A stretch of 64,000 nucleotides of DNA, from contig NZ_CP139715.1 in the NCBI RefSeq assembly GCF_034377285.1, positions 4,324,001 through 4,388,000 of the forward strand, in the 5' to 3' direction. The translations under genes were made by a program, and so were the position numbers. Of the stretch, positions 1 to 64,000 are shown in pieces (the stretch's first letter is position 1; each line of letters starts with the position of its first letter). The DNA is from Thalassobaculum sp. OXR-137 (lineage in GTDB: Bacteria; Pseudomonadota; Alphaproteobacteria; Thalassobaculales; Thalassobaculaceae). The notes under the pieces were generated by a model, which had not been told where the DNA came from, made no database searches, and worked only from the letters and a program-made list of their open reading frames with translations.

Positions 1-672
1 GCTCGCCCCGCCATTGCCGGCCCCGGCCTCGGTGGTGCCGGGCTGCTGTGCCGGCGCCTCGCCGCTCGCGGACTCGCCGCCGTCAGGCTGCGCCCCGCCC
101 CCGGCATCCGCCGCAGGCCGGCCCGAGGCGGTGGCCGCCAGATCGCCGGAGCCTGCAGCCCCCGAGGCTACGCCGCCGGTATCGCCGGCGCCGGTATTCT
201 GGCCCGAATTCTGCTGTCCGCCGCTGCCGGCCGGTCCGTCGCCGGTCGGGGCGCCGCGCTCGTTGCCGCCGATCCGGCCTTCGCCGCGATCGCCGCCGCC
301 ACGTTCGCCACCGTCGCGTCCTCCGCGTGCCTGGTCGTTGCCGCCCTGGGCCTGGGACTCGCCGCTTTCGTTCTGTCGCTCGGAGTCGGAGCCGCGGCCG
401 GTACGCCGTGCCTCGGCCTCGCGGACGCTCACATCCTCGTTCTGGACGGTGCGCCGGTCCGTCTGCTCGACGGTGGACGTGTCCGGGTTGCGCTGGGAGC
501 CGAGATGGACGTTGCCGTCGGCCGATCGGGGATCGTCTCCCTGGCCGCCGGTGCCCGACGAGTCGCCCTCGTTCGCGCCGGGACGCTGTCCCCGCGGCGA
601 TTCCTGAGTCGAGCCGCGTTCGCCGTTGCCGGTACCCGCTTCGGCGTCCTGGTCCAGTCTATCGTCGGCCAT
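1..672 (-). CDS. Gly/Asp/Gln-rich low-complexity protein, N-terminal part (cut by window edge)
   Basis: An open frame runs on the minus strand from an ATG at 672 to the window edge with no stop, 224 codons. Nearly every codon ends in G or C, as in the neighbouring real genes, which supports this frame over the open frames on the other strand. The product begins MADDRLDQDAEAG and is rich in Gly, Asp, Glu, Asn, Gln, Ser and Arg, with very few hydrophobic residues, no membrane segment and no signal peptide, so it should be disordered. I do not recognise a family. Leaders of this style precede repeats in some large secreted or surface proteins of alphaproteobacteria, but that is only a guess. AT-rich sequence with two palindromes lies just upstream. 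Confidence 0.6.
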   Translation of the reverse strand, partial: MADDRLDQDAEAGTGNGERGSTQESPRGQRPGANEGDSSGTGGQGDDPRSADGNVHLGSQRNPDTSTVEQTDRRTVQNEDVSVREAEARRTGRGSDSERQNESGESQAQGGNDQARGGRDGGERGGGDRGEGRIGGNERGAPTGDGPAGSGGQQNSGQNTGAGDTGGVASGAAGSGDLAATASGRPAADAGGGAQPDGGESASGEAPAQQPGTTEAGAGNGGAS

Positions 673-698
673 GCTCGTCCCCCCCAAACCTGGGAGGA

Positions 699-730
699 CA
701 GTACTGCATTTTAGATAAAATACAATCTAA
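699..730 (-). promoter_or_regulatory. Two palindromes upstream of the low-complexity gene
   Basis: The 8-base palindrome CAGTACTG (699-706) and the dyad TTAGAT-N8-ATCTAA (711-730) lie 27-58 bases upstream of the ATG at 672, in the only strongly AT-rich stretch of this gap (about 700-835). This is where a promoter with operators would be expected. No known regulator consensus is recognised. Confidence 0.35.
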
Positions 731-873
731 TTACCCGCGCCGCCGTGAGTTCTCCCACGTTCAGCAAGGATAAAGACCCCAATTCCAAGTATTCATTCAT
801 AAACGCATATATACATATGCATAAAGCGCCGCAGTCCTTCCCCGCCCGTCCACCACGGTGGCGTCCGACGCGA

Positions 874-903
874 CGCGGCCCCGTCCGGGAAGACGGGGCC
901 GCG
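874..903 (-). terminator. Strong hairpin downstream of ompW
   Basis: Perfect 12-base inverted repeat (CGCGGCCCCGTC / GACGGGGCCGCG) with a 6-base loop, 25 bases past the ompW stop. There is no T-run after it in the minus-strand direction, so it may act with Rho or mainly protect the mRNA 3' end. Confidence 0.6.
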
Positions 904-927
904 CAGTCCACCTCAATTCGGTGGGGA

Positions 928-1593
928 TCAGAAGCGGTAGCCGACGCCCACGCCGAATACCCAGGGATTGAGGTCCGCATCGACCTTGACCGGGCCGGCG
1001 CCGAGATCGGCGGTCACCTTGGTGTCGAGGAAGACCTTCTTGACGTCGACATTCAGCGACCACGGACCGGAGATCGCGTAGTCGAAGCCGGCCTGCAGCG
1101 CGTAGCCGATGCTGTTGTCGTAGGAGATCGACTGCGCCGCCCCCGACTTCTCGTTGTAGAACAGCGTGTAGTTCAGGCCCGCGCCGATATAGGGGCTGAA
1201 GCGCTCCTTCGGCATGAAGTGATACTGCACGGTCAGGGTCGGCGGCAGCAGCCAGACCGAGCCCAGATCGACGTCCGGATTGTTCCAGGTCAGGTCGTGC
1301 TTGGTGGTCGCCGCGATCAGCTCCACGGCGATGTTGTCGGTGATGAAGTACGAGAAGTCGACTTCCGGAACGTAGTCGTTGGTCAGCTCGCCCTCGCCGG
1401 TGGCGATGTCGCTGGTGGAGGTGCTCTCGTCCGGCACCATCGCGATGCCGCGGGCGCGGATGACGAAATCGCCGGCCGACTTCGGCTTGAACTCGTCGAA
1501 GCTCTGCGCCTGGGCGCTACCGCCCGCCACCGTGAGAGCGCCCACCACCGCCGCGGTGGCCGCCATGACCGTCAGTTTCCCGGAGATACTCAT
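928..1593 (-). CDS. ompW: OmpW family outer membrane protein
   Basis: Predicted eight-stranded beta-barrel of the outer membrane, 221 residues, a normal OmpW length. Residues 1 to about 30 form a signal peptide ending in AQA. The mature part shows family features: an early FVIRARGIAMVPD segment, YVPEVDFSYFITDNIAVELIA, LPPTLTVQYHF, FSPYIGAGLNYT and a final aromatic residue (GYRF-stop) typical of proteins handled by the BAM complex. I chose the ATG at 1593 because it puts the signal peptide at the N-terminus; the frame remains open 26 codons further upstream. An FNR-type box lies about 70 bases upstream, matching the known oxygen control of ompW in enterobacteria. The substrate is unknown; small hydrophobic molecules are suggested for the family. 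Confidence 0.88.
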   Translation of the reverse strand: MSISGKLTVMAATAAVVGALTVAGGSAQAQSFDEFKPKSAGDFVIRARGIAMVPDESTSTSDIATGEGELTNDYVPEVDFSYFITDNIAVELIAATTKHDLTWNNPDVDLGSVWLLPPTLTVQYHFMPKERFSPYIGAGLNYTLFYNEKSGAAQSISYDNSIGYALQAGFDYAISGPWSLNVDVKKVFLDTKVTADLGAGPVKVDADLNPWVFGVGVGYRF

Positions 1594-1657
1594 GATCCGT
1601 TCTTTCCTGGTGAGACATTCGATGACGGCTACTTGCGCCTGTCCGATCTCCCCGGCT

Positions 1658-1671
1658 TTGACACAGATCAA
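1658..1671 (-). promoter_or_regulatory. FNR/FixK-type box upstream of ompW
   Basis: The sequence TTGACACAGATCAA (read on the minus strand, TTGATCTGTGTCAA) matches the FNR/FixK consensus TTGAT-N4-ATCAA in nine of ten fixed positions. Its centre lies about 72 bases upstream of the ompW ATG, suitable for activation if transcription starts near 1623. No convincing -10 box could be fixed. Confidence 0.55.
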
Positions 1672-1831
1672 CAGTTCGTGATCGAAACCCCGGAAATTTT
1701 TAGGGCCGGCGTAAGAGGGTGCCGGCCGGATGGGAAAATCGGCCGCCTAAGCCGGGTCTCGGATGGAACCGACGATCCAGCGGCCCTCTGTCTGGATCTC
1801 GGCGCAAGGCCGGTAAGACGCGCAACGCCCT

Positions 1832-2365
1832 TTAGTACTGAACCATGAAGATCCGGGTCACGGCGATGGTGATGAGCTCCAGATAGAGGATCATCGCCGC
1901 CAGCATGCCGTAGCGCTGCACGTCGCTCATCGCCTTCGACTTACGCCGCCGGGCGGCGGTGGCGAAGCTCGACCATTTCGCGGTGACGAAGGCGATCTTC
2001 TGATGCTCGGCCGATTGCCACCATTGCAGGCTGAGGATGATCAGCACGGTCAGGACACTGCACAGCCAGACGATCACCAGCAGGTACTGGGAAAGCTGCG
2101 GATCGCTCCAGTTGGTGACCACTCCGTAGCCGGCGACGGCGATGGCCCCGGCGGTGAAGTACAGCAGCGACCGCCACATCTGCTCCTTGGCGAAGCGGAT
2201 ATTGTCCGAGGCGTCGCGATAGATCGCTAGGAACTCGGCATGGGTGAGGTCGTCGAGCTCGCTCGGTTCGTTGTCGACCGGATTGAACGGATCGTCCTCC
2301 GCCTCCTCCTCGACGCGATGAGTGTGCGGAGTGCCGCCCGGCTTTGGGCGCAGGTCGCGGGCCAT
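1832..2365 (-). CDS. Small membrane protein of unknown function
   Basis: 177 residues. The first 45 residues are hydrophilic and acidic (EEEAEDDPFNP), then come about three membrane segments: roughly 67-85 (LLYFTAGAIAVAGYGVV), 93-112 (LLVIVWLCSVLTVLIILSL) and 152-172 (MLAAMILYLELITIAV), with a basic ARRRKSK loop between the second and third. The start is preceded by GGAGG. It lies 90 bases downstream of cobO on the same strand with an inverted repeat between, so it may be a separate unit. I do not recognise a family, and no function is proposed. Confidence 0.7.
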   Translation of the reverse strand: MARDLRPKPGGTPHTHRVEEEAEDDPFNPVDNEPSELDDLTHAEFLAIYRDASDNIRFAKEQMWRSLLYFTAGAIAVAGYGVVTNWSDPQLSQYLLVIVWLCSVLTVLIILSLQWWQSAEHQKIAFVTAKWSSFATAARRRKSKAMSDVQRYGMLAAMILYLELITIAVTRIFMVQY

Positions 2366-2384
2366 CGGTGTTCCTCCAGCCGGT

Positions 2385-2410
2385 AATCAGGCGAGCCTGA
2401 GAGCCTGATT
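2385..2410 (-). terminator. Inverted repeat after the B12 operon
   Basis: Perfect 8-base arms (AATCAGGC / GCCTGATT) around a 10-base loop, 45 bases past the cobO stop and 20 bases before the start of the next minus-strand gene. It is a candidate end of the B12 operon, but there is no T-run. Confidence 0.4.
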
Positions 2411-2455
2411 CTGCGCCGAATTTCCGCGACTTGCAAACATGACGGCCCAGCGGGC

Positions 2456-3076
2456 TCAGTAATCGAAGCCCGGCGCCGCCTTGATCCCCGCGTCGAAGGG
2501 ATGCTTCACCTTGGTCATCTCGGTGACCAGATCGGCCGACTCGATCAGCGCTTCCGGCGCGTTTCGGCCGGTGACGATCACCGTGGTGCGTGGATGCCGG
2601 CCGGCCAGCGCGTCGACCACCTCGTCCACCGCCAGGTATTCGTAGCGCAGGGCGATGTTCAGCTCGTCCAGAACCACCAGGTCGTAGTCGCCGCCGGTGA
2701 ACATCGCCTGGGCCTCGTCCCAGGCGACCCTGGCGGCGCGGATATCCTGGTCTCGGTCCTGGGTGTCCCAGGTGAAACCGTCGCCCATCCGCTTGAAGGT
2801 CAGCAGGTCGGGAAAGCGTTTGAAGAACTCGTTCTCGCCGGTCTTCCAGGTGCCCTTGATGAACTGCACCATGCCCACGGACCGGCCCCAGCCGAGCGCG
2901 CGGATGATGGTGCCGAAGGCGGCGGTCGACTTGCCCTTGCCGTCGCCCGTGTGCACGGCGAGCAGGCCGCGCTCGGCCTTCTGCTTGGTCTTCATCCGGG
3001 CGCGGTGCTCCGCCTGCACCCGCTTCATCTCGGCGCGGTGGGCCTCGGCCCGGGCGGACTCCTCGGTATCGGTCAT
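2456..3076 (-). CDS. cobO: Cob(I)yrinic acid a,c-diamide adenosyltransferase
   Basis: Transfers the adenosyl group from ATP to the corrinoid cobalt, CobA/CobO/BtuR type, 206 residues. The P-loop TGDGKGKST lies near residues 43-51, followed by family stretches VGMVQFIKGTWKTGE, DLVVLDELN and VIVTGRNAP. The first 35 residues are a charged helix, as in CobO proteins. The ATG at 3076 follows AAGGA; the frame is open further upstream but that part overlaps cobD. It is the last gene of the riboswitch-led B12 operon, 14 bases after cobD. Confidence 0.93.
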   Translation of the reverse strand: MTDTEESARAEAHRAEMKRVQAEHRARMKTKQKAERGLLAVHTGDGKGKSTAAFGTIIRALGWGRSVGMVQFIKGTWKTGENEFFKRFPDLLTFKRMGDGFTWDTQDRDQDIRAARVAWDEAQAMFTGGDYDLVVLDELNIALRYEYLAVDEVVDALAGRHPRTTVIVTGRNAPEALIESADLVTEMTKVKHPFDAGIKAAPGFDY

Positions 3077-3090
3077 GGGGGGCTTCCTTT

Positions 3091-4044
3091 TCAGTCGAAG
3101 ATGAATGCGACGGCCAGGGCGGCGAGGATCAGGCCGATCCAGACCCGGCGGGCGATCTGCAGGGCGCGGGAGAGGTCGGCGGCGTCCGCCTCCGCACGGC
3201 CGGTGCCGAACCAGGCGCCGTCGACCTGCTCGGTGCCGTAGCGGCGCGGCCCGCCGAGCCGGATGCCCAGCGCCCCGGCCATGGCGGCCTCGGGCCAGCC
3301 CGCATTGGGCGACAGGTGCAGGGCCGCGTCGCGCCGGGCGGTGGTCCACGCCTCGCCCGTCCGGCCTTCCTTCAGGGCCGCCGCGCACAACAGGGCGGCG
3401 GTGATGCGGGCCGGGATCCAGTTGGCCAGATCGTCCAGCCGGGCCGCCGCCCAGCCGAAGGCGCGATACCGCTCGCTGCGGTGGCCGATCAGGCTGTCGG
3501 CGGTATTGATCGCCTTGTAGGCGACGAGTCCGGGAAACCCGGCGACGGCGAACCAGAAGACCGGGGCGACGAACCCGTCGGACAGGTTCTCCGCCAGGCT
3601 CTCGATGGCGGCGCGGGCGATGGCGGGACGGTCGAGAGAGGCGGTCTCGCGGCCGACAATCCGGCCCACCGCCTCGCGCGCCGCAGTCGTGTCCTCGGTC
3701 CCGGCCAGCGCCTTGGCCACGGCGCCCACATGGTCGAACAGGTCGCGGCCGGCCAGCAGGGTGGAGGCCAGCGCGATCGTCAGCAGCGTTCCCAATTGCC
3801 CGTCCAGGAACCGGGTGACGAGAAGGCCGCCCAAGGTCCAGGCGGAGACATAAACGGCAAGAGCAATCACCCCCATCGTCCGGCGGCGGCGGTCGGTATC
3901 TTCGGGCCGGTTCAGCCAGGTCTCCAGTTCCGTCAACCGCCGGGCCATCAGGGTGACAGGGTGGGGAATACGGTCGTAAAGCGACCGGGGATCGCCGGTG
4001 ACGGCATCCAGCACCATCGCCCCGGCGACGACCAGCGCGCTCAC
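3091..4044 (-). CDS. cobD: Adenosylcobinamide-phosphate synthase
   Basis: CbiB/CobD membrane enzyme that attaches the aminopropanol arm to adenosylcobyric acid, 317 residues. Family marks are LDAVTGDPRSLYDRIPHPVTLM near the start, DRPAIARAAIESLAENLSDG, PVFWFAVAGFPG, YKAINTADSLIGH and LSPNAGWPEAAMAGALGIRLGGP. Several hydrophobic segments fit an inner membrane protein. The start is taken as the GTG at 4044, which overlaps the cobQ stop as GTGA and puts the conserved LDAVTGDP at the N-terminus. It acts directly after cobQ in the pathway, in agreement with gene order. Confidence 0.92.
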   Translation of the reverse strand: MSALVVAGAMVLDAVTGDPRSLYDRIPHPVTLMARRLTELETWLNRPEDTDRRRRTMGVIALAVYVSAWTLGGLLVTRFLDGQLGTLLTIALASTLLAGRDLFDHVGAVAKALAGTEDTTAAREAVGRIVGRETASLDRPAIARAAIESLAENLSDGFVAPVFWFAVAGFPGLVAYKAINTADSLIGHRSERYRAFGWAAARLDDLANWIPARITAALLCAAALKEGRTGEAWTTARRDAALHLSPNAGWPEAAMAGALGIRLGGPRRYGTEQVDGAWFGTGRAEADAADLSRALQIARRVWIGLILAALAVAFIFD

Positions 4045-5513
4045 CGGGCGGCCTCCAGCAGCGCGTCCACGTCCAGATGCGTCTCCAGCGCCTCGGCCAG
4101 CGCGTCCAGGGCCGCCTCGACCTGATCGGCGAAGCGGAGCCCCGGCGTGCCGCTCAGCCCAGCGAATTGCAGGTACTTCGCGCGGAACGCATCGTCGCCG
4201 AGCATGCCGTGCAGGTAGGATCCGACCACCAGCCCGTCGGACGACAGGATGCCTATGGTCTCGCCGTCGCGCTCCAGGAAGGTGCGCGCCAGTCCCGGCC
4301 CGGTGGTGCGGCCGGCATGGATCTCGTAGCCGGTGGCCTCGGCGTCCAGCAGGGTGCAGCGGCAGGTCGCGTTGCGCACGGTCTTGGCCGGCTCGATCAC
4401 CGTCTCCACGTCGAGCAGGCCCAGCCCCGGCTCCTCGCCGGCCGGCCCTTCGATCCCCTTCGGGTCGCGCACCCAGGTGCCGAGCATCTGGTAGCCGCCG
4501 CACAGGCCGAGCACCCGGCCGCCGCGCCGCACATGGGCGCGGATGTCAATGTCCCAGCCCTGGGCCTTCAGGAAACGGAGATCGGACAGGGTCGACTTGG
4601 TCCCCGGCAGCACCACAAGCGCCGCGTCGCCCGGCAGGGCCGTGCCCGGCGGACAGAAGCGTACGTCGAAGGCCGGATCGGCGCGCAGCGGGTCGAGATC
4701 GTCGAAATTGGCGATGCGGGCGACCATCGGCACGGCGACGACGGTGCGTCCGTCCTCCCCCGCCCGGCCCTGCTCGAGCACCACCGCGTCCTCCGCCGGC
4801 AGCGCCTTGATCTGCGGCAGGAAGGGCACGACGCCGAAGCTGCGCCAGCCCGTGCGCTCGACGATCATGGCGAGGCCGTCGTCAAACAGGCGCGGGTCGC
4901 CGCGGAACAGGTTCACGATGAAGCCGGCGACCGTCTCCCGGTCGGCGGCGTCGAGCACCGCCTGGGTCCCGACCAGGGCGGCGATCACCCCGCCCCGGTT
5001 GATGTCGCCGACCAAGACCACCGGAGTGCGGGTGGGGACTGCAAAGCCCATATTGGCGATGTCGCCCCGGCGCAGGTTGGCCTCGGCCGCACTGCCCGCA
5101 CCTTCCACCACGACGATATCGGCCTGGGCCTTCAAATGCTCGAAGCTCTCGATCACCGGGGCGAGCAGCGATCCGCGCGTCCCCCAATACTGCCGCGCCT
5201 CCGCCACCTCCAGCGCCCGGCCGCGCAGGACGACCTGGGAGCCGGTATCGCTGTTCGGCTTGAGCAGGACCGGGTTCATGTGGACGCTGGGCGCCACGCC
5301 GCAGGCCAGGGCCTGGAGCCACTGGGCCCGGCCGATCTCCCCTGCCCCGTCCTCGGCATCCTCGGCCACGGCGGCGTTGTTCGACATGTTCTGCGGCTTG
5401 AACGGCCGCACGGTCATGCCGCGCCGCACGAAGGCCCGGCACAGACCGGCGGTGAGCACCGACTTGCCCACATCGGAGCCGGTGCCCTGAAGCATGAGCG
5501 CCTTACCGGTCAT
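4041..5513 (-). CDS. cobQ: Cobyric acid synthase (glutamine-hydrolysing)
   Basis: Amidates four side chains of adenosylcobyrinic acid a,c-diamide, 490 residues, the normal length. The N-terminal ATP-binding domain starts MLQGTGSDVGKSVLTAGLCR and contains PFKPQNMSNNA, MNPVLLKPNSDTGSQVV and VEGAGS. The C-terminal glutamine amidotransferase domain has the nucleophile Cys338 in LGLCGGYQMLG and a catalytic-type His435 in GSYLHGML. The start overlaps the permease stop as ATGA and the stop overlaps cobD as GTGA, so translation is coupled along the operon. Confidence 0.96.
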   Translation of the reverse strand: MTGKALMLQGTGSDVGKSVLTAGLCRAFVRRGMTVRPFKPQNMSNNAAVAEDAEDGAGEIGRAQWLQALACGVAPSVHMNPVLLKPNSDTGSQVVLRGRALEVAEARQYWGTRGSLLAPVIESFEHLKAQADIVVVEGAGSAAEANLRRGDIANMGFAVPTRTPVVLVGDINRGGVIAALVGTQAVLDAADRETVAGFIVNLFRGDPRLFDDGLAMIVERTGWRSFGVVPFLPQIKALPAEDAVVLEQGRAGEDGRTVVAVPMVARIANFDDLDPLRADPAFDVRFCPPGTALPGDAALVVLPGTKSTLSDLRFLKAQGWDIDIRAHVRRGGRVLGLCGGYQMLGTWVRDPKGIEGPAGEEPGLGLLDVETVIEPAKTVRNATCRCTLLDAEATGYEIHAGRTTGPGLARTFLERDGETIGILSSDGLVVGSYLHGMLGDDAFRAKYLQFAGLSGTPGLRFADQVEAALDALAEALETHLDVDALLEAAR

Positions 5514-6520
5514 CGTCCGGCCATCCAGGAGCGCTGCACGATCCAGATGAAGACCGGCGCGCCGATCAGGGCGGTGACCACGCCGAGCTGGAGCCGTTCG
5601 CCGCCGGTCGGGATGCGGGTGAGCAGGTCGGCCACGGTGATCAGGACGGCGCCGCCCAGGGCGCTCGCGACCAGCACCCGGCCGGGCCGGTAACCGACGA
5701 AGGGCCGGACCATGTGCGGGACGACCAGACCGACGAAGCCGACGGCGCCGCAGACCGCCACCATCGCCCCCACCGAGGCCGACACGCCGAGCACCACCCG
5801 CCAGCGCAGACGGGCGACGTCGATTCCCAGGGAGCGGGTGGTCTCCTCGCCCAGGCTCAGCGCGTCCAGGCCGCGCCCGATGGTCGCCATGGCGGCCCAG
5901 CCGATGAGAACGAAGGGGGTGGCGATCGCGAGGTCAGTGGTCGTGCGGTTCTCCAGGGAGCCGAGCAGCCACAGGATCATGTCGCGCAGGGTGATCGGGT
6001 CGGGCGCCAGGTTGAAGGCGAGCGAGGTCAGGGCAGTCGCCAGGCTGGAAATGCCGATGCCGGTCAGGATCAGCACCAGCAGGCTGTCGTTGCGCGCCGC
6101 CACGGCGAAGAGCAGCACCGTCGCCACCGCCGCGCCGGCGATGGCCGCCATCGGCACCAGCAGGACCGACACCGCCGCGAGGCCGAAGCCGATCGCCACC
6201 ACCGCGCCGAACCCGGCCGCCGCCGTCACGCCGATCACGCCGGGATCGGCCAGCGGGTTGCGCAGAAGGCCCTGCAGGGCGGCACCGGAAAAGCCCAACA
6301 CCGCGCCCAGCAGGATACCGAGCACCACCCTGGGCAGGCGCAGTTCGAAGACGATGATGCGTTCCACCTCGGCGCCGCCGCCGCCCAGGACGAAGAGCAC
6401 ATCGGCCGGTGCAAGCGGCGCCGCGCCGATGCACAGGGACACCAGCGCCACGGCCACCAGCACCACGGCCAGCACCGGCAGCAGGACCCTGTCGCCGATT
6501 TCGACCGACCGGGCGCTCAT
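5510..6520 (-). CDS. btuC: FecCD-family ABC permease, probable B12 transporter
   Basis: Inner membrane permease, 336 residues, with about ten hydrophobic helices. FecCD/BtuC hallmarks are ELRLPRVVLGILLGAVLGFSGAALQGLLRNPLADPGVIGVTAAAGFGAVVAI and the C-terminal CGAVGFVGLVVPHMVRP with DLLTR and LQLGVVTALIGAPVFIW. The family moves cobalamin, haem or siderophores; the B12 riboswitch, btuB and cob neighbours point to corrinoids. It overlaps btuF and cobQ by ATGA junctions. The usual ATPase gene (btuD) is not next to it or anywhere in the window. Confidence 0.88.
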   Translation of the reverse strand: MSARSVEIGDRVLLPVLAVVLVAVALVSLCIGAAPLAPADVLFVLGGGGAEVERIIVFELRLPRVVLGILLGAVLGFSGAALQGLLRNPLADPGVIGVTAAAGFGAVVAIGFGLAAVSVLLVPMAAIAGAAVATVLLFAVAARNDSLLVLILTGIGISSLATALTSLAFNLAPDPITLRDMILWLLGSLENRTTTDLAIATPFVLIGWAAMATIGRGLDALSLGEETTRSLGIDVARLRWRVVLGVSASVGAMVAVCGAVGFVGLVVPHMVRPFVGYRPGRVLVASALGGAVLITVADLLTRIPTGGERLQLGVVTALIGAPVFIWIVQRSWMAGR

Positions 6521-7344
6521 CGCGTCCCGTCCAGGGTGGCGCGGATATATTCGGCGGCATCGACGGAGAACAGCCCGCTGCAGGACAGGAACCGGCCCGG
6601 CACCGGCACCGTGCGCACTTCGCCCATCATCGCGGCCAGACGCGGGTGGCGGGCCGGCGACCAGGAGGACCGGGCCACGTCGCGGTCGTCGAAGAAGCTG
6701 CCGATGAAGACGTCCGGCGGGTTCATCACCAGTTCCTCAAGCGACAGCGTGCGCCAGCCGCGATAGCCGAGCTCGGCCGCCATGTTCTCCAACCCGGCAA
6801 GGCGGATCATCCCGTCGATATCCGTGCCGGTCCCGCCGGTGGTCCCGCTCGGCGTCAGATAGAGGGCGCGCAGACCCAGACGCGGCTTGGCCTCCAGGGC
6901 GGCCATGCGGTCGCGCTGGTCGGCGATCAGGCGCGCGGCCTCCTCCGTCCGGCCCAGCGCCGCCGCCACCTTGGTCAGATTGGCGAAGATGGTCTCGCTG
7001 TCATGGCCGTAGACGATGTTCACCGTGTCGACCCCGGTGCGGTCCAGCATCGACACCAGACGCTGGTTGCCGCCCCAGAAGCGTACCACCAGATCCGGCG
7101 CGGCGAAGAGGACCGCTTCGGACACCGGCTCGATCACCGGCACGCCGGCGGCACGGTCACGGTGATAGGAGAAGGCCTGGCGGGCGCGGGGCGACACCCC
7201 GTGGATCTGCGCCCGGTCGGCCAGAGCCAGCACATACTGGTCGGCGCAGTAGTCGATGGACACCACGGCAGGCTCGGACGGCGCCGCCACAGCCGGTCCC
7301 GCCAGAAGCAGGCCGGCCAACAGGACAAGCGCCGTCCGTCCCAT
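6517..7344 (-). CDS. btuF: Periplasmic substrate-binding protein, probable B12 carrier
   Basis: 275 residues with a signal peptide (ALVLLAGLLLAGPAVAA). The mature protein is a class III periplasmic binding protein of the BtuF/FepB group: VVSIDYCADQYVLALAD, GVSPRARQAFSY near the first domain, PDLVVRFWGG, and a long linking helix with LTKVAAALGRTEEAARLI. It should hand a corrinoid from BtuB to the permease. It starts 5 bases after the btuB stop and overlaps the permease gene (ATGA). The family also contains siderophore and haem binders; the choice of B12 rests on context. Confidence 0.82.
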   Translation of the reverse strand: MGRTALVLLAGLLLAGPAVAAPSEPAVVSIDYCADQYVLALADRAQIHGVSPRARQAFSYHRDRAAGVPVIEPVSEAVLFAAPDLVVRFWGGNQRLVSMLDRTGVDTVNIVYGHDSETIFANLTKVAAALGRTEEAARLIADQRDRMAALEAKPRLGLRALYLTPSGTTGGTGTDIDGMIRLAGLENMAAELGYRGWRTLSLEELVMNPPDVFIGSFFDDRDVARSSWSPARHPRLAAMMGEVRTVPVPGRFLSCSGLFSVDAAEYIRATLDGTR

Positions 7345-7349
7345 CGCGG

Positions 7350-9275
7350 CTAGCGCCGGTAGGTCAGGCGCAGGAAGCCCGCCCGGCCCTGCTGGTTGTA
7401 GAAGGACGCCGTCTTGTAGTCCTCGTCGAAGATGTTGGAGAGGGTGAAACCCACGCCCCAGTTCTCCGTCGCATCCCAGCTCGCCCGCAGATCGACCGTC
7501 GTGTAGGCGTCCAGCGTCCGGGTGTTGGCAAGGTCGTCGTAGCGCTCGCTCTCGTGGTGCACGTCGCCCCCCACCGCGAACTCGCCGAAGCCCAGGCCGA
7601 GCCCGCCGAGCTCGCGGTCAACGGACAGGGTGTAGACCTGCTCGGCCCGGCGCGGCAGCAGGTTGCCGTCGTTCGCCCCGCCGGAAGCGTTCACCGGATC
7701 GAGGAAGGTGGCGCCGGCGGAGAGCAGGAAGCCCGCCACCTCGCCCGACACGGTCAGCTCGAGGCCGGTGATCCGCGCCTTGTCCACGTTCGCCGGGGCG
7801 AAGATCGAGCTGTCGTAGGCGATCAGGTCGTCGATCTCGGTATGGAAGAGGTTGGCCCCCAGCTCGAAGCCGCCGACCGTCGCCGCGAGGCCGATCTCCG
7901 CACTCTCGGACATTTCCGGATCCAGGTCCGCGTTGCCGAAACCCGGATAGTACAGCTCGTTGAAGGACGGCGCCTTGAACGCGGTGCCGTAGGAGGCGGT
8001 GGCCCGCAGGTTGTCGGTGATGCGGTAGCCGTAGGCGGCACCGCCCGTCAGGTAGCCGCCGAACTGCTCGTTTTCGTCCACGCGGCCGCTGAGCTGCACC
8101 GTGTGGCGACCGAACTCGGCCCGGTGCTGGGCGAAGACGCCGGTATTGTCGCGGCTGTCCTCCACATACCCGGTGTCGCTGTCGACCTGATCGCGCTGGA
8201 AATCCACGCCCAGGGTCGTGACGTGATCCTGCAACAGGTACAGATCGTTCTGCAAAGACAAGACGTTGCGTTCTGTTTTGAACGTCGACTGATAGGTGCC
8301 GTCGAAGAAATTGTCGCTGTCGTCCACCGTATGACCCGCCGAGGCGGTCACGTCCCAATAGTCGGTCGGAGACGCCAGGGCACGCAGCCCGAGAACGTAG
8401 TTCACCGATTCCGACTCGTTCGAGGCCGATCCGTCGTATTCGTTTTCACTCGTCGCATAAAGACCGGTCGCTTCCACCTTGATACCATTGGAGAAAGCGT
8501 AGTCCAGTCCGCCCGTCACCGAGCTGCGCTCGAAGCCGTCCTTGTCGGGCTGGTTGGCGAAGCAGCCGCCGCCGGGGATGGCCGTGCCATTGCCGCAGGA
8601 GTTGATCCCGTCGGTGCGGATGTAATTCGTGCTCGCCGAAAACCCGATGCCGGAGGCCCGGCCGGAGAAGCCGGCGGTGCCCTCCATCGTGTCGTTGCTG
8701 CCGTAGCCGACGCTGGCATGGGCGTGGGTGGCGTCCGTCGGCTTGCGGGTGAAGATCTGGATGATGCCGCCCAGCGCCTCCGAGCCATAGAGATGCGAGC
8801 GCGGACCGCGCACCACCTCGATCCGCTCCACGTCGTCGATCGACAGGCTCTCGAAGTTGAACGTGCCGAGCGTGGCCGAGCCGACCTTCACGCCGTTGAT
8901 CAAGACCAGGACATGGTCGCTCTCGGTGCCGCGCAGGAAGACCGAGGTCGCCTTGCCCACGCCGCCGTTGTTGCTCAGGGTCAGGCCCGGCACCTGACGC
9001 AGAGCGTCCGGCACGGACCGGATCTGCCGGCGCTCGATTTCGGCGCGGGTGACGACGCTGACCGGGGCCAGGGTCTCGTCGGCCGTCTCGGCGATGCGCG
9101 AGGCGGTGACAACGACCTCGTTTGAGGTGGCGACGGTGGCGCGCTCGCCGGCCGCGAGCTGTTGCGCCTTAGCCTGCTGGGCCTGGACCGGCAGCGCACC
9201 GGCGGCCACCAGCGCGGCGATCAGCGCTGCCCCCCTCAGGGATCGGCCCGATATCGGGCGGTTCTGGAAAGTCAT
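7350..9275 (-). CDS. btuB: TonB-dependent outer membrane B12 receptor
   Basis: 641 residues. A signal peptide ends about residue 32 (LPVQAQQ). A TonB box EVVVTASR is followed by the plug domain with RRQIRSVPDALRQVPGLTL, FLRGTESDHVLVLINGVKV and IERIEVVRGPRSHLYGSEALGG-type sequence, then a 22-strand barrel ending in YKTASFYNQQGRAGFLRLTYRR. These plug motifs are those of BtuB. The ATG at 9275 follows GAGGAGA and is placed just before the signal peptide. It is first gene after the cobalamin riboswitch, so uptake should be switched off when B12 is plentiful. Confidence 0.93.
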   Translation of the reverse strand: MTFQNRPISGRSLRGAALIAALVAAGALPVQAQQAKAQQLAAGERATVATSNEVVVTASRIAETADETLAPVSVVTRAEIERRQIRSVPDALRQVPGLTLSNNGGVGKATSVFLRGTESDHVLVLINGVKVGSATLGTFNFESLSIDDVERIEVVRGPRSHLYGSEALGGIIQIFTRKPTDATHAHASVGYGSNDTMEGTAGFSGRASGIGFSASTNYIRTDGINSCGNGTAIPGGGCFANQPDKDGFERSSVTGGLDYAFSNGIKVEATGLYATSENEYDGSASNESESVNYVLGLRALASPTDYWDVTASAGHTVDDSDNFFDGTYQSTFKTERNVLSLQNDLYLLQDHVTTLGVDFQRDQVDSDTGYVEDSRDNTGVFAQHRAEFGRHTVQLSGRVDENEQFGGYLTGGAAYGYRITDNLRATASYGTAFKAPSFNELYYPGFGNADLDPEMSESAEIGLAATVGGFELGANLFHTEIDDLIAYDSSIFAPANVDKARITGLELTVSGEVAGFLLSAGATFLDPVNASGGANDGNLLPRRAEQVYTLSVDRELGGLGLGFGEFAVGGDVHHESERYDDLANTRTLDAYTTVDLRASWDATENWGVGFTLSNIFDEDYKTASFYNQQGRAGFLRLTYRR

Positions 9276-9413
9276 GGCATTCTCCTCGTCCGGCGCACAC
9301 CCGCGCGGCGTTGCTAAAGAGACATCGAGGAGCTGGACGGACGGGGGACGGCCACGGGTCATGCGCCACGGCCGACCCCGATCATCGCGCCCCGCGATAT
9401 CGAGGTTTCACGC

Positions 9414-9598
9414 CGTGGCCGGTCTCCGGACTTGCGAGGCCGGGCCCAGGGGCCCCGATCCGACCGCGCCTTCCCATGCCAGGCGGCACAGTGGCGTCTT
9501 GCGGCGGATCAACCTCGCCTACCGTTGCGGGGGCAGTGCCGGAGTCTGACCGGCTTCCCGTTTCATCCCGACCCCAGATCATGGGTCGGGACACCACA
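9414..9598 (-). promoter_or_regulatory. Cobalamin riboswitch
   Basis: On the minus strand the leader of btuB reads GGGAAGCCGG, ACTCCGGCACTGCCCCCGC, AACGGTAGGCGAG, GCCACTGTGCCGCC, GGGAAGGC and ends in the B12 box AGTCCGGAGACCGGCC. These are the conserved core blocks of the AdoCbl aptamer in the right order. The outer stem may be formed by TGTGG (5') with CCACG (3'), and CCCGACCC / GGGGTCGGG forms the next hairpin. It should control the whole btuB-btuF-btuC-cobQ-cobD-cobO operon, 140 bases before the btuB start. Confidence 0.96.
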
Positions 9599-9614
9599 TG
9601 CGATTGACGGCCGG

Positions 9615-9643
9615 ACGCTACGGTCGGGGGGTGGGCCTGTCAA
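9615..9643 (-). promoter_or_regulatory. Promoter of the B12 operon
   Basis: A perfect -35 box TTGACA (9638-9643), a 17-base spacer and TAGCGT as -10 (9615-9620), on the minus strand. Transcription would begin near 9608, just before the riboswitch. Confidence 0.6.
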
Positions 9644-9714
9644 TCTTCCCTTTCAGCCCTTAGGGTTACTGGGAACCATGCGTCCTGAAGACCACCGGAA
9701 CCCGGAAGCCTCTG

Positions 9715-11247
9715 ATGACAGTCCAGATCAAGATCCAATCCGCCGTCGTCGGCCTGCTGGCGCTTCTCCTGGCCCTGGCGGCGCCCGCCGTGGCGCAGAC
9801 GCCGGATCCGGAGGCCGTCGTCGAGGCGTTTCTGGCGGCTCGCGGCGACGGGCACGCCTGGGTGGAGGAAACCGAGGTTCCCACCCTCAACGCCAAGGGT
9901 GCTGCCGTCGTCCGGGTCCTGGAACGGGCCGAGCGTCAGGGCCTGCGCCCGTCCGACTACACCCTGCCCGCGGTCGACACGCCGGATGCCCTGGACCGGG
10001 AGGTCGGCCGGGCCCTGCTGCGCTACCTGACCGACCTGCAGGCCGGACGCATCGCCCCGAAGAAGGCCGACCCCGACCTGTACGTGTTCCGGCGCGAGGT
10101 CGACGGTCTCGCCCTTCTGGAGGCGGTGCACGCCGCGCCGGAGACCGCCAAGGCGATGGCCGATCTGGCGCCGGGCAATCCGATCTACCGTCGCCTGCGC
10201 CGTCTGCTGCTGGACTACCGGGCGCTGGCCAAGGCCGGCGGCTGGCCCGCGGTACCGGAGGGGCCGACCCTGAAGCCCGGCATGACCGACCCGCGTGTCT
10301 CCGCCGTCCGTCACCGGTTGGCCGCCACGGCGGACCTCACCCCGGTCCCAGGCGCCTCCGATCTGTACGACCCGGCCCTGGAAAGCGCGGTGCGCCAGTT
10401 CCAGCGCCGCCACGGGCTCGATTCGGACGGCGCGGTCGGCGCCAAGACCGTGGCCGCCATGAACGTCCCGGTGGAGAACAGGATCCGGCAGATCGTCCTG
10501 AACATGGAACGGTTCCGCTGGATGCCGGACGATTTCGGCGACGACCACGTCTTCGTCAACATGGCCGGGTTCGAGCTCGACTATGTGGTCGGCGGGGTCT
10601 CCCGGCTGACCATGCGGGTGATCATCGGCCGCCCCTATCGCGAGACGCCGATCTTCAGCGACCGGATCCGATATCTGGAGTTCAACCCGACCTGGAGCGT
10701 GCCGGCGAAGATCGCGGCCGAGGATCTGCTGCCGAAGATCAAGAAGGACCCGAGCTACCTGACCTCCGGCGGCTACGAGCTCTATGCCGGCTATCAGAAC
10801 GACGCGCCGCGGATCGATCCGGCGACGGTGAACTGGTCCTCGATCCCGAAGGGCCGGTTCCCTTATCGCCTGCGCCAGGCGCCGGGGGAGAAGAACGCGC
10901 TCGGCCAGGTGAAGTTCATGTTCCCCAACCAGTTCGACGTCTACCTGCACGACACGCCGGCGCGCGACCTCTTCGCCAAGTCGGTGCGCAATTTCAGTTC
11001 CGGCTGCATCCGGCTGCAGAAGCCGATCACACTGTCGGAGGTGATGCTGGCGGCGGACGGCCAGGACCCCGCACAGGTCCGCAAGATCCTCGACAGCAAG
11101 AAGACGACACGGGTCAACCTGAAGACCCCCGTGGCCGTCCATCTGACCTATCTGACGGCCTGGATCGGCGAGGGTGGGACGGCCGAATTCCGCGACGATA
11201 TCTACGGGCGGGACCCCCTCCTGGCCAAGGCCCTGGGTTTGCGCTGA
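9715..11247 (+). CDS. L,D-transpeptidase, YcbB type
   Basis: Periplasmic enzyme that makes 3-3 cross-links in peptidoglycan, or attaches proteins to it; 510 residues. A signal peptide ends near residue 28 (ALAAPAVAQ). Then come a scaffold domain, a peptidoglycan-binding domain (LKPGMTDPRVSAVRHRL, YDPALESAVRQFQRRHGL) and the YkuD catalytic domain with FNPTWSVP, YLHDTPARDLF and the active-site SSGCIRL (Cys431). The arrangement is that of E. coli YcbB (LdtD). It begins divergently from the B12 operon and is followed by a YcbK-like gene, the same pairing as ycbB-ycbK in E. coli. Confidence 0.9.
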   Translation: MTVQIKIQSAVVGLLALLLALAAPAVAQTPDPEAVVEAFLAARGDGHAWVEETEVPTLNAKGAAVVRVLERAERQGLRPSDYTLPAVDTPDALDREVGRALLRYLTDLQAGRIAPKKADPDLYVFRREVDGLALLEAVHAAPETAKAMADLAPGNPIYRRLRRLLLDYRALAKAGGWPAVPEGPTLKPGMTDPRVSAVRHRLAATADLTPVPGASDLYDPALESAVRQFQRRHGLDSDGAVGAKTVAAMNVPVENRIRQIVLNMERFRWMPDDFGDDHVFVNMAGFELDYVVGGVSRLTMRVIIGRPYRETPIFSDRIRYLEFNPTWSVPAKIAAEDLLPKIKKDPSYLTSGGYELYAGYQNDAPRIDPATVNWSSIPKGRFPYRLRQAPGEKNALGQVKFMFPNQFDVYLHDTPARDLFAKSVRNFSSGCIRLQKPITLSEVMLAADGQDPAQVRKILDSKKTTRVNLKTPVAVHLTYLTAWIGEGGTAEFRDDIYGRDPLLAKALGLR

Positions 11248-11329
11248 CGCCGACAAAAACGCTTGCACGGAGTCGCAAACCGAAGGAAAGAGGTTTTCTC
11301 GCGCCACGGCGCCTCGGAGACCATCGGAC

Positions 11330-11899
11330 ATGACGGAACACTTCGCTTCCTCGCCCCGACGCCGGGTTACGCGGCGGGCGGCCCTGGGCGCTTTGGCGCT
11401 TCTGATGACCGGCGGCACGCCGGCGCGCTCGGCCATTGTCGCCGCCCATGACACCCGCAAGCTGAAGATCGAGCACCTGCATACCGACGAGCGGCTCGAC
11501 ATCACCTATTTCCGGAACGGCCGATACGACACCGAGGCTCTGCGGAAGATCAGCTACATCCTGCGCGACCACCACGACGGGTCGGTCCACGCGATCGACC
11601 CCCGGGTGCTGGACTATCTCCACGACCTGTCGGTCCGGCTGGGCATCACCCAGCGCATCGGCATCATCTGCGGCTACCGCTCGGCCAAGACCAACGAGGC
11701 GCTGCGCGCCAGCACGTCGGGCGTGGCCAAGCGCAGCCTCCACATGCAGGGCATGGCCCTGGACATCCGCGTGCCGGGGATGCGGGTGAGCACCGTCGGC
11801 AAGGCGGCGATCGCCATGAACCGCGGCGGCGTCGGGCTCTATTCCCGGTCCAATTTCGTCCATATCGACTGCGGCGCGCCGAGGACTTGGGGGGCGTAA
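11330..11899 (+). CDS. YcbK-like DUF882 / M15-type zinc peptidase
   Basis: 189 residues. The N-terminus has a twin-arginine-like signal (RRRVTRRAALGALALLM), as in E. coli YcbK. The mature domain belongs to the M15 D,D-carboxypeptidase-like group: RIGIICGYRSAKTNEALRA, SLHMQGMALDIRVPG and FVHIDCG supply the usual His, Asp and His zinc ligands. It probably trims or binds cell-wall peptides. The ATG at 11330 is chosen because it starts directly before the signal. It is 82 bases downstream of the L,D-transpeptidase and likely shares its transcript. Confidence 0.85.
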   Translation: MTEHFASSPRRRVTRRAALGALALLMTGGTPARSAIVAAHDTRKLKIEHLHTDERLDITYFRNGRYDTEALRKISYILRDHHDGSVHAIDPRVLDYLHDLSVRLGITQRIGIICGYRSAKTNEALRASTSGVAKRSLHMQGMALDIRVPGMRVSTVGKAAIAMNRGGVGLYSRSNFVHIDCGAPRTWGA

Positions 11900-12238
11900 C
11901 AGCCCCTCCTCACCCCGCCTGTCCGGGCTTTCCCGGCACGGCGACGATCGGGCGACGTTGCGCAATGGCGCATCTCCTCGGCCGCGAGACTGCGGGGTTC
12001 GATTTCGAACCCGCGCAGGCGGCCGGGGCCGAGCCGTCAAAATATCGGCTCCCATTCGCCAAATCCCAAACATCTTCAAGTTTTAAAAGACTTTTTCTCG
12101 TTTGTCAGAACGTTTGAAATTTAACGAAATTTATAGATAAATTAGTAAAATGAGGATCGTACAAATCCGTAATATCTGCAGCTCCGGCGCTCTCCTTGAG
12201 CCCTCCCGGACCTTGCATAGGACAATGGTCGGACCGGC
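11900..12238. other. Gene-free stretch with hairpin and AT-rich promoter region
   Basis: No coding frame is supported here. At 11990-12018 lies an inverted repeat CTGCGGGGTTCGA / TCGAACCCGCGCAG with one bulged base, a candidate transcription end for the two cell-wall genes. From about 12040 to 12160 the base composition drops to AT-rich, including TTGAAA at 12114-12119 and TATAGATAAAT about 14 bases later, which is the probable promoter region of the GAF-HisKA gene. Confidence 0.5.
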
Positions 12239-12955
12239 ATGTTGAGCGTCCCCCTTCCCAGCAACGAGAACGATCGGCTCGCTGAGCTGATCTGGTTCCA
12301 GATTCTGGACACCCCGCCGGAAGCCGGCTTCGACCGGATTTCACGGGCGGCGGCCCGGATCATGGAGACCCCCATCGCCTCCGTCTCCCTGGTCGACCGG
12401 GACCGGCAATGGTTCAAGTCGATCTGCGGGCTGTCCATCAGCGAGACGACGCGCGACATGGCGTTCTGTTCCTACACGATCCTGCAGCGGACCCCGATGG
12501 TGGTCGCGGACGCGCTGGAGGATTCCCGCTTCATGGACAATCCCCTTGTGACCGGAGAACCGCATATCCGGGCCTATGCCGGGGTGCCGCTGATCACCGA
12601 AGACGGGCTCGCGCTCGGCTCCCTTTGCGTCATCGACACGCGGCCGCGGCAGTTCACCGACGACCAGATGGCGTCCCTGTCGGATCTGGCCGAAACGGTC
12701 ATGGACCTGATGCGCTACCGGCTGCTGCGCGCCGACGTGCGGCGGGCGACCAGCATGTTCTCGGCCCAGGTCAGCCACGAGATCCGGACGCCGCTGAACG
12801 CCGTGATCGGCTTCTCCGAGGTGCTGCGCAGCGGGATCTACGATGGCGACCCGCAGCGGGCTCAGGAATATCTGGACATCATCGCCCGCTCGGGCCGCGA
12901 CCTGGCCGAGACCCTGGGGCGGCTGCTCGACGAACCCCAGGCCTGCGAAGGCTGA
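12239..12955 (+). CDS. GAF-HisKA protein without a kinase catalytic domain
   Basis: 238 residues. Residues about 10-160 are a GAF domain of the kind found before sensor kinases (LAELIWFQILDTPPEAGFDRI, SLVDRDRQWFKS, RDMAFCSYTI, YAGVPLITEDGLALGSLCVID). Residues 170-232 are a dimerisation and phosphoacceptor (HisKA) segment with the H-box SHEIRTPLNAVIGFSEVL, His180. The protein then stops; there is no HATPase domain, and the sequence after the stop is the fdsD gene on the other strand only 6 bases away. It cannot phosphorylate itself, so it may be a phosphorelay partner, a dominant partner of another kinase, or a truncated kinase. Confidence 0.85.
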   Translation: MLSVPLPSNENDRLAELIWFQILDTPPEAGFDRISRAAARIMETPIASVSLVDRDRQWFKSICGLSISETTRDMAFCSYTILQRTPMVVADALEDSRFMDNPLVTGEPHIRAYAGVPLITEDGLALGSLCVIDTRPRQFTDDQMASLSDLAETVMDLMRYRLLRADVRRATSMFSAQVSHEIRTPLNAVIGFSEVLRSGIYDGDPQRAQEYLDIIARSGRDLAETLGRLLDEPQACEG

Positions 12956-12961
12956 CCGGAA

Positions 12962-13189
12962 TCAGGCTTGGGCGGGCTGCCCGGCCACGACGCGCTTGGC
13001 CCCTGCCAGAGCAAGCTCATTGAACCCGGCCTCGTCCTCGGCGAGCTGAGCGGCGAGATCGGCGCGCATCCGCGGATCCCAGAAATCGATGATGTGCTGG
13101 GCGACCCCGGCCACCGCCTCGTCCCTGGGATAGGGTTTGTGGAAGTCGGCGATCTGGTTCGCCATGCGGACGATATCCTGGCGCTTCAT
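12962..13189 (-). CDS. fdsD: Formate dehydrogenase delta subunit
   Basis: 75 residues. Small accessory subunit of NAD-dependent formate dehydrogenases, recognised by MVRMANQIADFH-like N-terminus (here IVRMANQIADFHKPYP) and VAQHIIDFWDPRMR. In the related Rhodobacter enzyme FdsD helps assembly and cofactor stability. It is the last gene of the operon and overlaps fdhD by ATGA. Confidence 0.92.
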   Translation of the reverse strand: MKRQDIVRMANQIADFHKPYPRDEAVAGVAQHIIDFWDPRMRADLAAQLAEDEAGFNELALAGAKRVVAGQPAQA

Positions 13190-14016
13190 GCCACCTTCTC
13201 CGTGCGTGTTCCGGTGCCGGGCTCGAACACCATGATCCCCTCGGCGGCGAGGCTCGCCAGCCCCATCCCGCAGCGGCCGGCCACGTCGATCGCCAGCTTG
13301 CTGGGCGCCGACACCGCGGCCAGGAACGGCGCGCCGGCGATGGCCGCCTTCTGAACCAGCTCCACGCTGATCCGGCTCGACATCAGGATGAAGCCGCCGC
13401 GGGCGTCCCTTCCGTCGCGGGCGAGCGAACCGATCAGCTTGTCCAGGGCGTTGTGCCGGCCGATATCCTCGCGCACCCGCTCGATTGTCCCGTCCGAAGC
13501 GCAGAAGGCGGCGGCGTGGGTGGAGTGGTTGGAGCGGTTCATCACCTGGACGTCGCGCAAAGCGTCATAGGCGCGAGTCAGCGCCTCGGCCTCCGGCGTG
13601 CGGCCCTGCACTCGCGGTGGGCGCGGCACGGCGGCCTCGATGGTCTGGGCGCCGCAGATGCCGCAGCCGGAGCGGCCGGCGATGGAGCGTTTGCGGTCCT
13701 GGGCGGCGTCGGCATAGCGCTCCGCCACCCGCAGGTTCAGCAGGTAGCCGTCCCCCGCCTCACCGATCCGCAGGCTCTCGATCTTGGCCGCCGAGGGCAC
13801 GATGCCTTCCGTCAGCGCGAAGCCGACGGCGAAATCCTCCAGATCGGCCGGGGTCGCCATCATCACGGCAAAGCTGTCGCCGTTGACCAGCACGGCGACC
13901 GGCGTCTCCTCCGGCACCTGCCAGGCCTGCGGCCGCACACCGTCCTCCGTCAGCAGCGTGCCGGTGACCTTGGGCGAGACGTCGCTCGCGGAGCCGTCGA
14001 GGCGCCGGATCTCCAT
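13186..14016 (-). CDS. fdhD: Formate dehydrogenase accessory sulfurtransferase FdhD (FdsC)
   Basis: 276 residues. Passes sulfur from a cysteine desulfurase to the molybdenum cofactor, needed for formate dehydrogenase activity. The sulfur-carrying CxxC is present (SGCGICG, Cys118 and Cys121), with EDFAVGFALTEGI, VREDIGRHNALDKLIG, SSRISVELVQKAAIAGAP and APSKLAIDVAGRCGMG. The ATG at 14016 has GGGAG at good spacing and lies 13 bases after the fdsA stop; the frame is open to 14061, but a start there would overlap fdsA. In this operon type it is also called fdsC. Confidence 0.93.
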   Translation of the reverse strand: MEIRRLDGSASDVSPKVTGTLLTEDGVRPQAWQVPEETPVAVLVNGDSFAVMMATPADLEDFAVGFALTEGIVPSAAKIESLRIGEAGDGYLLNLRVAERYADAAQDRKRSIAGRSGCGICGAQTIEAAVPRPPRVQGRTPEAEALTRAYDALRDVQVMNRSNHSTHAAAFCASDGTIERVREDIGRHNALDKLIGSLARDGRDARGGFILMSSRISVELVQKAAIAGAPFLAAVSAPSKLAIDVAGRCGMGLASLAAEGIMVFEPGTGTRTEKVA

Positions 14017-14029
14017 CACGCGCTCCCGC

Positions 14030-16876
14030 TCATTCCGCCGCCACCACGAACTGGCGCTCATGGACGTCGCGGAAGTGCTCCTGCCAGTCGGAGGGCTGGT
14101 TCGACTTGCTCACCTGCACCGCCGTCACCTTGTATTCAGGACAGTTGGTCGCCCAGTCGGAATACTCGGTGGTGATGACGTTGGCGCCGCTCACCGGGTG
14201 GTGGAAGGTCGTGTAGACGACGCCCTGGGGCACCCGGTCGGTGATGGTCGCGCGCAGGGCGGTGGCGCCGATGCGCGAGCCGACGCTGACCATGTCGCCC
14301 TCGCCGATCCCCCGCTCCTCGGCGTCGTGCGGGTGGATCTCCAGGATGTCCTCCGGATGCCAGCGGCCGTTCTCGGTGCGCCGTGTCTGGGCGCCCACAT
14401 TGTACTGGCTGAGGATCCGCCCGGTGGTCAGGATGAGCGGGAAGTGACGGTTGGTGCGCTCGTCTGTGGCGACGTATTCGGTCACCATGAACCGGCCCTT
14501 GCCGCGCACGAAGCCGTCACGGTGCATGGTCGGCGTACCGTCCGGCGCGGCGTCGGTCACCGGCCATTGCAGCGACGCGCCGCCGTCGAGCCGGGCATGG
14601 CTGACCCCAGCGAAGGTCGGCGTCAGGGCGGCGATCTCATCCATGATCTCGGCCGCCGAGGCGTAGGACATGGCCCCGTAGCCCATGGCGTTGGCGAGGC
14701 GGCAGACCGCCTCCCACTCGCTGAGGCCGGTCGCCTCCTTCATCACCGGGCGCACCCGGTTGATGCGCCGCTCCGCATTGGTGAAGGTGCCGTCCTTCTC
14801 CAGGAACGAGGTGCCCGGCAGGAACACATGGGCGTAGCCGGCGGTCTCGTTCAGGAACAGGTCCTGCACGACGACGCAATCCATCGCCTCCAGCGCCGCC
14901 GTCACATGCACGGTGTTCGGGTCGGACTGGGCGATGTCCTCGCCCTGGATGAAGATGCCGCGATAGGTACCGTCGATGGCGGCGGCCAGCATGTTCGGGA
15001 TGCGCAGCCCCGGCTCGGCCAGCAGCGGCCGGCCCCAGGCCTTTTCGAACAGCGCGCGGGTGGCGTCGTCGGAGACGTGGCGGTAGCCGGGGAACTCATG
15101 CGGGAAGCTGCCCATGTCGCAGGAGCCCTGCACGTTGTTCTGGCCGCGCAGCGGATTTACGCCCACGCCCTCGCGGCCGATATTCCCGGTCGCCATGGCG
15201 AGGTTGGCCATGGCCATGACCATGGTCGAGCCCTGGCTGTGTTCGGTCACCCCGAGGCCGTAATAGATCGCCCCGTTGCCGGCGGTGGCGAAGAGGCGGG
15301 CGGCGGCGCGCAGGGTCTCCGGCTCGACGCCGATGCGCTCGGCCAGGGCTTCCGGGGAGTTGCGCTCCTCGGCGACGAAGGCCCGCCAGCGCTCGAAATC
15401 GGCATCCTCGCAGCGCTCGGCCACGAATTTCTCGTCCACCAAGCCTTCGGTGACGATGGTGTGCGCCAGCGCATTCATCACCGCCACGTTGGTGCCGGGA
15501 CGGAGCTGGACGTGATGGGCCGCCTTGATGTGCGGCGACTTCACCAGGTCGATGCGCCGCGGATCGAGGACGATGATCTGCGCCCCTTCGCGCAGCCGCT
15601 TCTTCATGCGCGAGGCGAAGACCGGGTGGCCGTCGGTCGGGTTGGCGCCGATCAGCAGGATGACGTCCGCCTTCTCCACCGACTTGAAGTTCTGGGTGCC
15701 GGCCGAGGTGCCGAAGGTGGTCTTCAGCCCGTAGCCGGTCGGCGAGTGGCAGACCCGGGCGCAGGTATCGACGTTGTTGTTGCCGAAGGCGGCCCGGATC
15801 ATCTTCTGGACGACGTAGACTTCCTCGTTGGTGCAGCGCGACGACGTGATGCCGCCGATGGCACCCTTCCCATGCTCCGCCTGGATCTTCTTGAACCGGT
15901 CGGCGGCGAAGCCGATCGCCTCGTCCCAGGAGACCGCGCGCCACGGATCGGTGATCTTCTCGCGCACCATCGGGGTGGTCACCCGGTCCTTATGGGTGGC
16001 GTAGCCCCAGGCGAAGCGGCCCTTCACGCAGGAATGCCCCTCGTTCGCGCCGCCGGACTTCTGCGGCACCATGCGCACGACCTTGTCGCCCTGCAGCTCC
16101 GCCTTGAAGGAGCAGCCCACGCCGCAATAGGCGCAGGTGGTCTCAACCGAGCGGGTCGGCACACCCTTCTCCACGACAGAGGCTTCCATCAGCGTGGCGG
16201 TCGGGCAGGCCTGGACGCAGGCGCCGCAGGACACGCACTCGGAGGAGAAGAAATCGTCGATCTGAGTGCCGGCCGAGACCATGGAGGCGAAGCCGCGGCC
16301 GTCGATGGTCAGGGCGAAAGTGCCCTGCACCTCCTCGCAGGCCCGAACGCAGCGCGAGCAGACGATGCACTTTGCCGGGTCGAACTGAAAGTACGGGTTG
16401 GACGTGTCGACCGGCTTGCGGCTCTCCCCGGCGAAATGGTTCGCCCCGTCCATGCCGTAGCGCACCTCCCGCAGGCCGACTGCGCCCGCCATGTCCTGCA
16501 ATTCGCAGTCGCCATTGGCCGAGCAGGTCAGACAGTCCAGCGGGTGGTCGGAGATGTAGAGCTCCATCACCCCCTTGCGGATCTTCGCCAGGCGGTCGTT
16601 CTGGGTGGTGACGACCATGCCGGCGCGCACCGGCGTGGTGCAGGAGGCGGGAGTGCCCTTAACCCCTTCCACTTCCACAAGGCACATGCGGCAGGAGCCC
16701 CAGGGGGCCAGGCTGTCGGTGGCGCAGAGCTTCGGGATCGGCCGGTCGATCTGCGTGGCGGCGCGCATGATCGACGTGCCCTCGGGCACGGTGACCTCGA
16801 CCCCGTCGATCGTCAGGGTGACCGGAGCGCCTTGCTTGGCGGGCGTGCCGAAATCGGTCTCTTTGAGAAGGGCCAT
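14030..16876 (-). CDS. fdsA: NAD-dependent formate dehydrogenase, molybdenum catalytic subunit
   Basis: 948 residues. Oxidises formate to CO2 at a bis-MGD molybdenum centre in the cytoplasm. An N-terminal 2Fe-2S domain has Cys51, Cys62, Cys65 and Cys79; an NADH dehydrogenase-like His/Cys cluster site has His111, Cys115, Cys118 and Cys124; two 4Fe-4S sites have Cys170/173/176/180 and Cys214/217/220/224; and a fourth 4Fe-4S site near the cofactor has Cys248/251/255/283. The molybdenum ligand is cysteine, not selenocysteine (ARVCHSPTG, Cys376 followed by His377). The start follows AGGAGA. It works with FdsB and FdsG, encoded just upstream. Confidence 0.97.
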   Translation of the reverse strand: MALLKETDFGTPAKQGAPVTLTIDGVEVTVPEGTSIMRAATQIDRPIPKLCATDSLAPWGSCRMCLVEVEGVKGTPASCTTPVRAGMVVTTQNDRLAKIRKGVMELYISDHPLDCLTCSANGDCELQDMAGAVGLREVRYGMDGANHFAGESRKPVDTSNPYFQFDPAKCIVCSRCVRACEEVQGTFALTIDGRGFASMVSAGTQIDDFFSSECVSCGACVQACPTATLMEASVVEKGVPTRSVETTCAYCGVGCSFKAELQGDKVVRMVPQKSGGANEGHSCVKGRFAWGYATHKDRVTTPMVREKITDPWRAVSWDEAIGFAADRFKKIQAEHGKGAIGGITSSRCTNEEVYVVQKMIRAAFGNNNVDTCARVCHSPTGYGLKTTFGTSAGTQNFKSVEKADVILLIGANPTDGHPVFASRMKKRLREGAQIIVLDPRRIDLVKSPHIKAAHHVQLRPGTNVAVMNALAHTIVTEGLVDEKFVAERCEDADFERWRAFVAEERNSPEALAERIGVEPETLRAAARLFATAGNGAIYYGLGVTEHSQGSTMVMAMANLAMATGNIGREGVGVNPLRGQNNVQGSCDMGSFPHEFPGYRHVSDDATRALFEKAWGRPLLAEPGLRIPNMLAAAIDGTYRGIFIQGEDIAQSDPNTVHVTAALEAMDCVVVQDLFLNETAGYAHVFLPGTSFLEKDGTFTNAERRINRVRPVMKEATGLSEWEAVCRLANAMGYGAMSYASAAEIMDEIAALTPTFAGVSHARLDGGASLQWPVTDAAPDGTPTMHRDGFVRGKGRFMVTEYVATDERTNRHFPLILTTGRILSQYNVGAQTRRTENGRWHPEDILEIHPHDAEERGIGEGDMVSVGSRIGATALRATITDRVPQGVVYTTFHHPVSGANVITTEYSDWATNCPEYKVTAVQVSKSNQPSDWQEHFRDVHERQFVVAAE

Positions 16877-16886
16877 CCGTTCTCTC

Positions 16887-18443
16887 CTATTCGGCCGCCA
16901 TCAGGGGCGTGGTGTTGAAGTCTTCGGGGAACAGACGCATGGCAGACAGCACCGGCATGGGCGTCAGACCGCCCATGGCGCAGAGCGAGCCGTCGCGCAT
17001 GGTCTCACAGAGATCCGCCACCAGCTCGAGATTGGCGTCCACATTCTCACCGCGCTGGATCTTCTCCACCGTCTCCTTGCCGCGCACCGCACCGATCCGG
17101 CAGGGGGTGCACTTGCCGCAGCTCTCGATCTCGCAGAACTCGAAGGCGAAGCGGGCCATCGCCGCCATGTCGACGCTGTCGTCGAACACCACGATGCCGC
17201 CATGGCCGAGCATCGCGTCGTTACCGGCGAAATTCTCGTAGTCGGTCTCCAGGTCGAGCATCGCCGCGTCGACATAGGCGCCGAGCGGGCCGCCGACCTG
17301 GGCCGCGCGGAACGGCCGGCCCGACGCCGTACCGCCGCCGAACTCCTCGATGAGCTGGCGCAGGGTGACGCCGAAGGCCTTCTCCACCAGACCGCCATGC
17401 CTGATGTTGCCGGCGAGCTGGAACGGCTTGGTCCCGCGCGAGCGGCCCATGCCGAAGCCTTTGTAGTAGTCCGCGCCCTTGGCCAGGATCACCGGCACGG
17501 TGGCGAGCGTCAGCACGTTGTTGACGACGGTCGGCTTGCCGAACAGGCCGTGGATGGCCGGGATCGGCGGCTTGGCCCGCACGGTGCCGCGCTTGCCCTC
17601 CAGGCTCTCCAGCATCGACGACTCTTCGCCGCAGATATAGGCGCCGGCCCCACGGCGGACATGCAGACGGAAGGTCTTGCCGCTGCCGCCGATATCGGCA
17701 CCCAGCCAGCCGGCCTGCTCCATCAGCTCGGCGGCAGCACGCATGGTCGCGATGGCGTCGGGATATTCGGAGCGGATGTAGATGTAGCCGTCCTCCGCCC
17801 CCACCGCGAGGCCGGCGATCGCCATGCCTTCGATCAAGGTGAAGGGGTCGCCCTCCATGATCATGCGGTCGGCGAAGGTACCGCTGTCGCCCTCGTCGGC
17901 GTTGCAGCAGATGTATTTCTGGCCCGTCGGCTGGTCGTGGACCGTCTTCCACTTGATGCCGGCGGGGAAGCCCGCACCGCCGCGGCCGCGCAGGCCGGAC
18001 TCGGCGATGGCGGCGCAGATCGCCGCACCGTCCATCTCCAGCGCCGCCTTCAGCCCGTCGAGCCCGCCCCAGGCGCTGAGCGAGGCGAGATCCAGCGGGT
18101 CGATCACGCCCACGCGGGCGAAAGTCAGACGCTCCTGATGCTTCAGGAAGGGAATCTCCTCGGTGAGGCCGAGCGCCAGGGCGTGGTGGCCGTCTCCGGC
18201 GAGCAGGCCGGCGTCGAACAGAGACGGCACGTCCTCGGCGGCCACCGGCCCGTAGGCGACGCGGCCGGCGGCGGTCTCGACCTCGACCAGCGGCTCCAGC
18301 CAGAACATGCCGCGCGAGCCGTTGCGCACGATCTTGACGTCGGCACCGCGGGCGGCGGCCTCGTCGGCGATGGCCTGTGCGACGGCATCAGCCCCGACGG
18401 AGCGCGCGGCGGAATCCCGGGGGACGTAGAGGACGGCGGTCAT
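16887..18443 (-). CDS. fdsB: Formate dehydrogenase beta subunit, FMN and NAD binding
   Basis: 518 residues. Takes electrons from FdsA and reduces NAD+. The N-terminal 150 residues are thioredoxin-like and the rest resembles NuoF: GLRGRGGAGFPAGIKW (NAD), YICCNADEGDSGTFADR (FMN), GAGAYICGEESSMLESLEG and a C-terminal 4Fe-4S site ESCGKCTPCRIG. The ATG at 18443 overlaps the fdsG stop (ATGA). The frame is open for 75 further codons upstream, but this overlaps fdsG and is not used. Confidence 0.96.
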   Translation of the reverse strand: MTAVLYVPRDSAARSVGADAVAQAIADEAAARGADVKIVRNGSRGMFWLEPLVEVETAAGRVAYGPVAAEDVPSLFDAGLLAGDGHHALALGLTEEIPFLKHQERLTFARVGVIDPLDLASLSAWGGLDGLKAALEMDGAAICAAIAESGLRGRGGAGFPAGIKWKTVHDQPTGQKYICCNADEGDSGTFADRMIMEGDPFTLIEGMAIAGLAVGAEDGYIYIRSEYPDAIATMRAAAELMEQAGWLGADIGGSGKTFRLHVRRGAGAYICGEESSMLESLEGKRGTVRAKPPIPAIHGLFGKPTVVNNVLTLATVPVILAKGADYYKGFGMGRSRGTKPFQLAGNIRHGGLVEKAFGVTLRQLIEEFGGGTASGRPFRAAQVGGPLGAYVDAAMLDLETDYENFAGNDAMLGHGGIVVFDDSVDMAAMARFAFEFCEIESCGKCTPCRIGAVRGKETVEKIQRGENVDANLELVADLCETMRDGSLCAMGGLTPMPVLSAMRLFPEDFNTTPLMAAE

Positions 18444-18925
18444 GAGCGGGCCTCCCGCACGGCGGTATCGAGGCGGGCGGCATCGGCGCGACCGACCAGC
18501 CGACCGTTGACCATGGCGGCGGGGGCGAGCGCGCAATTGCCCAGGCAATAGACCGGCTCGATGGTCACCCCGTCCTCCGAGGTGCCGCCGAGTTTGATCC
18601 CGCGGGCCGCACAGACCGTCTCGATCAGCGCCAGGGCGCCCATGGACTGGCAGGCCTCGGCCCGGCACAGCTTGACGACGACGGGACCGGCCGGCGCGCG
18701 GCGGTAGTCGTGGTAGAAGCTGACGACGCCGTGGACCTCGGCGCGGGACAGGTTGAGGGCGCTGGCGATGGCCGGCAGGGTCGCCTCGGGCACGAAGCCG
18801 GTCTCCTCCTGCAGATCGTGCAGGATCTCCAGCAGGGCGGCGGGGTCGTTGCCATGGCGCGCGCAGATCGCGGTCGCCTCGGCAACCGCTCCCGCCGGCG
18901 GCGGTGCGTTTTCAGCCTCGATCAT
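18440..18925 (-). CDS. fdsG: Formate dehydrogenase gamma subunit, 2Fe-2S
   Basis: 161 residues, NuoE-like. Four cysteines carry a 2Fe-2S cluster: Cys87, Cys92 (CRAEACQSMGA) and Cys127, Cys131 (YCLGNCALAP). The helical N-terminus contains LLEILHDLQEETGFVPE. The ATG at 18925 gives a normal length; a GTG 9 codons upstream is possible. It is the first gene of fdsG-fdsB-fdsA-fdhD-fdsD, and the operon promoter should lie in 18926-19080. There a CACTG-N15-CAGTG dyad (18950-18974) could be a LysR-type site. Confidence 0.93.
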   Translation of the reverse strand: MIEAENAPPPAGAVAEATAICARHGNDPAALLEILHDLQEETGFVPEATLPAIASALNLSRAEVHGVVSFYHDYRRAPAGPVVVKLCRAEACQSMGALALIETVCAARGIKLGGTSEDGVTIEPVYCLGNCALAPAAMVNGRLVGRADAARLDTAVREARS

Positions 18926-19088
18926 CCGTGCCTGTCTCCCATTCACCAGCACTGTCGACCGACACGGCGCAGTGTTCCGGGCACGATGGGCTCAGCCGCA
19001 AGTTGCGGTCAAATCGGACGATTCAATGCGGTGATAGACGCGCTCTATGGTGCAGCGCGGGAGAAAATCGCGGTCGGAGCATCCACTA

Positions 19089-19205
19089 GGTCCCGGCCCG
19101 CCCCCGGATCAAGCCCGGGATCGTCCGGGATGACGACACTATTTATTTCCCGTCACCGTCATCCCGGCGAACTCCGGACTCGATCCGGAGACCGGCCGGG
19201 ACCCG
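19089..19205. repeat. Inverted pair of GTCATCCCGG-type intergenic repeats
   Basis: Two copies of a roughly 47-base palindromic repeat face each other around a 21-base AT-rich centre. Copy 1 (about 19089-19135) and copy 2 (about 19157-19205) share CGTCATCCCGG, GGACT/GGGCT, GATCCGG and GGCCGGGACC blocks when read in opposite directions. They fill most of the gap between fdsG and the GNAT gene and can fold into large hairpins, likely ending the GNAT transcript. Related copies occur at 33098 and probably 42943. Confidence 0.75.
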
Positions 19206-19224
19206 GCCCATGGCCGAGCGCCCC

Positions 19225-19656
19225 CTACTCCGCGCTCAGATACCCCTGCTCGATCTTCGCTTCCTGGTCTTCGAAGATCGCCATCGCCGTGGTCATCCGC
19301 CGGAAGCCGTATTTCCGGTACAGCGGCTCCTTGCCCGGCACGGCGTAGAGCAGAATCTTGCGGTGATCGCGCACCCGCTCCAGCAGCCGGCGGATCACCG
19401 TGCCGCCCAATCCCTGCCCCTGCATGTCCGGATGCACGACGATATCCGCCAGATAGGCGCAGTCCGCCCCGTCCGACAGCGCCCGCCCGGCAGCGACCAG
19501 CCGGCCGTCCTCGCGGGCGAACTCGCGATGCAGGCTGTTGGTGAACACCGTGCGCAGGAACTCCGGCGTCTTGTCGCCCAGCGGGGCCGCGCGGACCAGA
19601 TCCGCCAACTCCTGCCAGTCCACATCCTCTACCGACTGGCTCCACTCGATCGCCAT
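19225..19656 (-). CDS. GNAT family N-acetyltransferase
   Basis: 143 residues. The acetyl-CoA binding signature is VVHPDMQGQGLGGTVIRRLLERV (residues about 85-107), followed by ILLYAVPGKEPLYRKYGFRR, the usual beta4-alpha4 and C-terminal part of the fold. The ATG at 19656 follows GGGAGG. The substrate is not predictable. It lies between thiM and the repeat pair with about 95 bases to thiM, so it could be read from the same transcript. Confidence 0.82.
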   Translation of the reverse strand: MAIEWSQSVEDVDWQELADLVRAAPLGDKTPEFLRTVFTNSLHREFAREDGRLVAAGRALSDGADCAYLADIVVHPDMQGQGLGGTVIRRLLERVRDHRKILLYAVPGKEPLYRKYGFRRMTTAMAIFEDQEAKIEQGYLSAE

Positions 19657-19750
19657 CGCCTGCCTCCCGATATCGCACAGCATCCGTGCATACCGCGAAG
19701 ACACCGAGCCGCCGGAGGCCCAAGCGGGCGGGATCGCATCGGGCCAAGGA

Positions 19751-20539
19751 TCAGACCGCCTCGATCCTTGCCTCGGCGTCGAGCCGGTCCGGGGTCATGG
19801 CATGGAGCGCATCCATCAGAGCGGGGCCGAAACTGCCCGGCCCCTCGGCCCGCTCGGCCGCGATCTCACCGGCGCGGCCGAAACAGGCATGGGCGGCAAC
19901 CGTCGCCGCCAACGGATCCTGGCCGACCAGGAACGCACCGACCACGCCGGTCAGCGCACAGCCCATGGCCGTCACCCGGCCCATCAGCGCATGACCGCCC
20001 TCGATCCGCAGGGCGCGCTCGCCGTCGGTGACGAAATCGACCGCGCCGCTGACCGCGACCACGCCGCCGGTGCGCTGGGCCAGATGCCGGGCGGCGTTCT
20101 CGGCGGCAGAGACCGGATCGCCCGCGTCCACCCCCTTGCCGCTGGCGACGGCCCCGCTCAGCGCCAGGATCTCCGAGGCATTGCCGCGCAGCACCGTCGG
20201 GTTGAGCGCCAGCAGTCGGGCGGCCAGCCGGTTGCGGAAGCCGGTCGCCCCCACCGCCACCGGGTCGAGCACCCAAGGCTTGCCCGCTGCCGACGCGGCC
20301 TGGGCGGCGGCGACCATGGATGATTCCCAGCCGGCATCGGCGGTGCCGATATTCACCGTTAGCGCGCCGGCGATCCCGGCGAACTCGCCCGCCTCCTCCA
20401 ATGCATGCACCATGGCAGGCGACGCGCCGACCGCGAGCTGGGCATTGGCGACCACGTTCATCGCGACGAAATTGGTGATGTTCTGCACCAGCGGGGCGGT
20501 GTCCCGCAGGGATTTCAGGTGGGTTCCGGGCTTGATCAT
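19751..20539 (-). CDS. thiM: Hydroxyethylthiazole kinase
   Basis: 262 residues. Phosphorylates 4-methyl-5-(2-hydroxyethyl)thiazole so that the thiazole part of thiamine can be salvaged. Family motifs are PLVQNITNFVAMNVVANAQLAVGASPAM, VLDPVAVGATGFR, LRGNASEI and AMGCALTG with the catalytic-type Cys194. No other thiamine gene is adjacent. A TPP riboswitch lies directly upstream, so expression should fall when thiamine pyrophosphate is sufficient. Confidence 0.95.
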   Translation of the reverse strand: MIKPGTHLKSLRDTAPLVQNITNFVAMNVVANAQLAVGASPAMVHALEEAGEFAGIAGALTVNIGTADAGWESSMVAAAQAASAAGKPWVLDPVAVGATGFRNRLAARLLALNPTVLRGNASEILALSGAVASGKGVDAGDPVSAAENAARHLAQRTGGVVAVSGAVDFVTDGERALRIEGGHALMGRVTAMGCALTGVVGAFLVGQDPLAATVAAHACFGRAGEIAAERAEGPGSFGPALMDALHAMTPDRLDAEARIEAV

Positions 20540-20589
20540 GAGTGCCTTTCCGCCGGGCGGGACAGCGGTCCGCCGGAGTTGGGCGGCTC

Positions 20590-20672
20590 CGCAACTTCCT
20601 CCGCCGGCATGATCCGGTTCAGGTTCGAAGGGTGCTTCTCAGCCCGCAGATGCGGACGCCCCCGTGCGTCTT
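20590..20672 (-). promoter_or_regulatory. TPP riboswitch (THI element)
   Basis: Minus-strand leader of thiM with the conserved blocks CACGGGGGC, GCTGAGA, ACCCTTCGAACCTGA and CCGGATCATGCCGGCGGAGG. CGCA at the 5' end can pair with TGCG at the 3' end as the basal stem. The aptamer ends about 50 bases before the thiM start. Confidence 0.96.
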
Positions 20673-20739
20673 CTGAACGTGGTCCCGACCCCGGCGGTGC
20701 GCAAGACGGTCGTTTGGATGATCGTTCCTGCCGCGCAGG

Positions 20740-21258
20740 CTATCGGCTCGACCCGAAGACCATAGCGCCGATGAAGCGATCGACGGTGTGGCCGTCATCC
20801 GCCAGCGGCAGGACCAGGGTTTCGTAGGACTTGTGCTCCTTATCGAGCCAGTCGACGACGCCCCAAACACGCACCGGCTGCCGTGTGTCGCGGACCTCGC
20901 GGTAGAGTTCGAGTCCGGCCTGTCCGAACACCTCGCCGACATGGCGGCCGGTGTTGTCGCGGCCAACCTGCTCGGTGATCTCGGTCCCGATCAAGGTGTA
21001 GCGGAAATCGTCGATATCGGGGTCGGCCTGGACGACGAACAGCCAGCCCAGGGCGTCGCGCATGTCCAGCGGGTCGAAGTCGCGGCGCGCCGGCAGCGCG
21101 TCCTCGCGACATTTCGCGCGCCAGGTTCGCAGCAGCCCCTGCAGCATCGGGCTGACGAGAGCGACCGTCCAATCCCACCGACCCGGCTTCGGCCCGTCGG
21201 CCGAGCCCGAACCGTCGGAGATGTTACGCGGCAGGGGACGCACATAGGTGACAACCAT
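20740..21258 (-). CDS. PAS_5-type sensory protein 1
   Basis: 172 residues, a stand-alone PAS-like protein of the small family common in Rhodospirillales (PF07310 by my recognition). The core reads FDPLDMRDALGWLFVVQAD, FRYTLIGTEITEQVGRDNTGR and VGEVFG, followed by KSYETLVLPLADDGHTVDRFIGAMVFG. There is no output domain, membrane segment or signal peptide. The ATG at 21258 has a good SD (AAAGGGA) that lies inside a small hairpin. It is the first of four similar genes in 7 kb. The ligand and partner are unknown. Confidence 0.82.
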   Translation of the reverse strand: MVVTYVRPLPRNISDGSGSADGPKPGRWDWTVALVSPMLQGLLRTWRAKCREDALPARRDFDPLDMRDALGWLFVVQADPDIDDFRYTLIGTEITEQVGRDNTGRHVGEVFGQAGLELYREVRDTRQPVRVWGVVDWLDKEHKSYETLVLPLADDGHTVDRFIGAMVFGSSR

Positions 21259-21261
21259 CGT

Positions 21262-21293
21262 TATCCCTTTCTGGGATAGGGGTTTTTCAACCC
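21262..21293 (-). promoter_or_regulatory. Hairpins covering the ribosome-binding site of PAS gene 1
   Basis: On the minus strand GGGTT-GAAA-AACCC (21280-21293) is followed at once by TATCCC-AGAAA-GGGATA (21262-21278). The second stem contains most of the SD AAAGGGA, five bases before the ATG at 21258, so it could mask translation start. Confidence 0.45.
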
Positions 21294-21406
21294 GGAGCAG
21301 TCCCGCTATACGCCATGTCGGACAGCGAAACAACCGGCCCCGGCGCCGTCGCTGCGCGCTCGCCCCGACCGGGATTCGTCGCCGAACTCTTCCGGCAAAT
21401 CGCCGG

Positions 21407-22303
21407 CTAGGGCGCCACGAGGTCCGGATAGCCCTTGGCCGCTTCCAGCAGCATCTCCACCAGCGGCGACATCGGCTCGCGGTCCAGGGCGACCACGCCG
21501 ATCATGTGTTCCACCACCGGATCGACCAGCGGGATCGCCCGCAGGCCCGCGCCCTCCCCAACCACCCGGGTCAGCGCCTCGGGCAGCACGCTGACCAGCC
21601 CGGCCGTCTGCACATAGGCGCAGAGATTGATCACCGAATTGCTCTCGATCTCCGGATGCGGATGGCAGCCCGCCTTGGCGAAGGCGCGGTCGATGATGCG
21701 CCGGTTCTGCATGTCGGGGGTCAACGCGCAGATCGCATGCTCGGCCGCCTCGCCCCAGGCCACGCTGTCGCGGCCGGCGAGCGGATGGTCCTGGCGCACC
21801 ACCAGCCGGTAACGCTCGCGATAGAGCGGCTGGGAGGAGGAAATGTCGATCGGCTCGCTGTCGAGATAGGTGATGCCGGCATCGATGGAGAATTCCGCCA
21901 GATGCCGTTCGATATCCTTGGAGGATTGCGAGCGGATGCTGAAGGTCAGCTTCGGAAAGCGCCGGCGCAGCAGTTCGGTCAGCGGCGGCACGGCGGCGAG
22001 TGCCGACGGGATGACGCCGAGCACCATCCGCCCCTCCGGCGCGCCGGACAGGGCGGAGAGGTCGTCGCGGAGGTTGTCGCAGTCTTCGAGGATGCGCTGC
22101 GCCCATTTCAGGATGTGCTGGCCCTCGTTGGTCAGGCCGATATAGCGCTGGCCGCGCAGGACGATCGGCACGCCGAGCTCGTGCTCGAGCTGGCGGATGC
22201 GGCCGGACAGGGTGGGCTGGGTGATCCCGCAGGCCTCGGCGGCGCGGGTGAAATGCTGCTCGCGGGCGAGCGCGACGAGGTACTGGAGCTGTCTGATATC
22301 CAT
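21407..22303 (-). CDS. LysR family transcriptional regulator
   Basis: 298 residues. The N-terminal winged helix is clear: MDIRQLQYLVALAREQHFTRAAEACGITQPTLSGRIRQLEHELGV. The effector domain begins near residue 90 (GRMVLGVIPSALAAVPPLTELL). The ATG at 22303 puts the helix-turn-helix at the usual place, although the frame is open further upstream. The target is unknown. LysR proteins control some fds operons, and fdsG is about 2.5 kb away, but genes between them belong to other functions. Confidence 0.92.
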   Translation of the reverse strand: MDIRQLQYLVALAREQHFTRAAEACGITQPTLSGRIRQLEHELGVPIVLRGQRYIGLTNEGQHILKWAQRILEDCDNLRDDLSALSGAPEGRMVLGVIPSALAAVPPLTELLRRRFPKLTFSIRSQSSKDIERHLAEFSIDAGITYLDSEPIDISSSQPLYRERYRLVVRQDHPLAGRDSVAWGEAAEHAICALTPDMQNRRIIDRAFAKAGCHPHPEIESNSVINLCAYVQTAGLVSVLPEALTRVVGEGAGLRAIPLVDPVVEHMIGVVALDREPMSPLVEMLLEAAKGYPDLVAP

Positions 22304-22330
22304 GGACGCGACGCTCCGGCACGACGTGAA

Positions 22331-22370
22331 AGGGCCGCACACCGAGGGGACACTCCCGGTGCACGGCCCT
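22331..22370 (-). terminator. Terminator of degP
   Basis: Imperfect hairpin with 14-base arms (two mismatched pairs): AGGGCCGTGCACCG pairs with CGGTGTGCGGCCCT on the minus strand, followed by TTTC. It lies 15 bases after the degP stop. Confidence 0.65.
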
Positions 22371-22385
22371 AAAGGTGCCGGTAAC

Positions 22386-23831
22386 TTACGCGTCGCGCAA
22401 CGGCACCGCCACGTAGCGCTGCTGACCGTCGCGGCGGACCAGCAGGAGCACGGACTTCTTGTGCCCGGACTTCGCCGCGTCGATCGCGGCCCGGGCTTCC
22501 TTCGCATTGGCGACCTGGGACTGGCCGACCGCGGCGATCACATCGCCCGGCCGCAGCTCGTCGGCGCCGTCGGGAGCGACCGACAGGACCACCGCTCCGT
22601 CTTCCTCGTCACCCAGGGTGACGCCGAGCGGCGCAACCTCCAGGCCGTTGGTGCTGGGAGCAGCGGTGGCCGCTTCCGCCATCTGCTCGTCCTTCGGATA
22701 GGTGCCGACCTGTATGTCCAGGTCGCGGCCGGAGCCGTCGCGCCAGACGGTCAGGTTGGCCCGTTCGCCCGGATCGGTGTCGGCCACCGCACGGGTCAGG
22801 TCGCGGACCTCGCCGATCTTGGCATCGCCGAAGCGCAGGATGACGTCGCCCGCCTTCAGCCCCGCCTGACCGGCCGGACCGCTGGGATCGACATCGGCAA
22901 CCAGCGCCCCGTCATGGGACGACAGGCCGAGGCTGTCCGCGATCTCCGGCGTCACCGGCTGGATCCGAACCCCGATGAAGCCGCGCTCCACGGTGCCCTT
23001 CTCCAGGATCTCGGCGACGATGGCCCGGGTCTGATTGGCCGGGACCGAGAAGCCGAGGCCGATATTGCCGCCGTTCGGCGAGAAGATCGCGGTGTTCATG
23101 CCGACGACCTGGCCATCGGTGTTGAACAGCGGGCCGCCCGAATTGCCGCGGTTGATGGCGGCGTCGACCTGGATGAAGTCGTCATACGGGCCGGCATTGA
23201 TATCGCGGCCGCGGGCCGAGACGATACCGGAGGTCACCGTGCCGCCCAGGCCGAACGGGTTGCCGATGGCGACGACCCAGTCGCCGACCTCGAGCCCGTC
23301 GCTGTCGCCCCACGGGACCGTCGGCAGCGGCGTCTTGCTGGAGACCTTGAGCACGGCGACGTCGGTTTTCGGGTCGCGGCCGACCAGGGTGGCGTCGAGC
23401 TCGGTGCCGTCGTCCAGCACCACCTTGATCTCCTCGGCGCCGTCGACGACGTGGTTATTGGTCACGACGGTACCGCCGGCATCCACGATGAAGCCGGAGC
23501 CGATACCGCGGGCCTCACGCGGCTGTTGCTGCTGGCCCATCGGCGGCTGGCCGCCGAAGAACTTGTCGAAGAAATCGTGCAGCGGGTGTCCCGGCGGCAG
23601 TTCGGGGATCTGCTGGCCGCCGACCTCCGGGGCACCGCTGGACGTCTTGGTCAGAACGGTCACCACAGCCGGCTTGGCCTTCTTCACCAGCTCCGAGAAG
23701 GAGCCCGGAAGTTCGCCATGGGCATATGCGACGCTCGGCGCGAATATCGGCTGAGCGATCATCGGCGCCGCCACCAGGGCGGTCGCCAGAAGCGCCGCGC
23801 GGAAGCCGGCGCGCGTTCTCGAACGGGTCAT
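22386..23831 (-). CDS. degP: Periplasmic serine protease/chaperone DegP (Do family)
   Basis: 481 residues. A signal peptide ends about residue 37 (PSVAYAHG). The trypsin-like domain has the triad His127 (TNNHVVDG), Asp157 (DPKTDVAVLKV) and Ser231 (NRGNSGGPLF). Two PDZ domains follow, the first from GFIGVRIQPVTPEIADSLGL and the second from LEVAPLGVTLGDEEDG. Do-family proteases degrade or refold damaged envelope proteins. It stands alone between a LysR gene and PAS gene 2. Confidence 0.95.
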   Translation of the reverse strand: MTRSRTRAGFRAALLATALVAAPMIAQPIFAPSVAYAHGELPGSFSELVKKAKPAVVTVLTKTSSGAPEVGGQQIPELPPGHPLHDFFDKFFGGQPPMGQQQQPREARGIGSGFIVDAGGTVVTNNHVVDGAEEIKVVLDDGTELDATLVGRDPKTDVAVLKVSSKTPLPTVPWGDSDGLEVGDWVVAIGNPFGLGGTVTSGIVSARGRDINAGPYDDFIQVDAAINRGNSGGPLFNTDGQVVGMNTAIFSPNGGNIGLGFSVPANQTRAIVAEILEKGTVERGFIGVRIQPVTPEIADSLGLSSHDGALVADVDPSGPAGQAGLKAGDVILRFGDAKIGEVRDLTRAVADTDPGERANLTVWRDGSGRDLDIQVGTYPKDEQMAEAATAAPSTNGLEVAPLGVTLGDEEDGAVVLSVAPDGADELRPGDVIAAVGQSQVANAKEARAAIDAAKSGHKKSVLLLVRRDGQQRYVAVPLRDA

Positions 23832-24041
23832 CTGAATTGCCCTCCATCGATTTGTTGAGCGCGGGCGACGTCGGGCCGTCTCGTCAACGTCGCCTTCGCC
23901 GTCGATGGCACAAGTAGGCGCCGATCTGTTCAGGACGCGGACCGAGATAAGGCAATTTAGCGGCAGATGTGGCGGCGAGGTGTCAGCGTCGTCGGCCTAC
24001 GACCGCTCCGGAGCCCGTCGCCTAGCGATTGAGAGACCGGG

Positions 24042-24590
24042 TCAGACGGCCTGCGAGAAATGCTCCGCCACCCCGAGGAGCCGGGTTGCCGGGCCGCCGC
24101 GGTCCAGCGCCATGGGCATGACGATCGTCTCGTACCAATGGCGCGATCCGGTCTTCGTCAGGTAGGCGATGCGCTGCACCGCCGGCTCCGCGGCGGCACT
24201 GGCAAGCTGGTACAGGCGGATCAGCGTGCCCTGGCTGCCCTGCCCAGCGATCTCGGAGAGGAGACGACCGGTATTGTCGGACTCGGTATGGAAGACGACG
24301 TCGGTTCCGACCAAGCGGTACTGAAAGTCGGCGACCTCCGCATGGGCGTCCGACCACAGGACGTCGACCAGATAGACATAGGGCAGGATGTCCGACAGCG
24401 CTTCCGCCTTGAGGCCGCCGGCCAGCGGCAATCCCTCGTCGCAGCGTGCCGCCTTCCAGGCTGCATAGCCGCGGGCCACGATGGGCGAGACCAGAACCGG
24501 ATCGCCGACGACGAGATGTCCGGTGTCCTCGACGACGGACTGGGTCGAGGAATGCCGCCGCAGGGTCGAATGGAGAGGGCCAACAGCCAT
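24042..24590 (-). CDS. PAS_5-type sensory protein 2
   Basis: 182 residues. Shares the family core with its three neighbours: LSDILPYVYLVDVL, FQYRLVGTDVVFHTESDNTGRLLSEIAG, SRHWYETIVMPMALD and a short GVAEHF end. The DPLD motif of the others is replaced by KAEALSD. It has a roughly 25-residue N-terminal extension. No output domain is present. Confidence 0.8.
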   Translation of the reverse strand: MAVGPLHSTLRRHSSTQSVVEDTGHLVVGDPVLVSPIVARGYAAWKAARCDEGLPLAGGLKAEALSDILPYVYLVDVLWSDAHAEVADFQYRLVGTDVVFHTESDNTGRLLSEIAGQGSQGTLIRLYQLASAAAEPAVQRIAYLTKTGSRHWYETIVMPMALDRGGPATRLLGVAEHFSQAV

Positions 24591-24886
24591 GTGGTTTCTC
24601 TCTCAATGGAGACGGTGGAGGCCCGCCTGTATCGAATGTCCCGCTTCAAGTTAGAGATAAATGGTTAGCAAATTACTTACATCGGCCAGTGGACGATGAT
24701 CCCGGTACCGGGCATTCGGCGGCCCTTTACTCGGGAAAGGCTTGTGAATACCGGGAAGATCACCGCCGGACATTGAGAAATCGGCGGGCCAGACACCGGA
24801 TGGTGACGGGACGGGCACCTGGGCTAGGCTGGCGCGAACCCCGTGCCGCCAACGGCATGGCAATCGACACATTGAGGGAGCCTCGC
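24591..24886. other. Divergent intergenic region
   Basis: No coding frame is supported. The part at about 24640-24690 (AAGTTAGAGATAAATGGTTAGCAAATTAC) is AT-rich and is the probable promoter region for PAS gene 2 on the minus strand and the SDR gene on the plus strand. No clear operator or hairpin was seen. Confidence 0.4.
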
Positions 24887-25684
24887 ATGGATTTGGATCT
24901 TACCGGCAAGACCGCGCTGGTCACGGGCTCGACCCGCGGCATCGGGCTGGCTACCGCAAAGGGGCTGGCCTCCATGGGCGCCGAGGTCGTCGTCAACGGC
25001 CGCAGCGAGACGTCGGTCGCGGAAGCGGTGGAAGCGGTGCTGGCGGCGGCTCCGTCGGCCGTCGTCCATGGCCAGATTGCCGATCTCGGCACCGCGGAAG
25101 GCTGCGCCGCGTTGATCGGAGCAGTGCCCAGCGTCGACATCCTGGTGAACAACATGGGGATCTACGGCCCGAAGCCGTTCTTCGAGATCGAGGATGCGGA
25201 CTGGCAGGAGATGTTCGACGTCAACGTGATGAGCGGCGTTCGCCTGACCCGGCACTACCTGAAGGACATGCTGGACACCAAGGACTGGGGCCGGGTGGTC
25301 TTCGTCTCCAGCGAGTCCGGGATCTACATTCCGAAGGAGATGGTGCACTACGGCATGTCGAAGAGCGCGCAACTGGTGATCGCCCGCGGCGCGTCGGAAG
25401 CGACCAAGGGGACCAACGTCACCGTCAACTCTGTGCTGCCGGGTCCGACCTGGGTGGAGGCCCAGCACGAGCGGCTGACCGCCCGCGCCAAGGCCCAGGG
25501 CACCACGCTGGAGGCGCTGACTTCGACCATGTTCACCGAACGGCGTCCGGCGTCGCTGATCCAGCGCTACGCCACGCCGGAAGAGGTGGCGAACATGATC
25601 TGCTATGTCTGTTCCAAGGCGTCCAGCGCCACCAACGGCGCCGCCCTGCGGGTCGAAGGCGGGATCGTCACCAACCCGTTCTGA
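24887..25684 (+). CDS. Short-chain dehydrogenase/reductase
   Basis: 265 residues, classical SDR fold. The cofactor motif is TGSTRGIG near residue 14, NNMG (about 89) is the NNAG equivalent, and the catalytic Ser-Tyr-Lys are in VSSESGIYIPKEMVHYGMSK. The C-terminal lid is longer than average (ERLTARAKAQGTTLEALTSTMF). The ATG at 24887 follows GGGAG. The fold member resembles 3-oxoacyl-ACP reductase-like enzymes, but the substrate is unknown. Confidence 0.88.
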   Translation: MDLDLTGKTALVTGSTRGIGLATAKGLASMGAEVVVNGRSETSVAEAVEAVLAAAPSAVVHGQIADLGTAEGCAALIGAVPSVDILVNNMGIYGPKPFFEIEDADWQEMFDVNVMSGVRLTRHYLKDMLDTKDWGRVVFVSSESGIYIPKEMVHYGMSKSAQLVIARGASEATKGTNVTVNSVLPGPTWVEAQHERLTARAKAQGTTLEALTSTMFTERRPASLIQRYATPEEVANMICYVCSKASSATNGAALRVEGGIVTNPF

Positions 25685-25697
25685 GGGCGGCCGGCCG

Positions 25698-25739
25698 TCA
25701 GAGTTCTGCGATCAGAGTTCGACGGTCAGAGCTCGGCGG
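25698..25739. repeat. Three tandem 14-base repeats at the end of PAS gene 3
   Basis: TCAGAGTTCTGCGA, TCAGAGTTCGACGG and TCAGAGCTCGGCGG follow one another without gaps. The last copy contains the stop codon and final codons of PAS gene 3, so the gene end appears to have been duplicated twice into the gap before the SDR stop. Confidence 0.8.
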
Positions 25740-26271
25740 CCGGAATCCGGACGACCGCCGCCGGCATGGCCGGCTGGGTATCGGTGTTCGAGGAGAGCCT
25801 GTCGCGGCGCAGGTCGTACAGGCTCACTCCCAGCACGGAGTCGATCTCTCCGGTGCGTCCCGTCATCGGCAGCACCAGCCGCTCGACCCGGTGGACGAAA
25901 TGCGGATCCGGCAGGTCCTCGGTGGTACTGTAGAGAATGGCCGGTGTGCTTCTTGCGTCGTCCCAGCGCCGGGCCAGGGTCTGGCGATGCGATGCGCCGA
26001 CGATCTCGGTCAGGGTCCGGCCCTTGATCGAACTGCCCCAGACCGTGTTGACCTCCTCGCCGGCGAGATCGCAGACATAGTCGTCGCGCTCCGGGGCGAG
26101 GCGGTAGATCCAAACATATTCCAGCATTGCGGCGATCGTCAGCGGATCGAAGGCGCTGCGTTGGGCGACCGCCTGGCCGTGGCGGGCCGCGCGCCACCCG
26201 TCGAGCAGATCCAGGATGCGCGGATCGGCGCCGGCAAGCCGGGGGTGCGGGCGGGGCGGGTCTGCGCTCAC
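25726..26271 (-). CDS. PAS_5-type sensory protein 3
   Basis: 181 residues, starting at a GTG (26271) preceded by GAGG. Core: SAFDPLTIAAMLEYVWIYRL, YVCDLAGEEVNTVWGSSIKGRTLTEIVG, HFVHRVERLVLPMTG and SVLGVSLYDL. It carries CDLAGEE where the other copies have RLVGT, and IKGR for NTGR. No output domain is present. It is convergent with the SDR gene and divergent from the PhyH gene. Confidence 0.76.
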   Translation of the reverse strand: MSADPPRPHPRLAGADPRILDLLDGWRAARHGQAVAQRSAFDPLTIAAMLEYVWIYRLAPERDDYVCDLAGEEVNTVWGSSIKGRTLTEIVGASHRQTLARRWDDARSTPAILYSTTEDLPDPHFVHRVERLVLPMTGRTGEIDSVLGVSLYDLRRDRLSSNTDTQPAMPAAVVRIPAAEL

Positions 26272-26378
26272 GCCGGGACCTCGGCAACCGGTGCCGCGAG
26301 GAGTTGATTCGAAGAGGTCGTCCGGAAGATCATCGCATCCAGGCCCGCGGACCGAACCGCGGCAAAGGAGGAAACGGC

Positions 26379-27146
26379 ATGCTGACCGACGCCGAGATCG
26401 CCCAATACCACGACAAAGGTTACGTGTTCCCTAACTATCGGCTGCCGCAGGAGACGCTGCAGGCGATCCGGGATGACCATGACCGCCTGCTGTCGCGCCA
26501 TCCGGAGTTTCGCGACAACTGCCCGGATCTGCTGACCTTCGACAGCGGCTTCCTGAACTATGCGCGCGATCCGGCGATCCTCGACATGGTCGCCCAGCTC
26601 ATCGGCCCCGACATCGCCCTGTGGAACATGAGCTTCTTCGCCAAACCGGCCCTGAACGGCAAACGGACCCCCTGGCACCAGGACGGGGCCTACTGGCCGA
26701 TCCGGCCGCTGGCCACCTGTACCGTCTGGATCGCCGTGGACGACGCCACGCCGGAGAACGGCTGCATGCGCTTCATCCCCGGCTCCCACAAGTCGAAGGA
26801 TCTGGCGAAACACGACCTGAAGAAGGACCCCTCGGCCACCCTCAGCCAGGAACTGGCCGCCGGGACGTTCGACGAATCGGAAGCGGTCGACGTCGCCCTG
26901 GAAGCGGGACAGATCTCGCTGCACGACGTCTACCTCTACCATGGCTCGGAGGCGAACGCGTCCGCCAAGCCGCGCCGCGGGATGACCCTGCGGCTGATGC
27001 CGACGAGTTCGTTCTACGATCGCGAGCTTGCGCGCAAGGCGGCGGCCGAACGCGGCGACTACGATCAGTCGGTGCGCACCCTGTTCCTGCTGCGGGGCGA
27101 GGACCGCTCGGGGCGCAACGACTTCCGTGTGCGCCCCCTCGCCTGA
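26379..27146 (+). CDS. Phytanoyl-CoA dioxygenase family protein
   Basis: 255 residues, an Fe(II)/2-oxoglutarate oxygenase of the PhyH family. The iron ligands are His and Asp in TPWHQDGAYWPI and His in YLYHGSEANAS; a 2-oxoglutarate-binding Arg is in GMTLRLMPT. GCMRFIPGSHK is a family signature. The ATG at 26379 has a strong SD (AAAGGAGG). The substrate is unknown; the family hydroxylates acyl-CoAs, ectoine and other small molecules. Confidence 0.88.
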   Translation: MLTDAEIAQYHDKGYVFPNYRLPQETLQAIRDDHDRLLSRHPEFRDNCPDLLTFDSGFLNYARDPAILDMVAQLIGPDIALWNMSFFAKPALNGKRTPWHQDGAYWPIRPLATCTVWIAVDDATPENGCMRFIPGSHKSKDLAKHDLKKDPSATLSQELAAGTFDESEAVDVALEAGQISLHDVYLYHGSEANASAKPRRGMTLRLMPTSSFYDRELARKAAAERGDYDQSVRTLFLLRGEDRSGRNDFRVRPLA

Positions 27147-27156
27147 GGCCGACCGT

Positions 27157-27657
27157 TCAGATCGTGGCACGTGGCCGGGGCCTCCGCTCCGTGAACTCGA
27201 GGATGATGAGCAGCATCGACACGGTCGTTCCGTCCGTCGACAGCGGGAGGATCAGCCGCTCGATGTCGTAGAGCTGGTCGCCCAGGCTGCGGTACCAGTG
27301 ATCGGAACACACCGGGCGCGCGAGCGCGGCGGCCTCGGCGTATTCCCGAAGGATCTCGCCCCGGGCCTCGCCCAGATCGACCTCGTCCAGGAACCGGCCG
27401 GTGTAGTCGTGGCCGAACATATTGACGATCCACGTCCCCATCAGCCTGACCTTCAGCCGGCCGTCCGGGGGCAGGACGTCGACCAGAATCAGGTACGGCA
27501 GAAGGATCGGGATATCGAGCGGATCGATATCGGCGCGTGCCGGCATGGACCGCCCGCAGCATTTGCCATGCCAATAGTCGTAGAGCTGTCGGATCAGGGG
27601 TGACCGGGCCTCGGCAATCGGCTTGACCGTGTTGTCGACGCGGCCCCAGTCACTCAT
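27157..27657 (-). CDS. PAS_5-type sensory protein 4
   Basis: 166 residues. Core: ADIDPLDIPILLPYLILVDVL, LKVRLMGTWIVNMFGHDYTGRFLDEVDLG, YDIERLILPLSTDGTTVSMLLIILEF. It is the copy closest to the family consensus. The ATG at 27657 follows GGGGAGG; an upstream ATG at 27774 is in frame but has no comparable SD. It is convergent with the PhyH gene (10 bases) and divergent from cheA. Confidence 0.82.
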   Translation of the reverse strand: MSDWGRVDNTVKPIAEARSPLIRQLYDYWHGKCCGRSMPARADIDPLDIPILLPYLILVDVLPPDGRLKVRLMGTWIVNMFGHDYTGRFLDEVDLGEARGEILREYAEAAALARPVCSDHWYRSLGDQLYDIERLILPLSTDGTTVSMLLIILEFTERRPRPRATI

Positions 27658-27837
27658 CCGCGCAGCCTCCCCGCGGAGACGCCCTCGGCCTTCCAAGGCA
27701 ACCGGACACAGTCCACCGAAATCCCTCCATCGTCCCTCCCCGACGGCTCCCGTCTCTTCCCAGCCTTCAATCATATGACAAAGAAAACAGGATATCTCAA
27801 ATCTAGGTCGCCGGGTGGTCCTGCGTTAACCTTTTCT

Positions 27838-27865
27838 TTGAACTCTAGTGTCAAACAGGTAATGC
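27838..27865 (+). promoter_or_regulatory. Possible cheA promoter
   Basis: TTGAAC (27838-27843), a 16-base spacer and TAATGC (27860-27865), with the cheA ATG 31 bases further on. The surrounding sequence is AT-rich. Confidence 0.35.
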
Positions 27866-27895
27866 GTTTGCGTGCCACGACAGGGGTCAGAAGAC

Positions 27896-30646
27896 ATGGA
27901 TGAGCTGCTGAGCGAATTCCTCACCGAGACGGCGGAAGGACTCGCCGAACTCGACGTTGAAATCGTCAAGCTGGAGCAGAACCCGAACGACGCGGGTCTG
28001 ATCGCCAGCATTTTCCGGATCGTGCACACGATCAAGGGAACCTGCGGCTTCATCGGCCTGCCGCGACTCGAGACCGTCGCCCACGCGGCGGAGAACGTGC
28101 TCGGCAAGTACCGGGACAAGGAGCTGGAGGTCACCCCGACCTCGGTCACCGTCATCCTGGCGTCGCTCGACCGGATCAAGAGCATCCTGGCCCATATCGA
28201 GCAGACCGAGCAGGAGCCGGAAGGCAGCGACGAGGACCTGATCGAGCAGCTGAACGAGCTGGCCGAGGGCCGCACTCCCACTGCCGCGCCGGCCGCCCCT
28301 GCCGCGCCGGCCGCCGCCGTGGCCAATGACCCCGAGGCCGCCGCCGACGCTACCATGGAGACCCTGGCCGACGCGGATCTCGACGCCCCGATCCCCGGTG
28401 GGGACGTGATCGGCACCCGGCCGGGCGAAGTTCCCCTGGACGAACTGGAGCGCGCCTTCATGGAAGCGCCCGGCCCCGAGGAGACCCCGGCGGCCGCCGA
28501 GTTCGAGCCCGAGCTGCCGGCCGCCCCGCCGTCGGTCCCGGCCATCGCCGAAAAGGCTCCGGAGACCTCTTCCGCCACCGCCGAGGCGATGCCGATCGCC
28601 GAGAGCAAGGCCGCCTCGCAGAACATCCGCGTGAACGTGGATCTGCTCGAGAACCTGATGACCATGGTTTCCGAGCTTGTGCTGACGCGCAACCAGCTCC
28701 TGCAGATCGCCCGCAGCAACGGCCGCGAGATCGAAGGCTTCAGCGTTCCGCTGCAGCGCCTGAGCCAGGTGACCTCCGAGCTGCAGGAAGGCGTCATGAA
28801 GACGCGCATGCAGCCAATCGGCAATGCCTGGTCGAAGCTGCCGCGGATCGTGCGCGACCTGGCGCACGAACTGAACAAGAAGATCGAGCTGGTCATGCAG
28901 GGCGCGGACACCGAGCTCGACCGCCAGGTCCTTGAGATGATCAAGGACCCGCTCACCCACATGGTGCGCAACTCCGCCGATCACGGCGTCGAGGACCCGG
29001 CCACCCGCCTCGCCTTCGGCAAGTCGGAGACCGGCCATATCCGCCTGAACGCCTATCACGAGGGCGGTCACATCATCATCGAGATCGCCGACGACGGTAA
29101 GGGAATCGACCCGGAGAAGATCCGCGCCAAGGCGATCGAGAAGAACGTGGTCGGCTCGGCCGACGCGGCCAACATGTCGGATCAGCAGATCCTGCAGCTG
29201 ATCTTCAAGGCGGGCTTCTCCACCGCGGAGAAGATCACCAGCGTGTCCGGCCGCGGCGTCGGCATGGACGTGGTGAAGACCAACATCGAGAAGATCGGCG
29301 GCACCGTCGACCTCACCAGCCAGGTGGGCAAGGGCTCGGTCTTCAAGATCAAGATCCCGCTGACGCTGGCCATCGTCTCGGCCCTGGTCGTCGCCTCCTC
29401 CAGCGAGCGCTTCGCCATCCCGCAGCTCTCCGTGCTGGAACTGGTCAAGACCACGACCGACGGTCCGAACCGCATCGAGACGGTGCAGGGCACCCGGGTC
29501 ATGCGTCTGCGCGACCGCCTGCTGCCGCTGGTCTCCCTGCGGGACCTGCTGCGCCTGGACGAAGGCAAGGACACCGCGGACACCACGGCAGAGACCTTCG
29601 TGGTCGTCATGCAGGTCGGCACCTATTCCTTCGGCCTGCTGGTCGACAAGGTGTTCGACACCGAGGAAATCGTGGTCAAGCCGGTCGCCCCGGTCCTCCG
29701 CGACCTGACCGTATTCTCCGGTAACACCATCCTCGGCGACGGCTCTGTGATCATGATCCTCGATCCCAACGGCATCGCCCAGGAGACCGGCGAGGTCATC
29801 GTCCCGGATCAGGCCGATTACGACGGCAGCGACGAGTTCGACATGTCCCTGGAAGAGCAGACCCTGCTGCTGTTCAAGTCCGGCGACGACGGTCCGAAGG
29901 CGGTCCCGCTCTCGCTGGTCGCCCGCATCGAGATGCTCGACCTGAAGACGGTGGAGCATTCCGAAGGCCGGCCGCTCGTGCAGTACCGCGGCTCGCTGAT
30001 GCCGCTGGTCATCTGCAAGGGTGCCGCTGCCCTGGCCCGCGAAGGCCAGCGCCCCGCCCTCGTCTTCACCGACGACGGCAAGTCGATGGGCCTGGTGGTC
30101 GACGAGATCCTCGACGTGGTCGAGGACCGGATCGACGTCACCATCGCCCCGGACGGCGCCGGCATGATGGGTTCGGCGATCATCAAGGACAAGGCGACCG
30201 ACATCGTCGATGCCGGGTTCTACCTGACCGAGGCCTTCGGCGACTGGTTCCGCCGCTCGCGCCAGGGCAAGGAGAACACCAGCAAGCGCCGTCTGCTGCT
30301 GGTCGACGACAGCGCGTTCTTCCGCAACCTGATGACCCCGCTGCTCGCCACCTCCGGCTACAAGGTCGTGCCGGTCGACAGCGCGCAGAAGGCCCTCGAC
30401 CTGTGCGAGGCTGGAGCGAATTTCGACCTGATCGTCACCGACATCGAGATGCCGGACATGGACGGCTTCACCTTCGCCGAGAAGCTGAAGGAGACCGCCT
30501 GGGCCGACACGCCGGTCGTCGCCCTGTCGTCCCGGACGTCCGAACAGGACCTGGAGCGCGGCCATCAGGTCGGCTTCGCGGACTACGTGGCGAAGTCGGA
30601 CCGCGACGCCCTGCTGGACGCCCTGCCGGAGCTGCTCAAGGAGTAG
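27896..30646 (+). CDS. cheA: CheA histidine kinase with two CheW domains and a receiver
   Basis: 916 residues. An Hpt domain carries the phosphorylated His44 (RIVHTIKGTCGF). An Ala/Pro/Glu-rich linker (about 120-235) replaces a clear CheY-binding P2 domain. Then come the dimerisation domain, HATPase (HMVRNSADHGVE, ADDGKGID, GRGVGMDVVK), a CheW domain (ALVVASSSERFAIPQLSVLELV), a second CheW-like domain (about 645-790, TLLLFKSGDDGPKAVPLSLV) and a C-terminal receiver with phospho-acceptor Asp (VTDIEMPDMDGF). Such CheA-REC fusions occur in chemotaxis-like pathways of alphaproteobacteria. No cheW, cheY, cheB, cheR or receptor gene is in the window. Confidence 0.95.
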   Translation: MDELLSEFLTETAEGLAELDVEIVKLEQNPNDAGLIASIFRIVHTIKGTCGFIGLPRLETVAHAAENVLGKYRDKELEVTPTSVTVILASLDRIKSILAHIEQTEQEPEGSDEDLIEQLNELAEGRTPTAAPAAPAAPAAAVANDPEAAADATMETLADADLDAPIPGGDVIGTRPGEVPLDELERAFMEAPGPEETPAAAEFEPELPAAPPSVPAIAEKAPETSSATAEAMPIAESKAASQNIRVNVDLLENLMTMVSELVLTRNQLLQIARSNGREIEGFSVPLQRLSQVTSELQEGVMKTRMQPIGNAWSKLPRIVRDLAHELNKKIELVMQGADTELDRQVLEMIKDPLTHMVRNSADHGVEDPATRLAFGKSETGHIRLNAYHEGGHIIIEIADDGKGIDPEKIRAKAIEKNVVGSADAANMSDQQILQLIFKAGFSTAEKITSVSGRGVGMDVVKTNIEKIGGTVDLTSQVGKGSVFKIKIPLTLAIVSALVVASSSERFAIPQLSVLELVKTTTDGPNRIETVQGTRVMRLRDRLLPLVSLRDLLRLDEGKDTADTTAETFVVVMQVGTYSFGLLVDKVFDTEEIVVKPVAPVLRDLTVFSGNTILGDGSVIMILDPNGIAQETGEVIVPDQADYDGSDEFDMSLEEQTLLLFKSGDDGPKAVPLSLVARIEMLDLKTVEHSEGRPLVQYRGSLMPLVICKGAAALAREGQRPALVFTDDGKSMGLVVDEILDVVEDRIDVTIAPDGAGMMGSAIIKDKATDIVDAGFYLTEAFGDWFRRSRQGKENTSKRRLLLVDDSAFFRNLMTPLLATSGYKVVPVDSAQKALDLCEAGANFDLIVTDIEMPDMDGFTFAEKLKETAWADTPVVALSSRTSEQDLERGHQVGFADYVAKSDRDALLDALPELLKE

Positions 30647-30688
30647 TCCTGCCAGGCCTCCCGAGGCCCCTCTCCCAACCGATCAATC

Positions 30689-30718
30689 CGGGCGCCCTTG
30701 CGGCGCCCGTTTTGTTTT
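30689..30718 (+). terminator. Terminator of cheA
   Basis: Perfect hairpin CGGGCGCC / GGCGCCCG with a short loop, followed by TTTTGTTTT, 42 bases after the cheA stop. A textbook intrinsic terminator. Confidence 0.92.
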
Positions 30719-30808
30719 GCGGCACCGGTCGACGGACCTTCCCGGTGCGGTGGCCCGGCGGCTAGACTGCGCGCCACCATCACGAAGAAACGCATCTGAG
30801 GGAACGTC

Positions 30809-31753
30809 ATGCCCGAGACCTTCGCGGTTGCCGGGGCCGGCCTGATCGGCCGGGCCTGGGCCATCGTCTTCGCCCGCGCCGGCCATTCCGTGCGCCTATG
30901 GGACGGCAACCCCGAGGCGCTTGCCGCCTCGCTGCCGCTGCTGCGCGCCAATCTGGACGACCTGGAAGCCCAGGGCCTGATCGACAGTGCCGCGAACGTG
31001 GCGGCCCGGGTCACCGCGGTCGACACGCTCGGCGACGCGCTGGACGGCGCGCGCTGGATGCAGGAATGCATCGCCGAGACCGTGGAGGCCAAAGAGGGGC
31101 TGTTCGAGGAGGCCGACCGCTATGCCGAGCCGGACGCGATCCTCGCCTCATCCTCCTCCTCGATCACCGCGTCGAAATACACCGAGGCCCTGCCCGGCCG
31201 GCTGCGCTGCCTGGTCGCCCATCCGGTAAACCCGCCCTATCTCGTCCCGCTGGTCGAGCTCTGCCCCGCCCCCTGGACCGATCCCGCCGTGATCCAGCGC
31301 GCCCGCCAGGTCATGGACTCCGTCGGCATGGTGCCGGTGGCGGTGAACAAGGAGGTGGAGGGCTTCGTCCTCAACCGCCTGCAGGGCGCCCTCCTGGCCG
31401 AGGCCTTCAAGCTTGTGGCCGACGGGGTGATCTCCACCGACGACCTGGACAAGACGGTGAAGGACGGGCTCGGCCTGCGCTGGTCCTTCATGGGTCCGTT
31501 CGAGACCATCGACCTGAACGCCCCAGGCGGCATCGCCGACTACTGCGGACGCTACGGTCCGTTCTACGAGCGGCTGCAGGCCGAACAGGCCGAAGTCCGG
31601 GTCTGGGACGCGGACACGGTGAAGCGGATGGAGAGCGAGCGGCGCAAGCTGCTGGGTGCGGACGATCTCGGCAGCCGTCAGGTTTGGCGCGACCGGCGCC
31701 TGATGGCCCTGCTGAAGCACAAGCAGGCCGCCACCGACGACTTCGGCGGCTGA
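30809..31753 (+). CDS. 3-hydroxyacyl-CoA dehydrogenase family protein
   Basis: 314 residues. N-terminal Rossmann domain with GAGLIGRAWAIVFARAG near residue 9; SSSSSITASKY, AHPVNPPYLVPLVEL with the conserved His, and NKEVEGFVLNRLQGALLAEA lead into the C-terminal helical domain. Length and motifs suit the group that includes L-gulonate dehydrogenase, lambda-crystallin and carnitine 3-dehydrogenase rather than full fatty-acid oxidation enzymes. GAGGGAA precedes the start. The thioesterase gene 8 bases downstream fits carnitine breakdown, but this is not proven. Confidence 0.85.
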   Translation: MPETFAVAGAGLIGRAWAIVFARAGHSVRLWDGNPEALAASLPLLRANLDDLEAQGLIDSAANVAARVTAVDTLGDALDGARWMQECIAETVEAKEGLFEEADRYAEPDAILASSSSSITASKYTEALPGRLRCLVAHPVNPPYLVPLVELCPAPWTDPAVIQRARQVMDSVGMVPVAVNKEVEGFVLNRLQGALLAEAFKLVADGVISTDDLDKTVKDGLGLRWSFMGPFETIDLNAPGGIADYCGRYGPFYERLQAEQAEVRVWDADTVKRMESERRKLLGADDLGSRQVWRDRRLMALLKHKQAATDDFGG

Positions 31754-31760
31754 CGCAGCG

Positions 31761-32261
31761 ATGGACGACGCCCTGGACACCTCGCCGGCGGCCGTGCGCC
31801 GCCGGCTGACGATCTTCGACGCCGACCGCGCGGCCTACGGCATTCCCGAGGACTGGCAGTCCGGCATGGCCCGGCTGGTGGAATGGTCCGACGTGGACGC
31901 CTTCGCCCATGCCAACCACACGGCGTTTCTGCTGTGGTTCGAGGCGGCGCGGAACCTGTATCTGGAATCGATCGGCATCCCGCGCCACGCGGTCGACAAG
32001 CCTGGGCCGGTGATGATGACCCTCACCACCCGCTACCTGAAGCCGCTGGCCTATCACGACCCGGTCTTCGTCACCGCCAGGGTGAAGTCGATGCGCCGCA
32101 CCTCCTTCGTCATGGAGTATGCCGCCTGGGGCAAGGACGGCTGTGCCTGCACCTGCGAGGCGCTGCTGGTGCTGATGATCAACGCCACCGGCGAAAAGGT
32201 GGCGATCCCCGACGACGTGCGCGCGGCGATCCGCGCCCTCGACGCGCCGGAAGAGCAGTGA
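31761..32261 (+). CDS. Hotdog-fold acyl-CoA thioesterase
   Basis: 166 residues, 4-hydroxybenzoyl-CoA thioesterase type. The helix and catalytic region read VEWSDVDAFAHANHTAFLLWFEAARNLYLESIG, where the DxxxHxNN pattern is slightly changed to DAFAHANH. RYLKPLAYHDPVFVTARV is the following strand pair. It lies between two oxidoreductases of one strand with gaps of only 7 and 10 bases, so all three are probably one operon. Confidence 0.82.
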   Translation: MDDALDTSPAAVRRRLTIFDADRAAYGIPEDWQSGMARLVEWSDVDAFAHANHTAFLLWFEAARNLYLESIGIPRHAVDKPGPVMMTLTTRYLKPLAYHDPVFVTARVKSMRRTSFVMEYAAWGKDGCACTCEALLVLMINATGEKVAIPDDVRAAIRALDAPEEQ

Positions 32262-32271
32262 GGGCCCCCGC

Positions 32272-33060
32272 ATGACCGACGCTCCCCAGACCGCCCCTCA
32301 AACCCACATCGGCCGGGTGGCCGTCGTCACCGGCGGCGGCTCCGGCATCGGCCGGGCGATCGCCGAGGCGCTGGCCGCCGCCGGCGCCCTGGTCGCCGTG
32401 CTCGACGCCAACGGCAACGCGGCGGAGGAAACGGCGGGCGCCCTCGCCGGCGCGGGCCACAAGGCCATGGCCGTGACCTGCGACGTCGCCCGCTGGGAGG
32501 ATGTGGAGGCCGCCGCGCGCGAGGTGGAAGCCGGGCTCGGCGTGGCGGAGATCCTGGTCAACAATGCCGGCATCTCGCCCAAGCACGCGGGCAAGCCGGC
32601 GCCGACCCTGGAGATGGACCCGGCGGAATGGGCCCATGTGCTGTCGGTGAACCTGACCGGCGCGTTCCACGGGGTCCGGGCCTTCGGGCCGGGCATGGTG
32701 GCGCGCGGCTGGGGCTCGATCGTCAACCAGTCCTCGGTCTCGGCCAAGCGGCATCTGACCTTCGTCGGCGTGCACTACCCGGCGAGCAAGGCCGGGCTGA
32801 TCGGCATGACCAAACAGCTCGCCGGCGAGCTCGGGCCGTCGAACATCAACGTGAACGCCCTGGCGCCGGGCCGGATCGAGACCCCGCTGATGCGCGGGGT
32901 CGATCCGGCGGTGAACGAGGCGGCGCGGCTGGACACCCCGATGCGCCGGCTGGGGCAGCCGGAGGACGTGGCGTCGGCGGCGCTGTACCTGACCTCGGAG
33001 GCCGGGCATTTCGTGACCGGCCAGGTGCTGGACGTGGCCGGCGGCTGGATGATGTCCTGA
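32272..33060 (+). CDS. Short-chain dehydrogenase/reductase, 3-oxoacyl reductase-like
   Basis: 262 residues. TGGGSGIGRAIA at residue 20, NNAGIS near 100, catalytic Ser-Tyr-Lys in NQSSVSAKRHLTFVGVHYPASKAG, and the end MRRLGQPEDVASAALYLTSE with VLDVAGGWMM are those of FabG-like enzymes. It is the third gene of a dehydrogenase-thioesterase-SDR cassette. The substrate is unknown. Confidence 0.88.
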   Translation: MTDAPQTAPQTHIGRVAVVTGGGSGIGRAIAEALAAAGALVAVLDANGNAAEETAGALAGAGHKAMAVTCDVARWEDVEAAAREVEAGLGVAEILVNNAGISPKHAGKPAPTLEMDPAEWAHVLSVNLTGAFHGVRAFGPGMVARGWGSIVNQSSVSAKRHLTFVGVHYPASKAGLIGMTKQLAGELGPSNINVNALAPGRIETPLMRGVDPAVNEAARLDTPMRRLGQPEDVASAALYLTSEAGHFVTGQVLDVAGGWMMS

Positions 33061-33097
33061 CGCAAGTCAGGATCAAGCCGCTCCCAGCCCCACCCTA

Positions 33098-33150
33098 CCC
33101 GTCATCCCGGACAACCCCGGGCTCGACCCGGGGCTGTCCGGGATGACGGG
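33098..33150. repeat. GTCATCCCGG-type palindromic repeat
   Basis: A 53-base near-perfect palindrome: CCCGTCATCCCGGACA and TGTCCGGGATGACGGG form the outer arms and ACCCCGGG / CCCGGGG the inner arms around CTCGA. It shares the GTCATCCCGG core with the pair at 19089-19205. It sits between the convergent SDR and amn genes and can act as terminator for both. Confidence 0.85.
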
Positions 33151-33176
33151 CGTGTGGACGCTTATGGGAACGCGCC

Positions 33177-34646
33177 CTACTGCAGCGGCACCTCGTTGAA
33201 GCTCCGCAGCTTGCGGGAGTGCAGTTTCTCCGGCGGCAACCCGCGCAGGATCTCCATGGCGCGGAAGCCGATGTCCAGGTGCTGGGCCACCTGGCGGCGG
33301 TAGAAGTCGTCTGCCATGCCCGGGAGCTTCAGCTCGCCATGCAGCGGCTTGTCCGACACGCAGAGCAGCGTCCCGTAGGGCACCCGCATGCGGAAGCCGT
33401 TGGCCGCCACCGTCGCACTCTCCATGTCCAGGGCGATCGCCCGCGACAGGCTGAGCGCGCGGTCCGGCTCGCGCTGGTCGCGCAGTTCCCAGTTCCGGTT
33501 GTCAGTGGAGGCGACTGTGCCGGTGCGCATGATCCGCTTCACCCCGATCGCGTCGAGCCCGGTGATGTCGGCCACCGCCTGTTCCAGGGCGAGCTGCACC
33601 TCGGCCAGGGCCGGGATCGGGACCCACACCGGCAGGTCGGCGTCGAGCACGTGATCGTCGCGGTGATAGGCATGGGCCAGCACGTAGTCGCCCAGCCGCT
33701 GCATGTTCCGCAGCCCCGCGCAGTGGCCCAGCATCAGCCAGACGTTGGGGCGCAGCACGGCCACATGGTCGGTGATCGTCTTCGCGTTGGACGGGCCGAC
33801 GCCGATATTGACCATGGTGATGCCCTGATGCCCGTCGCGCACCAGATGGTAGGCCGGCATCTGCGGCGCGCGGGAGGCGGGCGCCCCCAGAGCCGTGCCG
33901 TCCGGCCGGAGCACCCGGTCGCCCGGCTCCACGAAGGCGGTGTAGCCGCTGCCCTTCTGCTGCACCAGCTCCTCGGCCCGCTGGATGAAGCCGTCGATAT
34001 AGACTTGGTAGTTGGTGAACAGGACGTAGTTCTGGAAATGCTCCGCCGAGGTGCCGCAATAGTGCCGCAGGCGGTGCAGCGAGTAGTCGACCCGCGGGGC
34101 GGTGAACAGCGCCAGGGGCAGCGCCCCGCTCGGCGTGTGATCGACCTCTCCGTTGACGATGCAGTCGTCCATCACCCGCAGGGACGGCATGTCGAAATGC
34201 CGCTTCAGCCGGGACATCGCCGCCCCGTCGAAGCCGTCGCCGACCTTCATGCCGTCGGGAAAGGCGAAGGGCAGCGGGATCGGCAGATCGGACAGCCCGA
34301 CCTCCAGCGGCCGGCGGTGGTTTTCCAGGATGGCGCCGACCTGCTTGGTCAGGTGTGTCTTGAACAGGTCGATGCGGGTGAAGGTCCCCTCGTAGACCCC
34401 GGCCTCGTCGGCGAAGCCGAAGGCGCCGGTGGAGAGCGGGCCGACGTCGTCGTCGGTCACCGTCAGGCGCACCATGGGATAGGTGGCCCGCACCCGGCCC
34501 TGCATGGTGCCGGCCTCGAAGCTGTGGAACGCCGCCTGCAGCCGCTCGGTCTCGGCGCGATAGAGCCGGTCCAGTTCCTCCACCACGCCCTCGGCGGAGT
34601 CGAAGGCCCGCATCCGCGCTGCTGCCGGGTCGCCGCTGGAGCTCAT
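33177..34646 (-). CDS. amn: AMP nucleosidase
   Basis: 489 residues, close to the 484 of E. coli Amn. Splits AMP into adenine and ribose 5-phosphate. The N-terminal domain is family specific (YRAETERLQAAFHSF, ATYPMVRLTV, HFDMPSLRVMDD); the C-terminal nucleoside phosphorylase-like domain has YHLVRDGHQGITMVNIGVGPSNAKTITDHVAVLRP, MLGHCAGLR, DYVLAHAYHRDDHVLD and ALDMESATVAANGFR. The ATG at 34646 follows GGGAGG. It is divergent from the CinA-like gene. Confidence 0.95.
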   Translation of the reverse strand: MSSSGDPAAARMRAFDSAEGVVEELDRLYRAETERLQAAFHSFEAGTMQGRVRATYPMVRLTVTDDDVGPLSTGAFGFADEAGVYEGTFTRIDLFKTHLTKQVGAILENHRRPLEVGLSDLPIPLPFAFPDGMKVGDGFDGAAMSRLKRHFDMPSLRVMDDCIVNGEVDHTPSGALPLALFTAPRVDYSLHRLRHYCGTSAEHFQNYVLFTNYQVYIDGFIQRAEELVQQKGSGYTAFVEPGDRVLRPDGTALGAPASRAPQMPAYHLVRDGHQGITMVNIGVGPSNAKTITDHVAVLRPNVWLMLGHCAGLRNMQRLGDYVLAHAYHRDDHVLDADLPVWVPIPALAEVQLALEQAVADITGLDAIGVKRIMRTGTVASTDNRNWELRDQREPDRALSLSRAIALDMESATVAANGFRMRVPYGTLLCVSDKPLHGELKLPGMADDFYRRQVAQHLDIGFRAMEILRGLPPEKLHSRKLRSFNEVPLQ

Positions 34647-34746
34647 CGCATCCTCCCTGCGCTTGCCCGTCGCCATATTCCTGCCGCGCGGGTAGCATTG
34701 CCTGATCATAGAGATAGCGCGATTCCAGACGCAACGGGAGGACAGG

Positions 34747-35241
34747 ATGGGCGAGTTGGGCAGGCTTGGCGAGACGGCGGGCCGGCTGCTGCGGGCACGG
34801 GGCGAGACCATCGCCGTGGCCGAGTCCTCCAGCGGCGGACTGATCTCCTCCTGCCTGCTGGCGGTACCGGGAGCCTCGACCTATTTCGTCGCCGGCGGGG
34901 TGATCTACACCCACAAGGCCCGCGAAATGTTCACCGATATCGAGTTCAAGCAGCATCCGGGCATGCGCTCCTCCTCCGAGCCCTATGCCGCTTTGCTGGC
35001 CGAGACCATGCGGCGGCGGATGGAGACCACCTGGGGCCTGGCGGAGACCGGGGCGGCCGGGCCGCAGGGCAACCGCTATGGCGATGCCGCCGGCCATACC
35101 TGCATCGCGCTTTCCGGCCCGGTGACCCGGGTCTTCACCCTCGAGACCGCCAGCCGGGATCGCGAGGCGAACATGTGGCGGTTCACCGAGGCGGCGCTGG
35201 ACGCGCTGGTGGAAGCGCTCGACCAGCCGATGACCGCCTGA
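34747..35241 (+). CDS. CinA C-terminal-type nicotinamide-nucleotide amidohydrolase
   Basis: 164 residues, the stand-alone CinA/PncC domain. Motifs AVAESSSGGLISSCLLAVPGAS, YFVAGGVIYTHKAREM and GLAETGAAGPQGNRYGDAAGHTCIAL match, with catalytic Ser in the ESSSGG loop. PncC recycles nicotinamide mononucleotide to nicotinate mononucleotide. Members of this subgroup differ from E. coli PncC, so activity on NMN is inferred. It is followed after 9 bases by zntB. Confidence 0.82.
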   Translation: MGELGRLGETAGRLLRARGETIAVAESSSGGLISSCLLAVPGASTYFVAGGVIYTHKAREMFTDIEFKQHPGMRSSSEPYAALLAETMRRRMETTWGLAETGAAGPQGNRYGDAAGHTCIALSGPVTRVFTLETASRDREANMWRFTEAALDALVEALDQPMTA

Positions 35242-35250
35242 GCGTCGCCC

Positions 35251-36201
35251 ATGACCGCCCTGCTGCGCGCCTACGATATCACGCCCGACGGCCGCGCCAC
35301 TCCCCTGGGTGCCGACGACCTCGCCCGGCCAGTGCCCGAGGGGGCCTGGCGCTGGGTGAACCTGCTGCGCACCGAGGCCGATGTGGCCGAGATACTGACC
35401 ACCCTCGGCCTGCCCGACGCGGCGATCGAGGCCTTGCTGGTGGAGGAGACCCGGCCGCGCGCCTGGAACGTGGGCGGCCGCACCCTGATGGTGCTGCGCG
35501 GCGTGAACCTGAACGAGGAGGTCGGCGATCACCCGCTGATCGCCCTGCGCATGAGCGTGTCGGAGCGCAAGGTCGTGACCTGCCGCAAGTTCCGCTTCCG
35601 CGCGTTGGAGGATCTGGTGAACCGCTGCGCGGCGGGGACCGCGCCGCCCTCCCCGGCCGCCTTCGTCACCGACCTGATCGAGGGCCTGTCGAACCGGTTC
35701 GACGCGAGGATCATCGAACTGGACAACCGGCTGGAGGCGATCGATACGGCGACCGGACCAAACCGCGAGGACGACCTCGCCGCCCTGCGCCGGGACCTGC
35801 TGCCGCTCGGCCGGTTCATGACGCCCCAGCGCGAGGCGCTGAGCCGGCTCGGCCACATCGCCCAGGGCTGGACGACGCCGGAAGATCTGGCAGCCATCGC
35901 CGATTGCGAGAACGAGTTCGTGCGCCAGATCGAGCATCTGCGAGAGATCGAGAGCCAGGCCGCCCTGCTGCGCGACGATCTGGCGGCGGAGACGGCGGCC
36001 ACCCAGGCGCGCCACACCTACCTGATCACCATCCTGGCCGCGTTGTTCGTGCCGCTGAGCTTCATCACCGGCCTGCTCGGCATGAACGTGGCCGGCATCC
36101 CGGGGGCGGACACGCCCTATGCGTTCCTGCTGGTGCTGCTGCTGATGGGCGGCAGCTTCCTCGCCGGCATCGGTCTGCTGAAATGGCGGGGCTGGATTTA
36201 G
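35251..36201 (+). CDS. zntB: CorA family transporter, ZntB-like
   Basis: 316 residues. A long cytoplasmic, mostly helical domain precedes two C-terminal membrane segments: TYLITILAALFVPLSFITGLLG with the signature GMN, and YAFLLVLLLMGGSFLAGIGLL. The final GWI and the N-terminal LLRAYDITPDGRATPL are ZntB-like rather than magnesium CorA. It would move zinc or other divalent cations. No metal regulator is nearby. Confidence 0.83.
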   Translation: MTALLRAYDITPDGRATPLGADDLARPVPEGAWRWVNLLRTEADVAEILTTLGLPDAAIEALLVEETRPRAWNVGGRTLMVLRGVNLNEEVGDHPLIALRMSVSERKVVTCRKFRFRALEDLVNRCAAGTAPPSPAAFVTDLIEGLSNRFDARIIELDNRLEAIDTATGPNREDDLAALRRDLLPLGRFMTPQREALSRLGHIAQGWTTPEDLAAIADCENEFVRQIEHLREIESQAALLRDDLAAETAATQARHTYLITILAALFVPLSFITGLLGMNVAGIPGADTPYAFLLVLLLMGGSFLAGIGLLKWRGWI

Positions 36202-36245
36202 GGCGGTATCTCCCTCGTTCTCCTTCCATCCTCCCCTCTCTCTCT

Positions 36246-36345
36246 CCGACTTCCTGGACGCGCCAGCGATCCAGGATCGTGTCCCGAACCCTTGCACCAG
36301 AATCCTGGATCAACCGGCCTGCCGGCCGGCCGTCCAGGAAGTCGG
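36246..36345. repeat. 100-base nested inverted repeat
   Basis: Outer arms CCGACTTCCTGGACG (36246-36260) and CGTCCAGGAAGTCGG (36331-36345) are perfect over 15 bases. Inner arms GATCCAGGAT (36268-36277) and ATCCTGGATC (36302-36311) are perfect over 10. It fills the gap between the convergent zntB and hydroxyacid dehydrogenase genes and may serve as a two-way terminator or be a small mobile repeat. Confidence 0.85.
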
Positions 36346-36368
36346 CTAGAGCTAGGTAAGGAGGAACC

Positions 36369-37334
36369 TCACAACTCGATCTTGTTCTCCAGGCTGTCGC
36401 CGCCGGCGAAGCGGACGGCGTTGGCGAACATCTCGCGGAATTTGCGGCGCATGATGTCCTGGGTGCCCGGCGCGTTGTGCGGGGTGAGGACCACGTTGCG
36501 GAACTTGGCGAAGGGCGACGGCCCAACCACCGGCTCGATCTCGAATACGTCGAGGCCCGCGCCGCCCAGATGCCCGCTTTCCAGCGCCTCCAGCAGGGCC
36601 GGCTCGGCCACCACCGGACCGCGGGCGCAGTTGATCAGGATCGCCCCCGGCTTCATCGCCGCGAATTGCGGCTTGTCGATCATGTGATGGGACAGCTCGG
36701 TCAGCGGCAGGTGCAGCGTGATGAAGTCGCTGGTGGAGATCAGCTCCTCGAAGCTCACCCGGGTGACCCGCAGGTCGTGCTCCACCGCCGGGTCCATGTC
36801 CAGCAGGTCGTGATAGACCACGTCGCAGTCGAACGGGACCAGGCGCTTGGCCACCTGCTTGCCGATCCGGCCGAGGCCGACGATGCCCACCCGCGAGCCG
36901 CCGAGACCCCGAGCCTCCGCCCGGAAGGTGTTGGAATGCCAACGCCCGGCCCGCAGCTCGCTGTCCTGGAACGCGAGCCGACGGCCGGTCGCCAGCATCA
37001 TCATCAGCGCGTGCTCGGCCACGCCCTCGGGCGTGCCGCCGGGTGTGATCGCCAGCGGGATCTGCCGGTCGCGGATCGCCTTGGTCGCCACCGTGTCGTG
37101 GTACCCCACCCCCTGGTGCAGCACGAGACGCAGCTTCGGCGCGGCGGCCACGTCCGCCTCGGTCAGACGCCGGGCGCCGACCATGATGACCTCCGCCTCC
37201 GCCAGCTTCGCCGCCAGCTCCGCCGGGTCGTCGCTGTCGAGGTAATCTACGGTGAAACCCTCGGGTTTCTCGCCCTCGATCAAAGACCGCAGCTTGTCGT
37301 CGGCGGGCACGAAGTAGAGGATGCGGGAAGTCAT
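36369..37334 (-). CDS. D-2-hydroxyacid dehydrogenase family protein
   Basis: 321 residues, NAD-dependent. The Rossmann motif VGIVGLGRIGKQVAKRL lies near residue 150. The active-site Arg is in LINCARGPVVAE, Glu in LDVFEIEP and His in LTPHNAPGT. YHDTVATKAI and TPGGTPEGVAEHALMMMLA belong to phosphoglycerate dehydrogenase-like enzymes. The ATG at 37334 is the natural N-terminus; an open frame continues upstream over the TauD gene and is not coding. The substrate is unknown. It is divergent from the dioxygenase gene, 57 bases away. Confidence 0.87.
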   Translation of the reverse strand: MTSRILYFVPADDKLRSLIEGEKPEGFTVDYLDSDDPAELAAKLAEAEVIMVGARRLTEADVAAAPKLRLVLHQGVGYHDTVATKAIRDRQIPLAITPGGTPEGVAEHALMMMLATGRRLAFQDSELRAGRWHSNTFRAEARGLGGSRVGIVGLGRIGKQVAKRLVPFDCDVVYHDLLDMDPAVEHDLRVTRVSFEELISTSDFITLHLPLTELSHHMIDKPQFAAMKPGAILINCARGPVVAEPALLEALESGHLGGAGLDVFEIEPVVGPSPFAKFRNVVLTPHNAPGTQDIMRRKFREMFANAVRFAGGDSLENKIEL

Positions 37335-37391
37335 AAAGCGTCTCCGGAGTAAGGGGATGCGCGATCCTATCGAGGAAAAGGGAGAATTGTC

Positions 37392-38246
37392 ATGACCCTG
37401 TCTTTGCGGCGCCTGAACCCGGTGATCGGGACGGAGATCAGCGGCATTCAGGTCACGCGCGACCTGGGCGACAATGCGTTCGGCGAGCTGTATCAGGCCT
37501 GGCTCGACAGCGGCGGGCTGCTGGTCCTGCGCGACCAGGAGCTCGAACCGGAGGACCAGATCGCCTTCTCGCAGCGCTTCGGCGAGCTGGACCCGCTGAA
37601 GGGCCAGACGGTGGAGCCCTACCTGCTGCCGGGCCATCCGGAGATCTACCGGGTCTCCAACAAGGTCAAGGACGGCCAGAAGCTCGGCCGGCAGCGCGCC
37701 GGCACCTACTGGCATTCCGACAACAGCCACAAGGAGCGCGCCGCCAAGTGCTCGCTGCTCTACGGCATCGAGGTGCCGGAATATGGCGGCGACACCCAGT
37801 TCGCGGCGATGACCAAGGCCTGGGACGAGCTGTCCCCGACCTTCCAGAAGATGATCGAGGGCCTGCGCTGCGTGCACGATTTCGAGAAGGCCAAGTCCGG
37901 CAGCTTCAAGAACGAGACCGTCACCGACAGTCACCTGCAGGCCACCCCGGCGCTCAGCCACCCGCTGGTCCGCACCCACCCCGAGACCGGCCGCAAGTGC
38001 CTGTTTCTCAATGCCGGCGTGGTGACCCATATCGAGGGCATGTCGGTGGAGGAGAGCCAGCCGATCCTCGACTACCTCTACAAGCACTGCACCCGGCCGG
38101 AATTCGTCTACCGCCACCAGTGGCGCAAGGGCGACCTGTTGGTCTGGGACAACCGCTCGACCATGCACTACGCCGTGGCAGATTACGACGGCGTCGGCGA
38201 CCGCTACATGCACCGCACCACGGTGTTCGGCGACCGCCCGGTCTGA
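37392..38246 (+). CDS. TauD/TfdA family 2-oxoglutarate dioxygenase
   Basis: 284 residues. The N-terminal PVIGTEISGIQVTRDL is typical of the family. Iron ligands are His and Asp in GTYWHSDNSHKE and His in DNRSTMHYA; the 2-oxoglutarate-binding Arg is in YMHRTTVFGD. The SD GGGAGAA precedes the ATG. Members use taurine, aryloxy acids or other small acids, so the substrate cannot be named. The divergent 2-hydroxyacid dehydrogenase may act on a product. Confidence 0.87.
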   Translation: MTLSLRRLNPVIGTEISGIQVTRDLGDNAFGELYQAWLDSGGLLVLRDQELEPEDQIAFSQRFGELDPLKGQTVEPYLLPGHPEIYRVSNKVKDGQKLGRQRAGTYWHSDNSHKERAAKCSLLYGIEVPEYGGDTQFAAMTKAWDELSPTFQKMIEGLRCVHDFEKAKSGSFKNETVTDSHLQATPALSHPLVRTHPETGRKCLFLNAGVVTHIEGMSVEESQPILDYLYKHCTRPEFVYRHQWRKGDLLVWDNRSTMHYAVADYDGVGDRYMHRTTVFGDRPV

Positions 38247-38261
38247 CCGAAACCCGCGCTG

Positions 38262-38305
38262 CCGGCGCGTAAGCGCGCGCTTACGCGGGCGCCTTTACGC
38301 GCCGG
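38262..38305. promoter_or_regulatory. Compound palindrome with alternative hairpins
   Basis: A perfect 20-base palindrome (GCGTAAGCGCGCGCTTACGC, 38267-38286) shares its left half with a second stem, CCGGCGCGTAA (38262-38272) with TTACGCGCCGG (38295-38305). Only one can form at a time. It lies between the dioxygenase stop and the PepSY gene, 86 bases before the latter, so it could end the first transcript or hold operators for the second. Confidence 0.75.
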
Positions 38306-38390
38306 TGCGATGGCGGAGCGGCGTTCGGAAGGACAGCTTGGCGGGACCGACACAAGGCGTGTCTGCCCGTACCCAAGCTGGAGAAAACCG

Positions 38391-38654
38391 ATGATCCGAA
38401 CCGCCCTTCTGGCCGCCCTCTTCGCCGCCGTCATCACCACCGCCGGCCTCGCCTCCGACCTGACCCCCGGCACCGTCCTGGGCACGACACCGGAAGCGGC
38501 CGCCGCCGCCCTCACCAAGGCGGGCTACACCGTGCAGAAGCAGGAGCGCGAGCACGGCCGCATCGAGATCAAGGCGACCCGCGACGGCAAGCGCTACGAG
38601 ATCAAGGTGGACGAGACCACCGGTGCCGTAACCGCCATCGAGCTCGACGACTGA
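38391..38654 (+). CDS. Secreted PepSY domain protein
   Basis: 87 residues. A signal peptide (LLAALFAAVITTAGLAS) ends near residue 22. The rest is one PepSY domain: ALTKAGYTVQKQEREHGRIEIKATRDGKRYEIKVDETTGAVTAIELDD. Such periplasmic domains are found with cytochrome b561-type proteins and are thought to bind or inhibit partners. The stop overlaps the cytochrome gene start as TGATG, so the two are translationally coupled. Confidence 0.87.
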   Translation: MIRTALLAALFAAVITTAGLASDLTPGTVLGTTPEAAAAALTKAGYTVQKQEREHGRIEIKATRDGKRYEIKVDETTGAVTAIELDD

Positions 38655-39265
38655 TGGCCGCCGCCGAACCCATCGCGGCATCGGGTCCCGTCTGGGACCC
38701 GATCGTCCGCATCACCCATTGGACCGTGGCCGCCGCCATCGTCATCAACGGCCTGATCGACGAGGGCGGATCGACCCTGCATATCTGGATCGGCTATGGC
38801 GCGCTGGCCATGCTGGTTCTGCGCCTGCTCTGGGGATTCATCGGACCGGTGGAGGCGCGCTTCTCCTCCTTCCCGTTCAGCATCTCCGGCGCGGTCGATC
38901 ACCTGACCAACGTCTTCACCGGCCACCACAAGACCCACCGCTCGCATAATCCGGCGGGCAGCGTCATGGTCTATGCACTCTGGGGCATGCTGACCGTGAC
39001 TGCCGCGACCGGCGTGATCCTGGAAACCGAGCCTTTCCCGACCGAGCACCGGCAGGAGGTCTCCGTCCAGATCGACAGCCACGAGGACGGGGAGGAGAAC
39101 GAGTTGGAGGAGATCGTCGAGGAGACCCACGAGATCGCCGCCAACCTGCTGCTGATCCTGGCCGCCCTGCACGTCGCCGGCGTGGCGGTGGAACAGCGGC
39201 TTTCCGGCCGGAACTTGGTTCGTGGCATGATACGCGGCCAGTCGACCCGCCGGAGCGCCGAGTGA
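38654..39265 (+). CDS. Cytochrome b561-type membrane protein
   Basis: 203 residues with about four membrane helices. Likely haem-ligating histidines lie in RITHWTVAAAIVI (His22), STLHIWIGYG (His43) and the last helix LLILAALHVAGVAVE. A strongly acidic stretch (HEDGEENELEEIVEETHE) stands between helices 3 and 4. It probably passes electrons across the inner membrane between quinone and a periplasmic partner. It is coupled with the PepSY gene before it and the LuxR gene after it (GTGA overlap). Confidence 0.86.
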   Translation: MAAAEPIAASGPVWDPIVRITHWTVAAAIVINGLIDEGGSTLHIWIGYGALAMLVLRLLWGFIGPVEARFSSFPFSISGAVDHLTNVFTGHHKTHRSHNPAGSVMVYALWGMLTVTAATGVILETEPFPTEHRQEVSVQIDSHEDGEENELEEIVEETHEIAANLLLILAALHVAGVAVEQRLSGRNLVRGMIRGQSTRRSAE

Positions 39266-39852
39266 CGCCAGCCGAAGAGATGCATCAACGACCGCCGGAC
39301 CGCCCGGCGGTCTTGAAGTCCGCCCCGGGGCGGCGGGCCCTGGTGCTCGCCGGCCTGCTGGTGCTGCAGACGCTGTGCACGGTGTTCTTCGTCGCCGACG
39401 TGGCCGGCGACCTGCTGCTGGACGGCCCGGACCTGCACACGGTGTTCGAGGCGGCAGTCTCGGCGGCGCTGGGCCTGGGCGTCATCTTCACCGGGCTGGA
39501 GATGCGCCGGACGCTGGAGCGCTCGCGCCGGGCCGAAGCGGCGGTTTCCGTCGCCTCCGGTGCCTTCGGGGAGCTGATCGCCGGCTATTTCGAGCGCTGG
39601 CGGTTGACCCCGGCCGAATCCGACGTGGCGCTGTTCGCGTTGAAGGGGTTCGACGTCGCGGAGATCGCCGATCTGCGCGGATCGGCGGCCGGGACCGTGC
39701 GCGCCCAGCTCACCCGGGTCTACGCCAAGGCCGGCGTGTCGAACCGCGCGCAGCTTCTCGCGGTTTTCACCGACGATCTGCTGGCCGGCGCGCTGCCGGG
39801 GCTGGACCGGCGATCCGCCGTCAGTTCGGCGCCCGACGAGGGGCCGGCGTAA
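39262..39852 (+). CDS. Membrane-anchored LuxR-type regulator
   Basis: 196 residues. Two membrane segments come first (ALVLAGLLVLQTLCTVFFVAD and AAVSAALGLGVIFTGLEM), then a short helical linker, then a LuxR-type helix-turn-helix: WRLTPAESDVALFALKGFDVAEIADLRGSAAGTVRAQLTRVYAKAGVSNRAQLLAVF. The start is a GTG overlapping the cytochrome stop; an ATG six codons later is possible. It likely controls its own operon from the membrane in response to redox or the PepSY protein. The gene end overlaps the small minus-strand gene by 32 bases. Confidence 0.84.
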   Translation: MTPAEEMHQRPPDRPAVLKSAPGRRALVLAGLLVLQTLCTVFFVADVAGDLLLDGPDLHTVFEAAVSAALGLGVIFTGLEMRRTLERSRRAEAAVSVASGAFGELIAGYFERWRLTPAESDVALFALKGFDVAEIADLRGSAAGTVRAQLTRVYAKAGVSNRAQLLAVFTDDLLAGALPGLDRRSAVSSAPDEGPA

Positions 39853-40057
39853 CGGCCGCCACCTCCTCGATCCGCTCGCATTTGACGGTGACCTCGCCGA
39901 GTGTGAACGAGCCGTAGGAGCGCTCGAGCGCACCGCCTCCGACCAGATAGCCCAGCCGCTCGCAGGCTTCTTTGTTTTCCAGCGTGGCCACGTTCGTCCG
40001 ATAGGCGCAGACGTCACCGTTGAGCGAACACACCACGATCATTGCCAAGTGCCACAT
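39821..40057 (-). CDS. Small exported protein of unknown function
   Basis: 78 residues from the ATG at 40057 (starts at 40042 or a GTG at 40099 are also possible). The short hydrophobic start WHLAMIVVCSL could be an export signal or anchor. The rest has three or four cysteines (NGDVCAYRTNV, KEACERLGYL, EVTVKCERIEE) and no known motif. No good ribosome-binding site is seen for any start, and the 3' end overlaps the luxR gene, so it is uncertain. Confidence 0.5.
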   Translation of the reverse strand: MWHLAMIVVCSLNGDVCAYRTNVATLENKEACERLGYLVGGGALERSYGSFTLGEVTVKCERIEEVAAVTPAPRRAPN

Positions 40058-40067
40058 GAGGAAAAGC

Positions 40068-40110
40068 GTGCGCGCACACGGTGCGCACGTCAAGCGCACT
40101 TTGTGCGCTT
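40068..40110. promoter_or_regulatory. Cluster of GTGCGC palindromes
   Basis: Three dyads occur in 43 bases: GTGCGCGCAC (40068-40077), GTGCGCAC (40081-40088) and AAGCGCAC-TTT-GTGCGCTT (40092-40110). They lie just upstream of the small minus-strand gene and downstream of the response regulator. They could be operators or the transcription end of the regulator gene. Confidence 0.6.
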
Positions 40111-40177
40111 CATGGCGATTTCATTACAGACAGACCGCGATGGTATCCACAAGCCGCCCAGGCGCTCCAGCCGGCAG

Positions 40178-40573
40178 CTACATCCGGAACAGCAGCTCGA
40201 CCTTCTTCTTCAGCGCCTCGGGGGAGAAGGGTTTGACGACATAGGCATCGACATCGAGTTCCCGGGCCTGCAGCACCGCATCGGTCTGCTTGCGGCCGGT
40301 CAGCATGATGAACTTCAGGGGCTGGTGATACATGCGGACGTAGCGCAGCAGCTCGATGCCGGAGATGGTCGGCATGTTCCAGTCGGAGATCACGAGCTGG
40401 AAGGTACCGCGCTGGCTGTCCAGCGCCTTCACCGCCTCGGCGCCGTCGCGGCAGTAGACGATATCGGTGATGCCGGCGAGGCGCAGCGCGCCGCGGGCAA
40501 GCTTGCTGGCCATCTCCTCGTCCTCGGCGAGGAGGACCCGCAGGCCCGAAAAATCGCGTCCCAACTCCGTCAT
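40178..40573 (-). CDS. CheY-like single-domain response regulator
   Basis: 131 residues, a receiver domain only. The acidic pair is in VLLAEDEEMAS, the phosphorylated Asp in LVISDWNMPTISG, Thr in FIMLTGR and Lys in AYVVKPFSP. It has no output domain and must act by binding a partner. It lies 19 bases downstream of the hybrid kinase and is its probable phosphorelay partner. Confidence 0.92.
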   Translation of the reverse strand: MTELGRDFSGLRVLLAEDEEMASKLARGALRLAGITDIVYCRDGAEAVKALDSQRGTFQLVISDWNMPTISGIELLRYVRMYHQPLKFIMLTGRKQTDAVLQARELDVDAYVVKPFSPEALKKKVELLFRM

Positions 40574-40592
40574 GCGGTTCTATCCGTCCTTG

Positions 40593-42848
40593 CTAAGCGT
40601 CTTCGGTGACCGAGACGTGGCGCAGATGGCCGGCCAGCAGCGCCTGTCCTTCCGCGATCAGCGATGGCAGACGATCGCTCGCCGCACCCGCACTGCCGGT
40701 ATCGCCCGCCTCGGCGTCCCGTTCAATCCCTTCCGCGAGGCGCCACACCGCGCGCAGACCGATCGCCCCGGCCCCGCTCTTGAGCTTGTGTGCGGCATCT
40801 GCCCAGGCGGCGCGGTCTCCTGCGGCTCGTGCGGCGGCGATTGCCGCCAGCGCGTCCAGGGCGGTTCCGTCGAAATCCCGCGCCATTTCCCCGGCGAAAT
40901 CGGGGCCGAGCTGATCGGCCAGCCGGTCGATCAGGATCGGCTCGAAAGGGGCATCGCCGCGCTCCAGAACAGCGGCGGCATCGTCTTCGTCCTCTTCCTC
41001 GCCGAAACTATCGAAGAGGTCGTCTCCCTCCTCCGACGCCTCCGCTCCGCCGGTCACGGCAGCCAGAGTGCGGGTCAGGACGCGCGGGTCGATCGGCTTG
41101 GGCACGGCGGCGTTCATGCCGGCCTCCAGGCAGGCGCGGATCTCGTGATCCATCGCCCCGGCGGTCGCCGCGACGATCGGCACGGCCGCCGCAGGACCCG
41201 CCAGCGCCCGGATCGCCCGCGTGGCCTCCAATCCTCCCATCTGCGGCATGTGCAGGTCCATCAGCACCACGTCGAACCTGCCGTCGCGCACGGCCTCCAC
41301 CGCCGCCAGGCCGGTTTCCACGATGGTCACGCTGTGCCCGTCGCGACCGAGCAGTCCCCGCGCCACCTGTTGGTTCACGACATTGTCCTCGGCCACCAGG
41401 ACAGTGAGCCGGCGCAGCGCAATCGGCGCTTCCGCCGCCGCCTCGTCCACCGCCACGCCTTCCGGCAGGTCGATCTCGACCCGGAAGATGGAGCCCTCGC
41501 CCACGGCGCTGGTCACCGTCAGGCTGCCGCCCATGCGGCCGACGATCCGTTTGGCGATGGACAGGCCGAGGCCGGTGCCGCCGAATTTGCGGGCGACCGA
41601 GGCGTCGGCCTGGGCGAAGTCGCGGAACAATCGCCCCTGGGTCTCGGAATCCATGCCGATGCCGGTATCGATCACCGACAGCACGACGCGCCCGCCCTCC
41701 CCGCGCCCCGCGACCAGCCGGACCGAGCCGCTTTCGGTGAACTTCACCGCATTGCCCACAAGATTGAGCAGCACCTGGCGCAGACGGCCCGGATCGCCGA
41801 CCAGATATCGCGGCACATCCTCGGAAATCTCCGCCGACAGGGTGAGCCCGCGTTCCGAGGCGCGACCCTGCATGAGCGATACCGCCCCCCGAATCACCCG
41901 ATGCAGGTCGAAATCCACCGCCTCCAGATCGAGGCGGCCGGCCTCCAGCTTCGAATGGTCGAGGATGTCGTTGAGGATCGTCATCAGGCTCTCGCCCGAA
42001 TCCAGCACCGTTCGGGCGGTGTCGCGGGCGGCCGGATCGAGGTCGCTGTCCATCAGCAGCCGGGTCATGCCGATCACCCCGTTCATCGGGGTGCGGATCT
42101 CGTGGGACATGATGGCGAGGAACTCGGACTTGGCCCGCGTGGCGTCCTCGGCCCGGTCCTTGGCCTCCCGCACCTCCGCCATCGCGGTTTTGAACACCGC
42201 CAGCGCGGAGGCCATGGCGCCGATCTCGTCGCCGCGGCCGAGATCGGGGACCGCCACTTCGCCCTCGCCGGCGGCCAGCCGGGTCATGGCGTCCTCCATG
42301 CGGCCGAGCGGGCGCACGATGGTGCGGGCGAGCAGGAAGGCGATCGCCACGGCAAGCACCAGCACGCCGCCGACGACGCCCATGGTCCACAGCTTGGTCT
42401 GTTCGATGAGCCGTTCGGCCTCGAGCCAGAACTTGAATCCGCCGGAGGCAGCCACCTCCACGAGGATCTCCAGGTCCTCCGCGATCTTTTCCGCCGCTTC
42501 CGGTGCCGGATCGGCCCGCCACCCAGCCAGTTCCGAACGGATCTGGTCCAGCAGGCCGGGGACGGCCGCGTCGCTGGAGCGCTCCTGCACCACCGCAAGG
42601 TCGGAGAGCAGGTCGTCCCAGCGGGTATCCTGATCGGTGTCCGCATCGGCGCGGCGCAGCACGGCGAAATTCACCTGGGCGGAGCGGGCGTGGTTGATCG
42701 CCTGCAGCGGCTGGTCGTAGAGCCGCTGGGCCAGATCGCCGAGGGACCAGGTCGCGGTCAGCGCGACGGCAGCCAACGCGGCGGCCGCGACCACCGCGCC
42801 GAGGAACGCGCCGACCAGCTTCCAGCGAATGGAGATCCGATCCAGCAT
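40593..42848 (-). CDS. Hybrid sensor histidine kinase (HAMP-HisKA-HATPase-REC-Hpt)
   Basis: 751 residues. Membrane segment 1 (about 10-32), a periplasmic helical sensor region of about 120 residues, membrane segment 2 (about 155-178), HAMP ([16 protein letters not shown]), a coiled linker, HisKA with [14 protein letters not shown], HATPase with [19 protein letters not shown] and [12 protein letters not shown], a receiver ([24 protein letters not shown]) and a C-terminal Hpt domain ([14 protein letters not shown]). This full BarA-like phosphorelay would pass its phosphoryl group to the response regulator encoded just downstream. The signal is unknown. Confidence 0.95.
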
Positions 42849-42942
42849 CGCGCCTCACCTTTTGCGGGAGGGTAAGGATAGCACGGCAGGGTCAACATGA
42901 AGGTTGGGAAGGCTCACCCACCATTCCTTTTCACTTCGCGCC

Positions 42943-42959
42943 CCGGATTTAATCCGGGA
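42943..42959. repeat. Short palindrome CCCGGATTTAATCCGGG
   Basis: A 17-base palindrome within CGCCCCGGATTTAATCCGGGACGGGG, in the gap between the hybrid kinase and cupredoxin genes. It resembles the CCCGGGCTTGATCCGGG part of the repeats at 19089 and 33098 and may be a shortened copy. It can end the cupredoxin transcript. Confidence 0.6.
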
Positions 42960-43019
42960 CGGGGAGTGAGAGGCAGGGTGTTGGAGCGCGCGCAGGAAGA
43001 ATGCTGCCAGCGCCCCCGC

Positions 43020-43364
43020 TCATTCCACCGTAACGGTCAGCTTCATCTTGGGATGGATGCGGCACCGCACGTCCACGACGCCCGGATTGGCGAGCGCCAC
43101 CCGCGTCGTGCTGCCGGGTTCCTGGACCCCGATGTTGAAGCTGTTGCCGGGGGTCTCGGAATAGACGTTGTGGTCGTACACGTCGCTGTTGACGAAGGCG
43201 ATTGCGTCGCCCGCCTGAACCGTCATCTCGAACGTCATCGCGCTGGACCAGAAGTCTTTGCCCTTCTGGACCACGGTATGGGTCGTGGCTGCCCAGGCGG
43301 CCCCGATCCCGATCACGGAACCGAGCGCCACCGCACAGCACGTTGCGATCATCCTGCCCTGCAT
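43020..43364 (-). CDS. Periplasmic cupredoxin (plastocyanin-like)
   Basis: 114 residues. A signal peptide ends near residue 26 (GIGAAWAA). Mature type-1 copper ligands are visible: His65 in VYDHNVYSE and Cys101, His104 and Met107 in DVRCRIHPKMKLTV. The beta-barrel strand VVQKGKDFWSSAMTFEMTVQAGDAIAFVNSD is typical. It would carry electrons in the periplasm. No redox partner gene is adjacent. Confidence 0.85.
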   Translation of the reverse strand: MQGRMIATCCAVALGSVIGIGAAWAATTHTVVQKGKDFWSSAMTFEMTVQAGDAIAFVNSDVYDHNVYSETPGNSFNIGVQEPGSTTRVALANPGVVDVRCRIHPKMKLTVTVE

Positions 43365-43402
43365 GCCGAACCTCGCCGAATATGTTCCCCACGCCCAGTC
43401 TA

Positions 43403-43423
43403 ATGCACGATTGGCGTGTGCAT
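43403..43423 (-). terminator. Weak hairpin after gatB
   Basis: ATGCAC-N9-GTGCAT, 42 bases past the gatB stop. No T-run follows, so its role as terminator of the gatCAB operon is uncertain. Confidence 0.3.
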
Positions 43424-43464
43424 GTCAGTATTGGTTCATGAACTCGCGCAGGCGTGAACGCGTG

Positions 43465-44925
43465 TCAGCCGTCGAGCTTCTTGCGCAGGAGATCGTTGAC
43501 CATGCCCGGGTTCGCCTTGCCCTGGCTCTTCTTCATGGTCTGGCCGACGAAGAAACCGAACAGCTTGTCCTTGCCGCTGCGATACTGCTCGACCTTGTCG
43601 GCGTTCTCCGCCAGGACCTCGTCGATGATGCCCTCGATCGCGCCGGTGTCGGAGACCTGCTTCAGGCCCTTCTCCTCGACGATCTCGCCGGCCGACTTGC
43701 CGGTCTCGAACATCTCGGCGAAGACCTCCTTGGCGATGCGGCCGGAGATCGTGCCGTCGCCGATCAGGTCGACCAGTCCGCCGAGCGCATCGGCCGAGAC
43801 CGGGCTGTCGGACAGATCCTTGCCGGTCTTGTTCAGCGCACCGAACAGCTCGGAGATGAGCCAGTTGGCGGCGATCTTCGGGTCACGGCCCTTGGCCAGC
43901 CGCTCGTACCAGTCGGCGGTCGCCCGCTCCTCCACCAGGATCGCGGCGTCGTAGGACGACAGGCCGAACTCGGACATGAACCGCGCCTTCTTCACGTCCG
44001 GCAGTTCCGGCAGGTTGGCGCCGAGCGCGTCCACCCGGGACTGCTCCAGCACCAGCGGCAGCAGGTCCGGATCCGGGAAGTAGCGGTAGTCGTGCGCATC
44101 CTCCTTGGAGCGCATGGAGCGGGTCTCGCCGCGACCGGTGTCGAACAGGCGGGTCTCCTGGTCAATCTGGCCGCCGCTTTCCAGAATCTCGATCTGGCGC
44201 CGCGCTTCGTACTCGATCGCCTGATGGATGAAGCGCACCGAGTTCATGTTCTTGATCTCGCAGCGCGTGCCCAGCGGATCGCCCGGCTTGCGCACCGACA
44301 CGTTAACGTCGGCGCGCAGGGAGCCTTCCTGCATGTTGCCGTCGCAGGTGCCGACATAGCGCAGGATCGAGCGCAGCTTTTTCACGTACAGCCCGGCCTC
44401 CTCCGGCGAGGAGAGATCCGGCTTGGAGACGATCTCCATCAGCGCCACACCCGACCGGTTCAGGTCGATATAGGTCTTTTGCGGATGCTGGTCGTGCAGC
44501 GACTTGCCGGCGTCCTGCTCCAGGTGCAGCCGTTCGATCCCGATCGACTTGGTGCTGCCGTCGGGCAGATCGAGCAGCAGCTCGCCCTCGCCGACGATCG
44601 GGTCCTTGTACTGGCTGATCTGATAGCCCTGCGGCAGATCGGCGTAGAAGTAGTTCTTGCGGTCGAAGACGCTGCGCAGGTTGATCTTGGCCTTCAGCGC
44701 CAGACCGGTGCGCACCGCCTGCTCCACGCATTCGCGGTTGATCACCGGCAGCATGCCCGGCATGGCGGCGTCGACCAGGCTGACCTGGGTATTGGCCTCG
44801 GACCCGAACGTCGTGGCGGAGCCGGAGAACAGCTTCGCCTTGGAGATCACCTGGGCGTGCACCTCGAGGCCGAGCACGACCTCCCACTCGCCGGTCTCAC
44901 CCTGGATGCGATACGGTTCGGTCAT
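43465..44925 (-). CDS. gatB: Asp-tRNA(Asn)/Glu-tRNA(Gln) amidotransferase subunit B
   Basis: 486 residues. Binds misacylated tRNA and activates it with [70 protein letters not shown] and [25 protein letters not shown] are the family signatures. The C-terminal helical YqeY-like domain ends [15 protein letters not shown]. The SD GGGAGGG lies in the end of gatA. Its presence means Gln-tRNA or Asn-tRNA is made by the indirect route. Confidence 0.97.
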
Positions 44926-44928
44926 CGC

Positions 44929-46410
44929 TCAGCCCTCCCGCACCATGGCCGGCACGGCCTTGAAATCCGCCGCCCGCTCCAGCGCCCGGCCGACCCGGAC
45001 CACGGACCCCTCGTCGAACATCCGTCCGAGCACCTGTAGCCCCATGGGCAGGCCGCGCTCGGACAGGCCGGCGGGCACGGAGATGCCGGGAAGACCGGCG
45101 AGGCTGGCGGGCACGGTGAACACGTCTTGCAGGTACATCTTGACCGGATCGTCCTCGTTCTCGCCGATGGCGAAGGCATCCGACGGCGCCGTCGGCGTCA
45201 GGATGGCGTCGACCTTCTCGAAGGCCTGATCGAAGTCGCGGCGCAGCAGGGCGCGGACCTTCTGGGCCTTCAGGTAATAGGCGTCGTAATAGCCGGCGGA
45301 GAGCACATAGGTGCCGATCAGCACCCGGCGCTGCACCTCGTCGCCGAAGCCCTCGGCGCGGGTGTTGGCATACATCTCGGCCAGGCTACCGCCATCGACC
45401 CGCAGCCCGTAGCGCACGCCGTCATAGCGCGCCAGGTTGGACGAGGCCTCGGCCGGGGCGATGATGTAGTAGGTCGCCAGCGCGTATTTCGTGTGCGGCA
45501 GGGAGATGTCGACGATCTCGGCACCCTCGGCCTTCAGCCAGTCGATTCCCTGCTGCCAGACCTTGGAGATCTCCTCCGGCAGGCCGTCGACCTTGTACTC
45601 GGCCGGCACGCCGATACGCATGCCCTTCACACCCTGGTTCAGCGCCGCCGACAGGTTCGGCATGGCTTCCGCCGCCGAGGTGGAGTCCTTCGGATCGTGC
45701 CCGGCCATCGACTGCAGCAGGATCGACGCGTCTTCGACGGTCCGGGCCATCGGTCCGGCCTGATCAAGCGACGAGGCGAAGGCGACGATTCCCCAGCGCG
45801 AGCAGCGGCCGTAGGTCGGCTTCAGCCCGACGATGCCGGAGAAGCTGGCCGGCTGACGGATCGAGCCGCCGGTATCGGTTCCGGTCGCGGCCAGCGCCGC
45901 GCGCGCGGCGACGACCGCCGCCGAGCCGCCGGACGACCCGCCCGGCACCCGCTTCTTGTCGGGTTCGTCGGTCGAGCGCCAGGGGTTCTCCACCGGGCCG
46001 TAATAGGAGGTGACGTTGGACGAGCCCATGGCAAACTCGTCCAGGTTGGTCTTGCCCAGCAGCACGGCCCCGGCGTTCCACAGGTTCGCGGTCACCGTCG
46101 ACTCATAGGGCGGGATGAACCCGTCCAGGATGTGGCTGGCCGCCGTGGTCGGCACGCCCTCGGTGCAGAACAGGTCCTTGATGGCGAGCGGAATGCCCTC
46201 CAGCGCCCCGCCCTCGCCCTTGGCCAGGCGCGCATCGGCCTGCTCGGCCATCTGCAGCGCCTTGTCCGGCGTGGTGGTGATGTAGGCGTTCAGCCCCGCC
46301 GTCGCCTCCATGCGGGCGATATAGGCCTTGGTCAGCTCGGTGCTCGAGATGTCCTTGGCGGCGAGCTTGGCCCGGGCGTCCGCCAGGCTCAGGTCCAACA
46401 GATCCGTCAT
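44929..46410 (-). CDS. gatA: Asp-tRNA(Asn)/Glu-tRNA(Gln) amidotransferase subunit A
   Basis: 493 residues, amidase signature family; releases ammonia from glutamine. The catalytic Lys is in [12 protein letters not shown], and the Ser residues are in [14 protein letters not shown] and [13 protein letters not shown]. The start is the ATG at 46410, overlapping the gatC stop as TGATG. It forms GatCAB with the genes on either side. Confidence 0.97.
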
Positions 46411-46697
46411 CACTCGACAACCTTCGGCACGACAAAGAAACCATGGGCGGATTCGGGCGCGTTCGCGGTGACCCGGGCCTGATACCCGCCATCGGTGACC
46501 GCGTCCTCGCGTTGCGGCAGGGTGTGGCCGGTCACGCTGGCGAGCGGTTCGACGCCGGAGGTATCGACCTCGTCGAGCTGCTCGACGAAGCCGAGAATGG
46601 CGTTCAGATCGCCGACCATCGCCTCCAGGCGGTCGTCAGATACCTTGATCCGTGCGAGATTCGCGATTGACGCGACAGTGGCCTTGTCGAGCGACAT
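46410..46697 (-). CDS. gatC: Asp-tRNA(Asn)/Glu-tRNA(Gln) amidotransferase subunit C
   Basis: 95 residues. Small subunit that stabilises GatA and GatB. Recognised by [48 protein letters not shown] and the end [16 protein letters not shown]. It is the first gene of gatC-gatA-gatB and is divergent from ruvX across an 84-base gap that should contain both promoters. Confidence 0.96.
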
Positions 46698-46781
46698 GGG
46701 CTAAGACCGTCCCAGTTATTCTCAGGAGCGCGAAAAACGGCGGATTTCCGCCGTTTGGAAGCGCGGAAGCTAGCACCGCCC

Positions 46782-47237
46782 ATGCCCATCTGCAAGCCCG
46801 GCGACCTTGTTCGCCTTCTCGCCCCCGGCGCCCGTCTGATCGGACTCGATTTCGGGTCCAAGACCATCGGCGTCGCGATCTCCGATGCCGCCCTGCGCGT
46901 CGCGGCCCCGGTGACCACGATCCGGCGCAAGAAGTTCTCGGCCGATGCCGACGAACTGATCAAGATCGCCGAGAGCCGCGGGGTCGGCGGATTCGTGATC
47001 GGTCTGCCGCTCAACATGGACGGCACCGAAGGCCCGCGCTGCCAGTCGACCCGCGACCTCACCGAGGAACTGCTGAAGCGCCACGACCTGCCGAGCATCT
47101 TCCAGGACGAGCGCATGAGCAGCCAGGCGGTGGAGCGGGCGATGATCGCCGAGGACCTGAGCCGCAAACGGCGCGGCGAATCGATCGACGCGGCGGCGGC
47201 CGCCTATATCCTGCAGTCGGCTCTGGACGCTCTTTGA
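46782..47237 (+). CDS. ruvX: Holliday junction resolvase-like RuvX (YqgF)
   Basis: 151 residues, RNase H-like fold, also linked with 16S rRNA end processing. RLIGLDFGSKTIGVAISDAALRVA, GFVIGLPLNMDGTEGPRCQS and DERMSSQAVERAMIAEDLSRKRRGESIDAAAAAYILQ give the family and its acidic active-site residues. The ATG at 46782 is preferred over an in-frame TTG at 46755. Confidence 0.94.
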   Translation: MPICKPGDLVRLLAPGARLIGLDFGSKTIGVAISDAALRVAAPVTTIRRKKFSADADELIKIAESRGVGGFVIGLPLNMDGTEGPRCQSTRDLTEELLKRHDLPSIFQDERMSSQAVERAMIAEDLSRKRRGESIDAAAAAYILQSALDAL

Positions 47238-48133
47238 GCGCCCTCCTCCCCGTCTTCGGTCTGATCGTTCTCGGCGCGGTACTCGGACGCATCGGGCCGT
47301 TCGGGGATGACGGCTGGCGGGCGATCGAGCAGCTCACCTACTGGCTGCTGCTGCCCGCCCTGCTGCTGCTGAAGCTCGGCGCCACCGACCTGTCCGACTA
47401 CACGGTCGGGCCAATGGTGATCGCCATGGCCGGCGCGGTGATCCTCGCAACCGGGGCGCTGCTGGCGATCTACCGGCTGACCGGCATCGACGGCCCCGCC
47501 TATACGAGCGTCATCCAGGGCGCGATCCGCCAGAACACCTATATCGGCGTGGCCAGCGTCGGCGCGCTCTACGGCCAGGAGGGCGAGGCCCTGGCGGCGG
47601 TCGGCATCGCCGCGGTGATCCCGCTGGTGAACTCCATATCCATCTGGGTGCTGACCCGCATGGCCGGGCGCGACCCGGTGACGGGTCTGCGCGTGCTCTG
47701 GGCGATGCTGAAGAACCCGATCTTCGTCGCCTGCATGGCCGGCATCGCGCTGAACGCCACCGGCATCGGCATCCATCCGCTGATCGCCGAGGGGCTCGAC
47801 AAGCTGGCGGGCGCCGCCCTGGCGCTGGGCCTGCTGGCGGTGGGGGCCGGGCTGCGGTTCGCCGTGCTGAAGCGCGGCTGGCCGGCGCTGCTGCTGTCGA
47901 ACGCGGTGAAGCTGGTGGCGATCCCGGCCCTGACCCTGGCCCTCGCGGGACCGCTCGGGCTGACCGGGGTGCCGCTGGCGGTGGCGGTGCTGTTCAACGC
48001 CCTGCCGAGTTCGGCGTCGTCCTACGTCTTCGCCCGGCAGCTCGGCGGCGACCACGAGCTGATGGCGGCGATCCTGACCACCCAGGTGATCGTGGCGGCG
48101 GTGACCCTGCCGGTGTTCCTGGCGGTGGTTTGA
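47234..48133 (+). CDS. AEC family transporter
   Basis: 299 residues, about ten membrane segments, auxin efflux carrier type. Marks are LTYWLLLPALLLLKL, AIRQNTYIGVASVGALYG and FNALPSSASSYVFARQLGGDHELMAAILTTQV, which includes the family's conserved C-terminal region. The start is a TTG overlapping the ruvX stop (TTGA); no better start is available in this frame. Family members export organic acids or amino acids; the substrate here is unknown. Confidence 0.86.
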   Translation: MSALLPVFGLIVLGAVLGRIGPFGDDGWRAIEQLTYWLLLPALLLLKLGATDLSDYTVGPMVIAMAGAVILATGALLAIYRLTGIDGPAYTSVIQGAIRQNTYIGVASVGALYGQEGEALAAVGIAAVIPLVNSISIWVLTRMAGRDPVTGLRVLWAMLKNPIFVACMAGIALNATGIGIHPLIAEGLDKLAGAALALGLLAVGAGLRFAVLKRGWPALLLSNAVKLVAIPALTLALAGPLGLTGVPLAVAVLFNALPSSASSYVFARQLGGDHELMAAILTTQVIVAAVTLPVFLAVV

Positions 48134-48139
48134 TCCGCC

Positions 48140-48538
48140 CTAAAGCACCACGGACACGAGCATGACGACCGTCGCGAAGAAACCGATGGCCCAGGCGACC
48201 GTGCGAAGCCAGGCAACCCCGAACCAGTACAGCGGAATATAAACGACCCGCGCGACGATATAGGCGAGCGCGCAGGCTTCCGTCGTCGCAGAGGACATGC
48301 CGGCCAAGGTCACCGCCACGGCCGCCGCGGAGAACAGGACCAATCCCTCGATCTGGTTCTGGAAGGCCCGCTGCAGGCGGGCCGCCATGCCGGTGAGCTG
48401 ACGCGGCTCGTCTCGCGCCGACGCGAGATATCGCGGGCCGAGCTGCAGGTTGGCATAGACGGCCAGCAGCACGAGCTGTCCGGCCGCCAGGAGGCCCGAC
48501 CAGGCGAGAACCCGGATCTCGAATGGGAATGTCTCCAT
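48140..48538 (-). CDS. MAPEG family membrane protein
   Basis: 132 residues with four hydrophobic helices. The signature is RLQRAFQNQIEGLVLFSAAAVAVTLAG, the family's RxxxNxxE-like helix, followed by ALAYIVARVVYIPLYWFGVAWLR. The ATG at 48538 follows GGAGGAGA. Bacterial members are of unknown role; eukaryotic ones act on glutathione and eicosanoids. It is convergent with the AEC gene, with a gap of 6 bases. Confidence 0.86.
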   Translation of the reverse strand: METFPFEIRVLAWSGLLAAGQLVLLAVYANLQLGPRYLASARDEPRQLTGMAARLQRAFQNQIEGLVLFSAAAVAVTLAGMSSATTEACALAYIVARVVYIPLYWFGVAWLRTVAWAIGFFATVVMLVSVVL

Positions 48539-48610
48539 CTTCTCCTCCAGTCTTCGCCCGGAACGCGCGGCCCCGCACGCCGGTCCCCGCACCGAACCGA
48601 GGGGGACCGC

Positions 48611-48628
48611 TTCATTCTATGAAATGAA
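48611..48628. promoter_or_regulatory. Dyad between MAPEG and CoA transferase genes
   Basis: TTCATT-N6-AATGAA, an 18-base dyad in the 156-base divergent gap. It lies 67 bases before the CoA transferase start. A candidate operator; no regulator is recognised. Confidence 0.35.
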
Positions 48629-48694
48629 CCCACATTGCTCCGCACGCAAGGCTGCTCTAACCAGTGGTCTCCGCTGACCGCCGAGGCCGCCCCC

Positions 48695-49942
48695 ATGACC
48701 GATACCGCCCCCACCAGTCCCGCCACCCCCATGGCGCTCGACGGCATCCGCGTCGTCGACGCCTCGCGCGTCCTGGCGGCCCCGATCGCGACCCAGACCC
48801 TGGGCGATCTCGGGGCGGATGTGATCAAGATCGAACGGCCGGGGGCCGGCGACGACATCCGGCGGTGGGGGCCACCCTTCCTGAAAGACGGCGACGGCAA
48901 CGACACCACCGAGAGCGCCTATTACCTCGGCACCAACCGCAACAAGCGCTCCATCACCCTCGACTTCACCCAGACTGAGGGTCGTGAGATCCTGCTGAAA
49001 CTGCTGGAGAGCGCCGACGTCTTCGTCGAGAACTACAAGGTCGGCGACCTGGCCCGCTACGGTCTCGCCTACGACCAGATCAGGGAGCGCTTCCCGCGCC
49101 TGGTCTATGCCAGCGTCACCGGCTTCGGGCAGACCGGCCCCTATGCGCCGCGCCCCGGCTACGACCTGCTGGCCCAGGCCATGGGCGGGATCATGAGCGT
49201 CACCGGCGACCCCAACGGCCAGCCGACCAAGGTGGGCGTGGCCATCGCCGACATGATGACCGGCATGTACACCACCAGCGCGATCCTGGCCGCCCTGCGC
49301 CACCGCGACCTGACCGGCCAGGGGCAGCACATCGACGCCGCCTTGCTCGACACCCAGGTTTCCTGGCTGATGAACCAGGCGATGAACTATCTGGTCGGCG
49401 GCGTGGTGCCGGGCCGGCTCGGCAACGCCCATCCCAACGTCGCCCCGTACGAGGTCTTCGCCAGTTCCGACGGCTTCGTCATCCTCGGCTGTGGCGCCGA
49501 CCGGCAGTTCCAGGCCTTTCTCAATGTCGCCGGCCGCGCCGAACTGGCCGAGGACCCGCGCTTTGTCAGCAACACCACCCGGCTGGCCAATATCGACGCC
49601 CTGCGCGCCGAACTGTCGGCGATCTTCGCCACCCGCACCACCGACGACTGGGTCGCGGCTCTTGAAGCGGCCAAGGTGCCCTGCGGTCCGGTGAACACCA
49701 TCGACCGGGTCTTCGCCGACCCGCAGGTGCAGGCGCGCGGCATGGCCACCACCATCCCCGGCCATGCCCTCACCCCCGACGGCGTGCCGACCGTCGCCTA
49801 TCCGCTGAAGCTGTCGGAGACCCCGGCCACCTATCGCCGGCCGCCCCCGATTCTCGGCCAACACACCGAGGAGGTGCTGACCGGGGAGCTCGGCCTCGAC
49901 GCCGCGCTGGTCGCCAAGCTGCGGGATGCAAAGGTGATCTGA
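48695..49942 (+). CDS. CaiB/BaiF family CoA transferase
   Basis: 415 residues, class III CoA transferase. [42 protein letters not shown] is the conserved start, [11 protein letters not shown] and [26 protein letters not shown] follow with the catalytic-type Asp in GYDLLAQ, and the end is [13 protein letters not shown]. The ATG at 48695 follows GAGG. The acids and CoA donor are unknown; the family includes formyl-, succinyl- and carnitine-CoA transferases. Confidence 0.9.
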
Positions 49943-49959
49943 GATTCTCCCCTGGCGCG

Positions 49960-49977
49960 GTTGCCCCGCGGGGCAAC
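49960..49977 (+). terminator. 18-base palindrome between CoA transferase and pyrB
   Basis: GTTGCCCCGCGGGGCAAC is a perfect palindrome 17 bases after the CoA transferase stop and 21 bases before the pyrB start. It has no T-run. It could end the first transcript or influence pyrB. Confidence 0.45.
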
Positions 49978-49998
49978 GAGGCATATACAGCCCCTTTA

Positions 49999-50997
49999 AT
50001 GACCGACGCCCTTTCCCAGCTCGCAACGCCCGCATCCGATGATGACGGCCGCGCGTACCCCCACCGTCACCTGCTCGGCATCGAGGGGCTGACCCGACCG
50101 GATATCGACTATCTGCTCGACCGGTCGGAGCGCTTCGTTGACCAGAACCGCCAGCTGGACAAGAAGGGTTCCAGCCTGCGTGGCCGCACGGTGATCAACC
50201 TGTTCTTCGAGAACTCCACCCGAACCCGCACCAGCTTCGAGCTGGCCGGAAAGCGGCTCGGCGGCGACGTGATCAACATGTCCGTCGGGACCTCGTCGAT
50301 CAAGAAAGGCGAGAGCCTGATCGACACGGCGATGACGCTGAACGCCATGCACCCGGATGCCCTGGTGGTCCGCCACTCCGAGTCCGGCGCGGTGCAGCTC
50401 CTCTCGGAGAAGGTGAACTGCTCGGTGATCAATGCCGGCGACGGCAGCCACGAGCACCCGACCCAGGCGCTGCTCGACGCGCTGACGATCCGGCGGCGCA
50501 AGGGTCGGCTGGAGGGGCTGGAGGTCGCGATCTGCGGCGACGTCGCCCATAGCCGTGTCGCCCGCTCCAACATCCACCTGCTGTCGATCATGGGCGCCCG
50601 TGTCCGTCTCGTCGCCCCGCCGACCCTGCTGCCCAGCGGCATCGAGCGGATGGGCGTGGAGATCCATCACGACATGGAGCGCGGCATCGCCGGCTGCGAC
50701 ATCGTCATGATGCTGCGGCTCCAGACCGAGCGGATGCGCGGCTCCTTCGTGCCGTCGGTACGCGAGTATTTCCGGTATTTCGGCCTCGACGTGGACAAGC
50801 TCCAGGCGGCCAAGCCGGACGCGCTGATCATGCATCCGGGCCCGATGAACCGCGGGGTGGAGATCGACAGCCTGGTGGCCGACGACATCGACCGCTCGCT
50901 GATCCGCGAGCAGGTGGAGATGGGCGTGGCCGTGCGCATGGCGATCCTCGACATCCTCGTCACCAACCAGACCGAACCCTGGGCGAAGAACCAATGA
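49999..50997 (+). CDS. pyrB: Aspartate carbamoyltransferase
   Basis: 332 residues. Catalyses the first committed step of pyrimidine synthesis. The carbamoyl phosphate site is [19 protein letters not shown], and [16 protein letters not shown] and [12 protein letters not shown] are the other signatures. There is no clear SD before the ATG. The stop overlaps pyrC as ATGA, suggesting that the two proteins are made and assembled together, as in other bacteria with this gene pair. Confidence 0.96.
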
Positions 50998-52328
50998 GGG
51001 CCACGCTGTTCAAGAATGCCCGCCTGCTGGATCCGGCAAGCGGGCTCGACGCCAGGGGCGCGCTGCTGGTGCGCGACGGCAAGATCGCCGAGGTGGGCCC
51101 GCAGGTCTTCGTCGACGCCATCCAGGCCGATGCCGAGGTGATCGACTGCGCCGGCCGCTGCCTGGCGCCGGGTCTGGTCGACATGCGCGTGCAGGTCCGC
51201 GAGCCGGGCGACGAGCATATGGAGACCCTGGCCTCGGCCCAGAAGGCGGCGGTCGCCGGCGGCGTGACCACCTTCGCCACCCTGCCGAACACCAATCCGA
51301 TCATCGACGACGTGTCGCTGCTGGAATTCGTGGAGCGCCGGGCGCTCGAGGTCGGGCTCGCCAACGTCCATCCCTATGCCGCCGCCACCAAGGGACTGCG
51401 CGGCGAGGAGATGACCGAGTTCGGCATGCTGGCCGACAGCGGGGCGGTCGCCTTCACCGACGGCGAGCACGCCATCGCAGACGCCCTCGTCATGCGCCGG
51501 GCGCTGTCCTATGCCAGCATCTTCAAGCGAACCATCGTCCAGCACCCCGAAGACCCGGCCCTGGCCCGCGAGGGCTCGGCCAACGAGGGCGAGACGGCGA
51601 CCCGCCTGGGGCTCGCCGGCATCCCGGCTGTTGCCGAGGTGATGATGGTCGAGCGCGACCTGCGGCTGGTGGAGCTCACCGGCGGCAGCTACCACGCCGC
51701 CCACCTCTCCACCGGGGCCGCCATCGACGCGATCCGCCAGGCCAAGAAGCGCGGCCTGCCGGTGACCTGCGACACCGCCCCGCCCTATTTCGCGCTGAAC
51801 GAAGGCGCGGTGATCGACTACCGGACCTTCGCCCGGCTCTCGCCGCCGCTGCGCAGCGAGCAGGACCGGCTGGCGGTGGTGGCCGGCCTGGCGGACGGCA
51901 CGATCGACGCGATCGCCAGCGACCATTCCCCGCACGACCAGGACAGCAAGCGCGTCCCGTTCTCCCAGGCGCTGCCGGGCGGGGTCGGGCTGGAGACGCT
52001 GCTGCCGATCAGCCTGGAGCTGGTGCATACCGAGGCGATGAGCCTGCTGGACCTGCTGCACCGGCTCACGGTGGCGCCGGCGCGCATCCTCGGCCTGCCC
52101 TACGGCACCCTGGCGGTCGGCGGCGACGCGGATCTGGTCATCTTCGACCTGAACCGGGCCGGCAAGATCGAGCCGGAGCGTTTCGCGTCCAAATCCCGCA
52201 ACACCCCGTTCGACGGCCGGCCCGTGGAGGGCCGCGTCTGGCGCACGGTCTATCGCGGAACGACCGTATTTGATGTAGAGGCTGAAGTGCCGCCTCCAAC
52301 ACGACGCAAGGTTTTCGTCGATGCCTGA
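50994..52328 (+). CDS. pyrC: Dihydroorotase homologue lacking the HxH metal motif (PyrX-like)
   Basis: 444 residues, amidohydrolase fold. It has [13 protein letters not shown] where active dihydroorotases have DxHxHxREPG; Arg65 and Gln67 stand at the two zinc-binding His positions. Other site residues remain: His184 (VQHPEDP), His234 and His237 (YHAAHLS) and Asp310 (IASDHSPHD). Non-catalytic homologues of this type (PyrC', PyrX) support the structure of aspartate carbamoyltransferase in pseudomonads. Because it is coupled with pyrB, a structural role is likely and a true dihydroorotase should be encoded elsewhere. Confidence 0.9.
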
Positions 52329-52938
52329 TCCGTTCGGACCCCTCGAGACCACGTGGCCGCTCTATGCCGGCTTCCTCCTCGCCTATCTGGTGGGCTCCAT
52401 CCCGTTCGGGCTGGTGCTCACCCGCATGGCCGGGCTGGGCGATATCCGGGCGATCGGCTCCCGTAACATCGGGGCCACCAACGTCCTGCGCACCGGCCGC
52501 AAGGGTCTTGCCGCCGCCACCCTGCTGCTCGACGGCGGCAAGGGCATCCTGGCGGTCGCGGTCGGCTGGCAGTTCGGAACCGACTTCGCCCTGCTCGCCG
52601 CCATCGGCGCCGTGCTCGGACACTGCTTCCCGGTCTGGCTGAAATTCAAAGGCGGCAAGGGTGTGGCCACCGCCATCGGCGTCTGGCTCGCCCTGGTGCC
52701 GAATGTGGGCGTGATCGTCTGCGGCCTGTGGCTGGCGATCGCCTTCGTGTTCCGCTATTCCTCGGCCGCAGCACTGGTCGCGATGGCCGTTGCCCCGTTC
52801 CTTGCCTGGCACCTGAAGGGAGTCGAATTCGGCATTGCCGGCGGCGTGATCGCCGCGATCATTTGGCTGCGCCATCACCAGAACATCCGCCGCCTGATCA
52901 AGGGCGAAGAAAGCAAGATTAGCTTCGGCAAGAAGTGA
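52321..52938 (+). CDS. plsY: Glycerol-3-phosphate acyltransferase (acyl-phosphate dependent)
   Basis: 205 residues, five or so membrane helices. Adds the first acyl chain in phospholipid synthesis. Motifs GSIPFGLVLTRMAGLGDIRAIGSRNIGATNVLR and LKFKGGKGVATAIGVWLAL are characteristic. The start lies inside the end of pyrC (8-base overlap). The stop codon falls inside the terminator hairpin. Confidence 0.95.
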   Translation: MPDPFGPLETTWPLYAGFLLAYLVGSIPFGLVLTRMAGLGDIRAIGSRNIGATNVLRTGRKGLAAATLLLDGGKGILAVAVGWQFGTDFALLAAIGAVLGHCFPVWLKFKGGKGVATAIGVWLALVPNVGVIVCGLWLAIAFVFRYSSAAALVAMAVAPFLAWHLKGVEFGIAGGVIAAIIWLRHHQNIRRLIKGEESKISFGKK

Positions 52939-52970
52939 AACCGTAAAGGCGGTTTCACTTCGGTTGGTTA
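52933..52970 (+). terminator. Terminator at the end of pyrB-pyrC-plsY
   Basis: Perfect arms AAGTGAAACCG (52933-52943) and CGGTTTCACTT (52950-52960), then a T-rich stretch. The left arm includes the plsY TGA stop codon. Confidence 0.8.
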
Positions 52971-53047
52971 TTTCGCATACGAAACGGAAATTTTCGGCCC
53001 CCGCCCTTCCATAGCTCCCGCGCCTGTCATCGCCTGGGAGCCGGCCG

Positions 53048-54217
53048 ATGCCGCCCGATACCGCCCATCGCCCTTCGCCCGCCAACCTCTCCGAGCGGGA
53101 GCGGATCGATCGCCTGCGACTGATCCGCACCGAGAATGTCGGGCCGATCACCTTCCGCCAGCTTCTGGAACGCTACGGTAGTGCCGAGCGGGCGATCGCC
53201 GCCTTGCCCGATCTGGCCCGGCGGGGCGGCCGCCGGACTCCGCTGCGGGTCCCGTCCGTGGCCAGCGCCGGTCGCGAGGTCGAGGACAATGCCAGGGTCG
53301 GGGCCACGCTGATCGTCTATGGCGACGCGGCCTATCCGCCGGCCCTGGCGGCCGTCGAGGACGCGCCCGGGGCCTTCTCGCTGATCGGCCACCCGCATGT
53401 CCTGGCCCAACGCGCGGTGGCGGTGGTCGGCGCCCGCAACGCGTCCATGAACGGCCGCAAGCTGGCCTCGGTCCTGTCGCGGGAGATCGGCCGCGGCGGG
53501 TACACCGTGGTCTCCGGCCTCGCCCGCGGGATCGACGCCGCCGCCCATGAAGGATCCCTGGAGAGCGGCACGGTGGCGGTGGTGGCCGGCGGGATCGACG
53601 TGATCTATCCACCCGAACACACCGACCTGTTCCATCGGATCGCCGAGGCGGGGGCGATCGTCGCCGAGCAGCCGGTCGGCACCACGCCCCAGGCCCGGCA
53701 TTTCCCGTCGCGCAACCGCATCATCGCCGGACTCAGTCTCGGCGTGCTGGTGGTCGAGGCGGCGAACCGGTCCGGCTCGCTGATCACTGCCCGGCGGGCG
53801 CTGGACCAGGGCCGCGAGGTCTTCGCCGTTCCCGGCTCGCCGCTCGACCCGCGCTGCGGCGGCACCAACGGCCTGATCAAGGAGGGGGCGGCCTTTCTTG
53901 TCGAGTCCGCCGACGACGTGCTGCGGGTTCTCGACGGAATGCCCCAGAGAAAATTGGGCGAACCCCAAGGCCGGGATTGGGAGGGCTCCTATGGCGGTGA
54001 AGCCCTTGATCCGCCCGCCCTAGAGCTCGATGACAGGGTGCGGGCAACGGTGCTGGACGCCCTCAGCTCCGAACCGGTCGCGGTTGACGAACTGATCCGC
54101 GGGTGCCAATTGTCGGCTCCGATCGTCGCGACGGTGCTTCTGGAGGCGGAACTTGCCGGCCTCATCGACCGTCATCCTGGAAACCAGGTGTCGCGACGAA
54201 TGGACGTTCCGGCCTGA
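53048..54217 (+). CDS. dprA: DNA processing protein DprA (Smf)
   Basis: 389 residues. Loads RecA on single-stranded DNA during natural transformation. The N-terminal helical part (LRLIRTENVGPITFRQLLERYG) precedes the Rossmann domain with AVVGARNASMNGRKLA, VSGLARGIDAAAHEGSL, VVAGGIDVIYPPEH and SRNRIIAGLSLGVLVVEA, and FAVPGSPLDPRCGGTNGLIKEGA. A C-terminal winged helix (VRATVLDALSSEPVAVDELIRG) completes it. No other competence gene is present. Confidence 0.95.
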   Translation: MPPDTAHRPSPANLSERERIDRLRLIRTENVGPITFRQLLERYGSAERAIAALPDLARRGGRRTPLRVPSVASAGREVEDNARVGATLIVYGDAAYPPALAAVEDAPGAFSLIGHPHVLAQRAVAVVGARNASMNGRKLASVLSREIGRGGYTVVSGLARGIDAAAHEGSLESGTVAVVAGGIDVIYPPEHTDLFHRIAEAGAIVAEQPVGTTPQARHFPSRNRIIAGLSLGVLVVEAANRSGSLITARRALDQGREVFAVPGSPLDPRCGGTNGLIKEGAAFLVESADDVLRVLDGMPQRKLGEPQGRDWEGSYGGEALDPPALELDDRVRATVLDALSSEPVAVDELIRGCQLSAPIVATVLLEAELAGLIDRHPGNQVSRRMDVPA

Positions 54218-54277
54218 CCGCCTGGCCATTCTGCCGGCGGCAGACCAGGCCGGACCCTGGGAAAGCGAACGGTACGT

Positions 54278-57037
54278 ATGACCAAAGTCGTTGTCGTCGA
54301 GTCCCCGGCCAAGGCCAAGACTATCAACAAATATCTCGGCAGCGACTATCACGTGCTGGCGAGTTATGGCCATATCCGGGACCTGCCTCCGAAGGACGGA
54401 TCCGTCGATCCGGACCAGGACTTCCAGATGCTATGGCAGACCGACCAGCGGTCCGAGAAGCAGGTCAAGGCGATCGCCGACGCCGTGAAGGGCGCCGAAC
54501 AGCTCATCCTGGCGACTGACCCGGACCGCGAAGGCGAGGCGATCAGCTGGCACATCCGCAACGTCCTGGCCGAGCGCAAGGTCCTCAAGGACATCGACGT
54601 CAAGCGCGTGGCCTTCAACGCCATCACCAAGGACGCCGTGCTCGACGCCATGGCGCATCCGCGCGAGCTGGACCAGGATCTGGTCGATGCCTATCTGGCG
54701 CGCCGGGCCCTGGACTATCTGGTCGGCTTCACCCTGTCGCCGGTCCTGTGGCGCAAGCTGCCGGGCGCCCGCTCCGCGGGCCGTGTGCAGTCCGTCGCCC
54801 TGCGGCTGATCTGCGAGCGCGAGTCGGAGATAGAGCGCTTCGTCGCCCAGGAATACTGGTCGGTGGAAGCGGTATTCCGCACCCAGGAACGCAAGACCTT
54901 CACCGCCCGGCTGACTCATCTGGACGGCCAGAAGCTCGACCGTCTCGACATCAAGTCCGAGGCCCAGGCCAAGGCCGCCGTGGCCGCCATCGAGGCCGGC
55001 GACTTCTCCATTGGCTCGGTGGAGAAGAAGCGGGTCAAGCGCAACCCGGCCCCGCCCTTCACCACCTCGACCCTGCAGCAGGAGGCGTCCCGCAAACTCG
55101 GATTCGGCGCCACCCGCACCATGCAGCTCGCCCAGCGGCTCTACGAGGGCGTGGATATCGGCGGCGAGACCACCGGTCTCATCACCTATATGCGAACCGA
55201 CGGCGTGCAGATGTCGCCGGAGGCGATCACCCAAATCCGCCGGTCGATCGGCGGCGAATACGGCGACCGCTACCTGCCGAACACCCCGCGGGTCTACAGC
55301 ACAAAGGCGAAGAACGCCCAGGAGGCGCACGAGGCGATCCGTCCGACCGATGTGAACCGGTCGCCGGAAGCGCTGCGCTCGCGCCTCGACGCCGACCAGT
55401 GGAAGCTCTACTCGCTGATCTGGAAGCGCGCCGTGGCCAGCCAGATGGCCAGCGCGGAACTCGACCAGACCACCATTGACGTGACCGACAAGGGCGGACG
55501 CAGCGTGCTGCGGGCGACCGGCTCGGTCATCGCCTTCGACGGCTTCCTGAAGCTGTACCGCGAAGACCGCGACGACAGCGACGGCGCGGAACTGAGCGAC
55601 GACGAGAACGACAAGATCCTCCCCGCCGTGGCCGACGGCGACGCCGTCTCGCGCCAGGAGGTCACCCCGGAACAGCACTTCACCCAGCCGCCGCCGCGCT
55701 ATTCGGAAGCGAGCCTGGTGAAGCGGATGGAAGAGCTCGGCATCGGCCGGCCCTCCACCTATGCCAGCATCCTGCAGGTGCTGCAGGACCGCGAATACGT
55801 GCGCCTGGACCGCCGCCGGTTCATTCCGGAAGACCGTGGCCGTCTGGTTACCACCTTCCTGTCCAGTTTCTTCGAGCGCTACGTCCAGTACAACTTCACC
55901 GCCGATCTGGAGACCCAGCTCGACAACGTGTCGGACGGGCAGATCGACTGGCGCCAGGTGCTGCGCGACTTCTGGTCGGCGTTCAAGGGATCGGTCGACG
56001 GAACCAAGGACCTGTCCATCGGCGACGTGATCGAGAAGCTCGACGCCGAATTGGCCGACCACTTCTTTCCCAAGGGCGAGGACGGCCAGCCGGCCCGGGA
56101 ATGCCCGGGCTGCGGCGCCGGTAAGCTGTCCCTGCGGCTCGGCAAGTTCGGCGCTTTCATCGGCTGCTCGAACTATCCGGAATGCAAGTTCACCCGCCAG
56201 CTCGGCGAGGCCGCCGGCGGCCGCCCGGTCGACGGCGAGAGCGAGGGCGGCGCCCTGCCCCGGGTGCTCGGCCAGGATCCGGTCACCGGCAAGGACGTGA
56301 GCCTGAAGAAGGGGCCCTACGGCGTCTATGTCCAGCTCGGCGAGCCGGAGGAAGGCTCCAAGGAGAAGCCCAAGCGCGCTTCCCTGCCCAAACAGGTGTC
56401 GCCGGCCGATATCGACCTCCAGAAGGGCCTCGCCCTGCTCTCCCTGCCCCGTCCGGTGGGCGAGCATCCGGAGACCAAGGACATGATCGAGGCCGGGATC
56501 GGCCGCTTCGGTCCGTACCTCAAATATGCCGGCAGCTATGTCAGCCTGCCCGGCGACGACACGGTCCTGACCATCGGCCTGAACCACGCGGTGCAGATTC
56601 TCGCCGAGAAGGGCTCGAAGAAGAAGCCGGGCCGCCCCCTGGGCGACCACCCGGTGGACGGCAAGCCGGTGACGGTCCAGGCCGGCCGCTACGGCCCCTA
56701 TGCCCAGCACGGCTCCCTGCGCGCCACCCTGCCCAAGGGCGAGGAGATGGACGACATCACCCTGGAACGGGCGATCGAGCTGCTGAACGCCAAGGCGGAG
56801 AAGAGCGGCAAGGGCGCGCCGAAGAAGGCCTCGGGCAAGAAGACCCCGGCAAAGAAGTCGACCGCGAAGAAGGCCGACGCCAAGGCGGACGACGCCAAGG
56901 CGGACGGCGGCAAGCCGGCGGCGAAGAAGGCCGCGCCGAAGAAGAAGGCCTCGGCCAAGAAGGCGCCCGCCAAGAAGACGGCGGCGAAATCCAAGAAGGC
57001 GGGTGACGGGGACACCGCCGGAACCACGGGAAGTTGA
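54278..57037 (+). CDS. topA: DNA topoisomerase I
   Basis: 919 residues, type IA. The Toprim domain has VVVESPAKAKTI and ATDPDREGEAISWH; the active-site tyrosine is Tyr304 in TYMRTDG. One C4 zinc finger (CPGCGAGKLSLRLGKFGAFIGCSNYPEC) is seen, then several small repeats with GPYGVYVQLGE / GRFGPYLKYAG / GRYGPYAQHG, and a Lys/Ala-rich tail of about 80 residues that probably binds DNA. The stop overlaps rnr as TTGA. Confidence 0.97.
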   Translation: MTKVVVVESPAKAKTINKYLGSDYHVLASYGHIRDLPPKDGSVDPDQDFQMLWQTDQRSEKQVKAIADAVKGAEQLILATDPDREGEAISWHIRNVLAERKVLKDIDVKRVAFNAITKDAVLDAMAHPRELDQDLVDAYLARRALDYLVGFTLSPVLWRKLPGARSAGRVQSVALRLICERESEIERFVAQEYWSVEAVFRTQERKTFTARLTHLDGQKLDRLDIKSEAQAKAAVAAIEAGDFSIGSVEKKRVKRNPAPPFTTSTLQQEASRKLGFGATRTMQLAQRLYEGVDIGGETTGLITYMRTDGVQMSPEAITQIRRSIGGEYGDRYLPNTPRVYSTKAKNAQEAHEAIRPTDVNRSPEALRSRLDADQWKLYSLIWKRAVASQMASAELDQTTIDVTDKGGRSVLRATGSVIAFDGFLKLYREDRDDSDGAELSDDENDKILPAVADGDAVSRQEVTPEQHFTQPPPRYSEASLVKRMEELGIGRPSTYASILQVLQDREYVRLDRRRFIPEDRGRLVTTFLSSFFERYVQYNFTADLETQLDNVSDGQIDWRQVLRDFWSAFKGSVDGTKDLSIGDVIEKLDAELADHFFPKGEDGQPARECPGCGAGKLSLRLGKFGAFIGCSNYPECKFTRQLGEAAGGRPVDGESEGGALPRVLGQDPVTGKDVSLKKGPYGVYVQLGEPEEGSKEKPKRASLPKQVSPADIDLQKGLALLSLPRPVGEHPETKDMIEAGIGRFGPYLKYAGSYVSLPGDDTVLTIGLNHAVQILAEKGSKKKPGRPLGDHPVDGKPVTVQAGRYGPYAQHGSLRATLPKGEEMDDITLERAIELLNAKAEKSGKGAPKKASGKKTPAKKSTAKKADAKADDAKADGGKPAAKKAAPKKKASAKKAPAKKTAAKSKKAGDGDTAGTTGS

Positions 57038-59280
57038 GCGACCGCGACGTGGCCCGTCCCCCCGCCCAGCTTCCCACCCGTGAGCAGATCCTCGCCTTCG
57101 TCGAGGACAGTCCCACCCCCGTCGGCCGTCGCGAGATCGCCCGCGCCTTCGACGTGAAGGGCCCCCTGCGCGCCGAGCTGCGCGGCCTGCTCAAGGAGAT
57201 GGCCGACGCCGGCGACCTCGATATGGGGCGCAAGCGCAAGGTCGCGCCGCCGGGCGCCCTGCCGGAAGTGACGGTGCTGGAAGTCACCGGCACCGACAAG
57301 GACGGCGAGGTCATGGCCCGCGCCGTCGGCCGCGAGGCCGAGGAGCCGGCCCCGCGCATCCATATCCTGCCCGACCGCCGCTCCGGCCCCATGGGCTCCG
57401 GCGACCGCGCCCTGTGCCGCCTGGAGCGCGCCGGCGAGAGCTTCTACATCGCCCGGGTGATCCGCCGCTTGGGCCGCACCGCCGCGCGTACCTTCGGCGT
57501 GTTCGAGAAGACCGCCGATGGCGGCCGGGTCCGACCGACCGACAAGAAGGCGAAATCGGAGATCCGGATCCCCCGGGGCGACGAGAAGGAAGCGGTCACC
57601 GGCGACCTGGTGACCGTGGAGATCATGCCCAAAAGCCGGCTCGGCATGCCGCTCGGCCGGGTGATCGAGCGCTTCGCCGGGGCCGCCGATCCGCGCTCCT
57701 TCAGCCGGATCGCCATCCATGAGCAGGAAATCCCCGACGTCTTTCCCGAGGCGGCGGTCGAGCTGGCGGAGAAGGCCAAGCCGGTGGCGCTCGGCAAGCG
57801 CACCGACCTGCGCGCCATCCCCCTGGTCACCATCGACGGCATCGACGCCCGCGACTTCGACGACGCGGTCTTCGCCGAGGCGGACGAGGATCCGGCGAAC
57901 CCGGGCGGCTACCGCCTGCTGGTGGCCATCGCCGACGTGGCCCATTACGTGCGGCCCGGCGATCCGCTGGACCGCGAGGCGCTGAAGCGCGGCAACTCGG
58001 TCTATTTCCCCGACCGGGTCGTGCCGATGCTGCCCGAGGCCCTGTCCAACGGCCTGTGCTCCCTGCGTCCCGACGAGGACCGCGCCTGCATGGCCGTCGA
58101 GATCGTCATCGATTCCGAGGGCAATAAGCGCCGTCATGCCTTCATGCGGGGGCTGATGCGCTCCCGGGCCCGCCTCACCTATCGCCAGGTCCAGCAGGCC
58201 CGCGACGGCGGCAGCGCCGAGGGGATCCCCGACGGCGTGCTCGAGCCGCTCTACGGCGCCTTCGCCGCCCTGCGCAAGGCGCGCACGGAACGCGGCGCCC
58301 TCGATATCGAGCTGCCCGAGAAGAAGGTCATCCTCGACGAGGCCGGCAACATCACCGAAATCGGCATCCGCGAGCGCCTCGACGCCCATATGCTGATCGA
58401 GGAGTTCATGGTGCTGGCCAATGTCTGCGCCGCCGAGACCCTGGAGGACCGCCGCCAGCCCTGCATGTACCGGGTGCACGAGACCCCCGATCCGGAGAAG
58501 GTCGCCGCCCTGTCCGAGGTGTTGGAGGGACTCGGCATCGCCTTCGCCAAGGGTCAGGTGATCCGGCCGAAGGCGTTCAACGGCGTTCTCGCCAAGGTGA
58601 AGGGCGAGCCGCACGAGCGCATGGTCAACGAGCTGGTCCTGCGTTCCCAGTCCCAGGCGGTCTACGCCCCCGAGAATCTGGGCCACTTCGGCCTGGCGCT
58701 GACCAAATACGCCCATTTCACCTCGCCGATCCGACGCTATTCGGATCTGCTGGTGCACCGCGCGCTGATTCGCGGCCTGAAATTCGGCGAGGACGGGCTG
58801 CGGCCGGACGACGACAGCGAGTTCCAGGAATGGGGCGAGCACATCTCCATGACCGAGCGCCGCGCCGCCGTGGCCGAGCGCACCACCATGGACCGCTACC
58901 TCGCCCGCCATCTGTCGGACCGGGTCGGCGGGATCTTCCCCGGCCGGATCAACGGCGTGACCAAGTTCGGCGTTTTCGTCACCCTGGACGAGACCGGGGC
59001 AGACGGGCTGGTGCCGATCCGCTCCCTGCCGGACGATTATTACGACCACGACGACGTGCACCACACGCTCACCGGGCGCTCGCATGGCTGGATTTTCCGC
59101 CTGGGCGACCGAGTCGAGGTGCGGCTGGTGGATGCCGATGCGGCCTCCGGGGGAATCGTCGTCGAGATCGTGTCCGGCGGCGAGCAGGGCACGGCCCCGC
59201 GCGGCGGCCGGCGCCACGGCGGTCCAAAACGCCGCCCGCAGGCCCGCGGCAAGCCGCCCAAGGGCCGCAAACGGCGCTGA
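57034..59280 (+). CDS. rnr: Ribonuclease R
   Basis: 748 residues, RNase II/R family 3'-5' exonuclease. A winged helix (REQILAFVEDSPTPVGRREIARAFDV), cold-shock domains, the RNB domain (IPLVTIDGIDARDFDDAVFAE with catalytic Asp residues; RDFDDAV) and FTSPIRRYSDLLVHRAL, an S1 domain (GRINGVTKFGVFVTLDETGADGLVPI) and a basic tail are in order. The start is probably the TTG at 57034 inside the topA stop; a GTG at 57049 is an alternative. Confidence 0.95.
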   Translation: MSDRDVARPPAQLPTREQILAFVEDSPTPVGRREIARAFDVKGPLRAELRGLLKEMADAGDLDMGRKRKVAPPGALPEVTVLEVTGTDKDGEVMARAVGREAEEPAPRIHILPDRRSGPMGSGDRALCRLERAGESFYIARVIRRLGRTAARTFGVFEKTADGGRVRPTDKKAKSEIRIPRGDEKEAVTGDLVTVEIMPKSRLGMPLGRVIERFAGAADPRSFSRIAIHEQEIPDVFPEAAVELAEKAKPVALGKRTDLRAIPLVTIDGIDARDFDDAVFAEADEDPANPGGYRLLVAIADVAHYVRPGDPLDREALKRGNSVYFPDRVVPMLPEALSNGLCSLRPDEDRACMAVEIVIDSEGNKRRHAFMRGLMRSRARLTYRQVQQARDGGSAEGIPDGVLEPLYGAFAALRKARTERGALDIELPEKKVILDEAGNITEIGIRERLDAHMLIEEFMVLANVCAAETLEDRRQPCMYRVHETPDPEKVAALSEVLEGLGIAFAKGQVIRPKAFNGVLAKVKGEPHERMVNELVLRSQSQAVYAPENLGHFGLALTKYAHFTSPIRRYSDLLVHRALIRGLKFGEDGLRPDDDSEFQEWGEHISMTERRAAVAERTTMDRYLARHLSDRVGGIFPGRINGVTKFGVFVTLDETGADGLVPIRSLPDDYYDHDDVHHTLTGRSHGWIFRLGDRVEVRLVDADAASGGIVVEIVSGGEQGTAPRGGRRHGGPKRRPQARGKPPKGRKRR

Positions 59281-59399
59281 GCCATGCCGGAAACGCCGTC
59301 CCGGCCTGCCGGTGGCGGCGATTGATTCAGCCCTGGAATTGGACCATTGTGGACCTATCGTGGTTTTCTGCTTCCACGCGTAATGTCGAGTGCCCGTGA

Positions 59400-61010
59400 A
59401 TGCTTAACCCCCGTCGGTTCTCGCCGCTCACCGCCTTCGTTTCCGCTGCTCCCCGCATCGCCGTCGCCGGGGTCGCGCTGTTGCTGCTCGGCTCGTGCAC
59501 GGGCTCGCGGCCGGAATCCCCCGGACCGACGTCCTTCGCCATGGATACCGGCGCCGAAGCCTTCTCCATCGGCTACGAAGGCATCGCCGACCTGTATGTC
59601 GAGCCGGTGCCGACCCAGTCCCTGGCGCTGGCGGCGCTGGATGGTGTGGCCGCGCTCGATCCGGCGATCGACTTCGTGCGCCGGGGCGACTCGCTGATCG
59701 TCACCGAGACCGGAACCCCCTTCGCGAAATTCACCGTTCCGGGCGACGATAATCCGACCAAATGGGCCCGGCTGACCGCCGCCGCCTTGGAGGCGGCCCG
59801 CCAGCGCTCGCTCGTCCTTTCGGAGACGACCGCCGACCGGCTCTACGAAGTCGCCTTCGACGCCATCGCCGGCAAGCTCGACCGGTTCTCGCGCTACCAC
59901 AACGCCGCGGAAACCCGCGCCGGTCGGGCCGCGCGCAAGGGCTATACCGGGATCGGCGTGACCATCGGCGAGGCCAACGGGTCGGTGATCGTCGCCTCGG
60001 TGTTCCACGGCTCGCCGGCATCGACGGCCGGGCTGCTGCCCGGCGACCGCTTCGTCTCCGTCGCCGGCCACTCGGTGACCGACAAGGATATGGAGGCGAC
60101 CGCCAACCTGCTGCGCGGCACCATCGGCACGACCGTGGCGATCCGCATCGCCCGCGGCACCGAGGAGCGGACGTTCGAGATCCTGCGCCAACGGGTGATC
60201 GAGGATACGGTGAGCTATGCCGCCGTCGGCGGCATGGCCTATTTCAAGGTGAGCGGCTTCAACAGCGATACCGCCCACGCCCTGTCCCAGGCCCTGCTCG
60301 AGGCCAAGGCCGCGCTGGGCGACGATCTGCCCGGGATCATCCTGGATCTGCGCCAGAATCGGGGCGGCACCCTGGACGAGGCGGTCGAGGTCGCCGATCT
60401 GTTCGTCGATCACGGCATCATCCTGGAGACCCAGGGCCGGCACAGCATGTCGCGCCACCGCTACGACGCCGAATACCGCACCACCGCCACCCTGGCGCCG
60501 ATCGCGGTGCTGATCGACAGCGGCTCCGCCTCCGCCGCCGAGGTCGTGGCCGCCGCCCTGCAGGATTCCGGCCGGGCCCTGGTGATCGGCGCCCGCTCCT
60601 ACGGAAAGGGGACCGTGCAGCGGGTGATCGATATTCCGCCGATCTCCAGCGAGCTGATTCTCACCTGGGCGCGGATGCACGCCCCGTCGGGCTATGCGCT
60701 GTCGGATTTCGGCGTGTTCCCGTCGATCTGCACGCCCGACTACGGCGACGATCCGGAAGTCAGCGCGGCCGCCCTCGAGTCGGGCGAATTGCGGCTGAGC
60801 GAGACGATGCAGAAGCGGCTCTACGTCACCCGGATGGACGAGACGGAACGGCAGAAATTGCTCGGCTGGTGCCATGCCGACCATCCGCCGTCGACCACCG
60901 ACAGCGACACCCGGCTGGCCGTGCGCCTGCTGTCCGACCGCAAACTGTTCCAGCTCGCTTTCCATGCGTCCCGCGTGGCGCTCGGCGAGCGGCCGAAGGA
61001 TCCGAACTAA
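59400..61010 (+). CDS. S41 family peptidase, lipoprotein
   Basis: 536 residues. A lipobox (LLLLGSC) marks a membrane-anchored protein of the cell envelope. A PDZ domain (YTGIGVTIGEANGSVIVASVFHGSPASTAGLLPGDRF) precedes the carboxy-terminal processing peptidase domain with ILDLRQNRGGTLDEAV, the nucleophile Ser in IDSGSASAAEVVAAAL and Lys in SYGKGTVQRV. The N-terminal 140 residues are not recognised. No good SD is seen before the ATG. It could trim envelope proteins as CtpA-type proteases do. Confidence 0.9.
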   Translation: MLNPRRFSPLTAFVSAAPRIAVAGVALLLLGSCTGSRPESPGPTSFAMDTGAEAFSIGYEGIADLYVEPVPTQSLALAALDGVAALDPAIDFVRRGDSLIVTETGTPFAKFTVPGDDNPTKWARLTAAALEAARQRSLVLSETTADRLYEVAFDAIAGKLDRFSRYHNAAETRAGRAARKGYTGIGVTIGEANGSVIVASVFHGSPASTAGLLPGDRFVSVAGHSVTDKDMEATANLLRGTIGTTVAIRIARGTEERTFEILRQRVIEDTVSYAAVGGMAYFKVSGFNSDTAHALSQALLEAKAALGDDLPGIILDLRQNRGGTLDEAVEVADLFVDHGIILETQGRHSMSRHRYDAEYRTTATLAPIAVLIDSGSASAAEVVAAALQDSGRALVIGARSYGKGTVQRVIDIPPISSELILTWARMHAPSGYALSDFGVFPSICTPDYGDDPEVSAAALESGELRLSETMQKRLYVTRMDETERQKLLGWCHADHPPSTTDSDTRLAVRLLSDRKLFQLAFHASRVALGERPKDPN

Positions 61011-61016
61011 GCACGC

Positions 61017-61044
61017 TTGACATGTGCGGCGCCGTAGCTATTTT
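61017..61044 (+). promoter_or_regulatory. Promoter of rpmG
   Basis: TTGACA (61017-61022), a 16-base spacer and TATTTT (61039-61044), a good sigma-70-type promoter starting within 6 bases of the preceding stop codon. Confidence 0.7.
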
Positions 61045-61075
61045 GCGGCCTCCGCTAAGGCGAAGGAGATGAGAG

Positions 61076-61243
61076 ATGGCGAAGCCCGCGACCGTTCTGA
61101 TCAAGATGGTCAGCACCGCCGAGACTGGGTACTTCTACGTGACCAAGAAGAACCCGCGCACCAAGACCGAGAAGCTGGAGCTGCGCAAGTACGATCCGGT
61201 CGCGCGCAAGCACGTCCTGTTCAAGGAAGCCAAGATCAAGTGA
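61076..61243 (+). CDS. rpmG: 50S ribosomal protein L33
   Basis: 55 residues: [18 protein letters not shown]-type start, then [20 protein letters not shown] and [17 protein letters not shown], the usual proteobacterial L33 without zinc cysteines. The SD AAGGAGA and ATG at 61076 are clear. It is flanked by its own promoter and terminator. Confidence 0.97.
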
Positions 61244-61269
61244 TCTCGGCCTCTGGCTGACGACCCCGA

Positions 61270-61299
61270 GGGTCGCCCGGTGGGCGGCCCTTTTGTTTT
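61270..61299 (+). terminator. Terminator of rpmG
   Basis: Hairpin GGGTCGCCC / GGGCGGCCC (one G-U pair) with a 3-base loop and the T-run TTTTGTTTT, 26 bases after the stop. Confidence 0.93.
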
Positions 61300-61350
61300 G
61301 CCGGGACGGTTTGCTGGCTGATCCGGTCTCTTCGGGCCGGTACGGGGGCC

Positions 61351-62757
61351 TTATTTGGCGGCGGTGATGTTGCCCGCTGCGGGCTCGTCCTTGGCCAGGA
61401 CGACGAGATTGCGACCCTGGCGCTTCGCCTGATACAGCGCGTCGTCGGCTCGGCCGATGAGCTTGTCGATGCTGTCTTCGCCTTCGGCTCTCCGCAGGGC
61501 GCAGCCGATGCTGATAGTGACCCCGAGTTCGCGGCCGTCCTCCAGGCGCATCGGCGTCGAGCCGATCACGTCCCGCAGCCGTTCGGCCACGATCATGGCG
61601 AAATGCTCCGGCGTATCGGGCATCACAACCACGAATTCCTCGCCGCCGAGGCGGGAGACGAGATCGACGTTGCGCACGCTGCTGCGCATCAGTTCGGTGA
61701 TGTGCTGCAGCACCCGGTCGCCGACCCCGTGGCCGTAGGTGTCGTTCACCTGCTTGAAGTAGTCGACGTCGATGACCAGCAGCGCCAGGGGCTTCTGCCG
61801 CTCCGCCGTGTCGCTCATCAGCCGCCCCAGGTGGGTCAGCAGGTAGCGGCGGTTGTAGAGGCCGGTGAGGCTGTCTGTGAGCGCCAGGGCGAGGCTCTGC
61901 TCATAGGTCTCGCGCATCCGCTCCTGGTGGCGCCGCCGGCGGATCTGCGTGCGCACGCGCGCCAGCATCTCGTTCCGGTCGATCGGCTTCATCAGGTAGT
62001 CGTTGACCCCGAGATCCAGCGCCTTGGCGAGTTTCTCGGTCTGGTCCTCCTCGCCGACCATCAGGATCGGGATATGGCGCGTCGCCTCCGCCGCGCGGAA
62101 CTGGGAGACCAGCCGCAGGGCGTCGTCGGCGGCCAGGTTGAGGCTGCAGATCACCAGGTCGAACTCGCCGGCAGAGGCGCGGGCGAAGCCGGTTGCGCCG
62201 TCCGCCGCCTGCTCCACCGTGTCGCCGTCGACCGCTAGGCTCTCGCGCAGGTTCATCGCGTCGATGCGGTTGTCCTCGATGGCGAGGACCCGGGCCTGGG
62301 TGACGTCGATCTCCGTCATCGCCCGGGGCTCCTGCATCCCGAGCTGGGACGAGGTCTCCACCCGCAGGCGCCACTCGTCCATCATCATCTTCAGACGCAG
62401 CAGGGAGCGCACCCGCGCGAACAGGGCGGCATCCACTACCGGCTTGGTCAGAAAGTCGTCGGCACCAGCCTCGATCCCGCGCACCCGGTCCGACACGTCG
62501 GACAGGGCGGTGACCATGACGACCGGCAGGTGGGTGGTGCGCGGATCGGCCTTGATCCGGCGGCACACCTCGAACCCGTCCATGCCCGGCATCATGACGT
62601 CGAGCAGCACGATATCGGGGATCTCGCGCTCGATCATCTCGAGCGCTTCCGGGCCGTTATAGGCGGAGAGGACGTCGAAATACTCCGCCGTCAGCTTTGC
62701 TTCGAGCAGCTTGACGTTCGGCAGCACATCGTCGACGACGAGGACGCGGCCCGGCAT
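61351..62757 (-). CDS. pleD: PleD-type response regulator with diguanylate cyclase domain
   Basis: 468 residues. Receiver 1 has [11 protein letters not shown] and [12 protein letters not shown] with the phospho-acceptor Asp. Receiver 2 is degenerate ([22 protein letters not shown]). The GGDEF domain has the active-site [12 protein letters not shown] and an inhibitory RxxD site (RNVD) five residues earlier, so product inhibition by c-di-GMP is likely. This is the Caulobacter PleD layout (454 residues there), controlling the swarmer to stalked type switch in relatives. It lies 4 bases after divK. Confidence 0.95.
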
Positions 62758-62761
62758 CGCG

Positions 62762-63175
62762 CTATCCCAGGAACTTTTTCACGGTATCCAGGAAGTGCCC
62801 GACCGAAATCGGCTTGGCGATGTAAGCCTCGCACCCGCCTTCCCGGATCTTCTCCTCGTCACCCTTCATCGCGAACGCGGTCACGGCGATCACCGGAATC
62901 GACTTGAGGCGATCGTCCTCCTTGATCCATTTGGTCACCTCCAGCCCGGAGACTTCCGGCAACTGGATGTCCATGAGGATCAGGTCCGGGCGCTTGTCGC
63001 GCGCCAGACGCAGGGCGTCCATCCCATCGCGCGTGCAGATGATGTCGTAGCCATGAGCCTCCAGGAGGTCATGGAAGAGCTTCATATTGAGCTCGTTGTC
63101 CTCGACGATGAGGACTGTTTTTGCCGCAGACGGTGCCGGTTCCGAGGTTCCGTTCTGTGTCTCGACCGAGGTCAT
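62762..63175 (-). CDS. divK: Cell-cycle response regulator DivK
   Basis: 137 residues, a receiver domain only. [81 protein letters not shown] closely match DivK, including the conserved [13 protein letters not shown]. Seventeen extra N-terminal residues precede the domain. The ATG at 63175 follows GAGG. It forms an operon with pleD, as in Caulobacter, and is divergent from the ROK kinase gene. Confidence 0.96.
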
Positions 63176-63283
63176 ACCCTCATCCACCTTGATCCGTTCT
63201 GGGATACACTCGACCCGATTAGTTGAGCCGGATAGAGATAATACCAAGCCCTTCGACCCGATTCCATCACACACGGGCTTACC

Positions 63284-64000
63284 ATGGATGACGCAGCTTT
63301 GCACCAAAAGCCGATCTTGAACCGCCTGCGCATCGGCGTCGATCTCGGCGGCACCAAAACGGAGGCGATCGCCCTCGACGAGGACGGCCGAGAACTGCTG
63401 CGGCGCCGAGTCGCGACGACCAAGGGCGACTACGCGGGCACCGTCCGGGGCGCCGCGGATCTGGTTCGCTCCCTGGAATCGGAGCTCGGGCTCCAGGGCA
63501 GCGTCGGAGTCGGCATTCCCGGCTCCCTGTCGCGGGCCAGCGGCGTGGTGAAGAATGCCAATTCCACCTGGCTGAACGGCAAGCCCCTCGATCGCGACCT
63601 GTCGGAGAGCCTGGATCGCCCGGTGCGGGTGCAGAACGACGCGAACTGCTTCGCCGTCTCGGAGGCGGTGGACGGCGCGGCGCGGGGCGCCGGCATCGTC
63701 TTCGGCGTGATTCTGGGCACGGGGGTCGGCGGCGGCCTGGTGATCGACGGGCAGGCGATCGACGGCCCAATGGGGGTCACCGGCGAATGGGGCCACAATC
63801 CCCTGCCCGCCCCGCAGGACGACGAGCGGCCGGGGCCGGCCTGCTACTGCGACCGCCGGGGCTGCGTGGAGACGTTCCTCTCCGGCCCCGGCATGGCTGC
63901 GCGCTATGCGGAGTCCGGCGGACCGGCGCTCACCGCCGCGCAGATCGCCGAGGCGGCCGAGGCCGGGGACCCGACGGCCGCCGCCTATATGGAACGCTAC
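63284..64000 (+). CDS. ROK family sugar kinase, N-terminal part (cut by window edge)
   Basis: 239 codons are open to the edge. The phosphate-binding [18 protein letters not shown] begins near residue 18; [32 protein letters not shown] with the catalytic-type Asp, and [15 protein letters not shown] follow. The zinc motif is GHNPLP with [10 protein letters not shown], as in NagK and fructokinase. The exact sugar cannot be told. The C-terminal part, perhaps 60 residues, lies beyond the window. Confidence 0.9.

Follow-up and report, generated by a model that had tools for sequence, protein, structure and literature searches.

The PepSY, cytochrome b561 and LuxR genes at positions 38391-39852 of the window (the whole 64,000-nt stretch analysed, positions 4324001-4388000 of the 5.65-Mb genome of Thalassobaculum sp. 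OXR-137) form, in our judgement and with moderate confidence, a self-contained one-component membrane signalling unit that binds and probably activates its own promoter. At the level of sequence, comparison across relatives establishes a conserved site upstream of the operon and the link of this site to the LuxR recognition helix, and it strongly implies that LuxR binds the site as its own operator. A search of open-licence PMC papers found none describing a PepSY-b561-LuxR unit, and within that literature neither the combination nor the operator or the helix/operator pairing seems to have been reported. The proteins individually come from known families, and the unit falls among the membrane one-component regulators. 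An unannotated trio thus becomes a testable regulatory circuit, for which an operator, a promoter, a DNA-binding protein and possible sensing residues are predicted and which is common to Thalassobaculum, Nisaea, Rhodobacteraceae, Sphingomonadales and caulobacters.

Gene arrangement, distribution and the LuxR protein

The unit lies 3′ of a TauD-like dioxygenase gene that ends at 38246, and is followed on the opposite strand by a short unassigned ORF and genes for a response regulator and a hybrid histidine kinase; among eight window proteins scanned with Pfam, there was no formate dehydrogenase or hydrogenase. Its genes are:

38391..38654, + strand: PepSY_2 protein, 87 aa, probably periplasmic (ORF list and Pfam)
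38654..39265, + strand: cytochrome b561, 203 aa, with His 22, 43, 159 and 173 conserved (Pfam and model)
39262..39852, + strand: LuxR/GerE regulator, 196 aa, two membrane helices at its N-terminal end (Pfam, alignment and model)

The initial annotation had described three genes overlapping at their ends, and all three ORFs are present, joined in the ORF list through TGATG at 38652-38656 (PepSY/b561) and GTGA at 39262-39265 (b561/LuxR). Pfam, AlphaFold2 and loop charge likewise agree with its assignment of the products as a PepSY protein, a b561 with an acidic loop and a LuxR protein on two membrane helices. The trio is also conserved: among 36 family genomes, 14 gave a LuxR match at E <= 0.001 and 10 held the full trio at a single place, and many other Alphaproteobacteria carry it.

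Beyond the family, a species-genome scan with ten LuxRs yielded a named set, comprising the best 80 of 107 relatives, that was drawn with peptide patterns (one of them partly overlaps the recognition helix) and overlaps the family set (L034-L037, L039, L040 and L042 are contigs of L004-L008, L010 and L011). The closest LuxR among these best 80 of 107, from Thalassobaculum litoreum DSM 18839, is 84% identical to that of the window. PepSY and LuxR occur in window order in 49 of the 77 loci with enough upstream sequence (with b561 too, except in L063), b561-LuxR occurs without a PepSY match in 24, and neither partner is found in 4. The 24 PepSY-less loci, mostly from Sphingomonadales and caulobacters, retain the operator described below and have no PepSY among their listed upstream ORFs of at least 50 aa; PepSY is therefore accessory and cannot be the sole input. 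The suggestion in the initial annotation that the regulator reads electron flow or PepSY binding is neither borne out nor contradicted by these comparisons. Wider-family LuxR proteins (E <= 1e-15) were present in 20/385 genomes of a class-wide draw and 39/398 of a phylum-wide draw. Other LuxR paralogs adjoin PepSY-like proteins, with b561 absent.

The window LuxR scores 22.9 bits against GerE (PF00196), just under the cut-off of 23.5, and 48 of 66 relatives match GerE at E <= 0.001. In its AlphaFold2 model (pLDDT 87.6), a helix at residues 22-54 and a tight turn precede a second helix (58-112) leading into the HTH, and the C-terminal part adopts a four-helix HTH fold. The best Foldseek rows have probabilities of 0.99-1.00 to RcsB, VraR and LiaR, mostly over the DNA-binding domain, with E-values of only 0.04-0.1; neither this model nor that of b561 gave a Foldseek match at E <= 0.001. 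A PDB sequence search with the LuxR profile returned five regulators, each matched across the GerE region, within which the window protein has the recognition helix TVRAQL (145-150). The receiver domain of two-component response regulators (PF00072) was not found in the window LuxR, nor at E <= 0.001 in 66 relatives.

By the positive-inside rule, membrane topology can be assigned from charge. Mean net charge over 81 LuxR sequences is +2.7 before TM1, -3.9 at residues 46-63 and +1.5 after TM2, a distribution that under this rule makes the turn periplasmic; LuxR would be held in the inner membrane, its HTH facing the cytoplasm. The best-matching curated model is NCBIfam LIC13292 (NF047608), matched by 66/66 relatives at E <= 0.001, although the window protein scores 39.1 bits where the cut-off is 200. 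Among known systems, a comparison can be made with DadR, HcdR and CadR of Coriobacteriia, described in excerpts of PMC9734109 as membrane LuxR one-component activators with 10-12 TM helices, encoded near the genes they control. These share with the window protein a membrane-embedded LuxR type and a gene near its (here presumed) targets, but they belong to another phylum and have 10-12 helices, whereas the window LuxR has two before the HTH; in the same excerpts no b561 or PepSY partner is mentioned for them.

The three-part predicted operator and the LuxR recognition helix

Upstream of the operon, a compound palindrome spans 38262-38305, with a perfect 11-bp inverted repeat at 38266-38287 and a 17-nt pair (38262-38278/38289-38305) that is 88% complementary. 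Comparison with relatives places it in a fixed site of consensus RTMAGC-N4-GCTTAY-N10-RTMAGC, of which the palindrome supplies two of three half-sites:

38269..38284, + strand: predicted operator palindrome, half-sites 1 and 2 (GTAAGC-N4-GCTTAC), in 10/10 family trio genomes
38295..38300, + strand: predicted operator half-site 3 (TTACGC; RTMAGC in relatives), a direct repeat of half-site 1 at +26

All ten family trios carry GTAAGC-N4-GCTTAC-N10-GTAAGC with minor changes and exact spacing, so the palindrome noticed in the initial annotation is conserved wherever the family has the trio. Allowing up to two mismatches, the whole site matched once in each of the 10 trio genomes and nowhere in the 26 other family genomes; because the pattern was derived from trio sites, the weight of this result lies in its absence elsewhere. 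Relaxing to three mismatches added three family matches that lie away from the operon; those of G016 and G020 are identical, and the third is in G024. Among the named set, 69/73 operon loci scored at least 14 of 19, compared with no more than 13 in 75 downstream controls and a maximum of 14 among shuffles (20 per locus). In other families, only 5/32 LuxR-bearing genomes had the three-part site at up to one mismatch, because many of their LuxRs belong to other helix classes and some sites are N9-spaced, and 3/20 control genomes had a stray site, one match each; these genome-wide searches used the three-part pattern and thus cover full sites.

We then compared palindrome presence (a score of at least 11 of 12) with the LuxR recognition helix in 129 loci with more than 1000 bases upstream, comprising named loci, class and phylum draws and stretches collected by place. 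L073, L079 and L097 were dropped for having 1000 bases or fewer, and L139, L140, L123, L135, L138 and L147 were left out as repeats of the same places. Two further repeats lay among the loci with Lys at residue 147 (L134 = L168; L156 and L157 share their last 150 residues), and removal of one of each left 127. The palindrome was present in 80/84 loci with a T[VIT]R[AVS]Q[LM] helix (the core helix) versus 2/43 with other helices, and, by residue 147, in 82/99 Arg loci versus 0/28 Lys loci. Before repeat removal these counts were 80/84 for core helices, 2/45 for others and 0/30 for Lys; the Fisher p of about 1e-17 for the 0/30 Lys loci has to be read with reserve, since each helix class is a clade as well and the loci are not independent. 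Loci from L117 on, which were collected by profile or place and without a helix pattern, gave 9/10 for core helices versus 1/40 for others.

Presence followed the helix across gene arrangements, the palindrome preceding PepSY-b561-LuxR, b561-LuxR and some lone LuxR genes. It was found in 75/76 core-helix loci with b561 and was absent from six complete trios with a Lys helix. Four of seven lone core-helix LuxR genes (L106, L119, L149 and L151) had it at their own start; L052, whose region has runs of N, L108 and L142 had none, nor did the lone Lys-class LuxR of L062. An earlier reading that the palindrome is absent with lone LuxR genes was dropped, as a near-upstream scan gives the full palindrome at L106. 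At L119 it falls within the longest ORF call, so the true luxR start lies further in, and at the core-helix locus L099 it is degraded (10 of 12).

Within the Lys class, perfect TAAAC-N4-GTTTA palindromes precede L152, L153, L158 and L168 (4/30, compared with 0/102 Arg-class loci). The shared TAA-N8-TTA frame with a G-to-A change at the fourth base would fit the changed helix, in these four cases only; for the TVKAHL class no palindrome could be defined. The helix/operator pairing is a natural data set on DNA choice by GerE domains.

These patterns favour the proposal, made for the window, that the palindrome is the operator of LuxR: its presence tracks the recognition helix, and within the family the whole site at up to two mismatches is confined to trio genomes. 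Of the three half-sites over 38269-38300, the two in the palindrome would be occupied by a LuxR dimer and half-site 3 by one more subunit. The genome would offer few further full sites, or none, and the probable outcome is positive autoregulation of the operon. Binding by LuxR is a prediction, and another regulator might bind the palindrome with LuxR as a mere passenger, but this is very improbable given that the palindrome follows the recognition-helix class rather than the partner genes and occurs with lone LuxR genes.

The initial annotation had also seen a switchable hairpin or attenuator here. Two mutually exclusive stems do exist in the window, the second being 11 bp long, but among 68 relatives second-stem pairing stays near the control level (mean longest match 4.16 bp versus 3.91 in mispaired controls); half-site 3 of the window (TTACGC) happens to complement half-site 1, and this chance match creates the second stem. 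The region 38247-38395 folds strongly as RNA (z = -3.98), a figure that covers both hairpins and is not evidence of a transcribed palindrome. Rfam gave no match in 37900-40200, the terminator scan found no terminator-like site, the promoter predicted below lies 3′ of the palindrome, and the palindrome also precedes other gene arrangements. Despite the strong fold and the paired stems of the window species, we therefore abandon the switch, and regard any RNA role of the palindrome, whether it were to switch, to attenuate or to terminate the tauD-like gene upstream, as extremely improbable.

The predicted promoter and the direction of control

A profile of 68 aligned sites revealed further conserved columns, A(0.96)T(1.00)[GC]G(0.93) at +41 to +44 and C(0.72)A(0.72)nnT(0.60) at +65 to +69. 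Both lie outside the positions used for site choice and persist in subsets of 39 and 11 representatives, thinned according to LuxR identity. We infer that they mark a weak sigma70-like -35 (+42 to +47) and -10 (+65 to +70), which in the window correspond to:

38311..38316, + strand: predicted -35 (TGGCGG), read from conserved columns over 68 sites; AT[GC]G[AC], the conserved element, begins at 38310
38334..38339, + strand: predicted -10 (CAGCTT), after a 17-bp spacer; C 0.72, A 0.72 and T 0.60 of 68 sites

A generic consensus scan, which may miss promoters of other types, returned no sigma70 site at this position, so the promoter is read from conservation only. Transcription would be expected to start near 38346, ahead of the ATG at 38391. 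Because the -35 and -10 follow the site at a fixed distance, the palindrome lies upstream of the predicted start, on untranscribed DNA. A hairpin at 38334-38380 that had been considered as a conserved leader was set aside, as it overlaps the predicted -10.

Relative to the predicted start, the operator is centred at about -69 (palindrome) and -48 (half-site 3), the placement of an activator, and judging from this position LuxR probably activates the operon. The subunit on half-site 3 would stand just upstream of the -35. In L078, L089, L107, L144 and L145, N9 replaces N10 and the -35 element shifts together with half-site 3, as expected if a protein on half-site 3 touches the polymerase. Small regulators commonly repress their own genes, and the closeness of the site to the predicted promoter would also suit a LuxR that represses its operon until a signal frees it. 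This negative autoregulation is nonetheless unlikely: none of the half-sites overlaps the -35 or -10, all being upstream of both, the two hexamers are weak, and in those five loci half-site 3 and the -35 move by 1 bp as one with respect to the palindrome.

The b561 and PepSY proteins and the candidate signal

The b561 scores 88.1 bits against Ni_hydr_CYTB (PF01292; cut-off 30.1) and only 26.7 against the Ni/Fe-hydrogenase cytochrome b model TIGR02125, below its cut-off of 121.5. H22, H43, H159 and H173, the candidate heme ligands, are invariant in 53 sequences. Its AlphaFold2 model has four long helices and resembles FdnI (1kqf_C, Z 13.2) and the E. coli superoxide:quinone oxidoreductase SOO (CybB; 5oc0, Z 13.0, rmsd 3.5 over 150 residues), although at Z about 13 helical bundles can match by arrangement alone; a PDB sequence search gave a best E of 0.51. 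By the model, the shared feature would be a four-helix diheme b561 fold, whereas the partner of the window protein is a LuxR. The TM3-TM4 loop carries a net charge of -13 in the window protein and is negative in 74/74 b561 sequences (mean -9.1), and the TM1-TM2 loop averages -0.9. PepSY matches PepSY_2 (PF13670) at 43.6 bits (cut-off 24.3), with one weak PDB sequence match, to a PepSY-M4 propeptide record (E 0.049); its net charge averages -3.4 (range -14 to +29) in 50 sequences after a crude signal cut. The diheme b561 and the acidic periplasmic PepSY would together act as a small trans-membrane electron-transfer device.

LuxR presents a candidate sensing tetrad at its membrane hairpin, D46, D50, H59 and E63 (DxxxD/HxxxE). 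Over 66 sequences D46 and E63 never vary, and conservation of D50 and H59 is at least 90%. DDHE occurs in 72/84 core-helix loci; eight loci have Glu, Tyr or Val at position 59, and three have Glu at position 50. The tetrad is kept in 11/12 other paralogs listed, including ones without b561 (L162 deviates). None of the five LuxRs of L168-L171, which have PepSY-like proteins nearby, keeps it intact; four of the five PepSY-like proteins listed (in L168, L169 and L171) end in tails that are poly-Asp or rich in Gly.

Neighbouring genes add a hint of metal. Clustering ORFs of at least 90 aa in b561-bearing loci, and keeping families found in at least four other loci, recovered VIT1 in 10 loci, all from Sphingomonadales without PepSY. 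Seven copies lie just 3′ of luxR on the same strand (five overlap it by 4 bp) and three just 5′ of the operator; the two tested match PF01988 at 222.9 and 205.4 bits. VIT1 proteins transport Fe2+/Mn2+. Precedents exist on the electron-transfer side. In excerpts of PMC8238504, MsrQ-like flavinylation clusters that include VIT1 are taken to combine an iron reductase and a transporter, likewise a membrane electron-transfer gene beside VIT1, although b561 belongs to another family. Some PepSY_TM proteins reduce periplasmic iron, and among the PepSY_TM metal reductases FoxB reduces ferrisiderophore and CrpH perhaps copper (excerpts of PMC13038864). VciB has iron reductase activity (PMC8238504, in part), and PepSY ferric reductases are cited in PMC12817903. 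FoxB, CrpH and VciB resemble the window unit in having heme-bearing membrane helices with one or more PepSY domains on the periplasmic side; in PepSY_TM proteins these share a single chain, whereas the window has a separate 87-aa PepSY_2 ORF with b561 as the membrane part, and loci of its type often lack PepSY.

The tetrad, the acidic b561 loop and the VIT1 neighbours suggest metal-linked electron transfer. Together with the MsrQ-like and PepSY_TM precedents, they make a periplasmic metal our first guess, and a tentative one: the device would most likely act on a periplasmic metal ion or complex, probably iron, as substrate or signal, and LuxR would sense the outcome at the outer tip of its membrane hairpin, where adjacent helix ends carry DxxxD and HxxxE. 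Quinone or superoxide redox state comes next. For a b561 that is itself a superoxide:quinone oxidoreductase of the CybB/SOO type, with LuxR answering superoxide or quinone redox state, speak the resemblance to 5oc0, the four conserved His and the occurrence of b561 genes beside more distant LuxR relatives as well (L160, L163, L165, L167 and L173). The model is, however, equally close to FdnI, and the periplasmic antenna of SOO is cationic (R30, R35, R38, R108 and K134, in excerpts of PMC11869295) whereas the TM3-TM4 loop here is negative throughout, a comparison made by loop charge and not residue by residue; we accordingly give this enzyme assignment a small chance.

If the metal reading is true, it would supply a physiological signal for a group of b561 cytochromes. 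A broader generalization is more speculative and, we think, doubtful: a widespread, so far undescribed class of membrane one-component sensors in which a two-helix LuxR holds metal at periplasmic DxxxD/HxxxE, b561 (with or without PepSY) sets the redox state or supply of that metal, and LuxR activates its own promoter through a tripartite TAAGC operator, with Lys-for-Arg helices using a TAAAC palindrome, one residue and one base co-changing.

Reports of b561 genes include an Fnr-controlled monocistronic b561 in Sphingopyxis (PMC7713065, in part) and a stress-induced b561 in Dinoroseobacter (PMC4373377, in part); the word LuxR is absent from the main texts of both. Apart from VIT1, the neighbour clustering brought out synteny that is local to the Tabrizicola/Rhodobacter group, as well as an unassigned family, at about 30% identity, that recurs in L075, L078, L085, L087 and L094.

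Palindromes at Lys-helix LuxR loci, and distant LuxR relatives

Upstream of the gene group at three loci encoding LuxR relatives with Lys in place of Arg147 of the recognition helix (L152, L153 and L158), we found a TAAACC-N2-GGTTTA palindrome, which at a fourth such locus, L168, takes the form TAAAC-N4-GTTTA. An extra GTTTA in the opposite orientation lies 3′ of the palindrome in L153, L158 and L168. More distant LuxR relatives adjoin other b561 genes, in differing orientations, at L160, L163, L165, L167 and L173, and the TAAGC palindrome, the predicted operator of the trio, is absent from these five loci.

Proteins encoded near two-helix LuxR genes

Three loci with two-helix LuxR genes and no b561 match encode, near those genes, PepSY-like proteins that look secreted and carry long tails, either poly-Asp/Glu or Gly-rich:

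L168:714-1277, tailed PepSY-like protein
L168:2002-2520, tailed PepSY-like protein
L169:1517-2167, tailed PepSY-like protein
L171:3040-3615, tailed PepSY-like protein

The window's genome itself carries a second two-helix LuxR (G000:C1:493499-493993; loci L019 and L166; 40% identity), neighboured on the opposite strand by an Asp-rich, RTX-like ORF. In a Caulobacter locus, a small Asp/Arg/His-rich, secreted-looking ORF (L086:3051-3308) occupies the place of the trio's PepSY gene.

Near the b561-LuxR duo in Sphingomonadales, an unassigned family of membrane-like ORFs (~30% identity) recurs:

L075:1763-3112, minus strand, family member with relatives in L078, L085, L087 and L094

Incidental observations

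The record CP059262.1 (L089), labelled Exiguobacterium profundum (MAG), holds this alphaproteobacterial LuxR locus with Tabrizicola/Rhodobacter-like neighbours; the label is probably wrong. Downstream of the trio, dense GTGCGC/GCGCAC repeats are visible in the window sequence at 40067-40110, between the short, unassigned minus-strand ORF and the response regulator gene.
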